DNA of 39,495 nucleotides from a virus. A program made the translations under genes and the position numbers. The stretch covers positions 1 through 39,495 of the IMG/VR virus record IMGVR_UViG_3300017971_000490. One strand, written 5' to 3'. Under the pieces are notes generated by a model. The model ran no database searches. It was given only the letters and a program-made list of their open reading frames with translations, and had not been told where the DNA came from. This document shows, one piece after another, positions 1 through 39,495 of the stretch (position 1 is the stretch's first letter; every line of letters starts with the position of its first letter).

Positions 1-283
1 AAGAGCAGCCAGAGCAGCCAGAGCAGCCAGAGCAGTAAGAGCAGTAAGAGCAGCCAGAGCAGCCAGAGCAGTAAGAGCAGTAAGAGCAGTCAGAGCAGTC
101 AGAGCAGCCAGAGCAGTTAGAGCAGTTAGAGCAGCCAGAGCAGCCAGAGCAGTAAGAGCAGTAAGAGCAGTTAGAGCAGTTAATCAATGAATCGCTATTC
201 TTTTGTGCCTGTTCTTCTGTGTAGAAATCACAATTCCAACGATTGTTATTGTAATCAACATAATATCCGTTTTCTATTTTCAT
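1..283 (-). CDS. X-Cys-Ser tripeptide-repeat protein, 3' end beyond window
   Basis: I do not know the function. The ATG at 283 opens a frame that stays open to the window edge: 94 codons, running on past base 1. Residues 1-34 form a polar, aromatic head (begins MKIENGYYVDYNNN, includes one Trp and one Cys). From residue 35 it is a perfect series of X-Cys-Ser tripeptides, 20 in view, where X is Asn, Tyr, Gly or Asp and comes mostly in doublets (NN YY GG NN G DD YY GG YY GGG). Cys is therefore every third residue. All X codons end in C, and only their first two bases vary. The gene overlaps the upstream gene by 29 nt and starts directly after a leader motif repeated at the right end of the window. 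A three-residue periodicity suits a disulfide-stapled or metal-binding extended fold, but this is inference. Coding status looks good because variation is confined to one codon per unit. Confidence 0.8.
   Translation of the reverse strand, partial: MKIENGYYVDYNNNRWNCDFYTEEQAQKNSDSLINCSNCSYCSYCSGCSGCSNCSNCSGCSDCSDCSYCSYCSGCSGCSYCSYCSGCSGCSGCS
2..181 (-). repeat. 9-bp tandem repeat, 20 units
   Basis: Twenty back-to-back 9-bp units (plus strand AGAGCAGNN) fill the left edge. Seven of nine positions are invariant; only the last two bases vary, as CC, TA, TC or TT. On the minus strand each unit encodes X-Cys-Ser. Identical units usually come in pairs, and a four-unit block (TA TA CC CC on the plus strand, or its shifted form) recurs, which suggests growth by duplication of 18- and 36-bp blocks. 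The array reaches the window edge, so its true length is unknown, and a short-read assembly would tend to break here. Confidence 0.95.
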
Positions 284-506
284 CTCTCTGTTTCTTATTG
301 GTTATACGTAATTCGTTAAGGCTTGAAGTATCGCATCTTTCTGTATAATTTTCGAGCAAGGCGGAGCCAATTTTATCCCACAATACCCATATTGACACTC
401 CTTTTACGTTTCCTGTTTTTAACTTTGCTGGTATATTTGTATGCAAAGTAACCCCTTCTTTGTTGGCGTTACTAAATCCGATAATAATTACTTCTGCTGT
501 TTTCAT
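255..506 (-). CDS. Hypothetical phage protein, 83 aa
   Basis: I do not recognise this 83-residue protein. It has a hydrophobic beta-strand-like stretch near the N-terminus (EVIIIGFS), a central WVLWDK segment and a strongly basic tail. The start at 506 overlaps the stop of the upstream gene in the ATGA form, which supports it. The 3' end runs 29 nt into the Cys-Ser repeat gene. Its last 11 residues after Thr-Asn-Lys-Lys are read from the start region of that gene; in the second copy of the leader repeat the matching position is a TAG stop. The last 11 residues may thus be a read-through extension caused by a single base change. Confidence 0.6.
   Translation of the reverse strand: MKTAEVIIIGFSNANKEGVTLHTNIPAKLKTGNVKGVSIWVLWDKIGSALLENYTERCDTSSLNELRITNKKQRDENRKRILC
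278..304 (-). repeat. Leader direct repeat, copy 1
   Basis: These 27 bp match 39360-39386 with one mismatch. Read on the minus strand, the element contains TAACCAATAAGAAA, then C or T, then AGAGAG and ATGAAA, so it ends with the start codon and second codon of the downstream gene. In this copy the variable base is C, giving CAG (Gln) in the frame of the upstream gene; in the other copy it is T, giving a TAG stop. It may be a translation leader, a duplicated gene boundary or a recombination site. Confidence 0.85.
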
Positions 507-820
507 GTCTCTAAGGTTTTTATTTTCTTTCGCACCTCTGATTCAATTTCTGTCTTTTTTTGTTTGTAATGTTTTCCACGAAGCTCTGGATGTTGCTCCT
601 GGACCTTCTGTCGGGTGCGGCGTATGCTTTCCGGATCAGCATATTCGCCATTGATAAAGTCCTTGGCAAACTCATGCAAAAATGGATTGCGCTTACGGAT
701 CATTGGATTCTGATCAGCCCAAACCTTAAACATTAACAGCCGGTCATTATCCCTAGCACCCGGTTCCTCCATGAGGATCTTTGCAACCGTTTTCTTAATC
801 GAATTGATCTTTTGAATCAT
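503..820 (-). CDS. Small basic phage protein with PELRG motif
   Basis: This 105-aa protein is helical and charged. N-terminal residues 1-20 form an amphipathic helix, the middle contains an acidic/aromatic FINGEYADPESIRR segment, and residues 66-82 carry the RRTRQKVQEQ...PELRG pattern that I know from small uncharacterised proteins of phages infecting Bacteroidota and Firmicutes. The C-terminus is Lys/Glu rich and may be a coiled coil. It overlaps its upstream neighbour by one base (TAATG) and its downstream neighbour by four (ATGA), so it is translationally coupled. The basic middle suggests nucleic-acid contact, but no function is established. Confidence 0.7.
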   Translation of the reverse strand: MIQKINSIKKTVAKILMEEPGARDNDRLLMFKVWADQNPMIRKRNPFLHEFAKDFINGEYADPESIRRTRQKVQEQHPELRGKHYKQKKTEIESEVRKKIKTLET

Positions 821-1080
821 TACATTGGAATTATATCGGTTATATCTATACCGGATTCAATACATCTACGGATAAGCTCATGCTGTATGATCTTCATGGC
901 TCCCAGCCGGTATACCAGGAATCCACCGTAAAAGCACATGAATAGGACAAACTGAAACCCCCTGGCTCTTTCGCTCTTCCAATCCACTACCCCATATCGG
1001 ATAGCAAAGACCAGGCAAGCCAGCCAGAACAGAACATCTACCATGTTATTACTAATCCATGTTTCAAAGAATTCTTTCAT
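820..1080 (-). CDS. Small inner-membrane protein, two helices
   Basis: An 86-aa protein with two predicted membrane segments, roughly residues 14-31 (VDVLFWLACLVFAIRYGV) and 42-60 (GFQFVLFMCFYGGFLVYRL), separated by a charged loop. The frame is open further upstream (to 1158), but the ATG at 1080 overlaps the upstream stop as ATGA, the standard arrangement in this genome, so I place the start there. An in-frame ATG two codons earlier (1086) is also possible. Position among early genes argues against a holin role. Function unknown; superinfection exclusion would be one guess, without direct evidence. Confidence 0.6.
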   Translation of the reverse strand: MKEFFETWISNNMVDVLFWLACLVFAIRYGVVDWKSERARGFQFVLFMCFYGGFLVYRLGAMKIIQHELIRRCIESGIDITDIIPM

Positions 1081-1409
1081 CTCCATCCAAGTCTTAAGTC
1101 TGAAACGCTTGTTAGTGCGGCGGTGTAATCCTGGTAGTGGTCCCATTCCCCTCCGCAATTATATACCACAAAATATTTTCCGGCTTCCGGGCCGTAGGCT
1201 TTGACAATACCTTTTTCCCATCTGGACATATCACATCCATAGTGTTCGGGTGCGTACATCACTTTAGTGCCTGGCTGAAACATATCCAGGTCCATTATCC
1301 TCTGTGTGAAATCACTTATATCAGGATTAGCACATTCCCCTCTGCCACAACCGAACGCCTGTGTTTCAAGTTCGGTCAATATTTGAGTTATCTGCTGTTC
1401 TCTTGTCAT
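1077..1409 (-). CDS. Hypothetical protein with KOW/Tudor-like beta core
   Basis: A 110-aa protein with a helical N-terminus (residues 1-43, including a Cys pair in AFGCGRGEC) followed by a small beta-barrel-like region: GTKVMYAPEHYGCD, KGIVKAYG, KYFVVYNCGGEWDHYQDYTAALT, then SVSDLRLGW. This order of strands and the final DL-R-L-G pattern resemble short KOW/Tudor-like proteins common in Bacteroidota phages, which may bind nucleic acid or protein; the assignment is by eye. It sits just upstream of the two-helix membrane gene (ATGA overlap). Confidence 0.6.
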   Translation of the reverse strand: MTREQQITQILTELETQAFGCGRGECANPDISDFTQRIMDLDMFQPGTKVMYAPEHYGCDMSRWEKGIVKAYGPEAGKYFVVYNCGGEWDHYQDYTAALTSVSDLRLGWR

Positions 1410-1413
1410 TGAT

Positions 1414-1578
1414 TTAGTTTTGATTTCGGTATCTTATGTCAACTTTTAATGATGGTTGGATGTGTCGTTTCCCTGGTATTCCGGTAACATAATTCATGCA
1501 CTCCTGAAAGTGGTTCCACTCTTCCAGATCGCTCATGGTTCCAAGATTATCATATAACTTTGGTTTGAAAACAGTCAT
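1414..1578 (-). CDS. Small hypothetical protein, 54 aa
   Basis: This short frame begins at 1578 with the ATG sharing ATGA with the stop of the helicase-loader gene and ends in TAA at 1414. It encodes a 54-residue basic protein (begins MTVFKPKLYDNLG; aromatic/acidic middle DLEEWNHFQEC; basic end). It exactly fills the gap between the loader and the next gene, and the overlap matches the genome's usual coupling, so I consider it real. Its role is unknown; co-translation with the helicase loader could indicate a replication accessory. Confidence 0.6.
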   Translation of the reverse strand: MTVFKPKLYDNLGTMSDLEEWNHFQECMNYVTGIPGKRHIQPSLKVDIRYRNQN

Positions 1579-2237
1579 CTTCGATCTGGTTCGGTTAGTT
1601 CAAAGATATTGCACATCCCCCGGATGCGGCCCCAAACACGCTCACCGTAATATTTTTCAATATCCTCCGGGGTTAGATTAGTGGTTAAGTGAGTTAATCG
1701 ACCAGTAGTTAGCCAAAGATGATACCGGGCCGTGATAACCTCACGCATTACATTCAGATCATTATTGTAAAACTTGATGTTCTGTGGCTCGCTCCCCAGG
1801 TCATCAAAACATCTATGTGTGGCGTTTGCCTTTCTGATCACATCCATTCCTTCAGCCTGGTACTCCGCAACTACCTCCGCACATGGTTTAATTGCGAACT
1901 TCATATCACTCACGGCTGTTATGTTTGCAAGTTCCCGAAGTAGTATCATGGCCTGGGTCTTGCCGGTCCCTGGAGGCCCCATTATTAAAATTCCTTTATC
2001 AATACTTATATCGGTTAGCCGGTCGTCCCCGTACAGCCATTGGACCAACATGGAATACATCGGTCTACAATGTTGATCTAGGTCAAAATGCTCCGGAGAA
2101 TATTCATCTCCCATTACCCGGATTATCTCAAGAATCCCGTCATGATCATACGTTATTGGTTGCCTGGTGAATCTACGGTCACGGATTGCTCCCCGGACCC
2201 GTTCAAGTGTTTTGTCCCAGTTTTCCGCTTTTGCCAT
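1575..2237 (-). CDS. DnaC/IstB-like AAA+ ATPase, putative helicase loader
   Basis: A 220-aa AAA+ protein of DnaC type. Walker A is GPPGTGKT at residues 87-94 and Walker B is RCFDDLGSE at 142-150; a sensor-1-like TTN follows near 185, and the C-terminus has the EKYYGERVWGRIRGMCN segment typical of DnaC loaders, with Arg residues fit to act in trans. Such proteins deliver a replicative helicase onto DNA. No helicase is encoded here, so it probably recruits the host DnaB. It directly follows the initiator gene, and the two overlap by 85 nt, which is long but plausible because the initiator tail is low-complexity. An alternative start at Met42 would shorten the overlap but cut conserved N-terminal sequence. 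Confidence 0.85.
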   Translation of the reverse strand: MAKAENWDKTLERVRGAIRDRRFTRQPITYDHDGILEIIRVMGDEYSPEHFDLDQHCRPMYSMLVQWLYGDDRLTDISIDKGILIMGPPGTGKTQAMILLRELANITAVSDMKFAIKPCAEVVAEYQAEGMDVIRKANATHRCFDDLGSEPQNIKFYNNDLNVMREVITARYHLWLTTGRLTHLTTNLTPEDIEKYYGERVWGRIRGMCNIFELTEPDRR

Positions 2238-3145
2238 TTTTCAGAGGTTTTGATGTTTAGAGGTTCCCCGGAGTCTGCTTTCTCCGGCATTCGTTCATTT
2301 ACGTATCCTTCAAATTTTGTTGGTGAAAACAGTGTGCTTGGCCTCAGGAAGTCATCGCCGTAAACATATTCGCCGTCCCGTTGCCATTTCTTCCCTCCCC
2401 ATTTTGCATGTTTGATGTCGATTACTTTCTTGAAATCTTGTACCGTAAATCCTTCCTTCATCCTGCCCCGGATCACTCGCCGGTGAGCCTCGGTAGTGGG
2501 TTTGAAGTCTTTACCGGTAACAGTGTTTAAGTATTCCAGTACAATAGTAATATCCTTCTCCACAATAGGAATATCTCTTGTAATTTTTTCTTCCTTATTA
2601 TTATTCTGTTGGACATTTTTGTCTATGTTCACTTGGACATCCTCTTCCTGGTACTTAGACATTTTTGTCGAAGTGGAGCCTAATAAATGAACATACATCT
2701 TTCTCCTTGATCCACCTCCACCTCTATCTTTCATTAAGACGTATGGTTCTAATTCCGTTAAATGTCTGGTAATTGTTCGCTGACTCACTTTAAATTTCTC
2801 TGCAAAATATTTATTAGATGCATAACAATAGCCCTTTAATGCACATAGGCTGCTGATTTCTGCATATAGTATTTTTGCACTATCACTTAAATTTGGATCA
2901 CGAACAACTACATTTGGTATTATAGCCCATCCTTCTCTAAATATATCTTCTCTTTTCCTGGACATTGCATTAACCCAGGCTTCTTTAGTTTTAGATAAAT
3001 CAGCATCTTCTTTATCCGGGTGATGTATTTTGAAATGACAATCCGAACAAATCCTAATCTTATTGTCTGGTGTTTCCAGTCCAGGAACAATATGGTGTTC
3101 ATGTAACTGGTCAACCTCTTCCTTACATAATTTGCATTGTTCCAT
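2153..3145 (-). CDS. Replication initiator: HNH-like finger, winged helix, phage C-terminal domain
   Basis: A 330-aa protein with three visible parts. Residues 1-45 hold a Cys/His module (C4, C7, HEHH at 15-18, C33, C36, H37, H41, H42) of HNH/zinc-finger type. Residues about 82-155 form a winged-helix DNA-binding domain (SDSAKILYAEISSL ... KVSQRTITRHLTELE), as in replication initiators. After a polar linker (156-200), residues 203-283 match the conserved phage replisome C-terminal domain that I know as Phg_2220_C (EYLN..TGK.F....EAHRRVIRGRM.EGFT..D...VID.K...W). The order is like that of DnaD/RepA-type phage initiators that recruit the DnaC-like loader encoded next. The N-terminal HNH module is an uncommon addition. 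Confidence 0.8.
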   Translation of the reverse strand: MEQCKLCKEEVDQLHEHHIVPGLETPDNKIRICSDCHFKIHHPDKEDADLSKTKEAWVNAMSRKREDIFREGWAIIPNVVVRDPNLSDSAKILYAEISSLCALKGYCYASNKYFAEKFKVSQRTITRHLTELEPYVLMKDRGGGGSRRKMYVHLLGSTSTKMSKYQEEDVQVNIDKNVQQNNNKEEKITRDIPIVEKDITIVLEYLNTVTGKDFKPTTEAHRRVIRGRMKEGFTVQDFKKVIDIKHAKWGGKKWQRDGEYVYGDDFLRPSTLFSPTKFEGYVNERMPEKADSGEPLNIKTSEKWQKRKTGTKHLNGSGEQSVTVDSPGNQ

Positions 3146-3167
3146 ATTGCAAGATAGTGAATATGCA

Positions 3168-3188
3168 ACCCCCTTGAAAGCAGGGGGT
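3168..3188 (-). promoter_or_regulatory. Hairpin in the initiator leader
   Basis: A perfect inverted repeat with 7-bp arms (ACCCCCT / AGGGGGT) and a 7-nt loop lies 23 nt upstream of the initiator start codon. No U-run follows on the minus strand, so a terminator is unlikely. It could control initiator translation or be a protein site. The other bases between 3146 and 3244 show no open frame. Confidence 0.5.
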
Positions 3189-3244
3189 CACATAGTATTC
3201 AACGCTCCTGGAATTGGTTGTCAACGAGCTTATTAACAAATTGT

Positions 3245-3859
3245 TCATAATCCCAGGAATTTATCATCCGTGATCTTGTCCAGATTCTGTTCCGCAAAGG
3301 TTAGAAAGTCCTCTACCTCTACCCGGATCACCTCTTCGTCTCCCGGGCCGTATGGCTCAATGAAAACATTCTGAAAAGTTGAGATCAAGAAGATCAACTC
3401 CCTGGCACCAGTTAACCAGGGATAAACATGTCGTTGAAGAGAATTTAGGTAAGATATGCCTCTGTAAGAGCTGGTAGTTTTTACATCGTAAATAACTCCC
3501 ATCTTCAGAGTATCACAATACCCGTAGATTTCGACAGGCCCGAAACGTGTTTCCAGTACCTTCTTCGCAAAAACTTCATGCACTCCACCTCTCCTGATTT
3601 CACCAATTTCCCGAACAGGTCCTACCGGGAAGTAGTACTCCCCATATTTGTAGCACTCCTGTTTTCGATATTCGACAGGCTTCAAGTCCTGGTAAACACC
3701 TTCTGTTATTTCGTGGAATGCAGAGCCTTTTGCCGCTGCAGGGTGGGTTGGGGTCGGAACCCGGTTTATCTTGTCGATAATATCTTGTTCCGTTATCCCG
3801 TACAGATCACGCTTGTAGTTCATGAACTGCTCCACCAGTGTTGGATAAAGCCGATACAT
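3245..3859 (-). CDS. PD-(D/E)XK exonuclease, RecB/Cas4-like
   Basis: A 204-aa nuclease of the PD-(D/E)XK group. Visible landmarks are GSAFHE at 45-50 (His of motif I), YGYCD with D116, YDVKTT at 124-129 supplying D125 and K127, and a Q...Y motif (LQRHVYPWL, Q142/Y146). These are the core residues of RecB-type single-domain nucleases, which use Mg2+ to degrade DNA ends. It overlaps the stop of the adjacent RecA-like ATPase by one base; the pairing of a RecB-like nuclease with a Sak4-like annealing ATPase and an SSB is a familiar phage recombination module. No Fe-S cysteine cluster of Cas4 type is visible. Confidence 0.8.
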   Translation of the reverse strand: MYRLYPTLVEQFMNYKRDLYGITEQDIIDKINRVPTPTHPAAAKGSAFHEITEGVYQDLKPVEYRKQECYKYGEYYFPVGPVREIGEIRRGGVHEVFAKKVLETRFGPVEIYGYCDTLKMGVIYDVKTTSSYRGISYLNSLQRHVYPWLTGARELIFLISTFQNVFIEPYGPGDEEVIRVEVEDFLTFAEQNLDKITDDKFLGL

Positions 3860-4791
3860 TACTTAGCCTCTACAGGTGGTTCGTAATAAGCTTCCATCTC
3901 CCGGTCATATTTAAACCCAAGCTCCTTGCACTTGTTGGACAGTTCGATCTTCAAGATCGTTGGGCTGTCCCAAATAACTTGGGCCTCTTTCAAAACCGGG
4001 ATCATTTCATTAGCCTGGTCTACGTTTTTGATCTTCCCGATAGCTTTCTTGTGCTTCTCCAAAAGTTTCTCATACTCCTGGATTACCTCACCCTGTTTTT
4101 CCAGGGAGGCGTAATAGTGTTCGAAGATCGCTGTTAACGGTTTCTCCCCAGGCTTTTTGTTCAGGTCCTGCAATTCAATCACCGGAGGTAGTTCACAAGC
4201 GTTCTTCCCGTAAAACGTGTCCGCCGGATTGAAAGAGATTGTTCGTTTGTTGTTCCGGCTCTGCATATAGCCTACCAGATCCATATCCCGGATAATGTTC
4301 CCCAGGGTCTGGCCGCTGATCTCTGGCCGGTAGTACCTCTTCTCATCTTCAACGCCCTCTTTCTGGTGAGCAATAAAAATCAGGTGCTTCCCGGAGGCGT
4401 TCATGGCTGACAGCAAGCATTTGAACTGACTACCCAGGACCCCCCAGCCCTGAAGCGTCAATCCCCCCCCGGATGTTCCCAGCTTGTAGTTGCCTTTTAT
4501 GATGCTTTCGGAAAGGAAGTCCAACGCCCGGCCAACGGTGTCTATGACGAATGTGTCATATTCGTCCAGGTTTGAACCGATGGTTTCCATAATATCATCC
4601 CAGGATGCTACCGGCACATAGTCCCGGCGAAACTGAGGACTTACCCGGCGAACACCTCCGTCACAGTCAATCAGTAACGGCCTGGGTGCTGACAGGGCAA
4701 ACGTGGTTTTTCCAATCCCTGGTTCGCCGTATAGCAAAACCTTGATTGCGGTGGCCTGGATGGGCTCCGATGCTTTTACGATTTTTGACAT
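3859..4791 (-). CDS. RecA-like ATPase, AAA_24/Sak4-type recombinase
   Basis: A 310-aa P-loop ATPase. Walker A is GEPGIGKTT at residues 22-30, Walker B is FVIDT at 81-85, and IFIAHQK near 150 is a further core strand. This is the pattern of the AAA_24 family, which includes Sak4 single-strand-annealing proteins that work with phage SSB. I start at 4791 (MSKIVKASEP), not at the in-frame ATG at 4884, because the upstream extension would overlap the 41-aa gene ending at 4811 and is not conserved-looking. Residues 215-280 form a helical, Lys/Glu-rich C-terminal region. The nuclease gene follows directly. Confidence 0.8.
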   Translation of the reverse strand: MSKIVKASEPIQATAIKVLLYGEPGIGKTTFALSAPRPLLIDCDGGVRRVSPQFRRDYVPVASWDDIMETIGSNLDEYDTFVIDTVGRALDFLSESIIKGNYKLGTSGGGLTLQGWGVLGSQFKCLLSAMNASGKHLIFIAHQKEGVEDEKRYYRPEISGQTLGNIIRDMDLVGYMQSRNNKRTISFNPADTFYGKNACELPPVIELQDLNKKPGEKPLTAIFEHYYASLEKQGEVIQEYEKLLEKHKKAIGKIKNVDQANEMIPVLKEAQVIWDSPTILKIELSNKCKELGFKYDREMEAYYEPPVEAK

Positions 4792-4810
4792 TTGCTTTTG
4801 TTGTTTATGG

Positions 4811-4936
4811 TTATTTCCCACTATTGGGCACAATGATTTCACATTCGGCGTTTGCCGGAATACGATGTTTGCGCTTAATCGCATCTATATCAAATTCGTT
4901 ATTGCTGACCTCGATGGAGTCGTGCGCCTTAATCAT
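4811..4936 (-). CDS. Small hypothetical protein, 41 aa
   Basis: An ATG at 4936 opens 41 codons ending in TAA at 4811. The product (begins MIKAHDSIEVSNNEF, ends AECEIIVPNSGK) has a strand-helix-strand look: an acidic strand, a DIDAIKRKHRIP helix and a final EIIVP strand, a shape common among tiny phage proteins. It lies 10 nt after the ribbon-helix-helix gene and 19 nt before the Sak4-like ATPase, behind the same promoter. Function unknown. Confidence 0.55.
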   Translation of the reverse strand: MIKAHDSIEVSNNEFDIDAIKRKHRIPANAECEIIVPNSGK

Positions 4937-4946
4937 AATGCTGTAT

Positions 4947-5117
4947 TTAACCCTTCTTTTCATTTACCGTTTCAATCCCGGCTTCAATAAGCCTCACAAC
5001 CTGGTCGTGTTTCGTCCTGACCTTTTTCCCTCCGTTATGAGCCTTCTCAACCATTTGAATCTTCTCGACTTCCATATTCAAGTCTGGCGGCAGTGTTAAA
5101 AGTATTTGCGTTCCCAT
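4947..5117 (-). CDS. Ribbon-helix-helix-like small DNA-binding protein
   Basis: A 56-aa protein starting at 5117. It opens with a short hydrophobic strand (TQILLTLPPDL), then a helix (NMEVEKIQMVEKAHN), a basic turn (GGKKVRTK) and a second helix (HDQVVRLIEAGIETV). This strand-helix-helix plan and the final VVRLIEAGIE pattern are typical of Arc/MetJ-type ribbon-helix-helix proteins, which dimerise and place the strand in the DNA major groove. It is the first gene after a strong promoter at 5134-5163, so it may regulate this early operon or its own promoter. The assignment is from pattern only. Confidence 0.6.
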   Translation of the reverse strand: MGTQILLTLPPDLNMEVEKIQMVEKAHNGGKKVRTKHDQVVRLIEAGIETVNEKKG

Positions 5118-5133
5118 TGTATTATATTTATAA

Positions 5134-5163
5134 CAAAGGTAGTAAAAATAACAATGTGTTCAA
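5134..5163 (-). promoter_or_regulatory. Bacteroidota-type promoter for 5117 operon
   Basis: On the minus strand a TTG (5163-5161, within a run of Ts) is followed after 19 nt by TACCTTTG (5141-5134), a full match to the TA-NN-TTTG form used by Bacteroidota. ATTGTTA lies in the spacer. The predicted start is only about 10 nt from the ATG at 5117. Two related promoters lie at 6546-6576 and 8261-8291. Confidence 0.7.
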
Positions 5164-5181
5164 AAAATCCTACCAATATTT

Positions 5182-5430
5182 TTATAAGTCAATTATCTGG
5201 TGAATGTTCGATTTACCGTCTTCAAGTATGTTTATGAATGTCCCAGTAATGTGAAACCACTCGTCCCGAATTTCTTCAAGGTCAGTTGGTCCGCTGGTGA
5301 CTATCTTAGCCTGGTCGCAAAACTGATCCACGTTACGATGGTTCACCACTACGGCCCCGTAAGACCCTGCGAGTTCACGTAAGTTTTGAATCCCGCCTTT
5401 CTTAAATGCAATGCTCTTTTCCATATCCAT
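5182..5430 (-). CDS. Hypothetical early protein, 82 aa
   Basis: An 82-aa protein of unknown function. The sequence alternates helix and strand: a basic helix (SIAFKKGGIQNLRELAGS), strand AVVVNH, then a polar region, strand FHITGTFINIL and a final acidic tail. Two nearby ATGs (5430 and 5424) could start it; I keep the first. It lies 4 nt after the previous gene and ends just before the promoter at 5134-5163, so it probably closes the transcription unit that begins near 6546. Confidence 0.55.
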   Translation of the reverse strand: MDMEKSIAFKKGGIQNLRELAGSYGAVVVNHRNVDQFCDQAKIVTSGPTDLEEIRDEWFHITGTFINILEDGKSNIHQIIDL

Positions 5431-5434
5431 GTTT

Positions 5435-5704
5435 TTAGTAATACCCCTTATCAGTATGAATCCTGGGGTTTGTAAATATTTGAATTAGCTGATCTTTATC
5501 TACGTGCTTTCGAAACAGCTGGGTCCGGCCTTTCTTTGGGTGATGGATAGCGGTTCCCACTGTCATTGTTGAATAATATACATTTATCCTTGCGCCCTTC
5601 CCCCCTATCAGCTTATAGAACGAAAGCATCCTGTTCGGTTCCTGGTGATCTATAAATTGCCACCCCTTGCTTTCAGCTAATGCCTTAATAGCGTCTATAT
5701 CCAT
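5435..5704 (-). CDS. Conserved phage protein of the NPRxHTxKGYY type
   Basis: An 89-aa protein. Residues 40-89 show a pattern I know from many Bacteroidota phages: RINVYYSTMTVGTAIHHP, then a basic HPKKGRTQLFRK, a helix and the ending IFTNPRIHTDKGYY. It is a compact alpha/beta protein with a very basic centre that may contact DNA. No biochemical role is known to me. It follows the YPWGA-motif gene with a one-base overlap (TAATG), suggesting that the two are co-translated. Confidence 0.65.
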   Translation of the reverse strand: MDIDAIKALAESKGWQFIDHQEPNRMLSFYKLIGGKGARINVYYSTMTVGTAIHHPKKGRTQLFRKHVDKDQLIQIFTNPRIHTDKGYY

Positions 5705-6075
5705 TAGTAAAACTTGTCTTCCAGTTTAGGTGCAATCAATTCCGTGAGGTCTGCATATATCAGCTCACGGCGTTTATAGTTTGTATTCCAGACTAACAGT
5801 TGAAGGGTGTAAGCCTCGTCCCAAAAGATTACCGGAATATTTTTATCTTCATCCATGTGGATAAGATACCAATGGTCCAGTTCATTTTGAAGACCAACCT
5901 CCATCTCCCAATCCAGCTGCTTAATAGTTACGGTTTCTGTTTCTCCTGATAGGCTGGCCGTAATGCAGAGATTTCGGCCTCCATCAATATACCAGTCATC
6001 TATCTGGAAATTTTCATCCTTCTGATTCCAGGGCGCATTCGGATCGTATTGCGCTCCCCAAGGGTAGTTGCTCAT
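5704..6075 (-). CDS. Phage protein with N-terminal YPWGA...DPNAPWN motif
   Basis: A 123-aa protein whose first 20 residues carry YPWGAQYDPNAPWN, an N-terminal signature I know from small Bacteroidota phage proteins; it may be a docking peptide for a shared partner. The rest is beta-rich and acidic (ETVTIKQLDWEMEVG, then HWYLIHMDEDKNIPVIFW, and RRELIYADLTELIAPKL). Function unknown. It overlaps its upstream gene by ATGA and its downstream gene by one base. Confidence 0.65.
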   Translation of the reverse strand: MSNYPWGAQYDPNAPWNQKDENFQIDDWYIDGGRNLCITASLSGETETVTIKQLDWEMEVGLQNELDHWYLIHMDEDKNIPVIFWDEAYTLQLLVWNTNYKRRELIYADLTELIAPKLEDKFY

Positions 6076-6338
6076 GATTTGCTTTGTTTTACATATTCAA
6101 ATAATTCCTCTTCTCGCTGGGCTGCAACAGCACTTCGATGTATCTGGTCCGGAGTAGTGCCGGACAGCTTCATCATTAGCATTGCGAAGCTGAGTTGCAT
6201 AGCCCTGAGATATTCAAGCCTTCCTTCTGTCCGGTAGGCTTTTGTTGATTGCTCAATCAATCCCAGGATGTGATCTTCAGACAGCTTCTGTGATTGGCTG
6301 TATGCATACTGAAGATCGTTGTAGTCCATTGCTTTCAT
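6072..6338 (-). CDS. Hypothetical helical protein, 88 aa
   Basis: An 88-aa, mainly helical protein (begins MKAMDYNDLQYAYSQSQ). The frame is open upstream to 6401, but the ATG at 6338 lies one base after the stop of the upstream gene (6340), so I use it. Features: a Leu-rich helix in the middle (LEYLRAMQLSFAMLMMKLSG) that is hydrophobic but interrupted, and a charged C-terminal helix (AAQREEELFEYVKQ). It could be a helical bundle; no function recognised. Confidence 0.55.
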   Translation of the reverse strand: MKAMDYNDLQYAYSQSQKLSEDHILGLIEQSTKAYRTEGRLEYLRAMQLSFAMLMMKLSGTTPDQIHRSAVAAQREEELFEYVKQSKS

Positions 6339-6339
6339 A

Positions 6340-6525
6340 TCAATAGCTGTTATAAAAATATTCGACCTCTTCAATAACATCGTTCCGGGTGATCGGTCCA
6401 CCTCTTTGCTTTTCCAGGAACCAGATGTTATTAATGATAACTTCTATGTGGTTTTCAGGTAGCCCGTCTACCAGGTAGTTTTCCATCAGCTCCTTGATCA
6501 GTTTAATTATCTCTTCTCGTTCCAT
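6340..6525 (-). CDS. Small acidic helical protein, 61 aa
   Basis: A 61-aa protein beginning MEREEIIKLIKELMENY and ending EEVEYFYNSY. It is almost entirely amphipathic helix with a short basic turn (LEKQRGGPITRND). The frame extends upstream to 6576, but that part would lie over the promoter at 6546-6576 and reads as A/T-rich noise, so the start at 6525 is preferred. It is the first gene of its transcription unit. Function unknown. Confidence 0.6.
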   Translation of the reverse strand: MEREEIIKLIKELMENYLVDGLPENHIEVIINNIWFLEKQRGGPITRNDVIEEVEYFYNSY

Positions 6526-6545
6526 ATCCTTGTGTGTTTCTATTA

Positions 6546-6576
6546 TAAATATAATAAAACTAACAATAACTTCCAA
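6546..6576 (-). promoter_or_regulatory. Promoter for 6525 operon
   Basis: On the minus strand TTG (6576-6574) is followed after 20 nt by TATATTTA (6553-6546), a one-base variant of TA-NN-TTTG. The spacer contains ATTGTTA, 6 nt after the TTG, as in the other two members of this promoter family. The sequence after it (ATAGAAAC...ACAA) also matches the 8261-8291 copy. Its 5' edge lies beside the stop of the gene at 6580. Confidence 0.6.
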
Positions 6577-6579
6577 GCG

Positions 6580-6792
6580 TTATTCGAAGTATGTTTCATC
6601 AAATCTAACAATTTCTACCTGGCCGTTATACAAGGCTCTTAGGACAATTCGGTTGTTCAGTATATCCCTGATCTCCGTCATATCCTCGTCCCGGGTAACC
6701 CGGAAGCCATTCTCACGGGCTTGCCGAACAGTCACGTTCAGTTCAGCCCTGGTCCAAATCCTGGACACGGAGTTTTCGATCCTCTGTCTCAT
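6580..6792 (-). CDS. Hypothetical protein, 70 aa
   Basis: A 70-aa basic protein with N-terminal helices (SRIWTRAELNVTVRQARENG) followed by an alpha/beta end (TEIRDILNNRIVLRALYNGQVEIVRF). A good AGGAGGG Shine-Dalgarno sequence precedes the ATG at 6792, which is notable in a genome whose other starts often lack one. It overlaps the upstream gene by ATGA. Function unknown. Confidence 0.6.
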   Translation of the reverse strand: MRQRIENSVSRIWTRAELNVTVRQARENGFRVTRDEDMTEIRDILNNRIVLRALYNGQVEIVRFDETYFE

Positions 6793-7025
6793 GATTCCCT
6801 CCTTGCTGTACTTTTAATATCACGAACATAAGCATCCCCGTATTCCCAGGACCCATAAGTGTTAGGACTTTTACAAGCTGTAAACCAGATTGCGTATTTG
6901 TTCTTTGCTTCGTTCGCCGGGGTTTGGTACTTCTTTAACACCCTCCACTCCCAGGTTCCGTCCGGACTCATCCATATCTCATAAGGATTGTCTACCGGTC
7001 TTTTCTTTGCGCATTCGTTTTTCAT
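6789..7025 (-). CDS. Conserved phage protein, NPYExW...WEWRVLKKY type
   Basis: A 78-aa protein with a recognisable pattern: DNPYEIW, DGTWEWRVLKKYQ, NKYAIWFTACKSP and GSWEYGDAYVRDI. I know this arrangement from small, uncharacterised proteins in phages and other bacteria, rich in Trp and Tyr and probably a compact beta fold. The role is unknown. A large hairpin (7057-7094) sits in its leader, 32 nt before the start, so its translation may be regulated by structure. Confidence 0.65.
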   Translation of the reverse strand: MKNECAKKRPVDNPYEIWMSPDGTWEWRVLKKYQTPANEAKNKYAIWFTACKSPNTYGSWEYGDAYVRDIKSTARRES

Positions 7026-7056
7026 GGTTTCAATGTTTTGTTAAGTGTTTGTCCTA

Positions 7057-7094
7057 CCACCAAAACCCGGTTTTATCCGGGTTAGGATTGGTGG
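7057..7094 (-). promoter_or_regulatory. Long bulged hairpin in leader of 7025 gene
   Basis: Two nested inverted repeats form one arm pair: CCACCAA (7057-7063) with TTGGTGG (7088-7094), and AACCCGG (7064-7070) with CCGGGTT (7077-7083), around a 6-nt loop; AGGA (7084-7087) is a one-sided bulge. Fourteen base pairs are perfect. TCCT at 7052-7055 is complementary to the bulge and could allow another fold. No U-run follows, so a regulatory leader or protein site is likelier than a terminator. Confidence 0.6.
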
Positions 7095-7102
7095 CTGGTG
7101 AG

Positions 7103-7672
7103 CTACTTCCGAACTTCGAAGTACCTCCGGGCGTATTGGGGAAGGCTCCAGTATTCCTTCTTGCCGTCAGGACTTTTGAAATTGATACACATTGCGCCTG
7201 TGCTGTCTGCTTTGAATTGCGCCATCCGGCACTCCACTCCGGAGCGTTTCTGGAAGATTTTCATCCCGGCGTAATCGATGGCGTTGATTGCGGCGTTGAA
7301 AGAATCTTCATCGGTCACGTTTACCAGGCCGTTGATCAGGGCTTCTTCTTCGGTAATTTCCGAAGGTCTTACCTTGTTCGGAGCCTGCGGATCCTTGGGT
7401 GCTGCCTTTTTCTTTTTGGCCTCTGTCGTTTTCTTGGCATTCATCTCTCGCTGCTTAGCGTCCATGTCAGGAGTATTGCCTTTCTCGGTCACCAGGAAAG
7501 GACCAACCTTGTTGGCTTTAACGGTCTTGAAGCCGTTCTGAGTTTTCACGGTCAGTTTACCGTTTTTGGGCTCCAGGCTTTTCACGTATCCTTTGTAGGA
7601 ACGTCCTTTTTCGATTTGCACCAGGACAGGCACCTTGTAGCTGTCCATTGCTTTTTTTGCTTTTGTTGTCAT
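7103..7672 (-). CDS. Hypothetical basic early protein with KOW-like N-terminus
   Basis: A 189-aa protein. Residues 1-63 look like a small beta-barrel of KOW/SH3 type (VLVQIEKGRSYKGYVKSLEPKNGKLTVKT). Residues 70-105 are a Lys/Ala-rich, probably disordered linker. Residues 105-189 form a folded alpha/beta domain (EEALINGLVNVTDEDSFNAA ... AMCINFKSPDGKKEYWSLPQYARRYFEV). A nucleic-acid-binding role fits the composition but is not shown. It lies in the first early transcription unit after the 8.26-kb promoter. Confidence 0.6.
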   Translation of the reverse strand: MTTKAKKAMDSYKVPVLVQIEKGRSYKGYVKSLEPKNGKLTVKTQNGFKTVKANKVGPFLVTEKGNTPDMDAKQREMNAKKTTEAKKKKAAPKDPQAPNKVRPSEITEEEALINGLVNVTDEDSFNAAINAIDYAGMKIFQKRSGVECRMAQFKADSTGAMCINFKSPDGKKEYWSLPQYARRYFEVRK

Positions 7673-7690
7673 AGCTCTGATTTATGGTGT

Positions 7691-8002
7691 TTAAATAATT
7701 CCCACTTTTAAGAAGTTACGATAACCCTCAAGCGACTCTTTCCCGGTTAGGGCTTTGTAGTACTGGGCGTTTTTGTGTGTGTAAAGGATAGATGTTAGTC
7801 CTAGCATCCTGGTGATCTGAAAGAAATCCTCCAACCACCTTGAGTTAATCCAGAAACGCACTTCGCTCCGATCATCACTGTACTCCGGCTTTACCATTAC
7901 CGGGTCCTGGCCTATGCTGTAACGGGCGGCTACATGTTTCAGGATTTTCACTGCTGTTGCTGTCAGTTGTTTTTTTGACATTTGATTTTTCTCGAGTTCC
8001 AT
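7691..8002 (-). CDS. Hypothetical protein, 103 aa
   Basis: A 103-aa alpha/beta protein with a basic N-terminal helix (QLTATAVKILKHVAARYS), a strand pair (PVMVKPEYSD, EVRFWINSRWLEDFFQITRML) and a basic C-terminus (NAQYYKALTGKESLEGYRNFLKVGII). Start codons at 8002 (2 nt after the previous stop) and 7981 (MSKKQL) are both possible. Function not recognised. It is second in the operon read from the promoter at 8261-8291. Confidence 0.55.
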   Translation of the reverse strand: MELEKNQMSKKQLTATAVKILKHVAARYSIGQDPVMVKPEYSDDRSEVRFWINSRWLEDFFQITRMLGLTSILYTHKNAQYYKALTGKESLEGYRNFLKVGII

Positions 8003-8004
8003 AT

Positions 8005-8232
8005 CTATCTATTTAATTGGTTAAGTACTGCTCTCGTTTCAAGCTCATCCAGGGGAATCCTTACCTTCAGCTTATGTTCGATGATCTCAATTTGGGTGAA
8101 AAGCCTGTTGGCTAGTTCATCCTCTTCGTGTTGGATCAGGGTTGTTAGGACGTTCCGCTTCCACTCGTTCATGTCGCTCACTTTGTATTCCAGATCACTT
8201 ATGGTGTTGGCTGTGGTTCTTGTTGTTTTCAT
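8005..8232 (-). CDS. Coiled-coil-like early protein, 75 aa
   Basis: A 75-aa, highly helical protein (begins MKTTRTTANTISDLEYK) with a heptad-like middle (VSDMNEWKRNVLTTLIQHEEDELANRLFTQIEIIEHKLKV). The frame is open upstream to 8394, but that part lies over the promoter at 8261-8291, so the ATG at 8232 is used. It is the first early gene after the lysis-module terminator. The sequence resembles a small dimeric coiled-coil protein; role unknown. Confidence 0.6.
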   Translation of the reverse strand: MKTTRTTANTISDLEYKVSDMNEWKRNVLTTLIQHEEDELANRLFTQIEIIEHKLKVRIPLDELETRAVLNQLNR

Positions 8233-8260
8233 GGTGTGTTTGATTTGTACGTTTCTATCA

Positions 8261-8291
8261 TAAATATAATAAATATAACAATACGCTCCAA
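8261..8291 (-). promoter_or_regulatory. Promoter of the left early region
   Basis: TTG (8291-8289; TTTG if the preceding T is included) is followed after 20 nt by TATATTTA (8268-8261). ATTGTTA lies in the spacer 6 nt after the TTG. It closely matches the 6546-6576 promoter over about 40 nt, including ATAGAAAC downstream. It lies between the lysis-operon terminator and the first left-hand early gene. Confidence 0.65.
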
Positions 8292-8433
8292 ATGTATTTT
8301 CATGGTTTAAATTTAAAGCAGCCCGAATCATAAGCCTAGCAAGTGCTTCCTGGGCCGAAAAAAAAAGTTTATTTTTTTGGAAAACATACCCCAAACGGGC
8401 GTTTAAAGCGTCATATTTCCGCCGGGATCAGCG
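8292..8433 (-). other. Non-coding gap with A/T tracts and short palindrome
   Basis: This stretch belongs to the largest gene-free interval in the window (8233-8538). It contains a run of nine As and a run of seven Ts around 8358-8379 that are nearly self-complementary, flanked by CC and GG, and a short inverted repeat AAACG-GG-CGTTT at 8393-8404. I see no credible frame on either strand. Bent A/T tracts at a module boundary are compatible with an origin or packaging site, but nothing here proves it. Confidence 0.4.
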
Positions 8434-8470
8434 CAAAAAGAAAGGACCGCCTGGTGGGAACAGACGGCCC
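8434..8470 (-). terminator. Factor-independent terminator of late/lysis operon
   Basis: On the minus strand a 10-bp stem (arms at 8461-8470 and 8444-8453, with two G-U pairs) and a 7-nt loop are followed at once by a U-rich run, TTTCTTTTTG (8443-8434). It lies 69 nt after the u-spanin gene and upstream of the early promoter at 8261-8291, so it separates late from early transcription. Confidence 0.75.
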
Positions 8471-8538
8471 TCAACAACAAAAGCCACGCCTCTGTGAATA
8501 TGGAACATAGGCAAGTTACAACATTTTCCTGAATAGAG

Positions 8539-9045
8539 CTATTTCTTTAGTCTAATAATGAATATTAGAACGACTCCCAAAAAGAATCCACCAAGCAAGT
8601 ATAGGATTATCGACCTGGTAGGACACTTTTTTTTTGGAGGCGATTTATGGATTTCGACAGTGTATAGCTCCACGTAATGGTCCTTGATCTGGATCACCGA
8701 ATCCAGCTTTACCACAATCAGGCTGTCTTTCTGTATCAATTCCAGCTTTAGCTTACTGTTCTCTACCCAGGCCCTGGCTTCGGCAAAATCGGTTTTAGCC
8801 TTGGCCTCTTCGTATGTAACAACAATCGGTTCTCCCGGGACGGTATCAATAATGTGTACCGGGACCTCTACCGTGTCGATCTCCCCAGGAAGCTCTACAT
8901 AGATCGTGGTGTCCACATAAACAGTTTCCGTATGGACGATAGTGTCCGTTTTAATCTCAGGAGGAAATTTCTCCCAGCAACGTTTTTGGGTAGCGCATCC
9001 CCCGAAGAGTATTGCGATAGCCAGGATAAAAAGCTTGCTATTCAT
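8539..9045 (-). CDS. Unimolecular spanin (u-spanin) lipoprotein
   Basis: A 168-aa protein with a lipoprotein signal (lipobox LFGGC, Cys17 as the acylated residue) and a single C-terminal membrane helix (about 144-164, IILYLLGGFFLGVVLIFII) followed by RLKK. The middle is beta-rich and Thr/Val-rich (TDTIVHTETVYVDTTIYVELP), then helical. An outer-membrane lipid anchor plus an inner-membrane helix in one chain is the hallmark of u-spanins, which fuse the two membranes in the last lysis step. It directly follows the endolysin gene (ATGA overlap) and closes the operon. It also implies a Gram-negative host. Confidence 0.8.
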   Translation of the reverse strand: MNSKLFILAIAILFGGCATQKRCWEKFPPEIKTDTIVHTETVYVDTTIYVELPGEIDTVEVPVHIIDTVPGEPIVVTYEEAKAKTDFAEARAWVENSKLKLELIQKDSLIVVKLDSVIQIKDHYVELYTVEIHKSPPKKKCPTRSIILYLLGGFFLGVVLIFIIRLKK

Positions 9046-9494
9046 ATCGTGTCTTTTTTGATTCTCCGGTATTCAAGTAATCGGCTCCTGGAATAAGGTT
9101 TTGTTTGGACCATGTTTCCCTGGTTCCCTCCCAAAATGAAGATCTCGTTTCCAATCTCATTAATATAGAATCCAACGTGACCCTTCCATCCATTAGGGTC
9201 CTCCCTCCACAGCACAACCACATCTACAAACTCATTACTGCTTCCAAGTGGCCTGGGAATGCTAACCCGTTCCCCTATCTCCAGGAAGCTCCGGGCGTTC
9301 AGCTTACCTGTATTTGGGAAGCCAGCCAGCAAAAGCATTGCATTACAAAAAGCGGCACACCAAGCAGTCTCGTCTGTTTTGACCCATGAATGACCTATCA
9401 GTTTGAAAAAGTTTACGATCTCCGGAGTGTTAGACTCCGCTCCCTGTAATTCCTTTAGCCCGTAATGGCTATTTACGTGTTCCGCTATTGTCAT
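9042..9494 (-). CDS. Endolysin, CHAP/NlpC-like peptidase
   Basis: A 150-aa peptidase of the CHAP/NlpC type I know as TIGR02594. The catalytic Cys is C46 in ETAWCAAFCNAML and the His is H106 in GWKGHVGFY; between them are the NARSFLEIG and VVVLWRED patterns, and the end has ILGGNQGNMVQTKPY. Such enzymes cut peptide bonds in peptidoglycan. There is no signal peptide, so export would need a holin; several holin candidates lie just upstream. The start overlaps the upstream membrane gene by 26 nt. Confidence 0.85.
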   Translation of the reverse strand: MTIAEHVNSHYGLKELQGAESNTPEIVNFFKLIGHSWVKTDETAWCAAFCNAMLLLAGFPNTGKLNARSFLEIGERVSIPRPLGSSNEFVDVVVLWREDPNGWKGHVGFYINEIGNEIFILGGNQGNMVQTKPYSRSRLLEYRRIKKDTI

Positions 9495-9705
9495 TTCTGT
9501 TTTCCATTGGTTTTTGTCCGAGCTTCAGACCCACAAACACGCCCTGCAGAGCAGAGAATGTTGCAACCAGTGCGCCAGCCTCAATGCCCGTAAGCACCAG
9601 ATAGGTACATAAAGCCATATTCCAAATCGATCCAATAACAAAGATCAGCCTGGTAGAGCTAAAGCCACCGTCAGTGCCGGTCAGGAATTTTTTTGTTGTA
9701 TTCAT
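9469..9705 (-). CDS. Small membrane protein, holin candidate
   Basis: A 78-aa protein (begins MNTTKKFLTGTDGGFSSTRL) with two hydrophobic segments, around residues 20-38 (LIFVIGSIWNMALCTYLVL) and 41-58 (IEAGALVATFSALQGVFVG), and a polar, basic tail. The frame extends upstream to 9771, but the ATG at 9705 fits better: the extension reads as the complement of the neighbouring gene. The GTDGGFSSTRL N-terminus is like that of holin-associated proteins in Bacteroidota phages. It is adjacent to the endolysin. Confidence 0.6.
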   Translation of the reverse strand: MNTTKKFLTGTDGGFSSTRLIFVIGSIWNMALCTYLVLTGIEAGALVATFSALQGVFVGLKLGQKPMENRNDNSGTRK

Positions 9706-9748
9706 GGTGAAGAAGAAAAGGACCGAGCGTGAGCCCGGCCCTGTTAGA

Positions 9749-9937
9749 TTACTCCGGGTCCTTGGCCACAAGGCCGGTGATCACATTGATCAGGACACCC
9801 ACGCCGGCAAGAATTTCATTGAAGGCGCTTTTGATTACTTCCTGAGTGTCGGGGTCTACCTTATCAGGCCAAACGAGTCCGGCCACAACAAGCAACGATC
9901 CAATAACCACTCCGAGTGTTGTTTTCCAGTTTTTCAT
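9749..9937 (-). CDS. Small membrane protein, holin candidate
   Basis: A 62-aa protein with two hydrophobic segments, residues about 6-23 (TTLGVVIGSLLVVAGLVW) and 41-58 (EILAGVGVLINVITGLVA), joined by a charged DKVDPDTQE turn and ending in an acidic tail. The size and two-helix plan suit a class II holin. It lies in the lysis cluster, downstream of a possible promoter at 9961-9992. I cannot tell which of the cluster's membrane proteins makes the lethal pore. Confidence 0.6.
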   Translation of the reverse strand: MKNWKTTLGVVIGSLLVVAGLVWPDKVDPDTQEVIKSAFNEILAGVGVLINVITGLVAKDPE

Positions 9938-9960
9938 AAATCTGTTGTTTATTAGTTAAG

Positions 9961-9992
9961 TAAAGATATGAAATATATAGTTCACTAACCAA
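9961..9992 (-). promoter_or_regulatory. Possible promoter before 9937 gene
   Basis: TATCTTTA (9968-9961) lies 21 nt after TTG (9992-9990) on the minus strand. The -7 element has one mismatch and the spacer is a little long. It would drive the holin/endolysin/spanin group separately from the structural genes. Confidence 0.35.
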
Positions 9993-10353
9993 CAGGCAAG
10001 TGATTCAGTACTTTGCTAATCATAAATATCAATACGCTCATCATTATACCGACCACTGTAATTAGGGTCCCGATGATCCACCGGTTCCTTTTTCTTATCT
10101 CTTCCCGGCCAGCATGACTGCCCTCCATCTCAGCCTGGAACTTCATAAATCCACTGATTCCCCGGCGTAACGATGTTGTGGTCATGGTTAATTCCTCCAC
10201 GTTTTCCGTGAGCCTGGGTACTGATGTTGCTAAACCCTCTTGACCATTTCCCATAACAAGTTTGCTGAGCGTTGATACTTTTTCTTCAAGCCTGGCTATA
10301 TCAGCCTCTTTCCGGCAATAGGTAGGTATTTTATGTTCATCTTCATTTCCCAT
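9985..10353 (-). CDS. Membrane-anchored coiled-coil protein of the lysis cluster
   Basis: A 122-aa protein: residues 15-75 are helical with heptads (ADIARLEEKVSTLSKLV ... LTENVEELTMTTTSLRR), residues 92-112 form a membrane helix (WIIGTLITVVGIMMSVLIFMI), and the end is short. This topology resembles XhlA-type holin partners. It overlaps the upstream membrane gene by one base. The role in lysis is inferred from topology and position. Confidence 0.6.
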   Translation of the reverse strand: MGNEDEHKIPTYCRKEADIARLEEKVSTLSKLVMGNGQEGLATSVPRLTENVEELTMTTTSLRRGISGFMKFQAEMEGSHAGREEIRKRNRWIIGTLITVVGIMMSVLIFMISKVLNHLPVG

Positions 10354-10769
10354 TAAAACGAAAAATAAGCTCCTAATAAAAGGAAGATCCAGAACGCCTT
10401 AAAGAATATTTGCCGGATAGCACCTGGTTCTTCCCATCCGAAAATCGGTTTATTATATAAAAACATCTTTCTCATTTGAAGATCGAATCCCTGGTTGCCA
10501 ATATATAAGATGCTACCTGATAATAGCCAGCCAACCACGCAATCAAACACCAGCCAAAATGAGAATGCGAATACAGGCCCAAGGACAAAGCCCAGCCACC
10601 ACGGTAAGCCAAAGGCCAGCAGGGTGAGTGCAACGGTGGCAACAGCAAAGAAACACCCCTCCACGAAAGCCCACACCTTCCACCTTCCCCCGGCTATAAA
10701 GCTGTCATGCTTAGCCCGGATCAAAGCAAAAATAACTGCCGTAGCTAATATGATTATTATCGGTATCAT
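10353..10769 (-). CDS. Multi-pass membrane protein near lysis genes
   Basis: A 138-aa protein with about four hydrophobic segments (residues 1-18, 35-56, 58-85 and 118-138). It is rich in Phe and Trp (FVEGCFFAVATVALTLLAFG, WWLGFVLGPVFAFSFWLVF). It overlaps the fibre gene start by ATGA and the coiled-coil membrane gene by one base. It could be a holin, an antiholin or a host-membrane modifier; I do not recognise the family. Confidence 0.55.
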   Translation of the reverse strand: MIPIIIILATAVIFALIRAKHDSFIAGGRWKVWAFVEGCFFAVATVALTLLAFGLPWWLGFVLGPVFAFSFWLVFDCVVGWLLSGSILYIGNQGFDLQMRKMFLYNKPIFGWEEPGAIRQIFFKAFWIFLLLGAYFSF

Positions 10770-13444
10770 ACAAGTTTTAGTTTGATGTTCCCCGCTGCCG
10801 TAGCCGTCAAGTCCAATCCGGTGTCCGGTACCGTAAACTCTGTCCCCGGTGTGCTTGCAATGCTTATCCCTGAATCCTTATAAACCTGTTCAACCTTTCG
10901 CCCAGAAACAGCCGTGAATACTTCATTGATGCTTCCAAAAGTCAGGCTGTCAGTAAAGTCCACAATAAAATACAGGTCTTCATTTTCCCATTGAAAATAT
11001 GCGATAATATACTGTGTGCTGGCTACATTCTTAAACAAACCATAACCGCCCCTCCATGTTACACTGTATCCCTTTGCAATGTTTTGAGTATTCACGCATC
11101 GGAAATAGTTCTTTAATTCCGTGTTCCAATAATCAAGGGTGCTTAAACCTTCGTCCACTGATCCAAAATTCAAGTCTATATAACTCACAATATTCTTTGA
11201 CGCATCATTATCCGTCACATCGTCAATCATGATAACCTTCTCGCAAGGATAAGTAGAGCGATCCCCGGAAAGCACTCCCGTTATTGCTCGAAGCGTTTCG
11301 TCATCACTGTGAGGCAGATACATCCGTGCGTCTGTGGCTGCGGCAATCTGGCCTCCCTGTATTCCATAATATGTGTTTACAGACCATGCTTGTTTGAACT
11401 CGCCCGTGTAATTAATAAATACGAACGGTGCTTTTTGGCTAATTTTATAGTGGACTGTTTCCTTGATAATTATACTACCAGGTTTCAGTGTTGATTTATT
11501 AATTTCTCGGTAATCATATAAGTGATTAACCACATCCAACGAGAAACGCTTTATTGGTGTCCATGTCTCATATCCACTTGAGATGCTTTTACTTGCTTGA
11601 CCGGCAGTCTGGTAATTGTAGTTTGCCCTGCTTGGGTTTGCTCCACCTGTCACCACTGCAGACAGGTCCGCTCCAGTTCCTCCGTTAACCGGGGTCAGTG
11701 TAAGTACATTACCATTGATTGTATATTTGCTCCGTGTTAGAACTGTAGTGTATGCTGTCCCTGTGCCGTTTCTGATTTCAACAAGCCTAAAGGGTGGAGT
11801 ATCCTCCAATTGTGAAGGGAAATCAGCCACGCTATCCAATGCCACCGTATCAGCACCATTGTCAACAGCCGTTACCTCGGCCCAATCACCCTCCCCTGTG
11901 TCATCTGAGCTTGGCGCAACATGAGCCCCTCCGCACCACGATAGGTCCGCCAAATTATACGGGCCAACACGGTCTGTATATTGATTATAAGAAGGAGACA
12001 GATCGGCTAACTCTATCCCGACCGGAAGCTGATTGCTGTTGTTTACAAGATGCTGCCCACTATATGTATAAAGGCCGTTGTATCCAACCTTACAAAAAAC
12101 AGTCACTACATCCCTGGTGGCATCGTATTTTTGTATAACCAAGATCGGCTCAGCCTCATCATCTGGGAAATATTTCATGAGCATGTTTGCTTCCTCGTAT
12201 ATTTCCAGAACCCTGGTCAATACGCTGCCCGTCACGAATGAATCAAATACAGCAAATTCGCTTTCTTCTTCTTCTAAATCGGTATTGTACCGCACCCGTT
12301 TAAACATTGGATTCGTGACAGCATCCCCCGGAGTATACGCTGATGGACCTGTCCATGCCCCTCCACCCGCTTCTGTTACTCCACTAATACCAGAAAAATC
12401 CAATTGCACTTCACAGCCATTATGTCGATTATTCGCTGGCTTATTTATTAAGGCATCCCCAAGTAGTGTGTAATCATAATCTTCACCCATTATCAAAATA
12501 TCATCCTCAACCTGTTTGACCCAATCCACCTTTAACTTTAAATTGCGTCCCGTATTATCGTTCGTCACATCAAGAAAGTCAAAGCTAATCCGATCAACAC
12601 CAGTGTCCCATGGCCCTGTGATTATATGCTCACCATTCAGGGATAAAAGCACCCCGTTATCGTCATATTCAAGGTCATTCCCATAGGTTGGGTTATTGGT
12701 CATATAATGTTGATAAAAGCCTCCGCTACCCCTGCTCGTTGGGAAATTCTCGGTGGAATCCCAAACAGTAATCTTCACGGAATACGTTTTCCCTGCCACA
12801 AATCCAGCATTCCTAAAATCAAGAAGCGATGTATATGCGTATTGGCCTCCGGTGTAAACCGCCTCTGCTGCCCCTGCTACAGCCCAACCATCCCGATAAC
12901 CCCATCCAGCATCTGTCAGATCATTTGTTATATCATAAGGCAAGCCACCTCCGGTATTATAGCCGTTTTGAAGATTCCCGAAGTAATTGTCTTGCGTTTC
13001 CCACTCCCAATCCGTATTCTCCGTTCCTCCCAACAGCCCCCAAACGGAACCGCTGCAAAGTGCGTAATTTGTTGCTCCACCAATTAAGAAGTATTCATCC
13101 CCTGTGCTTAACTTGAATTGGTAAACTTTTGGATCAGTCAATGATGCCTGAGTTATTTCTACGTGGCCAGACCCATTGACTGCGATTCCATTCAGGTCAC
13201 TTGTGGATTTATTTAACTCGGTGATCGTTGCACCCACTTTTGCAGGATAAAGCGTTATAGTTACATCGTTAATGAAATTCACACAATTCCCATTCACCAA
13301 AGGCACATGGTTTGCATTTCCACTTTTATCCTTTAGAACACTGATATCGTAATCAAAAGCGTCTCCCCAAAAAGCCAAGTCGTCAATATAAGGAAGAAGA
13401 GCTTCACCTGATCTAAATTTTAGTGATATTCCGTTTCCAATCAT
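10766..13444 (-). CDS. Large tail fibre / receptor-binding protein candidate
   Basis: An 892-aa protein, beta-rich and Asn/Gly/Thr-rich throughout, without enzymatic motifs that I can identify. Its N-terminus (IGNGISLKFRSGE) resembles that of the neighbouring 179-aa protein, possibly a shared virion-attachment tip. Residues about 150-320 contain carbohydrate-module-like stretches (YSVKITVWDSTENFP, RISFDFLDVT, RNLKLKVDWVKQV). The C-terminal third includes FINYTGEFKQAWSV and the end is short and hydrophobic. Size, composition and place at the end of the structural block suggest a receptor-binding fibre; the sequence alone does not prove it. Confidence 0.6.
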   Translation of the reverse strand: MIGNGISLKFRSGEALLPYIDDLAFWGDAFDYDISVLKDKSGNANHVPLVNGNCVNFINDVTITLYPAKVGATITELNKSTSDLNGIAVNGSGHVEITQASLTDPKVYQFKLSTGDEYFLIGGATNYALCSGSVWGLLGGTENTDWEWETQDNYFGNLQNGYNTGGGLPYDITNDLTDAGWGYRDGWAVAGAAEAVYTGGQYAYTSLLDFRNAGFVAGKTYSVKITVWDSTENFPTSRGSGGFYQHYMTNNPTYGNDLEYDDNGVLLSLNGEHIITGPWDTGVDRISFDFLDVTNDNTGRNLKLKVDWVKQVEDDILIMGEDYDYTLLGDALINKPANNRHNGCEVQLDFSGISGVTEAGGGAWTGPSAYTPGDAVTNPMFKRVRYNTDLEEEESEFAVFDSFVTGSVLTRVLEIYEEANMLMKYFPDDEAEPILVIQKYDATRDVVTVFCKVGYNGLYTYSGQHLVNNSNQLPVGIELADLSPSYNQYTDRVGPYNLADLSWCGGAHVAPSSDDTGEGDWAEVTAVDNGADTVALDSVADFPSQLEDTPPFRLVEIRNGTGTAYTTVLTRSKYTINGNVLTLTPVNGGTGADLSAVVTGGANPSRANYNYQTAGQASKSISSGYETWTPIKRFSLDVVNHLYDYREINKSTLKPGSIIIKETVHYKISQKAPFVFINYTGEFKQAWSVNTYYGIQGGQIAAATDARMYLPHSDDETLRAITGVLSGDRSTYPCEKVIMIDDVTDNDASKNIVSYIDLNFGSVDEGLSTLDYWNTELKNYFRCVNTQNIAKGYSVTWRGGYGLFKNVASTQYIIAYFQWENEDLYFIVDFTDSLTFGSINEVFTAVSGRKVEQVYKDSGISIASTPGTEFTVPDTGLDLTATAAGNIKLKLV

Positions 13445-13446
13445 GG

Positions 13447-13986
13447 TTATAATTTTTTCCTTATACTGATTGCATCTAAATATATCCCCCCATTATTTTG
13501 AGCGGATGCCTCCCTGTAAATCAGATACCTAAAATTTCCATCATGAACCCAATCGTGATTATATTTTAACCACGTGACATTTGCTGAATAAATGTCCATT
13601 AATTCAGTGATTAAGCCTAATGAGTTTGATCCAAAACCAGCTTTCCATGTGCTTCCGCTACCTATATGCCTCGAATAAAAAATTATACGGCCTTCTTCAC
13701 CATTAACGAAATTAAAAGGAGCAGCCTGCAGATCAATATAAATCCGACAATTCCCTGTCGGCGTATCATTCGCATCTGTTTTTAGAGCATACGATTTATT
13801 ATAAACCTCTACGCCTTGAGAAATAAACTCATTTGCCCCGGCTCCATTTAAACCCTCTTCAGAAAATCCCGTTATTGCATTAGCCTCATTTATTAAACTT
13901 GCCGCATTTAATAACGTGAAAAGTTCCGGGCCATAACCATCACCGCCCGCTTTTATTCTAAGTCCTATGCCAATTCCTAAACTCAT
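13447..13986 (-). CDS. Structural protein with carbohydrate-module-like fold
   Basis: A 179-aa beta-rich protein beginning MSLGIGIGLRIKAGG, similar to the start of the large fibre that follows. Residues 45-179 look like a jelly-roll or CBM-type module (EVYNKSYALKTDAND, CRIYIDLQ, RIIFYSRHIGSG, FRYLIYREASA, IYLDAISIRKKL), as found in glycan-binding parts of fibres. The gene overlaps the upstream tube-like paralogue by ATGA and is separated from the large fibre gene by two bases. Probably an accessory fibre or adhesion protein; inference only. Confidence 0.55.
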   Translation of the reverse strand: MSLGIGIGLRIKAGGDGYGPELFTLLNAASLINEANAITGFSEEGLNGAGANEFISQGVEVYNKSYALKTDANDTPTGNCRIYIDLQAAPFNFVNGEEGRIIFYSRHIGSGSTWKAGFGSNSLGLITELMDIYSANVTWLKYNHDWVHDGNFRYLIYREASAQNNGGIYLDAISIRKKL

Positions 13987-14552
13987 GGTACAAATCCCAA
14001 ATCATCCCCGGCAGCAATGCTATCAAGAATGTATTCGTTTATAATGTCATTCATCGGCAAATCCATTTCATCGTTTATTCCACGCAACAAAAATGCGTGA
14101 TTAGATGAATCTGTGTCACCTGGCCGCTCACCACTATCTAACTCATTTTCTTCCAAAAATAGTGGACGCTTATTTTCTTCTTCCTGGCTCCAGCCAATTA
14201 ACCAGCCATTACCGTTTCCGTCCATTACAATCGCAATCAGGCCACCTGGTTGAGCGTCATCTAGGGCGTATGATAATATGTTTATTTCTGACCCAGGCTT
14301 ACTGCAACGAAACGATATTCTGTGCTGATAATTAGTAAAGCTCTTATTGCTGCGCCCTCCGCTCTGAGTCCTCCTGATTGAATACGAGTCAGCCTGAACC
14401 TGTTTAAATGCTGTTGTCCCAACCATAACGATATCGGAAACCTCGCCACCGGTAACCACAACACTTGAAACATTCTCGGCCTCAGTCAAGAATATATAAT
14501 TATTTCCTGAGACATTACGATTCTGCTGCTTGTAAAACGGAACTAAACTCAT
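13983..14552 (-). CDS. Tube-like virion protein, paralogue without leader
   Basis: A 189-aa protein plainly paralogous to the product of 16861-17517: both share LTEA.N.SSV, GTT.FK.VQAD, an HR...R..KP segment, ALDDAQPGG/ALADASPCG followed by AIV-DGNG, then W-L-G and E..LDSG/DSLNSG. The fold is beta-rich, and this length and pattern are compatible with a tail-tube or related ring-forming protein. This copy lacks the hydrophobic N-terminal leader of its partner and starts directly at MSLVPFYKQQNRNVSG, which aligns with the partner's internal MAIAAYTKACSKNVGG. It lies after the connector, beside the fibres. Confidence 0.5.
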   Translation of the reverse strand: MSLVPFYKQQNRNVSGNNYIFLTEAENVSSVVVTGGEVSDIVMVGTTAFKQVQADSYSIRRTQSGGRSNKSFTNYQHRISFRCSKPGSEINILSYALDDAQPGGLIAIVMDGNGNGWLIGWSQEEENKRPLFLEENELDSGERPGDTDSSNHAFLLRGINDEMDLPMNDIINEYILDSIAAGDDLGFVP

Positions 14553-14558
14553 TGTAGC

Positions 14559-14873
14559 TTATTTAAGATAAACCATAACTTCACCACTTGCCAAAGTGAT
14601 TTCATCAGCATCGACTCCTAATGGAATATAATTTGTAGCTCCGCTAGGAGAAATAGCCGATCCAATCCAATTATCTTCCGTAACGGTTACCTGGGCTAAA
14701 GGCCTTCCATCTGATCCATTCGGCGTATATTTGAAATTAGTAATGTTAACGGCGGCATGAATCCCAATTGCTGTGATTTTTTTTCCAGCATGCCTTCCTG
14801 AGGGTGTATAGGTTACTGCTCCAGATACTAAATCGCATCCGCTTTCCCCTGCTATTTTTGAAATGCTTCCCAT
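14559..14873 (-). CDS. Small beta-rich virion protein, decoration candidate
   Basis: A 104-aa beta-rich protein: GRHAGKKITAIGIHAAVNIT, PLAQVTVTEDNW, NYIPLGVDADEITLASGEVMVYL. The last part (PLGVD...I.L.SG.V..Y) has the look of small head-decoration or fibre-tip proteins that form trimers on phage surfaces. It is placed two bases after the connector gene and seven bases before the tube-like paralogue. No family recognised, so the virion role rests on context. Confidence 0.5.
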   Translation of the reverse strand: MGSISKIAGESGCDLVSGAVTYTPSGRHAGKKITAIGIHAAVNITNFKYTPNGSDGRPLAQVTVTEDNWIGSAISPSGATNYIPLGVDADEITLASGEVMVYLK

Positions 14874-14875
14874 AA

Positions 14876-15388
14876 TTATAGATTTATAGTGTAATCATCT
14901 ACTTCGTCAATGTTTGGCCGATCGAATATAATACCTCCGGCTGTCGTGATCCTGTTTCTGGCGTTGGACCACTTGTAATATAACGGAAAACTATCCTCGT
15001 TGTCATTCAAATACTGTGTTAACCGCTGGCTATGTACGTCAGCCATTTCCAGGGCGTGTTGCTCTACCGTTCCCAGGTCACCGGCTTGCCCGGCCTGGCG
15101 GTTATTGCCTATGATCTTGTTTAGGCCGGAGGTGCTAATATCGATTGCAATATCCTTTAAAACATAAAACTTGACAAAATACGCAATTACAGGTTTGATA
15201 AATGCAACCAAATCGGTATAACCGGATGGAGCCGCAACGACAGCCTCATAAAAATCATCTCCCAGGATAGGCCGGATATGCTTATCCTGTACCGGCTCAA
15301 GAATATTATCCGGTATCTTTATAGCCAGGTTCTGGCTACGGGTAAATGCGTTGCTGATCACTTCCGCTTCCGTCAATAATGCTGCCAT
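14876..15388 (-). CDS. Head-tail connector (gp6-like / DUF6712-like)
   Basis: A 170-aa helical protein with the features of head-tail adaptors: an N-terminal helix pair (DNILEPVQDKHIRPILGDDFYEAVV), a central FIKPVIAYFVKFYVLKDIAI helix, and a C-terminal helix (MADVHSQRLTQYLNDN...FPLY) followed by a short tail. I know this order from Bacteroidota phage connectors (DUF6712). It should form a ring below the portal. Its gene begins within the last 53 nt of the portal gene, which ties the two in translation. Confidence 0.7.
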   Translation of the reverse strand: MAALLTEAEVISNAFTRSQNLAIKIPDNILEPVQDKHIRPILGDDFYEAVVAAPSGYTDLVAFIKPVIAYFVKFYVLKDIAIDISTSGLNKIIGNNRQAGQAGDLGTVEQHALEMADVHSQRLTQYLNDNEDSFPLYYKWSNARNRITTAGGIIFDRPNIDEVDDYTINL

Positions 15389-16592
15389 TGTAAATCATTT
15401 TTTGTTGATTCGGGTCAGTTTCGTCATATTCCAATCCTTTTTCCTTCCGTACCTCCCAGACATACTTAGCATCATCGGTATCTACCGGTGGCTGGTTGTT
15501 ATACTGTAAATCAATTTCCTTGTTCAGTGTTTCCCGGAACAGCTTTTGGTACAATCTTACCCAGGATTTCTGCCTGGGCTTAATGAACGTACTCAGGGCA
15601 ATATTGTACTCGTTCAGGATTCGCTGAGTGTCAAAGCCGGTATTGTCGACTATACCGGTCAACGCCCTGTACCAGGAATGAGCTACAACAATATCCCCAA
15701 TGCTCATATCGTGAAGGCCCAGCCAGGATCCGGATTCTTCCTGTTTGTTCTGAATCAATTGTACCTGGTCAGCTTTTTCGTTTATATCTGCCCTGGACTT
15801 GGTTACAACCATCAGCTTATCCTGATTCCCCTCTCCGGTGTAATCCTTTTTGATGTTGTCCAGGACCTTCTTAGATTCTGTGGGGTCCTTTACCGGAACA
15901 AACATAATACCGGACAGCTTAAACGCATTGATCAGTCTTGCCAGATTCCACTTATTCGTTTTCAGGTCGATCTGTACCGCATCCCGGCCACTGATCCACT
16001 GTGGAAGCCCGTAATGCACAAATTCTGGTTCATACTTGAACCTATGGTAAACACATCGCTCCACGGCAAACGGTCCCTCCCCGTCTGATTCAAAGTTCGG
16101 GTATAAGGGAAGGGTCTTCCGGTACTTGTCATTCATGCCAGTGTCCTGGGACCAATCAGGATGAAGGATTACCCTGGGCTGATCCTTGGCCTTCCGGCAC
16201 TTTGTTGCATCCAGGTGGTTTATCCACATAAATGTTCCGGCCTTATCACGTATAATCTCAAACCAGCCGTTCCCTGTGGTGAACTCATCGTGATCAACTT
16301 TGCTTTGTACCTCTTCAAGCATTTCGCCCTCGTAGTTCGCCTTAAGAATGAAGTTATCCATAAGCCAGGAGTCTTCGCTCATTATCCCATCCCCAATAGA
16401 ATAAAACCCTTTTGAGTTTATCACTCCCCGGTGGTTCGGGCTGGTCCGGCTAAACAGAGCAAGGGCCTGAGGGAACAGGTTATCACTGCCAAAAGGAATA
16501 TAATCCTTGACGTTGATGTTCACGGGAGTGTACGGATTTATCTCCGCACTTGGAGACCCGAAGCTTTTTGATTCAAATATTGCTCTTTTCAT
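15336..16592 (-). CDS. Portal protein
   Basis: A 418-aa protein with portal features: the NLFPQALALFSRTSPNHRGVI start, a GDGI turn, TGNGWFEIIRDKAG (wing/stem beta region), a VYHRFKY segment, then a long helical C-terminal half (LKTNKWNLARLINAFKLSG, GFDTQRILNEYNIALSTFIKPRQ) ending in a polar crown region. Portal rings form the DNA channel at one capsid vertex. It follows the capsid, tube-like and 68-aa genes rather than preceding the protease as is usual. A hairpin at 16606-16633 lies before its start codon and may set its level. Confidence 0.8.
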   Translation of the reverse strand: MKRAIFESKSFGSPSAEINPYTPVNINVKDYIPFGSDNLFPQALALFSRTSPNHRGVINSKGFYSIGDGIMSEDSWLMDNFILKANYEGEMLEEVQSKVDHDEFTTGNGWFEIIRDKAGTFMWINHLDATKCRKAKDQPRVILHPDWSQDTGMNDKYRKTLPLYPNFESDGEGPFAVERCVYHRFKYEPEFVHYGLPQWISGRDAVQIDLKTNKWNLARLINAFKLSGIMFVPVKDPTESKKVLDNIKKDYTGEGNQDKLMVVTKSRADINEKADQVQLIQNKQEESGSWLGLHDMSIGDIVVAHSWYRALTGIVDNTGFDTQRILNEYNIALSTFIKPRQKSWVRLYQKLFRETLNKEIDLQYNNQPPVDTDDAKYVWEVRKEKGLEYDETDPNQQKMIYNGSIIDGSGSDQQRIYP

Positions 16593-16605
16593 CCTATGAC
16601 AATAA

Positions 16606-16633
16606 AGGGGTAAGGCATCTCTACCCTACCCCT
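16606..16633 (-). promoter_or_regulatory. Hairpin before portal gene
   Basis: Minus-strand RNA can form a 10-bp stem (AGGGGUAGGG with CCUUACCCCU, one G-U pair) and an 8-nt loop, 13 nt before the portal start codon. A short UUUAUU tract follows. This could be a weak terminator or attenuator that reduces portal expression relative to the major capsid, or it could shade the portal start site. Confidence 0.5.
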
Positions 16634-16657
16634 CAATCAAATACAACTAAACTGTTA

Positions 16658-16864
16658 CTACTCCCCGGATTTCTTTGAAGCCTCCTTCTTGGTAGCCTCC
16701 TTCTTCACCTCTTTGTGGTCCTCAACTGCCGGGTGTCCGATCTCATGTAACATGATCAGTTGGCTTTTTGTGACTGAGGCAAGGGTCACTCTTATGTTAC
16801 GGCCATTAATAATCACATTGACCGTTGCATCGCTATCCTTGTATTCCTCTTTTAGCCGTATCAT
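16658..16864 (-). CDS. Small virion-associated protein with Lys-rich tail
   Basis: A 68-aa protein. Residues 10-32 form a strand pair (SDATVNVIINGRNIRVTLA), then LIMLHEIGHPAVE and a tail of Lys/Glu/Ala (VKKEATKKEASKK). The LxxLxExGHPxV pattern recurs in small structural proteins of Bacteroidota phages. HEIGH looks like a metalloprotease HExxH motif, but the protein is too small for that role. It overlaps the end of the tube-like gene by ATGA and precedes the portal hairpin. Function unknown. Confidence 0.55.
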   Translation of the reverse strand: MIRLKEEYKDSDATVNVIINGRNIRVTLASVTKSQLIMLHEIGHPAVEDHKEVKKEATKKEASKKSGE

Positions 16865-17517
16865 ACGTATGTAATGAACGCCGCTGATCCACCGGTAATG
16901 GTTGCACCAATGGTGGAATCAAACGGTAGTGACAGATAACCGCTTTGGCATTCCAGGGCAATAGTGATAGCCTGGGAATCCTCTTCAGCCGGTTCCTGAC
17001 CGGAGTTGAGGGAGTCGGTTGCCAGGTAAAGCGCACGGTTCGTACCGTCCGTTTCGTTATACCCTACCAACCAAGACCTTCCATTGCCATCAGTTACGAT
17101 TGCTAAAACTCCACACGGTGAAGCGTCAGCCAGGGCATTTCGAAGAGTGTTAAGACCAACAGACGGTTTGGCAAATCGCATTTCAACCCTGTGGGTATAT
17201 GCGATATTGTTCTGCGATCCTTCTCCTTCCTGAGTATGTAGCACGCTATCCAGGTCTGCTTGGACCTCTTTGAACGTAGTTGTCCCGGACATGCTTAAGG
17301 CTGCTGTGATTTCGCCTGAAACAACCGTGACTGAACTCAGGTTTGCGGCTTCAGTAAGATAGACTGCGGAGTTTCCCCCTACGTTTTTGGAGCAGGCTTT
17401 GGTGTAAGCGGCAATTGCCATTGCGCCTACAACACCCTCCATCTCAATAGCCCCCTGGACTACTGCAACTACTACCAGGACCGCAAATGCTAATATGATG
17501 TTCAGATACTTTTTCAT
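16861..17517 (-). CDS. Tube-like virion protein with signal-like leader
   Basis: A 218-aa protein. Residues 1-24 (MKKYLNIILAFAVLVVVAVV) form a Lys-Lys start and a hydrophobic core like a signal peptide; the body, from about MAIAAYTKACSK (residue 33), is the paralogue of 13983-14552. It has a beta-rich body with LTEAANLSSVTV, GTTTFKEVQAD, HRVEMRFAKP, VLAIVTDGNGRSWLVGYN and LYLATDSLNSGQ. Size and fold pattern suit a tail-tube protein. A strong GGAGG site (17527-17523) lies 5 nt before the ATG at 17517, supporting the leader-containing start. Located directly after the major capsid gene. Confidence 0.55.
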   Translation of the reverse strand: MKKYLNIILAFAVLVVVAVVQGAIEMEGVVGAMAIAAYTKACSKNVGGNSAVYLTEAANLSSVTVVSGEITAALSMSGTTTFKEVQADLDSVLHTQEGEGSQNNIAYTHRVEMRFAKPSVGLNTLRNALADASPCGVLAIVTDGNGRSWLVGYNETDGTNRALYLATDSLNSGQEPAEEDSQAITIALECQSGYLSLPFDSTIGATITGGSAAFITYV

Positions 17518-17551
17518 AATTGCCTCCTTTTGATTAGGATGGAAGCAGTGG

Positions 17552-18994
17552 CTAATAAGCCACCGCTACCAACTTGTTATGAACATATTGGGTCCCGAGT
17601 ACCATCTTCGTCCTGAATCGGTTCTCTTCCTCGTCTTCATTATACCACATCTTGGTTTCATTGAACTGACTCAGTGCATCCATCCCAAGTACCAGGTTGT
17701 CCAGGGAGGTATAGATTACCCTGTGCGGATATGCGTACAGCGTACCGCTTGCGTGTGGGAAATCTGCTTCCAAGTGAACATCCCAGCCGGGAGCTATGAT
17801 TCGGATTCCTCGGTAAGTGTAAAACTCCATACCGTCCTCCAGGAGCATGTGCGCCCTTTCGGTTCCCAGGCTTTCCAGGTAGGTGATGTAGTTTTCAAGT
17901 ACCAGGTCAGAAACCAGAAGCACCTTTTGATTCTTCGGAACTGACTTCAGGACTTTATCTGCTCCCTGGTACAGGGCCAAGAAAATGTCCTCAGATTCAC
18001 CGGCTGCTAATGCAGATGGGGCAGTGTTCGGTGTGGTGTCTACGTTTGCCCCTGCAAGGTCACCCGTCACGTTTGTCACGGTAGGATCAGGAATTGGCTG
18101 GCCTGGAACAGCACTGGTAAATATGGCTGTGGTCGTACCGGTCAAAGTGATACCTCTCAGTGCAAGTGCTGCAGCATGAAGCGCAACAAAATCCGCATGA
18201 GTCTGGTTCAGTGAAGTATTAAAAGTTGCTAGGTAATTCACCCCTCCAACAGTAACATTCGCCGTTCCGCTGGTTCCAGTAAGGGTAACGGTGTTGACTT
18301 CCGCAACTGCTCCATCTTCTACCGTATGCCTGAAAATTTGGGTGTCCGAAGGAGAGGTGGCTGCATTATCAATAAGCCGATCCCACATACCCTGGAATGC
18401 ATTATAGTCCACGTCTGCGGAACCATCAATAACCCCACTGGTAACTGTTTCCTTATTTGTATCATTGAGCCAGAACTGTCGGAATACATCGGATCGAACC
18501 GCATTCCGGTAAAGCTCAATGATAATATTCTTCAGGAACGTGCCATCCAAGTTATTCCAATCGTCCTTTCGAAGCCCCTGCTCAAAAACGGTCTGGTAGA
18601 AATCCAGGGCATCATCTGCTGCCTCGGCTTTCATCCTAACCACGGTCAGGTCCCTTTGGGTATAGGTCGTTCCGCTTGCGGCGTTAAATCCCTTTGCATA
18701 AGCCTTAAGGATTTTACTGACCGTACCAAAGTAATTCAGCTTCATGGTACTCTGAACATTCGGGATGATCCTTACCCCTTGCGTCTCCCAGGGAGATTGC
18801 CCGATAAACATCGGTCGCAAGAAATAATCCAAGTTCTCCTTACCTGCCCAGGTAATAGAGGTTGTGATAAACGTAGCCATTGCATACGATGCACCGGCTT
18901 CCGCAAAAGCATCAGGGCTGACGATCAAAGTCAAGAGAACAGCGATAGCCCCAACCCAACGAAGTGTTTTGATTAACTGTTTCATTTTCTTCAT
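17552..18994 (-). CDS. Major capsid protein with signal-like N-terminus and inserted domain
   Basis: A 480-aa protein assigned as the major capsid protein from its place right after the protease/scaffold gene and its HK97-like layout (helical DALDFYQTVFEQGLRKDDWNNLDGTFLKNIIIELY region, and a C-terminal DGMEFYTYRGIRIIAPGWD ... YAYPHRVIYTSLDNLVLGMD core). Two oddities: residues 1-38 read as a signal peptide (Lys-rich start, WVGAIAVLLTLIV core, AFA cleavage-like site), and residues about 233-325 are a Thr/Ala-rich inserted beta module (VTLTGTSGTANVTVGGVNYL) probably on the capsid surface. An internal Met39 (MATF) could be the start of a normal capsid protein. The gene begins two bases after its upstream neighbour. 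Confidence 0.75.
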   Translation of the reverse strand: MKKMKQLIKTLRWVGAIAVLLTLIVSPDAFAEAGASYAMATFITTSITWAGKENLDYFLRPMFIGQSPWETQGVRIIPNVQSTMKLNYFGTVSKILKAYAKGFNAASGTTYTQRDLTVVRMKAEAADDALDFYQTVFEQGLRKDDWNNLDGTFLKNIIIELYRNAVRSDVFRQFWLNDTNKETVTSGVIDGSADVDYNAFQGMWDRLIDNAATSPSDTQIFRHTVEDGAVAEVNTVTLTGTSGTANVTVGGVNYLATFNTSLNQTHADFVALHAAALALRGITLTGTTTAIFTSAVPGQPIPDPTVTNVTGDLAGANVDTTPNTAPSALAAGESEDIFLALYQGADKVLKSVPKNQKVLLVSDLVLENYITYLESLGTERAHMLLEDGMEFYTYRGIRIIAPGWDVHLEADFPHASGTLYAYPHRVIYTSLDNLVLGMDALSQFNETKMWYNEDEEENRFRTKMVLGTQYVHNKLVAVAY

Positions 18995-18996
18995 TT

Positions 18997-20262
18997 TTAG
19001 TTTTGAGAATATAAATCAGGGCGTACTTCAGTCATTTCACCCCGTAGGCTGGCAAGGTCTGCGGCGAGTGCTTTTTCTTCGTCACTCAGTTGTGCCTCTT
19101 CCCTGTCTTCCTGACCGGCGGTTGCGCCAACCTGAGTTGACTGACCGTTAGCCTGTGATAATTGTGTTTGTAGCTCGGTGTTCTGAGCTTCCAGTTCAGT
19201 GACCCTGGCATCCCTTTCTTCCACCTGGGAAGTAAGCTCGGCTACCTGGGCCTCTAATTGAGAGTTTTGTTCGGCCAGTTCATCCTGGCGAGCAGTGATT
19301 TCATTCAGTCTTTCTTCGACTGTCGGCCCCTGATCCCCCTCTTCGGCAGCAACCTCTTCGGACGCTTCCTCGGTGGCCTCTTCAGTGGCTTCTTCCTGGG
19401 CTTCAGCCTGATCACCTCCCGATGCGAAACTGGAAATCAAGCCCTTTAATCTTTCGAGAAGGTTTTTCTCGGATTTGGTTTCGGTCATGATTTGAACATT
19501 TGGGTTATTACTATCTTCCTGGTGAGCCTTATAATCGGCATACCTGGTCATAAACTGTTCTATGAGTTCCGGGTGATCCACCGCAAGCTGATAGACCTCC
19601 GGATGCTGGTCCAGGAACTGTGTTACCTGGATAGCCATTTCGTCAGTAGAAAATTCCTGGAATAATCCATCGGTAGCTGCCGGGGAGTCTACCAGGTCCG
19701 TTGCGACAAGCAGTTCCAGAATAGCATCACGCCTCTGTTTCTTCACTTTTTGGCCGCTTTCGTCTTCCTCTTCCCACTCCTTCATTTCAGCCCTACCTTT
19801 AAATACAATGGAGTTCCCGAACATATCCGGGCTGGTACGGGCAAGGTTCATGATGTAATCCCAGGTGTTTCCCAGCTTTGGGAGATTCTTTGCGGTATCA
19901 TCCAGGTGCAAGTCTGCAACTGCATGTAACCTGTTACCTGATTTCCTGGGCTTCCCGAATTCATCCCACCCTTCCGTGAATCCTTCTGCTTGTTCACTCC
20001 TGGTGCGAAAGTTCCGATAACGCCCGATATAGGTTCCAAGTGCTGTTGAACACATATTTGGGTGTCCGAATCTGGCTTTGATTCCTACCTGGTGAGCTTT
20101 CCCTTGTGATGCAACATCTCTGATGAACTGCTTGTTTAGGTAAAGATCGTGTCCTCTGGCATCGCCTTCAGAACAAATCTTCACGCCTCTGATGATCCCC
20201 GCTTCGGCATCTATACCCTCAAATTCCTGTACATAGAGAGGATCGCTTGCGAACATATTCAT
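18997..20262 (-). CDS. Prohead protease fused to scaffold
   Basis: A 421-aa protein with two parts. Residues 1-215 form the protease: IKARFGHPN with H67, and ARTSPDMFGNSIVFKG with serines 144 and 151, one of which should be the nucleophile, as in the GpO/S-type prohead peptidases. Residues about 280-310 are Glu-rich and 310-385 form a strong coiled coil (LNEITARQDELAEQNSQLEAQ, then VEERDARVTELEAQNTELQTQ) that would act as scaffold and later be removed. A protease-scaffold fusion upstream of the capsid gene is standard for many siphoviruses. Coupled closely to the capsid start (2-nt gap). Confidence 0.75.
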   Translation of the reverse strand: MNMFASDPLYVQEFEGIDAEAGIIRGVKICSEGDARGHDLYLNKQFIRDVASQGKAHQVGIKARFGHPNMCSTALGTYIGRYRNFRTRSEQAEGFTEGWDEFGKPRKSGNRLHAVADLHLDDTAKNLPKLGNTWDYIMNLARTSPDMFGNSIVFKGRAEMKEWEEEDESGQKVKKQRRDAILELLVATDLVDSPAATDGLFQEFSTDEMAIQVTQFLDQHPEVYQLAVDHPELIEQFMTRYADYKAHQEDSNNPNVQIMTETKSEKNLLERLKGLISSFASGGDQAEAQEEATEEATEEASEEVAAEEGDQGPTVEERLNEITARQDELAEQNSQLEAQVAELTSQVEERDARVTELEAQNTELQTQLSQANGQSTQVGATAGQEDREEAQLSDEEKALAADLASLRGEMTEVRPDLYSQN

Positions 20263-20319
20263 GGTTCAGAAATTTTTCTACAAGTTACAAAACCATGAAA
20301 CATGATTTGCTCAATATTT

Positions 20320-20562
20320 TTATGTGCCGGAAATGATCTTCTCTATTGCACTATATGAAAGTGCATATTTGTCGGCTAAGTACACCTTAAGATCAGTCTT
20401 CCTTTTGAAGTTTATACAGCGTTGCCACTCATCCCGGATCAGTACATTCCGGCTGGTAGTAACATCCAATAGCCCAATATCAAACAGTGCCTGGGTCGTT
20501 CCTTCATCCAGATCAAGGTTCTCTTTTATCAGCTTAGCCGTACTCTTTCTAATATCAATCAT
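20320..20562 (-). CDS. Small HTH-like protein between tape measure and protease
   Basis: An 80-aa basic protein that I know as a common small gene in Bacteroidota phages: LIRDEWQRCINFKRKTDLKVYLADKYALSYSAIEKIIS, in which the end has a helix-turn-helix look (KVYLADKYALSYSAIEKII). It may be a regulator or a structural accessory. It overlaps the tape-measure gene by ATGA. The 57-nt gap that follows (20263-20319) has no clear gene; it holds a 7-bp inverted repeat including the downstream ATG, of uncertain significance. Confidence 0.55.
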   Translation of the reverse strand: MIDIRKSTAKLIKENLDLDEGTTQALFDIGLLDVTTSRNVLIRDEWQRCINFKRKTDLKVYLADKYALSYSAIEKIISGT

Positions 20563-23500
20563 AGTTCAGCTGATTCATTGACCAATTTCAAATCATCTTC
20601 AGCTTCGTGCATCTCCTGGATATAGTTCACTACCCTGATCGTTTGCATCAGGCCACCGATACCCGTAACCATAGCATCAGTTTCTGCTCCCATGAGATTC
20701 GGGATCGGTGGAACTATACCGCTTTTTTCAAATCCAGGAACACCGATACGCCGGAATGTATTCGCTCCACCGAGCAGGGCCTGGTGCTTCTTATTAAGAA
20801 ATACCTCCCCTGGGTGAGCCATAACCAAAGTATTGTCCTTACCTCTAAGCCCTGAAATCTCTGATCCGGGTTGTACCACTCCACTGTCGGCAAAACGCTG
20901 TCTTCTGATAATTCCTATCTGTGCGAGCCCTGCAGCCCCGGCAATAACGGCCATAATAGGTCCCATTGGCAAGAACGGTTGTGTCTGAAGTGCATTTATA
21001 ACGGCTAATGCAGTTCCGATCAATGCTTTTGCTATTGATGTTACCTGCTCCCTCTTTGCATATTTCTTTTCGATAGCCTCCCTCTTCTCGGCATTGTCGC
21101 CAACTGCGCTTAATTCCTTCGCTTTTGCGGCGGCAAATACATTAGTGAATGCCTCCACCAGGCCGGCAGCAGCCGTGAAATATCCCTGGTAACTGGTCAG
21201 TACCGCTTGCCTCTCTGCTTCAGCTTCAGCTTTACGCTTATCTGCCTCAGTCTTATTCTTGGCCGTTATCTCTTCCTGGGCTTCCCCGGCGAGCCTGACC
21301 ATTTCGGCATTGTGTCTGGCTTCCTCGGCTTCTATTAGCTGATTGATTTCAGATTCAAGCTCCGGATAGACCTGCTTCATCCTTTCCAGGTCCTCGACGG
21401 TACGTTCAAAATCTGTTTGCTCCATTAAGAAGATTTTCTGGTACTTATCTTCTTCCAGGGCAATTTCTGCATCCACACGCCTACGGGTTAACTTAAGCCT
21501 TTCGGCCTCTACCTTTGCAGCTCGGTCAATCTCTTTCTGTGAAGGCCCTGCCGGCTTACTTTCTCCACCGGTCGGTGTTGTTACTGTTCCTCCCTCAGTC
21601 GGTGTTGTCGTGGTTCTGGTAAGGTTAATCAACCTCTTTTGTGCTTCCTCAAATGTGATCAGGCCGGAAGTCAAATCGGCAAGTATCTGCTGCTCCTTGG
21701 TTAATGCCTCTGTTGTATCTGTGGTGACGCCAAAAAGCAACTTGGCTTTTTCGTTTGCTTCAGATTGAACCATGTTCAATATCTGCATAGCCCCATAGGT
21801 CCCCTCGGTAGCACCCTGGTATTTACTGAATGCAGTTGCCAAATTGTCTCCACTTAAGAACCCCTTTATGGTTCCATCCATGCCACTGACCACTTCATCA
21901 TACCTTCCAGCCTCACGGGCCGCTTTATCAATGGCTGCTGCCTGTTCGTTTAATCCTTCAGGTAAGTCAGCTACAAGAATTCCCATTTTGCTGGCCGCAA
22001 TAGCAATCTGCCGGCGAAGTTCGATCTCCTTTTCTAACTCCTTATTCTTCTTCTTTGCTACCTTACGACCTTCTTTATCTATATCCTCCTGGGCTTGCTG
22101 TAACACAATACGCTTCAGGTATTCTTCATTGGCCTCACGCAACCGGCTTTTTATCTGTTCCAGGCTAGCCGTTTCAAGATTCATCCCGGTAAGCAGTGCC
22201 GGGTATTGCTTATTGATCTCATCCAGGACCTTCCGGCGATCTTCTTCCTTCTCCCAATTATTATCCAACTCAACTCCCAGGTTCTGTAATTCTACCTGTT
22301 GGTCAATAAGACTATCGCTTACCTCTTTCACCGGTGCGATCAAATCACCGAACCACCTGACAGCCGGTTCCAGGTATTCTCCCAGGGAGATACGAGCAGC
22401 CCTGAAAGCCCCTTTTATCCTGTTTGTAGTTTGGGTGAGTGTTTGTTGCTGAAGATTAAAAGCACGTGCAAGGCTGGATCCTTCACCGTAGTCCTCATTC
22501 ACCACTTTTAGAAATTCATGGTACTCCTTTAGTTGCCGTGTTCCCAAAGCCCCAACACCTGTAAGAGCTCTTACGTTAGGAATGATCTCGGCAAGACCAA
22601 CCGTCCCTTCCTCTACGGCCTCGCTGATCTGTTGAAGGATATTAAAAAAGCCTACCTGTTTAACGTTTGCGGCCCCGTATGCAATACCTAAATCATCGAA
22701 TACCTTTTTAGCCTCAGAAGAGGGTTTTAGAAGGGCTGTCATTGTTCCCTTTATGGCAGTACTGGCCTCGTTGGTCCTAATACCCTGCTTAGTCAATTCG
22801 GCGTATGTGGTAAGAAGCTCCTGGTAAGTCACATTAAGCATATTCGCAACCGGAACTACTGTACCCACTTCCTGGGCGAGTTCAGCGACCGTAGTCTTAC
22901 CAAATTTCTGAGCAGAGAAAAACGCTGCTGCTACCCGGCCAGCTTCTTCTGTCTTAAGATTATACCCATTCAGAACAGACGTGATACCGTCAACAGCCGT
23001 GGAAAGATCAGTTACACCACCCACGGCCAACTGTGTTGCTTCAGCAAGGAAATCCACTGATTCGGCTACCGGGACCCCGGCAGAAACGGCATCGAACAGG
23101 GCCTTGTTCATGTCGTTTATTTCCAGGCCATACTGTTTTACCAGGGCAATAGACTTTCTGGAAAGGGTATCGTCAAATTCGTCCAATAGAGTCTGAACAT
23201 TCGTTTGCCCGGTTTCAAAATCGGCGAAGTCTTTTGTGGTGTTTTGTACGGCCCTTGTGAGCGTTCTGATTGCAGTCACCACCGCAAAGACAGATAAGGC
23301 TATCTTTCTAAACGCCGCTGTGAATCCTTTTTCGTATTCACCTACCAGGGTAGATGATCCAGATAGCTGCCGGTCATAATTACGGATCGACTGCAGGTTC
23401 TTCTGGTACTGAACATTCAATTTTTTAAATTGCGCTTGGCCATCTTTTGTGGTGAGGTTTAGCTGGCCCATCTGCTGTCTTAGCTTTTTATTCTCCAGCC

Positions 23501-23786
23501 GCATCCGGTCAATCGATCCCACCTGGGATTGCGCCAACTGAATGCTTGTGCGCTCTGTTTGATTGAGCTTGTTTCTTTTCTGCCTGGCGGCCTCAATCTC
23601 TGTACCAAGAGTCCTGTATCGCTTGGCCTGTTGATCAGTAAGACCGATAGCCGTTTTCGATTGCTTGCTCAACTCCTTGCGTTCCTGGTTCAGTCTGTCA
23701 AGGCTAGCATTTAGCTTATTAATCTCTTCGGCCTCTTTACTGATGCCCTGAATCTCTATGGTGAATACTTTGATCTTCTCGGCCAT
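20559..23786 (-). CDS. Tail tape measure protein
   Basis: A 1075-aa protein. Residues 15-130 are a coiled coil (ISKEAEEINKLNASLDRLNQERKEL...), followed by a hydrophobic segment near 160-178 and the TP901-type tape-measure core (VAESVDFLAEATQLAVGGVTDL, AAAFFSAQKFGKTTVAELAQ, TNEASTAIKGTM). A second coiled coil lies around 760-900, then another hydrophobic region and a Gly-rich end. The length of a siphovirus tail follows this protein, at about 0.15 nm per residue, so a tail of roughly 160 nm would be expected. The N-terminal position in the tail is capped by the chaperone pair encoded upstream. Confidence 0.9.
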   Translation of the reverse strand: MAEKIKVFTIEIQGISKEAEEINKLNASLDRLNQERKELSKQSKTAIGLTDQQAKRYRTLGTEIEAARQKRNKLNQTERTSIQLAQSQVGSIDRMRLENKKLRQQMGQLNLTTKDGQAQFKKLNVQYQKNLQSIRNYDRQLSGSSTLVGEYEKGFTAAFRKIALSVFAVVTAIRTLTRAVQNTTKDFADFETGQTNVQTLLDEFDDTLSRKSIALVKQYGLEINDMNKALFDAVSAGVPVAESVDFLAEATQLAVGGVTDLSTAVDGITSVLNGYNLKTEEAGRVAAAFFSAQKFGKTTVAELAQEVGTVVPVANMLNVTYQELLTTYAELTKQGIRTNEASTAIKGTMTALLKPSSEAKKVFDDLGIAYGAANVKQVGFFNILQQISEAVEEGTVGLAEIIPNVRALTGVGALGTRQLKEYHEFLKVVNEDYGEGSSLARAFNLQQQTLTQTTNRIKGAFRAARISLGEYLEPAVRWFGDLIAPVKEVSDSLIDQQVELQNLGVELDNNWEKEEDRRKVLDEINKQYPALLTGMNLETASLEQIKSRLREANEEYLKRIVLQQAQEDIDKEGRKVAKKKNKELEKEIELRRQIAIAASKMGILVADLPEGLNEQAAAIDKAAREAGRYDEVVSGMDGTIKGFLSGDNLATAFSKYQGATEGTYGAMQILNMVQSEANEKAKLLFGVTTDTTEALTKEQQILADLTSGLITFEEAQKRLINLTRTTTTPTEGGTVTTPTGGESKPAGPSQKEIDRAAKVEAERLKLTRRRVDAEIALEEDKYQKIFLMEQTDFERTVEDLERMKQVYPELESEINQLIEAEEARHNAEMVRLAGEAQEEITAKNKTEADKRKAEAEAERQAVLTSYQGYFTAAAGLVEAFTNVFAAAKAKELSAVGDNAEKREAIEKKYAKREQVTSIAKALIGTALAVINALQTQPFLPMGPIMAVIAGAAGLAQIGIIRRQRFADSGVVQPGSEISGLRGKDNTLVMAHPGEVFLNKKHQALLGGANTFRRIGVPGFEKSGIVPPIPNLMGAETDAMVTGIGGLMQTIRVVNYIQEMHEAEDDLKLVNESAEL

Positions 23787-23788
23787 GA

Positions 23789-25879
23789 TTACATTTTTTG
23801 TATGAATTCACCCCGGACCCTGGACCCGTCAGTGGTTATCTCTGAACAAATGAATAGCATATCAACACCTTCAATGTTCAGCTTATAAGCAGCCCTGAAT
23901 CCCTCTGTCAATGGAGACGTGCTTAACACGGTATTGAACTTCATCAATTCAGCAGGTGTGAGTTTTAAAGTGCAAGTAACAATCTTATTTTTTTCTATCC
24001 TGTTCCAATCCCTCAACCAGTAATCATCATACATATCTGACATGTCCGGGGTGCTTGCGCTGGGGAATGTGGTATAATTGCTCGCACTTGAATCTTCTAT
24101 GTCTTCGTAATAATTGAAATTTCCGGATCCAGTAAGAGAAACCATACCATTCCACACCAGTAACCTGGGGTTCCATGCCTTTGGCCTATTAGCTGGATAT
24201 GCCCTTGACGAACTCACAAATTCCGCATCACCAAATATACGTGGTACCAGGTCAGCCCAATGTCCTATTTGTGGCATATCGCCTAACACCGTTGGAGAGA
24301 AAACAGAATTAGGCCGGTCTTTTATTCCGTCTTTCACGTATTCGCTATCCAAAGTAATTTCCTTCATTAGCGGGACCCCGTTTGCTGATACCTCATTACT
24401 GTATGCTTTATCGGTAGTATCAGGTTTCCATTTCAGTTTCTGTATTTGGTTATAATTACTGGAAATTATCTCTATGTCAATATCGTCCGTGTAATCTATT
24501 TTATCCGTCCAATCAATTATCTCTGATCCATAATTATAAAAATCATTTGAGGTTTCAATGTATATCGTCTTATTCATTCGGTCCACAAAGAACCTTAAAT
24601 TGAAAGCCTCCTTCAACCCCTTCAATAAATCCACCCCACTCATATCCGGTAAGTAATCTGCCGGAGAAATCGTCTTGCCAATGCCTGGCCATAGGTTTTG
24701 TTCGCTCCATTGGTTTTCAAGAAAGGATGTTGTAGTGCCAGCCATCAAATACAGATATGCCGTCAGCGTGCCGGGGCTATCATTCGTCCCTTGCGCCGAC
24801 ATGCTTACATAAGCCTCAATCTTATCCCCGGCTTCCAAGTGGATATACCCAGTATCAACACTGTACACCGCATTACCGGAATCAAAAGCCGTCACCCCGC
24901 TTGCTGAAACTATTTCAATTGCTGTGCTGTTCTTCCTAATTTGTAACGAAAGATTATTTGACAATACAGTCCAACTGGCGGGACTACGATTAAACGAGCA
25001 ATATATCTCCGTGGTAAATTTGAATCTATATGTGCCATCCTCCGGGACGGTGTATTCATTATTTGCTGGGACAAAATCACTTCCCTCATCTTCTGTCTCC
25101 GCATCAATATCCACTACCTGTGTCACCGTCAACGTGTCGCTTGCTGTTGTAGCTATACTGGCACTATCCTGATTATCTGTGTTATCGTTCACATATACGT
25201 TCAAATTCTTGCCTGTGATGAAATCATCCGCAGCAGGCTTCGGATCACTAAGCAAATACAGTGAACGACCAAAAGTGCCGGCAAAGAAACTGCCGCTAGC
25301 AAGCGTGTACCCGCTATCCAAAAGCAGTTTAGTAACAATATCTTCCACGTTCCACATCGGGTAAAACTCATACGGATACACCGCACTGCCACCCACACCA
25401 TAATCGGCACTGATAAGTTCTGAAAAGTTTATCAACGGGTAACGGTAAAAAGCACCAGCGGCAGCCGTCCACGATGCCACAATGTTTGCACTGGTAAAAG
25501 TATGTTCATCGCCACCGGCCCAGGATATATCTTTTATACTAGTTCCCTTAATTCCTGAAAGCCAATCATTACCTTCTATAATAGCCTTCGCCATATTACC
25601 GTACACCTTCAGCATTCTGAATTTACCACGAATAATCTCCATGCCGTTTACGATAAGCCTGGACTGTTCTGTTACCTCTACCCTGCTCCTGATGTCATTA
25701 ACAAAGCCCAGCAATGGCCGATTCGTCCTGGTCAATGGAATGTCAAGTGGATAGCTGGTTACATTGCTTCCTACTTCCAGGTCCCTATAATCGTTTACCT
25801 GACGTTTAACATTTACCTCACCATTAAAATCAAGCAGGCTGGTGCCGATGTAAAGCTGCGTTTTACTCATGGTATTCAA
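23789..25879 (-). CDS. Tail-tip / baseplate hub protein
   Basis: A 696-aa protein beginning MNTMSKTQLYIGTSLLDFNGEV, with early strands typical of distal tail or hub proteins (LDIPLTRTNRPLLGFVND, RLIVNGMEIIRGKFRMLKVYG). The centre contains a variable beta-rich domain (270-400) that looks like a sugar-binding insertion; the C-terminal half has ISPADYLPDMSGVDLLKGLKEAFNLRF and DMLFICSEITTDGSRVRGEF. I recognise this as a tail protein of Bacteroidota phages encoded beside the tape measure. It is possibly related to T4 gp27/gpJ-type hubs. Confidence 0.65.
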   Translation of the reverse strand: MNTMSKTQLYIGTSLLDFNGEVNVKRQVNDYRDLEVGSNVTSYPLDIPLTRTNRPLLGFVNDIRSRVEVTEQSRLIVNGMEIIRGKFRMLKVYGNMAKAIIEGNDWLSGIKGTSIKDISWAGGDEHTFTSANIVASWTAAAGAFYRYPLINFSELISADYGVGGSAVYPYEFYPMWNVEDIVTKLLLDSGYTLASGSFFAGTFGRSLYLLSDPKPAADDFITGKNLNVYVNDNTDNQDSASIATTASDTLTVTQVVDIDAETEDEGSDFVPANNEYTVPEDGTYRFKFTTEIYCSFNRSPASWTVLSNNLSLQIRKNSTAIEIVSASGVTAFDSGNAVYSVDTGYIHLEAGDKIEAYVSMSAQGTNDSPGTLTAYLYLMAGTTTSFLENQWSEQNLWPGIGKTISPADYLPDMSGVDLLKGLKEAFNLRFFVDRMNKTIYIETSNDFYNYGSEIIDWTDKIDYTDDIDIEIISSNYNQIQKLKWKPDTTDKAYSNEVSANGVPLMKEITLDSEYVKDGIKDRPNSVFSPTVLGDMPQIGHWADLVPRIFGDAEFVSSSRAYPANRPKAWNPRLLVWNGMVSLTGSGNFNYYEDIEDSSASNYTTFPSASTPDMSDMYDDYWLRDWNRIEKNKIVTCTLKLTPAELMKFNTVLSTSPLTEGFRAAYKLNIEGVDMLFICSEITTDGSRVRGEFIQKM

Positions 25880-27389
25880 TTTCTATTGCATTTTCAACCA
25901 AATTGTTTTTATCGTAAATAGTTACATCATCATCAATAACAGTTACAACCTTATAACCATCCGGTTCATCTGCATCAAACATCCAAACATCGTACTCCGT
26001 GTACAACAGTTCGTGAAGCAGTAAATTCACATACTCGGTTTCATAAACCGTGCGCAGCCGCATGCGTACAAATCGGAAGGCTTTAAGCACCTTTCGCACC
26101 CTGTTCACATTTTTGTAAAACGACTTTTCAACCTTGCCGTTCATGGTTTGCAGGCCACGAAACATCATATGTTCTTCACCCAAATCGCCAACAAAGTTCA
26201 GCACTTTAACATCCGGGTAACACTTAGTTTCTACGTTTATCCTCAAGTTAGAAACCCAATTACCAACAGTGCGTGCTTCGTTCAAAGAATAGTATTGAAA
26301 ATAGAAATAACCGCTTGGCGTTGAGGCAGCAATCGTATCGCTAAACATAACCATCGTCCACCCCATGTTATCAAATTCTTCCTCCTCACGCAGCGGCACA
26401 GTGGGTGCATGTACACACCAAAGGGTGACGTACGGAGTAGTGGAATAAATAAGTGCCCTGAATTCCATATCAACACCGTGCATGTATTTTAGGTCATAGA
26501 TATTTGTACTACCTGTTGGGTGTGAGCGTGCAGCGAATTTTTTTGTTGACCCGTTAACCAAATACTCACTAAATGTTTCGCCCGGCCTCAATATTACAGG
26601 GGCAAACAGCATTGCATCGCTCCATTCTTCATCCCCTATGGTGGTAACATCGCTGGCATTTTCGTACACCTCTTCAAATTTAATGTGAAAATAGACAGCC
26701 GGGTTGTTTTTGAAATCGGTTATTTTGTGCAGCGAAAAGTTCCCTGAAAAATTACCGTTTGCACCGCTGCTATGGCCAATGGTAATTGAACTGACCGTAT
26801 CATCTTCGGTGGCGTGCAGTATGTAAATATGTTTTGATTGCAGCTTGCCACTACTTAGCCCGGCATACTTGGCAACGCTGAAAGGGTTTGACAGGCTTGT
26901 ACCGTTCAATGCCAGTATTTCATCCGCTGCACCTGCATCACTGAAATTATTATCACAACCAAAAATAAATATTTCACCAGCCGAAATGGCCCCAAGGTTA
27001 TTTGAAGCGGCAATGCCTCCACTCGCATTACTATCAATGGCACTCGTTATTTCCTTACCGCTTGTCGTAAATGTTTCAAACGTTGTCAATAAATCCGTCC
27101 ACCCGGTAAGCAGTTCAGTTCCGTACGTTGGTTGTCCATAGCACGTTGCCCCAACCACTGGTAGGTATGCTTTGCCAGTAAAACTTTTCAGCAAGTCAAA
27201 TAAATCCCAATCATCAAGCCCTTTCGGCTGTTCCAGCACTGCCATTGCATCTGCCTGCCCTCCAATATAAACCGTGGCACGGATGCGGAGGTTTTGGTAG
27301 CTGGCCCCTTCGGTAAGGCTGGTTGTCACAGTAAATTCCGGTGCATTGGTTATAACCTCATCCGGGTGTGTGCTTATCGTTAGTGCCAT
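25863..27389 (-). CDS. Tail-tip structural protein, 508 aa
   Basis: A 508-aa beta-rich protein. It begins MALTISTHPDEVITNAPEFTVTTS and has a first Ig-like section (LRIRATVYIGGQADAMAVLEQP), a central variable section (ISAGEIFIFGCDNNFSD ... IYILHATEDDTVS) and an alpha/beta end (EEHMMFRGLQTMNGKVEKSF...LRTVYETEYVNLLLHELLYTEYDVWMF). It overlaps the upstream gene by one base and the hub gene by 17 nt. From its position next to hub and tape measure it is probably a distal tail component; I do not know its family. Confidence 0.6.
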   Translation of the reverse strand: MALTISTHPDEVITNAPEFTVTTSLTEGASYQNLRIRATVYIGGQADAMAVLEQPKGLDDWDLFDLLKSFTGKAYLPVVGATCYGQPTYGTELLTGWTDLLTTFETFTTSGKEITSAIDSNASGGIAASNNLGAISAGEIFIFGCDNNFSDAGAADEILALNGTSLSNPFSVAKYAGLSSGKLQSKHIYILHATEDDTVSSITIGHSSGANGNFSGNFSLHKITDFKNNPAVYFHIKFEEVYENASDVTTIGDEEWSDAMLFAPVILRPGETFSEYLVNGSTKKFAARSHPTGSTNIYDLKYMHGVDMEFRALIYSTTPYVTLWCVHAPTVPLREEEEFDNMGWTMVMFSDTIAASTPSGYFYFQYYSLNEARTVGNWVSNLRINVETKCYPDVKVLNFVGDLGEEHMMFRGLQTMNGKVEKSFYKNVNRVRKVLKAFRFVRMRLRTVYETEYVNLLLHELLYTEYDVWMFDADEPDGYKVVTVIDDDVTIYDKNNLVENAIEIEYHE

Positions 27390-27934
27390 TAGTTCATCTC
27401 TTTAAATTTCTCCTGGTAGACCCGAACCAAGTTAATGAATTTGACCTGAATTATACCAGACAGCATCTTGGAAATATAGTCCCGGATCATGCTTTCATTC
27501 TTACTCATAGCCTCAGTAAACCACTCTGTTCTCTTTCCGGTCTGTGAAAACCGATAAGATCCAGAACTCGGCATACCATCCTTTTTATGTGTGTACGCTA
27601 TGGCGAACGCTACCGAAAGAGCCTCCGGGCTGGATAATCCCATCCTGGCCTGGGCATACTTTCTGAGCCCTTCGATATATAAAGACCGGCCTCCACCGCC
27701 TATACCGGAGAACGGAATGCTGCTGGCAGGCACGCCTGTTTCCTGGTAATATGCGTACATGGGTATAAGAAAGTCCATTGCGATGGTTGCTGCTGTTTCC
27801 TTCAATACAATATCCATTTCCTCAATAGCCTTACCGGACATATTGTGTCCCTGGGCTGTCCACTCCCTGAGCAGTTCCTGGCGCAACACCTGTTCCAGTT
27901 TCTCTATGTCCGGCTGTGCCTGTTCTAACACCAT
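27389..27934 (-). CDS. Tail completion protein candidate, 181 aa
   Basis: A 181-aa helical protein: N-terminal helices (DIEKLEQVLRQELLREWTAQG), MDIVLKETAATIAMDFLIPMYAYYQE, then a conserved-looking GIGGGGRSLYIEGLRKYAQARMGL and AFAIAYTHKKDGMPS, ending in a long helix. The combination recalls HK97 gp10-like tail completion proteins, but only weakly. Position between the 134-aa gene and the tail-tip gene supports a tail or neck role. Confidence 0.5.
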   Translation of the reverse strand: MVLEQAQPDIEKLEQVLRQELLREWTAQGHNMSGKAIEEMDIVLKETAATIAMDFLIPMYAYYQETGVPASSIPFSGIGGGGRSLYIEGLRKYAQARMGLSSPEALSVAFAIAYTHKKDGMPSSGSYRFSQTGKRTEWFTEAMSKNESMIRDYISKMLSGIIQVKFINLVRVYQEKFKEMN

Positions 27935-28329
27935 GCCTCAAGTGTTACCCGGTATTTGATTCCAAGTTCATAATCTACGCTTTGCACCCCTGCCCGGTAC
28001 AGGGTCCTTTGATATTCACGGTTCGGAATCTTAATGTCGTCCAGGGCCGCAAGCACATCTAGGTAGTTAAAGAATGCCGCTTCCAGGGTATCATATTGCG
28101 GCATCAGGTCGACTGTTTCGTCCTTTGGGCCTATCACGTAAACATCCATGATAAACACATCCTTGTCACCGGCCCGGCTTATAGTCTGATCTGAATTGAC
28201 TATATCCCACAACACCAGGGGATAGTCTTTATCGTAATTCTGATTCAGCACCGTATTCCAATCAAACAGAATCTGAGGAACATACGCTTGTGCTGTTTCC
28301 AATCTCGTTTGTAAGTCTTCTAATGTCAT
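27925..28329 (-). CDS. Neck or tail-terminator-like protein, 134 aa
   Basis: A 134-aa alpha/beta protein. It starts with a helix (MTLEDLQTRLETAQAYV), then strands (YPLVLWDIVN, DVFIMDVYVIG), a helix (DTLEAAFFNYLDVLAALDD) and a last strand pair (VDYELGIKYRVTLEAW). That helix-strand-strand-helix-strand order is the shape of tail-terminator (gpU-like) proteins, so that is my best guess; sequence evidence is weak. It overlaps the next gene by 10 nt. Confidence 0.5.
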   Translation of the reverse strand: MTLEDLQTRLETAQAYVPQILFDWNTVLNQNYDKDYPLVLWDIVNSDQTISRAGDKDVFIMDVYVIGPKDETVDLMPQYDTLEAAFFNYLDVLAALDDIKIPNREYQRTLYRAGVQSVDYELGIKYRVTLEAWC

Positions 28330-28486
28330 TTCTCAGGTTTGTTTGAATTTTCTTTATGTGAACCCGTCCCTGGTGATTGAGTTCCCTGGTGCAAAGCTGG
28401 TCCATTACAACATCCAGGATTTTCACCTGGGCCTCTTTTTCACATCTGCGGGTTTCAACGCTTCTTGGTCTTAGCCTGTTTTTCAT
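28262..28486 (-). CDS. Small basic protein filling chaperone-neck gap
   Basis: A 74-aa basic, helical protein (begins MKNRLRPRSVETRRC, middle VKILDVVMDQLCTRELNHQGRVHIKKI). It would fill the 125-nt gap between the chaperone frame and the 134-aa gene, which otherwise would be unusually empty here. It overlaps both neighbours (32 and 68 nt), longer than typical in this genome, so it may or may not be expressed. Function unknown. Confidence 0.4.
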   Translation of the reverse strand: MKNRLRPRSVETRRCEKEAQVKILDVVMDQLCTRELNHQGRVHIKKIQTNLRNDIRRLTNEIGNSTSVCSSDSV

Positions 28487-28736
28487 ATTGCTCCTTCAGC
28501 TTCTGCTCCTGAATCCTTGAATAACTCAGGAAATTGAAAAAGTCATATATTCCAACTCGTTCCACTTCAGGGATTGTGCCAAACACCCCGGACATAGCAA
28601 CCTCGTATATCAAGGCCCGTAATCCAAAATCAGCTAAACCACCTGTTTTAGAACCTCTAGCACTCCCCTTGAATAGATACCGGAATTGATCAGAAACTTT
28701 GCTGTATGTACGCCTATGCAAAAAAAAAGCGACCAT
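28455..28736 (-). CDS. Tail assembly chaperone, -1 frame extension
   Basis: This second frame is open from the T-run to the stop at 28455 (LHRRTYSKVSDQFRYLFKGSARGSK, then DFGLRALIYEVAMSGVFGTIPEVE and a Lys-rich end). A -1 slip on the run of nine Ts at 28728-28720 would fuse it to the first 235 residues of the 263-aa frame to make a protein of 323 residues, the equivalent of lambda gpGT. An independent ATG at 28736 exists but lies within the overlap, and the fused reading is the more natural. Confidence 0.6.
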   Translation of the reverse strand: MVAFFLHRRTYSKVSDQFRYLFKGSARGSKTGGLADFGLRALIYEVAMSGVFGTIPEVERVGIYDFFNFLSYSRIQEQKLKEQYEKQAKTKKR

Positions 28737-29425
28737 ACTTCATCCATCTTGGCCTTTAGAAACAATCCCTGGCGTTCCAGGGCTGTGTCCTGATCGTACT
28801 CTTCCCCCTCCTTCCGACAGTAAATAGACACTATCAGGGGGAGCGACTTAACCCCGTCTTCCAGCAAAGACTGAATTGCAAGGTCGATGTCTGAAGCCTC
28901 CGTGAATGAAACAATCGGTTCCTTTCCCATGAGAATATCCTGGTCCCCAATACGCAATGTTTTGGGGAACAGGTATTCCTCTTTATCTATTACGATCTTA
29001 TCCAGGTCCGGCGGCTGGTAAAGCTGTATTTCATCACCAACATTGTCCACAGGAAAATCGTATATCATGGACAGTACAAAGATTCTTAGATATTTATCAA
29101 AGAACGAAGATCGAAGGTCAGCGTGTACGTTTTTAATAACGCTCGCCGGTATATCGGTAAGCAACTCCATTACCTTGCCGTAATACGCCGGGAAGTGTCT
29201 TACCAGGTCTGTCCTGGTAATAGACTCTGCGAACTTATCATATTCGACCTTCGCCGCCTCAAGCTCTTTGGGGTCCTGGTTATTCAGCTTAGTGCTGAGA
29301 TAATACAACTCCTTGAGCTTTTTAGGTAGCTCTATCTGTGATAGTTCAATGAATTTTCCCAGGGTAAGGTCGCTCCATCGGTCAACGGAGTCGTACCGCT
29401 TTCCATCAATCTTTACCGTGACCAT
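28634..29425 (-). CDS. Tail assembly chaperone, frame-0 product
   Basis: A 263-aa protein of mixed alpha/beta content (MVTVKIDGKRYDSVDRWSDLTLGKFIELSQ; VRHFPAYYGKVMELLTDIP; PLIVSIYCRKEGEEYDQD). I take it as the first of a chaperone pair, by analogy with lambda gpG and by the frameshift described below. Codons 233-235 read CTT TTT TTT; ribosomes that do not slip continue to the stop at 28634, adding 28 residues. Chaperones of this type bind the tape measure during tail assembly. Confidence 0.6.
   Translation of the reverse strand: MVTVKIDGKRYDSVDRWSDLTLGKFIELSQIELPKKLKELYYLSTKLNNQDPKELEAAKVEYDKFAESITRTDLVRHFPAYYGKVMELLTDIPASVIKNVHADLRSSFFDKYLRIFVLSMIYDFPVDNVGDEIQLYQPPDLDKIVIDKEEYLFPKTLRIGDQDILMGKEPIVSFTEASDIDLAIQSLLEDGVKSLPLIVSIYCRKEGEEYDQDTALERQGLFLKAKMDEVWSLFFCIGVHTAKFLINSGIYSRGVLEVLKQVV
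28720..28729 (-). other. Slippery run for -1 programmed frameshift
   Basis: The minus strand reads CTT TTT TTT TGC in the first frame, a run of nine Ts containing the heptamer T TTT TTT, a perfect X XXY YYZ site. The -1 frame is open for 88 further codons. I did not identify a stimulatory pseudoknot. A sequencing indel in the homopolymer would be another explanation for the split frame. Confidence 0.6.
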
Positions 29426-29426
29426 C

Positions 29427-29843
29427 CTACCGGGTTCCTTTTTTGAAGTTCAGGATAATAACTTCAAGCCGCCTACGGGTGAAAAAGATAAACCGATAGT
29501 TCTTACTTTTCGCCCGGTTAATCGTTTCCAGTTCGGCCAGGTCCTGGATAATTCCCTCCATCTTCGCTATGATGGATTCGGGAGAGGGTGCTTTGGGTTC
29601 CACCTTTGGCTTCTCCTTTTTTGGTGATTCGGGTTTTACCTTTTTCACTTTGTCCTCCTTCTGTTTTTCCCAAAGCTCATTATTCTGCTCTACCAGGACA
29701 GGCTTTTCCTCAACACCGTCCGGTAACTTATCCAGAAGTTTGTTCGCTTTGTTGTGGTGTCCGGCATTCATGGCATCTATGATGTCCTGAATTTGGAGTT
29801 CCAAACCTTCTTCGGGATTGGTACTTTTTGTCTTGTCTTCCAT
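29427..29843 (-). CDS. Hypothetical protein with Lys/Glu/Pro linker, 138 aa
   Basis: A 138-aa protein with an acidic N-terminus (TKSTNPEEGLELQIQDIIDAM), a short helical section, a long charged linker (residues 60-93, KVKPESPKKEKPKVEPKAPSP) and a helical C-terminus (SIIAKMEGIIQDLAELETINRAK) that ends in basic, hydrophobic residues. It ends one base before the chaperone start. Function unknown; it may be a tail accessory by position. Confidence 0.55.
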   Translation of the reverse strand: MEDKTKSTNPEEGLELQIQDIIDAMNAGHHNKANKLLDKLPDGVEEKPVLVEQNNELWEKQKEDKVKKVKPESPKKEKPKVEPKAPSPESIIAKMEGIIQDLAELETINRAKSKNYRFIFFTRRRLEVIILNFKKGTR

Positions 29844-29903
29844 GATGTTACAAGTTTCGTTTGCTTTTAATAAGTTCCTAAAGTGGCAATTTACGCAATA
29901 ATC

Positions 29904-30215
29904 TTATGCTTTTCCACTCAAATCTTTTACGTGAGAATCCTTCGGATCAGGTGTCATGAATACCTTGTGCATGAGCAGTTCATTAAACTCCATCCGCTTC
30001 CCCTTCGGCGCTTTGGCATTGACTACCTTTTTCTCCTTGCTGGAAACGATCATGTAAGAGTCAAATACATCCAGGACGTAATGCCTCCGTCCATGAGATA
30101 GGAATTCTCCCATAGCATACTTTTTCGCCAGGTAAAACAAGATCCGGTTGTACCAGGTAGCTATCAGGTCAGGAATAAGACTACCGGTCCTCGGTATTTT
30201 TGAATAGTATTTCAT
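29904..30215 (-). CDS. Hypothetical protein, 103 aa
   Basis: A 103-aa basic protein (MKYYSKIPRTGSLIPDLIATWYNRILFYLAKKY; then FDSYMIVSSKEKKVVNAKAPKGKRMEF; then KVFMTPDPKDSHVKDLSGKA). The middle basic loop and aromatic helices suggest an interaction with nucleic acid or protein, without known family. It overlaps the 85-aa gene upstream by ATGA. The 60-nt gap after it (29844-29903) holds no gene or clear signal. Confidence 0.5.
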   Translation of the reverse strand: MKYYSKIPRTGSLIPDLIATWYNRILFYLAKKYAMGEFLSHGRRHYVLDVFDSYMIVSSKEKKVVNAKAPKGKRMEFNELLMHKVFMTPDPKDSHVKDLSGKA

Positions 30216-30469
30216 AGCTTCTTCACTATATTGTGTTTCGTGCGCTTCAGTCCCAGGGCCTGCCTCCGGGTGTTTATGTACTTCATGGTCCGGTCGCTGC
30301 AGATGATTTCAATTCCCGGCATATACCAAAGGACGGTAAACTCTTCATCAGATAGCTGAGCGAAAAAGGACTTGGATAGAAACGTGGTTCTTGAGTCATT
30401 CTGGACCTGGAGCTTATTCATTAGTTGCCGATACTTCTCCGGGTCTTCCTTATATTGTTTCGATCCCAT
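30212..30469 (-). CDS. Hypothetical protein after terminase, 85 aa
   Basis: An 85-aa basic protein (MGSKQYKEDPEKYRQLMNKLQ ... FFAQLSDEEFTVLWYMPGIEIICSDRTMKYINTRRQALGLKRTKHNIVKKL). The C-terminal half contains a possible helix-turn-helix (SDRTMKYINTRRQALGLK). It overlaps the large terminase gene by 20 nt, so it is cotranslated with it; role unknown. Confidence 0.5.
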   Translation of the reverse strand: MGSKQYKEDPEKYRQLMNKLQVQNDSRTTFLSKSFFAQLSDEEFTVLWYMPGIEIICSDRTMKYINTRRQALGLKRTKHNIVKKL

Positions 30470-31928
30470 AGATTTGTGATTCTTGTGTTTCGTATTTATC
30501 TATTGCCATAGTGGTTACGTCCACCTGGTCATCGTGCTGTGCGTTCGGGAACATCCGTAATTCATAGAGATACGGTTCCAGCCAGGGTGCATCCAGCAAA
30601 AGAAATACCCTGCCAGACTCCATAAACGGAGTGCATTTGCTTGTCCTGGTAATCTTATCCAGGGTTGGGGCTTTGTCGATTATGATATTCAGGCCGGTGT
30701 TCGCCTTCATCATTTGAGCGACACTGATCCCGGATGCTTTTGGCTCAATGTATATCCAGGACTCACGGGACCCCTCGTTGCGCTGTACGAACTGAGGAAT
30801 AAACTTTAAAAGCTCTGGCATTCCGAGTCTAACTGTTGCCACTTCTCGAATATAAAGATTATTATACTTACGAGCGTAAGCCATAATTGCAGTGGGGTCA
30901 TTGTCTTGCTCTTCCGTATAAGCAGGATCAATAGTAAAATCCCAGACCAGATCAGTCTGCTCTTCAAATATTCTTCTTTTGAGATCATCTAAAACGAAAT
31001 AGTTAAACCATGCAATTTTAATCAAGGCCCCTTCTTCCGGGGCAGGGCGTTGCTGATACAGGCTGGTAAATACCCGGTTGCTGGTCTTCCTAATCACGTT
31101 CAACCTTTCAATAGAGTGTCTACCAGGCCACAAAGCCTGTCCCTCTTCCCGTTGGTCCGTTTCGGTCTTAGGTCCCTCCTTTACTGCTGGGAACACCACG
31201 AAATCCCAATGCTCTTTTGTTTCCTCTATGGATTTGATAATTCTTCCGGCTAGATCATCTTCATGCCAACGGGTCATTGTGAGTAATATTCTGGCGTCAT
31301 CGTGTAACCTGGTGAAGAATACATTATTGTACCAATCCCAAACACGGTCCCGGTATCGCTCCGAATACGCCTGTCCAGCATCCTTTACCGGGTCATCTAT
31401 AATTCCAATATCAACTGGCCTACCGGTAAGACCGGTCATAACACCGACAGATACCAGGGACCCTTCCCGTCCGAATATTTCAAACTCAGAACTGGTCCTT
31501 ATCATCCCACTCCTGGGAACCTTATTACCGGCCAACTTTGTGGCTGGAAAGATTTGTTGATATGCCGGGCTTTCTATGATACGCTGTACCTTTCTGTTAA
31601 ACTGTGATGCCAACCCTTGTTCATAGCTACATACTGCAATACGTTGGTCCGGGTTCCTTCCCAGGAGAAAAGCCGGAAGCCGTCTACTGACTAACTCCGA
31701 CTTACCATGCTGCGGAGGCATGAACACCATAAGCCTTTTGATTTCACCACTGGCAAGCCTGTCCAGTTTTGATGCAAGTACCTTATGAAATGGTTGAACA
31801 ATGTAATCCGATTTAGTATGCTTGGTAAAATCAATTAGCTTCGTCTGTGCCCTCTTCAGTGACCAACTCTGCAACTCTGCTAAGTAATTCAAATATTTCG
31901 TCCTGTTTGTCATCTGGTAGTGCTTCAA
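30450..31928 (-). CDS. terL: Large terminase subunit (TerL)
   Basis: A 492-aa terminase. The ATPase part has a Walker-A-like PPQHGKSE at residues 71-78 (VFMPPQHGKSELVSRR), a motor strand (RIAVCSYEQGLASQF) and Walker B (VDIGIIDDPV), then LTMTRWHEDDLAGRI (motif III). The nuclease part has DFTIDPAYTEE and the late NAQHDDQVDVTT, the acidic residues of an RNase-H-like nuclease. It cuts the concatemer and drives it into the prohead. It overlaps the small terminase gene by 98 nt, which is long; a later start would remove N-terminal conserved residues before the ATPase core. Confidence 0.9.
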   Translation of the reverse strand: MKHYQMTNRTKYLNYLAELQSWSLKRAQTKLIDFTKHTKSDYIVQPFHKVLASKLDRLASGEIKRLMVFMPPQHGKSELVSRRLPAFLLGRNPDQRIAVCSYEQGLASQFNRKVQRIIESPAYQQIFPATKLAGNKVPRSGMIRTSSEFEIFGREGSLVSVGVMTGLTGRPVDIGIIDDPVKDAGQAYSERYRDRVWDWYNNVFFTRLHDDARILLTMTRWHEDDLAGRIIKSIEETKEHWDFVVFPAVKEGPKTETDQREEGQALWPGRHSIERLNVIRKTSNRVFTSLYQQRPAPEEGALIKIAWFNYFVLDDLKRRIFEEQTDLVWDFTIDPAYTEEQDNDPTAIMAYARKYNNLYIREVATVRLGMPELLKFIPQFVQRNEGSRESWIYIEPKASGISVAQMMKANTGLNIIIDKAPTLDKITRTSKCTPFMESGRVFLLLDAPWLEPYLYELRMFPNAQHDDQVDVTTMAIDKYETQESQIYGIETI

Positions 31929-32382
31929 TTTCCGGAGGGACCTGGTACACCGGGTTACTCATTTCCAGTTGAACAGTTTCTTTCCATCCAGCCCTGGTCT
32001 TCATCCAGAATATCTGAGCCGATACGTTTCCCCGGTCCTTTAGGATGTCTTCGTAAACGACCATCCCGGCATTGTTGATTACCGGGTTCCCATCACTATC
32101 TGTCTTTGGAACTCGCTCATAGATTGGCCGGCATGAGTCAAACAGCCATTGGGACACCTGGAAATTGGCTCTGTATACCCCTATTTGATAAGCTGCCAAA
32201 ACTTCCGGGTCCTCATGGAATCGTCTGTGGAGTGTTCTTTCCGACATGTCAAGCATCTCAGCTATTGCCCATATCGGAACACCCCTGCCGGCATACAGTT
32301 GTATCTTCTGCTTATCAATATCTGACAATTCAATCTTTGGCCTGCCTCCCGGGTTCTTCGTGCTTTCTGGTAATGTTTCCAT
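31831..32382 (-). CDS. terS: Small terminase subunit (TerS)
   Basis: A 183-aa protein. Residues 26-52 form a helix-turn-helix (KIQLYAGRGVPIWAIAEML, then SERTLHRRFHED), followed by a helical oligomerisation region (AYQIGVYRANFQVSQWLFDS) and a conserved NVSAQIFWMKTRAGWKE segment typical of small terminases. The C-terminus is acidic. It binds the packaging site and starts the first cut with TerL, encoded just downstream. It follows the tRNA and its position fits the usual small-to-large terminase order. Confidence 0.85.
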   Translation of the reverse strand: METLPESTKNPGGRPKIELSDIDKQKIQLYAGRGVPIWAIAEMLDMSERTLHRRFHEDPEVLAAYQIGVYRANFQVSQWLFDSCRPIYERVPKTDSDGNPVINNAGMVVYEDILKDRGNVSAQIFWMKTRAGWKETVQLEMSNPVYQVPPEIEALPDDKQDEIFELLSRVAELVTEEGTDEAN

Positions 32383-32398
32383 GTTTTGTCAGTTTTCG

Positions 32399-32471
32399 TA
32401 GCAAGGGAGGGATTCGAACCCCCGACCTCTTGATCATGAATCAAGCGAGCTGACCGCTGCTCCACCTTGCA
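32399..32471 (-). tRNA. tRNA with CAU anticodon, initiator-like
   Basis: A complete 73-nt cloverleaf fits: acceptor UGCAAGG with CCUUGCU (first pair U-U mismatched), U8, G9, D stem GAGC/GCUC, anticodon stem CUUGA/UCAAG, loop UUCAUGA with CAU, variable loop AGGUC, T stem GGGGG/CCCUC, and A73. No CCA is encoded. The unpaired 1-72 position, the A11-U24 D-stem pair and the GUGGAGCAGC...AGCUCG match to initiator tRNAs suggest an initiator origin, but the three G-C anticodon-stem pairs of initiators are absent and position 37 is G rather than A. Confidence 0.9.
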
Positions 32472-32476
32472 ATTTA

Positions 32477-32941
32477 TCAGTCACCATGCTTGATTTCAAG
32501 TTGAGCATCTAACTCTTCATCAAAGGGCCTGGTGTTTACCAGGAGGGCTTCATACTCTCCTGTGCCGGTTGAAACTATAGCATAAAATCCAGTGATCCGA
32601 TTCCCTTCACCGTCTTCCCCAATGAGCTTATAGAGGTAGCCTTCATCGTGAATCATGTTTTCCTTTTTACTCCTGACCAGTGAATCAAGTTCTGTGTCTA
32701 ATGCCGTGATCCTGGCTTTTTCCCCTTTCAGGGTTTCGTTTGCCTGGTTTACGATTTCCATCTGATCACCACGCTTAACAGAAAGGTCCGCAATCTTGTT
32801 TACGGTTTCAATGTTTTCTTCCCTGGTCATCGGGCGTTTAAATTTGGATTGGCTGCGCTGCACAGACTGCGTTGTCATTAATTTCTCAGCCTCTTCAAAG
32901 GCCGGCACTTCCAATTCGATAACTTTTTTTAGTTCAGACAT
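32477..32941 (-). CDS. Hypothetical coiled-coil protein, 154 aa
   Basis: A 154-aa protein. It opens with acidic helix (KKVIELEVPAFEEAEKLM), then basic and polar (QRSQSKFKRPMTREENIETVNKIADLSV), a probable coiled coil (QMEIVNQANETLKGEKARITALDTELDSLVR) and a beta-rich end (EGYLYKLIGEDGEGNRITGFYAIV). It lies between the PP-loop gene and the tRNA. Function unknown; it could belong with either the modification or the packaging genes. Confidence 0.55.
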   Translation of the reverse strand: MSELKKVIELEVPAFEEAEKLMTTQSVQRSQSKFKRPMTREENIETVNKIADLSVKRGDQMEIVNQANETLKGEKARITALDTELDSLVRSKKENMIHDEGYLYKLIGEDGEGNRITGFYAIVSTGTGEYEALLVNTRPFDEELDAQLEIKHGD

Positions 32942-32953
32942 AGTTGTATTTGA

Positions 32954-34108
32954 TTAAAATGTTGGTTTGCCACCCCAATAGCCTCCACCTGGTCGAAACC
33001 TTTCTGGTTCCACATAAGGAAGCTGTGCTTTCATGGCGAATGGATCGCCGTTATACATAGTCTTAGTGAGCTCTTCCCAGGACCCACTATACTGATTGAA
33101 CTTTTTTACAGCATCGTTTCGCTTCTGAGGAAATGGTTGGCTGGAATACTTAAACCATTTTTTCATAACGACCTGCTTCTGCTTCTCGGCTCTTTCCGCT
33201 ATCCACTCCGGAGCCTCTTTTATACAAGCCCTGTTAAAGCAATCTTCCCAGGTTTCCCCGTATCGCCGGAAGGGCATGATCGCTTTCTTTCCGTAATTGA
33301 CAGCCATCCTTACCCCAGGAAGCCTTTCGGAAACACGATCAAACCACTTCGGCCAGGCCCGTGCCGCAGCCTGTAATAACTTTAATCCGATACTGGACAT
33401 AGTTGGCGGCGCAATCCGTAGCTGCTGCTTACTGATCCCGGATCGAAACATGGTATCGTAAGCCTCATTGTAATCCAGCCCGTAATCTTTAATGAACTTC
33501 CATACATCCCCGTCAGTCCAATCATATAGTGGCCGGGCCTTGATAATGTTACCGTGATTTTTGGTAAGATAGCCCTTTGAAGATTTGATTGCCAGCACCC
33601 TCCTGGGTGATTCACTGGTCCTGATCCCGATTGTATTGTAAAGCAGCGTGTCCTTATCCCAGCCGAATCGTTCATGTGTTACCAGGGCCTCAATGTTCAT
33701 TTCTGGAATAGCATAAGCGAAATCAGGAGGGGTTCTTACCCAATCATCGGGTTCCAGTATAGGATCAAACACCCAAAAATACGGCTCCCTGCGATTATAG
33801 GCGTTTACTACTGGCTGGTTAGCGTATATCCAATGGAACTCTACTCCTGGTCGATTGGCAATACGCTCTGCATATTCAAATGTGCCTGGGAGCATGATCT
33901 CTTCGTCACGCATAATCACAATTACCGGATCACTTATACCGTACATTTGCTTTGCGATCAAAGCCAATTCCACCATAACCCCTGAGTCCTTCCCTGCGGA
34001 AAAACTGATAACAACCTTCCCGGTCCTATACATATATTCGAAGCGATTCAGGGCCGCATCGAACACATTATCCCCGGTATAAAACCGATATGATTTTGCT
34101 AATCCCAT
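32954..34108 (-). CDS. PP-loop enzyme, PAPS-reductase/DndC/IbrA-like
   Basis: A 384-aa PP-loop protein. The loop is SAGKDS at residues 37-42 (VVISFSAGKDSGVMVELAL), followed by IVIMRDEEIMLPGTFEYAERI and a TIGIRTSESPRRVLAIKSS motif, and KARPLYDWTDGDVWKFIKDYGLDYNEAYD, the family's downstream signature. This group includes PAPS reductase, DndC and IbrA. The Cys clusters of true PAPS reductases or Fe-S DndC are absent, so I infer a nucleotide-adenylating step, possibly in nucleic-acid modification. It overlaps the methyltransferase gene by 10 nt. A sulfotransferase-like gene lies 2 kb upstream in the same operon direction. Confidence 0.8.
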   Translation of the reverse strand: MGLAKSYRFYTGDNVFDAALNRFEYMYRTGKVVISFSAGKDSGVMVELALIAKQMYGISDPVIVIMRDEEIMLPGTFEYAERIANRPGVEFHWIYANQPVVNAYNRREPYFWVFDPILEPDDWVRTPPDFAYAIPEMNIEALVTHERFGWDKDTLLYNTIGIRTSESPRRVLAIKSSKGYLTKNHGNIIKARPLYDWTDGDVWKFIKDYGLDYNEAYDTMFRSGISKQQLRIAPPTMSSIGLKLLQAAARAWPKWFDRVSERLPGVRMAVNYGKKAIMPFRRYGETWEDCFNRACIKEAPEWIAERAEKQKQVVMKKWFKYSSQPFPQKRNDAVKKFNQYSGSWEELTKTMYNGDPFAMKAQLPYVEPERFRPGGGYWGGKPTF

Positions 34109-34785
34109 TTAATTTTCAATGTTATGTAGTTGGAATCTCCCAAGCGTCTGCCTGGTTTATTGGCTTTGTGTAGCTTACGCTTTATCATGAACCGGGGATA
34201 TGATTCTTTCTTTCTCATTCCATCCGGTATGTAATGGCCTTCCACAGTCACGGCTCCTTTGATCTGTGCCGCCAAATTGATCGCTTCCATTGGTGTTATA
34301 CCGGTACGCTCAACATCGCTACCGTTCATTCCATAAATATATGGATCATGGTGAGTCTTGTTATAATACATTAGATACCCGTAGGCCCCAGGCTTTGCAA
34401 TCTGATTTAATGCGTAAAAATATTCTTTACGGAAGTAGCTTGGTGATCCAAATAAGGCGAGTATAACATCGTATTTCATTCCGACCTGTGCGATGTGGCG
34501 AACATATTCGCTTGCCTGATCAATAACAAAATACTTGTGAGGATGCTTTTTCCGTGCAAGATTAACCATCATTGCAGAAATATCTACTCCGGTATAATCC
34601 GCACAATACTGTTCATCCAGGAGCATGCCTGTTCCGCATCCCAGGTCAAGGACCTTACCTATTGCTAAATTACAGTTCTTTCTGATCTCGGCAAGAATGA
34701 AATCATTCTCTATTTGGAAATATGGTTTGGCATAAACTTCATCGTACTTATTGGCGATTTTGTTGTAATAGTCCTTTGGGGTCAT
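34099..34785 (-). CDS. Class I SAM-dependent methyltransferase
   Basis: A 228-aa methyltransferase. Motif I is VLDLGCGTGM (45-54), the acidic end of strand 2 is in TGVDISAMMVNLARKK (65-80), and motif IV-like ILALFGSPSYF follows at 108-118, lacking the NPPY or DPPY of DNA N-methyltransferases. The C-terminus is basic (KLHKANKPGRRLGD). Substrate unknown: it could act on nucleic acid, protein or a small molecule. It has its own promoter (34802-34831), and it is coupled to the PP-loop gene, so the two probably serve one pathway. Confidence 0.8.
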   Translation of the reverse strand: MTPKDYYNKIANKYDEVYAKPYFQIENDFILAEIRKNCNLAIGKVLDLGCGTGMLLDEQYCADYTGVDISAMMVNLARKKHPHKYFVIDQASEYVRHIAQVGMKYDVILALFGSPSYFRKEYFYALNQIAKPGAYGYLMYYNKTHHDPYIYGMNGSDVERTGITPMEAINLAAQIKGAVTVEGHYIPDGMRKKESYPRFMIKRKLHKANKPGRRLGDSNYITLKIKWD

Positions 34786-34801
34786 GTGGTTATATTTAAT
34801 A

Positions 34802-34831
34802 CAAAGATAATATTTATTACATAAAATTCAA
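34802..34831 (-). promoter_or_regulatory. Promoter of methyltransferase/PP-loop unit
   Basis: TTG (34831-34829) is followed after 19 nt by TATCTTTG (34809-34802), a full match to the Bacteroidota TA-NN-TTTG element. The start codon at 34785 lies 16 nt further. The promoter overlaps the 3' end of the DUF1367-like gene. It lacks the ATTGTTA spacer motif of the left-hand promoters and may thus belong to another timing class. Confidence 0.65.
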
Positions 34832-35260
34832 GAGGTGACGCTCAAATTCCTCTGGTTGTAAGTCGGGAAGGAATACCTTTAAGCATGTATCAAATGCATT
34901 ACTGTAAAACTTTTCAAACTCAACTTCATCCATGCTACGAAAAGATATTGACCTGGGAACATTCAAAACGGTCCCGTCCGGCATAAAATACGGATCGTAA
35001 TGCCCGACCAGCACCTTTACGGCTACCAGGAGAGAGTCATCTGTCGGATACATTTTATCGTATTTCTCAGGAAGGAGATGATGAACCTGTCGGATCATGG
35101 CCCGAAATTTCCTGTTAAACTTTGCGCTCCTGGCTTTTGTTATTTTCAATTCCAGAATTGTTCCCGCCTTCACCTTTCGAGCAAGCTCACGGTCAGAGTC
35201 GTATGCCGGCACAAAATGTCCAGAAGGCTTTTTTACAATAAGTAATTCGTGTTCTTTCAT
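34817..35260 (-). CDS. DUF1367-like phage protein
   Basis: A 147-aa protein. GHFVPAYDSDRELARKVKAGTILELKITKARSAKFNRKFRAMIRQ is the conserved first half of the DUF1367 family as I know it (a Pro near a beta strand, then K.(T/P)R..KF(N/H)RKF..L), and the rest contains VLVGHYDPYFMPDGTVLNVPRSISFRSMDEVEFEKFY. These proteins occur in the replication/recombination regions of many phages (Nin-like); the function is not known. It lies near the right-hand early genes and just before the methyltransferase promoter. Confidence 0.75.
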   Translation of the reverse strand: MKEHELLIVKKPSGHFVPAYDSDRELARKVKAGTILELKITKARSAKFNRKFRAMIRQVHHLLPEKYDKMYPTDDSLLVAVKVLVGHYDPYFMPDGTVLNVPRSISFRSMDEVEFEKFYSNAFDTCLKVFLPDLQPEEFERHLLNFM

Positions 35261-35265
35261 ATTTA

Positions 35266-35475
35266 TTATATTGGTCCCTTAGTCAAATACCTATAAACAT
35301 CATATCCACTGCCATCGTCATACGGTTCAATGTCAAGTAGCTTAGCGATTACCTCTAAAGCCGCTTCGTGACCATCTATATCCTGGCAGCAGGTGCATCC
35401 TTCCGTACGTTTATAATCGGCAAACGCCTTACGTACTTTAGATTTAAAAATTTCAAATTCCTTTGCGTTCATCAT
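35266..35475 (-). CDS. Small Cys-containing phage protein, CCQD...DGSGYD type
   Basis: A 69-aa protein with GCTCCQDIDGHEAALEVIAKLLDIEPYDDGSGYDVYRY. This Cys-Cys-Gln-Asp, HEAA helix and DGSGYD pattern is found in small uncharacterised proteins of phages; the two or three Cys and one His may bind metal. The N-terminus is a basic helix (FEIFKSKVRKAFADYKR). Start at 35475 or one codon later. It ends 5 nt before the DUF1367-like gene. Confidence 0.65.
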   Translation of the reverse strand: MMNAKEFEIFKSKVRKAFADYKRTEGCTCCQDIDGHEAALEVIAKLLDIEPYDDGSGYDVYRYLTKGPI

Positions 35476-35500
35476 TTCTCTGTTTTAGTCGCAATAAGTG

Positions 35501-35929
35501 TTATTTTTCGGTACCTTCTGCATTGGTTTTAGTTCCGTAGATTAATTGATGGATGGCTTTGGCAGCAAAATGTACTTTTACTTCATCGGCTCTGATTATT
35601 CCATCATAATCATCACCCCACGTTCCAGATGAATAATCTTCTATTTTTTCGCTTATTTCATCCACACTCACATCTCTTGGCTTTAGCTTGGATAGGGCGG
35701 CTTTGACCCCTCCCCGGAAAACATCTTTATAATGAATTGAATTTGTAGAATTAACCCATTTTTCCCACATTTCCCCTATCTCTTCCTCGCTTATGTCGGG
35801 GGTGTAGAGGGAGTCAATTTCTTCAGCAAATTCGTTAAACCCTTCGTTATCTAATTCGTTTGGATTTAACTCTGATATTATAGCGTCAGTAGCCACCTGT
35901 TTCAATATCTCAATTATCTTGTCTTTCAT
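35501..35929 (-). CDS. Hypothetical acidic protein, 142 aa
   Basis: A 142-aa acidic, helical protein (begins MKDKIIEILKQVATDAIIS; middle ISEEEIGEMWEKWVNSTNSIHYKDVFRGGVKAALSKLK; end RADEVKVHFAAKAIHQLIYG). I do not recognise the family. Its acidic, A/T-rich character differs somewhat from its neighbours. It lies 25 nt before the Cys-containing small gene. Confidence 0.55.
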   Translation of the reverse strand: MKDKIIEILKQVATDAIISELNPNELDNEGFNEFAEEIDSLYTPDISEEEIGEMWEKWVNSTNSIHYKDVFRGGVKAALSKLKPRDVSVDEISEKIEDYSSGTWGDDYDGIIRADEVKVHFAAKAIHQLIYGTKTNAEGTEK

Positions 35930-35972
35930 GATAGTAAATTATCTAGGTTTATATCGTAATCTGATAAAATAA

Positions 35973-36083
35973 TCATTTTTCACGCCTGTCATCATAGCAT
36001 GATCCGAACCAGGTAAATATCATATAAACCAGGCCGGCGATCAAGCCTATGACCTCAGGATTAGTTAAAATTTCATCTTTCAT
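35973..36083 (-). CDS. Single-helix membrane peptide, 36 aa
   Basis: An ATG at 36083 sharing ATGA with the stop of the sulfotransferase-like gene opens 36 codons to TGA at 35973. The product (begins MKDEILTNPEV) has one membrane helix, residues about 11-28 (VIGLIAGLVYMIFTWFGS), and a basic tail (DDRREK). It is too short for most gene callers. It fills the gap after the sulfotransferase-like gene. Confidence 0.55.
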   Translation of the reverse strand: MKDEILTNPEVIGLIAGLVYMIFTWFGSCYDDRREK

Positions 36084-36715
36084 ATCTGATAAATTACATT
36101 ACACTGTTCCTGAGTCAAAATGAAATGAGTCCGGTACAACTCCACGGCTTCAGGATATTTACGGAGCATCTTCCAATACCGTTCATCATGAACCATCTGT
36201 ATATATCGCTTATCGGTTTGCATTTTCCGGCCTGGTACACTTAGTCCGTCAAAGCTGCTTCCTTTACCGGCATTTAATACTTCATCTAATCGGGCCTCGC
36301 TATATGTACCATCTAAATCGGAACACATCACTTGACGATATTTCCTTGACTTTTTAAATCCGTCATAGCATACAATTCTTTTTCCTGGTATGTGATTCGT
36401 ATACCCGAACGCCTCCCTGGCCGTGGAAATCCATGAGTTAAAAGCGTTTCTGTAATTCTGCTCTGCAATACCAGGTACAAATTTCAGGTACGAAGCCCAC
36501 CAGTTGAGCAAATCCCGATAAACCAGGATAGTGTAAATTTTTTCGGTATCATCTATCATCCCGGCTTTTATCCATTGGGTTCTGGTGCGCTGGTAGTCCT
36601 CTGCCAGGTGATCCTCGAAGTTGACCATGTTTAGGCTTTCACTGAACCAGGACTTGATCTGGTTCATCACAAAATGATGACCCGACCTACTTGGTGCTAT
36701 GCATATTACAGTCAT
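36080..36715 (-). CDS. Sulfotransferase-like protein
   Basis: A 211-aa protein with the layout of PAPS-dependent sulfotransferases. The 5'-phosphosulfate-binding loop is APSRSGHHF at residues 7-15 (a PxRSGxH form), and the 3'-phosphate-binding element is VYRDLLNWWASYLKF at 65-79 (family pattern RDxxxxxxS). Downstream are IVCYDGF and a helical end. These enzymes move a sulfo group from PAPS to hydroxyls or amines of sugars, proteins or lipids. A carrier such as PAPS must come from the host. It is flanked by two one-helix membrane peptides, both with ATGA overlaps. Kinase-type P-loop proteins are the alternative. Confidence 0.65.
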   Translation of the reverse strand: MTVICIAPSRSGHHFVMNQIKSWFSESLNMVNFEDHLAEDYQRTRTQWIKAGMIDDTEKIYTILVYRDLLNWWASYLKFVPGIAEQNYRNAFNSWISTAREAFGYTNHIPGKRIVCYDGFKKSRKYRQVMCSDLDGTYSEARLDEVLNAGKGSSFDGLSVPGRKMQTDKRYIQMVHDERYWKMLRKYPEAVELYRTHFILTQEQCNVIYQI

Positions 36716-36807
36716 TTGATTAGTTTATCTAGCAGCCTACCAGCTATATATATAACACCGGCAATTACTACCACAACAATAATCTTTAATAGCTCTGCAT
36801 TAGTCAT
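36712..36807 (-). CDS. Single-helix membrane peptide, 31 aa
   Basis: A 31-codon frame starts at 36807 and ends in TGA at 36712, sharing ATGA with the start of the sulfotransferase-like gene. The product (begins MTNAELLKIIVVVVIAGV) is nearly all one membrane helix (KIIVVVVIAGVIYIAG) with a basic end (RLLDKLIK). The overlap with the next gene and the filling of a 98-nt gap support it. Function unknown. Confidence 0.55.
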   Translation of the reverse strand: MTNAELLKIIVVVVIAGVIYIAGRLLDKLIK

Positions 36808-36813
36808 CCGTAT

Positions 36814-37179
36814 CTATTTTACAGTTCCAACAATCAATTCTTCAGGTGTATCTGGTGTAGCAATTACCAGTTCACCGTTTTCCAGAGATGTTAACCTAAC
36901 CCCTAATGGAAATCGTATACCATCGAATACACCCATTCCTATATTTCCAGCCGCAATCTCTGCTGTTAAGCTGGCATAGTAAATGATGTTTTTTGGGCTA
37001 AACCCCCCGTTATAGTGGCTCCAAATACTCATAGCATCTTCAATCCTTTCCTCCGTATCATATTTATATACACTGGTAGCCAGTGTTTCGTCACCTGTTT
37101 CTGCGACCAGGTCAAGGCCATACACCTTCATTATTACTGGTGCATCACAAGTGGGGCAACTACATTTAATCCCTTTCAT
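36814..37179 (-). CDS. Hypothetical protein with N-terminal zinc-ribbon pair
   Basis: A 121-aa protein. It opens with a Cys-rich knuckle (KGIKCSCPTCDAPVIMKVYGL: C6, C8, C11) that may bind metal, followed by an alpha/beta body (ETLATSVYKYDTEERIEDAMS, NIIYYASLTAEIAAG, GVRLTSLENGELVIATPDTP). A C-terminal VIATPDTPEELIVG segment may be a strand pair. No family recognised. It overlaps the upstream gene by ATGA. Confidence 0.55.
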   Translation of the reverse strand: MKGIKCSCPTCDAPVIMKVYGLDLVAETGDETLATSVYKYDTEERIEDAMSIWSHYNGGFSPKNIIYYASLTAEIAAGNIGMGVFDGIRFPLGVRLTSLENGELVIATPDTPEELIVGTVK

Positions 37180-37784
37180 GTTTTTTCTAATAAAGAATTA
37201 TATATTATTCTCCTGTCTGCGGCTTCCTCCATAAGCTCATGTAAACGGATAACATAGTCTTTTTTTGAAAAGCTGAATTTTTTCCAAAACAGGTACATCT
37301 TCCACCAGAATCGATTTCCTTTCCTGATAAACCTATACCAGGACCAGGTGGCTGGCCGGTACAGATAAAACGGAATTGTTAATAACTGCATTTTCCGGTA
37401 GGCTCCAACCACTGTGCAGGCACATATCCAGGCTTTAAACGGGTCCCGGCTCATACGCTTCTGCGCTCGAAATGGTAAATTTGTATCGAACATCTTATTA
37501 ACTGTACGGTTTACGGCTCTCCAGAACCATGATTTAGCGTCCATCGGATGAGTCATCCTGTCCGGCCAGCGTTTCCTTACCCATAGCAATATCCAGCAAT
37601 ACAAAATAGCCTGCTTTGCCCAATCTGATTTGTCTACCTGGATCACTATGCGATTACAGGTATTGAAAATTAAATCACCTTTCCCGTTAGAACCATCGTG
37701 ATTTGGATGCCTCCAAAAAGGGCCGTCCTTATACCAATCCTTTTCATCTACTGCTACCGTCTTTATGTAGTTTTCGTTTTTCAT
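37176..37784 (-). CDS. Hypothetical Trp-rich basic protein, 202 aa
   Basis: A 202-aa basic, aromatic protein (12 or more Trp). It has a polar start (DEKDWYKDGPFWRHPNHDGSNGKGDLIF), a hydrophobic segment near 60-70 (AILYCWILLWVRKRW), and a basic aromatic second half (TWSWYRFIRKGNRFWWKMYLFWKKFS). It may associate with a membrane, but no clean membrane helices are visible. Function unknown. Confidence 0.55.
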   Translation of the reverse strand: MKNENYIKTVAVDEKDWYKDGPFWRHPNHDGSNGKGDLIFNTCNRIVIQVDKSDWAKQAILYCWILLWVRKRWPDRMTHPMDAKSWFWRAVNRTVNKMFDTNLPFRAQKRMSRDPFKAWICACTVVGAYRKMQLLTIPFYLYRPATWSWYRFIRKGNRFWWKMYLFWKKFSFSKKDYVIRLHELMEEAADRRIIYNSLLEKT

Positions 37785-38167
37785 GGTACGGCCGTTTTTT
37801 GGATTTCTACCTTTAGGGTATATCCCTTTTTGGAGAACTCCTTCATCAGCTCTGTGAGCTTGTCCAGGGAATCTCCGATTGAGCGAGTACCGACAGGGCT
37901 TGGCTCTGGTGGCTTTGGAGTGGCTGGCTTATCCGGAATAGCAGACTCTTTTTTTGGTTTACCATCAAATTCAGTAATGAATTTATCTATCTTCTCCACC
38001 GAATCTGATCTGATTCTTACTGCAACAGGATCAAATTCCATGATTTCCTTGAATAGCCTGAAATTCACTCCGGACGCATCTAATATTGATTGCTGAGTCC
38101 AGCCCCTGCTTTGGCACTCTAAAACCAATTCCTTGAATCTTCGAATGCTTTTATATACCTGGCTCAT
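37781..38167 (-). CDS. Hypothetical protein with HTH-like N-terminus, 128 aa
   Basis: A 128-aa protein: residues 1-45 form helices with a helix-turn-helix look (RFKELVLECQSRGWTQQSILDASGVNFRLFKEI), followed by a Lys/Pro-rich linker (GKPKKESAIPDKPATPKPPEPSP) and a helical end (SLDKLTELMKEFSKKGYTLKVEI). This could be a small DNA-binding regulator. It overlaps its neighbours by ATGA at both ends. Confidence 0.55.
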   Translation of the reverse strand: MSQVYKSIRRFKELVLECQSRGWTQQSILDASGVNFRLFKEIMEFDPVAVRIRSDSVEKIDKFITEFDGKPKKESAIPDKPATPKPPEPSPVGTRSIGDSLDKLTELMKEFSKKGYTLKVEIQKTAVP

Positions 38168-38319
38168 GAGTTAAAAAGATTTGGTTTAGTTGTATCGGAA
38201 ATAAACTGATCAACTTTCCTTTCCATCTCCTTTGCCTTTTGAAGGGATTCCGAGGTCCTGGTGCGAAAATATTCCCTTTGATACTTACGCATTTCTATGA
38301 CCATGTTTAAGAAATTCAT
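38164..38319 (-). CDS. Small helical phage protein, 51 aa
   Basis: A 51-codon frame starts at 38319 (TGATG overlap with the stop of the SSB gene) and ends in TGA at 38164, overlapping the next start by ATGA. The product (begins MNFLNMVIEMRKYQREYF) contains MRKYQREYFRTRTSESLQK then AKEMERKVDQFI, a pattern I know from tiny proteins encoded near SSB in Bacteroidota phages. Charged amphipathic helices; function unknown. Confidence 0.65.
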   Translation of the reverse strand: MNFLNMVIEMRKYQREYFRTRTSESLQKAKEMERKVDQFISDTTKPNLFNS

Positions 38320-38756
38320 CAGAATGGCAGATCATCAGGTGGTTCCTCTCCCGTGAAGTCAGTCACTGGTGCTGCGGCTGGTTCTGCGGCGGCAAGCTGT
38401 TGTTCTTCCCTGGCAGTACTGCCCTCTGATTTACCGCCAACCATCTTTATGATGTCGGCATAAACCTCTGTCCGGTACTTGGTGTTACCAGCTTCATCTT
38501 CCCAAGACCTGGTTTTAACTTTACCCTGGACAAATAGTTTCGATCCCTTGTGAATATAGGATTCAACGATTTCAGCGAGCCGCCTCCATGCCACAATGTT
38601 GTGCCACTCGGTAGACTCCATTTGATTCCCTTCCCGGTCCTTCCAGCGTTCCGATGTGGCTAAGCTGAAATTTGCTACCGGGGTTTCATCGGCTCCAATA
38701 CGCCTGACTTCAGGGTCCTGGCCGACATTTCCGATTAACGTAATCTGATTGAACAT
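38319..38756 (-). CDS. ssb: Single-stranded DNA-binding protein
   Basis: A 145-aa SSB. The OB-fold start is MFNQITLIGNVGQDPEVRR, with NFSLATSERWKD, EWHNIVAWRRLAEIVESYIHKGSKLFVQGKVKTRSWED and a downstream TEVYADIIKMVGG. The linker is Ala/Glu-rich, and the C-terminal tip is DDLPF, the acidic peptide that recruits host and phage replication partners. It coats single-stranded DNA in replication and would work with the Sak4-like ATPase and nuclease of the left arm. Confidence 0.95.
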   Translation of the reverse strand: MFNQITLIGNVGQDPEVRRIGADETPVANFSLATSERWKDREGNQMESTEWHNIVAWRRLAEIVESYIHKGSKLFVQGKVKTRSWEDEAGNTKYRTEVYADIIKMVGGKSEGSTAREEQQLAAAEPAAAPVTDFTGEEPPDDLPF

Positions 38757-38761
38757 TACTT

Positions 38762-39100
38762 TTATAGATTGAGTTTGACAATAAAACGCCTGTAATAATT
38801 GTAGTCAACGTGTGCCATTCGTATCAGGTATAACTGTAATCGATCCATAGGCAATTCCCGTATATCCTGGGTTGCCCCAAATGTAAGTATATCGTGTGCC
38901 CTTCTCCCTACCGGTAACAGGTTTTCTTTATCATCTATCAGTTGTGCGTTTTGACTCTTCGGAATTATGTGATGATATTCGGTTTTTGGCTCCGAAGGGA
39001 AGAAGAAACAATATTGGTTCTCTTCGTATTGGTCCAACTCAGCTTCGACCTTTCTAAGCCTTCGTTCCTGGGCTGCTCTCTTCTTGCTTAACTTCCTCAT
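38762..39100 (-). CDS. HNH-like nuclease-fold protein
   Basis: A 112-aa protein. After a basic helix (KLSKKRAAQERRLRKVEAELDQYEEN) comes YCFFFPSEPKTEYHHIIPKSQN...DDKENLLPVGRRAHDILTFG. HHIIP, ENLLP and RRAHDIL correspond to the H, N and H of the HNH motif. The flanking Cys pairs of zinc-bound forms are missing (one Cys). It may cut DNA in recombination or packaging, or be a NinG-like accessory. It lies 5 nt before SSB. Confidence 0.7.
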   Translation of the reverse strand: MRKLSKKRAAQERRLRKVEAELDQYEENQYCFFFPSEPKTEYHHIIPKSQNAQLIDDKENLLPVGRRAHDILTFGATQDIRELPMDRLQLYLIRMAHVDYNYYRRFIVKLNL

Positions 39101-39365
39101 AGACTGCTCCGATTAAAGCTATTTCATTTATCCAGCCGTGGATCGTTTTGTACCAGGTCTTATACCGGACCTCTTTCCGATCCATCACTTCAACAATAGT
39201 GTACGCTTTCAGGGTTTTGAAGTTTTTGATCGCTTTTATGTAATCCTCTGGTTCGGGGTCGGGTACCAGGTTCACGTCTTTACTAAAACGGTAGCTTCTG
39301 CCTGGTAGTAGCTTGGTGTGTTCTACGTCCCACTCACCGCCTCTCCTTCCGTAAACAAGTTTCAT
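39054..39365 (-). CDS. Hypothetical protein, 103 aa
   Basis: A 103-aa alpha/beta protein (MKLVYGRRGGEWDVEHTKLLPGRSYRF; YIKAIKNFKTLKAYTIVEVMDRKEVRYKTWYKTIHGW; IALIGAVYEEVKQEE). The middle is basic and aromatic. The start at 39365 sits directly after the second copy of the leader repeat. It overlaps the HNH-like gene by 47 nt. No family recognised. Confidence 0.55.
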   Translation of the reverse strand: MKLVYGRRGGEWDVEHTKLLPGRSYRFSKDVNLVPDPEPEDYIKAIKNFKTLKAYTIVEVMDRKEVRYKTWYKTIHGWINEIALIGAVYEEVKQEESSPGTKA

Positions 39366-39386
39366 CTCTCTATTTCTTATTGGTTA
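39360..39386 (-). repeat. Leader direct repeat, copy 2
   Basis: These 27 bp match 278-304 with one mismatch (T for C on the minus strand). In this copy the changed base makes a TAG stop that ends the upstream gene at Thr-Asn-Lys-Lys; the ATG of the 103-aa gene follows 4 nt later. In a circular genome the two copies would flank the Cys-Ser repeat gene. Confidence 0.85.
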
Positions 39387-39495
39387 GTTGTTTGATCACA
39401 TCCGCAAACTCAATAAACGGCTTCGCTTTCTTCTTGCCATTCATCTCGATTGCCTTTGCCTTGAAATCTTCTAAACTTTCAGTTTTGTAGCATCC
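39370..39495 (-). CDS. 3' end of a gene running off the right edge
   Basis: Forty-one codons end in TAG at 39370 and are open to the window edge. The visible part begins Gly-Cys-Tyr and continues KTESLEDFKAKAIEMNGKKK, KPFIEFADVIKQLTNKK. The Gly-Cys-Tyr is similar to a unit of the Cys-Ser repeat at the left edge. In a circular genome it would be the C-terminal part of that protein, though a direct join of the two window ends would be out of frame by one base; a few missing repeat units (for example 8 nt) would restore it. Otherwise it is an unrelated partial gene. Confidence 0.5.
   Translation of the reverse strand, partial: GCYKTESLEDFKAKAIEMNGKKKAKPFIEFADVIKQLTNKK

Follow-up and report, generated by a model that had tools for sequence, protein, structure and literature searches.

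Bacterial initiator tRNA (tRNA-fMet) has the anticodon CAU, no Watson-Crick pair between positions 1 and 72, three consecutive G-C pairs in the anticodon stem (29-41, 30-40, and 31-39, or 3GC), and A37. According to PMC7949028, formylation and use as an initiator are set by the missing 1-72 pair along with G2-C71, C3-G70, and A11-U24. In E. coli, 3GC-mutant and C30G40-mutant initiators are fully aminoacylated and formylated and are poor at initiation (PMC2268962). The 3GC mutants do initiate if initiator tRNA genes are deleted, if formylation is low, or if 16S methylation is missing (PMC7949028).

tRNA-fMet is also a target of toxins. VapC toxins cleave it in the anticodon stem-loop (PMC7180214), and overexpression of metZWV partially rescues cells from a toxin that cuts tRNA-fMet (PMC8522696). 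Changes in the anticodon loops of phage tRNAs have been proposed to evade nucleases, and in the Shigella VapC case, tRNA-fMet is reported to be a tRNA that phages generally avoid (PMC10264068). For Shigella phage Sf14, the Met tRNAs are reported not to be tRNA-fMet.

We analyzed the single tRNA gene of IMG/VR virus record IMGVR_UViG_3300017971_000490; "the window" is this whole stretch of 39,495 nt. The phage tRNA resembles canonical bacterial tRNA-fMet (we compared it to E. coli metZWV and to L423, a chromosomal copy from Bacteroidota) in its CAU anticodon, 1-72 mismatch, G2-C71, C3-G70, A11-U24, A73, and D arm. Thus, all of the formylation elements listed in PMC7949028 are present. The phage tRNA differs in that only the middle one of the three G-C pairs remains, in having U32 instead of C32 and G37 instead of A37, and in being phage-borne and adjoining the gene for the small subunit of terminase (terS). 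We call it initiator-type, not canonical tRNA-fMet, because it has just one of the three G-C pairs.

A second point of comparison is a "3GC mutant" that was constructed in E. coli, U29C30A31:U39G40A41 (PMC2268962). It has an initiator body, U29-A41, and A31-U39, as in the phage tRNA. In that hand-made construct, the middle pair was replaced as well (C30-G40), while the phage tRNA is natural, keeps G30-C40, and adds U32 and G37. Like the phage tRNAs that have been proposed to evade nucleases (PMC10264068), ours has an anticodon arm that is altered relative to the host's, as judged in this case from sequence alone. The phages in that study are reported to generally avoid tRNA-fMet, while initiator-type phage tRNAs are common in our survey and are changed in both stem and loop. 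We looked in the literature for phage initiator tRNAs that lack part of 3GC and found no report of any; most subscription journals were outside the search, which makes this weak evidence of absence.

Identity of the phage tRNA

The features that we discuss are listed in Table 1. ARAGORN, run on the whole record, found no other tRNA gene and called this one as tRNA-Met(cat) at 32398-32471 on the minus strand. Rfam model RF00005 matches it with 63.2 bits (the gathering score is 29; E = 1.4e-11), and the match is complete (model positions 1-71). We considered a chance tRNA-like fold and rejected it given the ARAGORN call and the RF00005 match. On its own, the minimum free energy of the tRNA is unexceptional (z = -0.81). 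From 5' to 3', the gene reads TGCAAGG TG GAGC AGCGGTCA GCTC G CTTGA TTCATGA and then TCAAG AGGTC GGGGG TTCGAAT CCCTC CCTTGCT A. The CCA end is not encoded in the gene.

Table 1. Features at and around the tRNA gene in the window.
Feature	Coordinates	Strand	Basis
Terminase large subunit	30450..31928	-	phrog_38, E = 4.4e-99
Terminase small subunit (terS)	31831..32382	-	phrog_309, E = 3.3e-15
Initiator-type tRNA, anticodon CAU, 73 nt without CCA	32399..32471	-	ARAGORN, Rfam RF00005, cloverleaf
Anticodon arm CUUGA-UUCAUGA-UCAAG	32429..32445	-	sequence; fold of whole tRNA and of isolated arm
Unknown gene, 154 amino acids	32477..32941	-	ORF
PAPS-reductase-like PP-loop protein	32954..34108	-	
SAM methyltransferase	34099..34785	-	best PHROG is a tRNA methyltransferase, E = 1.4e-6

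An earlier note, made from the sequence alone, described the CAU anticodon, an unpaired U1·U72, A11-U24, an initiator-like D arm, the stem CUUGA/UCAAG, and G37, and all of these are present. We first counted U1·U72 among the candidates for an unusual trait and dropped it: the canonical Bacteroidota initiator L423 has the same mismatch, so it is an ordinary feature. The note also said that all three G-C pairs of the anticodon stem were lost. This is correct for 29-41 (U-A) and 31-39 (A-U), but 30-40 is still G-C.

That the tRNA is of the initiator type is well supported. Among the matches listed, the 14 sequences nearest to it are all initiator type, and 13 of the 14 are viral. The note had left open whether this was a phage initiator, an elongator derived from one, or a decoy. 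The first option is the best supported, as the elements for formylation and initiator identity are kept and those 14 relatives are of the initiator type.

The phage tRNA could instead be an initiator-derived elongator, either tRNA-Met or a tRNA-Ile2 (with lysidine), but this is very improbable. The viral elongator-type CAU tRNAs that we sampled are mostly C11-G24 with a paired 1-72, while the phage tRNA keeps U1·U72 and A11-U24, which are not those of the elongator body of tRNA-Ile2 either. The stem does offer some support for the elongator reading: the full G-C signature is absent, and among 20 viral elongator-like CAU tRNAs with G1-C72, A31-U39 was common (16/20). G-C at 30-40, which viral initiator-type tRNAs mostly keep, is present in just 10 of these 20. 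A31-U39 is thus shared with the phage tRNA, but none of their body features are. Elongator Met and Ile2 tRNAs are expected to have t6A37, which G37 would preclude. Grouping with either type would have refuted the note's reading, so we compared the tRNA to both, and it grouped with neither.

A predicted closed anticodon loop

In the loop, U32 takes the place of the usual C32, and it is accompanied by G37 and A38. When we folded either the whole tRNA or the isolated arm, U32-A38 and U33·G37 were predicted to close the arm around a CAU triloop. The predicted probability that 33 and 37 pair is 0.79 for the phage tRNA and averages 0.80 for arms with U32 and G37, versus 0.03 for cellular (canonical) arms; these are nearest-neighbor predictions for bare RNA, without modifications or the ribosome. 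With A37, the phage arm still has a predicted value of 0.67, so U32 weighs the most in it. The inner arm of the phage tRNA, GATTCATGATC, is also found in four other viral tRNAs, and outside of the anticodon arm these five tRNAs are 62-88% alike.

Initiator-type tRNAs in viruses

We searched IMG/VR with two patterns. The first combined a degenerate initiator D arm with a CAT anticodon and matched at least 119 stretches; the second left the D arm unspecified and matched at least 120. Among the listed matches to the second pattern, 57 of 87 distinct parsed CAU tRNAs were of the A11-U24 type. The matches listed gave 150 distinct initiator-type tRNAs, at most 2 of which came from a narrower scan for changes at 31-39. 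(A scan that targeted G37 was kept separate.) All of the counts out of 150 or 146 below are among the matches listed.

Incomplete 3GC is widespread in these viral tRNAs. G30-C40 is kept in 142 of the 150, while 31-39 is not G-C in 45, and the middle pair is the sole survivor of 3GC in 31. The change is not obligatory, as 32/150 retain the full 3GC. Nor are the stems decaying: 31-39 is a standard pair in 148 of the 150, which were identified by a finder that demands at least 4 of 5 stem pairs, so the stems seem to be maintained. A Watson-Crick pair at 1-72 is present in 36/146, so some of the viral initiator-type tRNAs may enter elongation.

G37 is rare (4/150). The G37 scan, across all of IMG/VR, found 50 loci, of which about 41 are initiator type. 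In viral initiator-type tRNAs, G37 goes with U32 (17/37 versus 5/146, P = 6e-10) and with A31-U39 (8/37 versus 5/146, P = 8e-4). The covariation of U32 and G37 is consistent with a coordinated change in the loop.

Named phages also have CAU tRNAs with an initiator-type body and incomplete 3GC. For example, in Streptococcus phage Javan59, Xanthomonas phage Elanor, Alishewanella phage Slicko01, and Erwinia phage Kaldavass, 29-41 is U-A or A-U. Unlike the tRNA in the window, these four still have G-C at 31-39 and A at position 37. Phage initiator-type tRNAs tend to be labelled as tRNA-Met only or to lack annotation. The tRNA of Elanor (ON189045.1, L475:1500-1573) is unannotated, has U29-A41, and lies in the gap downstream of the gene for the large subunit of terminase. 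A faecal phage (MT838538.1, L481:2493-2566) has an initiator-type tRNA with U37, the loop CUCAUUA, and the middle G-C pair only. Mesorhizobium phage vB_MseS-P1 (L480:1499-1571) has an unannotated CAU tRNA with G11-C24 that overlaps an annotated repressor gene.

Comparison to cellular genomes

Our earlier control, from genome contigs, drew on unusual lineages, so we added three phylum-wide controls: 198 genomes centered on one from Bacteroidetes, 100 on an alphaproteobacterial one, and 100 on one from Bacillota. The same kind of pattern gave 63 matches in 54 genomes of the first group, 127 in 77 of the second, and 84 in 77 of the third, or 274 matches in 208 genomes. Across these three phyla, 30-40 is G-C in 274/274 matches, and G37 was found in 0/274, as all have A37. 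At 31-39, just 9/274 are not G-C. The difference from the viral tRNAs is highly significant (P = 1e-14, Fisher exact test), as it was with the earlier control (31-39 changed in 4/79 among the matches listed, P = 3e-6), although shared ancestry among the viral sequences means that fewer independent events lie behind these P values than they imply. Initiator-type tRNAs that have lost most of the 3GC signature are found in many phages and rarely in bacteria.

Six of the nine exceptions have G·U at 31-39 and are from small Bacillota-like genomes in the third control group. The other three are A-U in one genome (G001) and C-G in two (G294 and G301). G001's tRNA lies amid ORFs that, by eye, look like genes for capsid, tail, and lysis proteins, and G301's has phage replication genes and a gene for a CI-like repressor as neighbors, so two of these three are in prophage-like regions. 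G294's has copper-resistance genes nearby, and we found no phage structural gene in its surroundings. Another tRNA with an odd 29-41 pair, from a Bacteroidota genome (G124), lies amid genes for terminase, portal, protease, head-tail adaptor, and tape-measure proteins. A contig from a Bacteroidetes MAG (L282, L426) has a prophage-like region with an A31-U39 initiator-type tRNA, and this genome has a canonical initiator as well.

Cellular initiators relax 29-41 too (it is A-U in many Pseudomonadota genomes), so the loss of 29-41 alone is ordinary. This bears on the main rival to nuclease evasion, which is simple relaxation: the tRNA might be an ordinary supplementary initiator that can do without the outer two G-C pairs so long as it has G30-C40. 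This is quite possible. It fits the state of 29-41 in cells, the G·U pairs at 31-39 in those small genomes, and the near-constancy of the middle pair in viruses. On the other hand, Watson-Crick replacement at 31-39 is far rarer in cells, and the covariation of U32 and G37 along with the lack of G37 in cells suggests more than a loss of constraint.

Genomic setting and host

The tRNA is one of several consecutive genes that share a strand: the 154-amino-acid gene, the tRNA, terS, and the terminase large subunit. The stop codon of the 154-amino-acid gene, which has no match in PHROG or Pfam, is 5 nt ahead of the 5' end of the tRNA, and the ATG of terS is about 16 nt past its 3' end. Just upstream in the same operon are the PP-loop protein and, beside it, the methyltransferase; either could modify nucleic acids.

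The host is likely to be a member of the Bacteroidota, because gene leaders in the record are A-rich, Shine-Dalgarno-like tetramers precede just 9 of 51 genes, and relatives of the terminase include phages of Flavobacterium and Bacteroides.

The tight spacing might suggest that the tRNA is mainly a processing signal, whose fold guides host tRNA-processing enzymes to cleave the polycistronic transcript ahead of terS, separating it from the upstream gene. We consider this far-fetched. We sought a tRNA at 28 sampled loci with relatives of TerS and found none (0/28), terminase genes are not enriched downstream of 96 viral initiator-type tRNAs, and elements for methionylation and formylation would be needless in a mere signal. 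More broadly, among the neighbors of 96 and 113 viral initiator-type tRNAs, no gene family was common to more than 2-3 members. With the sampled TerS loci free of tRNAs and no family shared by the neighbors, we dropped the association of tRNA and terminase as a coincidence, despite the example of Javan59. There, an unannotated initiator-type tRNA with U29-A41 and U32 (MK448817.1, L472:2499-2572) precedes the gene for the small subunit of terminase by about 100 nt, an arrangement like that in our 39,495-nt record.

Possible functions

Our favored reading, to which we give a probability of roughly 0.45, is that the phage carries an initiator tRNA that can be formylated and has a relaxed anticodon arm, and that this tRNA supplements or replaces the host's tRNA-fMet when that is depleted or is attacked in its anticodon arm. 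The tRNA would be transcribed within the operon, just upstream of terS, and excised by the host's tRNA-processing enzymes. It would be charged with methionine by way of CAU and A73 and formylated by way of the 1-72 mismatch, G2-C71, C3-G70, and A11-U24; the mismatch would also keep it off EF-Tu. It would then enter the P site with the single retained pair, G30-C40, presumably the one that matters most there. The reason that we propose for the altered arm is that, reshaped by the changes at 29-41, 31-39, 32, and 37, the tRNA might be a poor substrate for nucleases and still be adequate for initiation when the host's tRNA-fMet is scarce. It would matter when that tRNA is depleted or is cut in the anticodon arm, as by VapC-type nucleases. 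Counting against a backup role, 3GC-mutant initiators of E. coli initiate poorly de novo when initiator tRNA is at its normal level (PMC2268962).

A stronger version is that phages have a distinct class of initiator tRNA whose signature is G30-C40 alone, and that in the U32/G37 subset, the closed arm with its CAU triloop is shaped to escape cleavage by host defenses, so that phage translation could start while host initiation is shut off. We view this as speculative and rather unlikely.

The second rival to evasion is that the tRNA is a decoy or takes over the host: once charged and formylated, it would occupy IF2/IF3 or immature 30S subunits, and either lower the fidelity of initiation or block initiation by the host. 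A 3GC-mutant initiator can cause defects in 30S biogenesis in E. coli (PMC7949028), and the predicted triloop in the U32/G37 arm could hinder decoding. But the tRNA is in an operon of structural genes, beside terminase, at a stage when the phage still needs initiation, and it is not obvious why G30-C40 would be kept if the P site is never entered. A decoy therefore seems improbable.

Because phage initiator-type tRNAs tend to be labelled as tRNA-Met only or to be unannotated, the survey bears on the view that phages generally avoid tRNA-fMet where VapC targets it (PMC10264068). And with the outer two pairs often lost and the middle pair staying, nature seems to have run an experiment in phages that allows the role of each pair to be tested outside of laboratory mutants.
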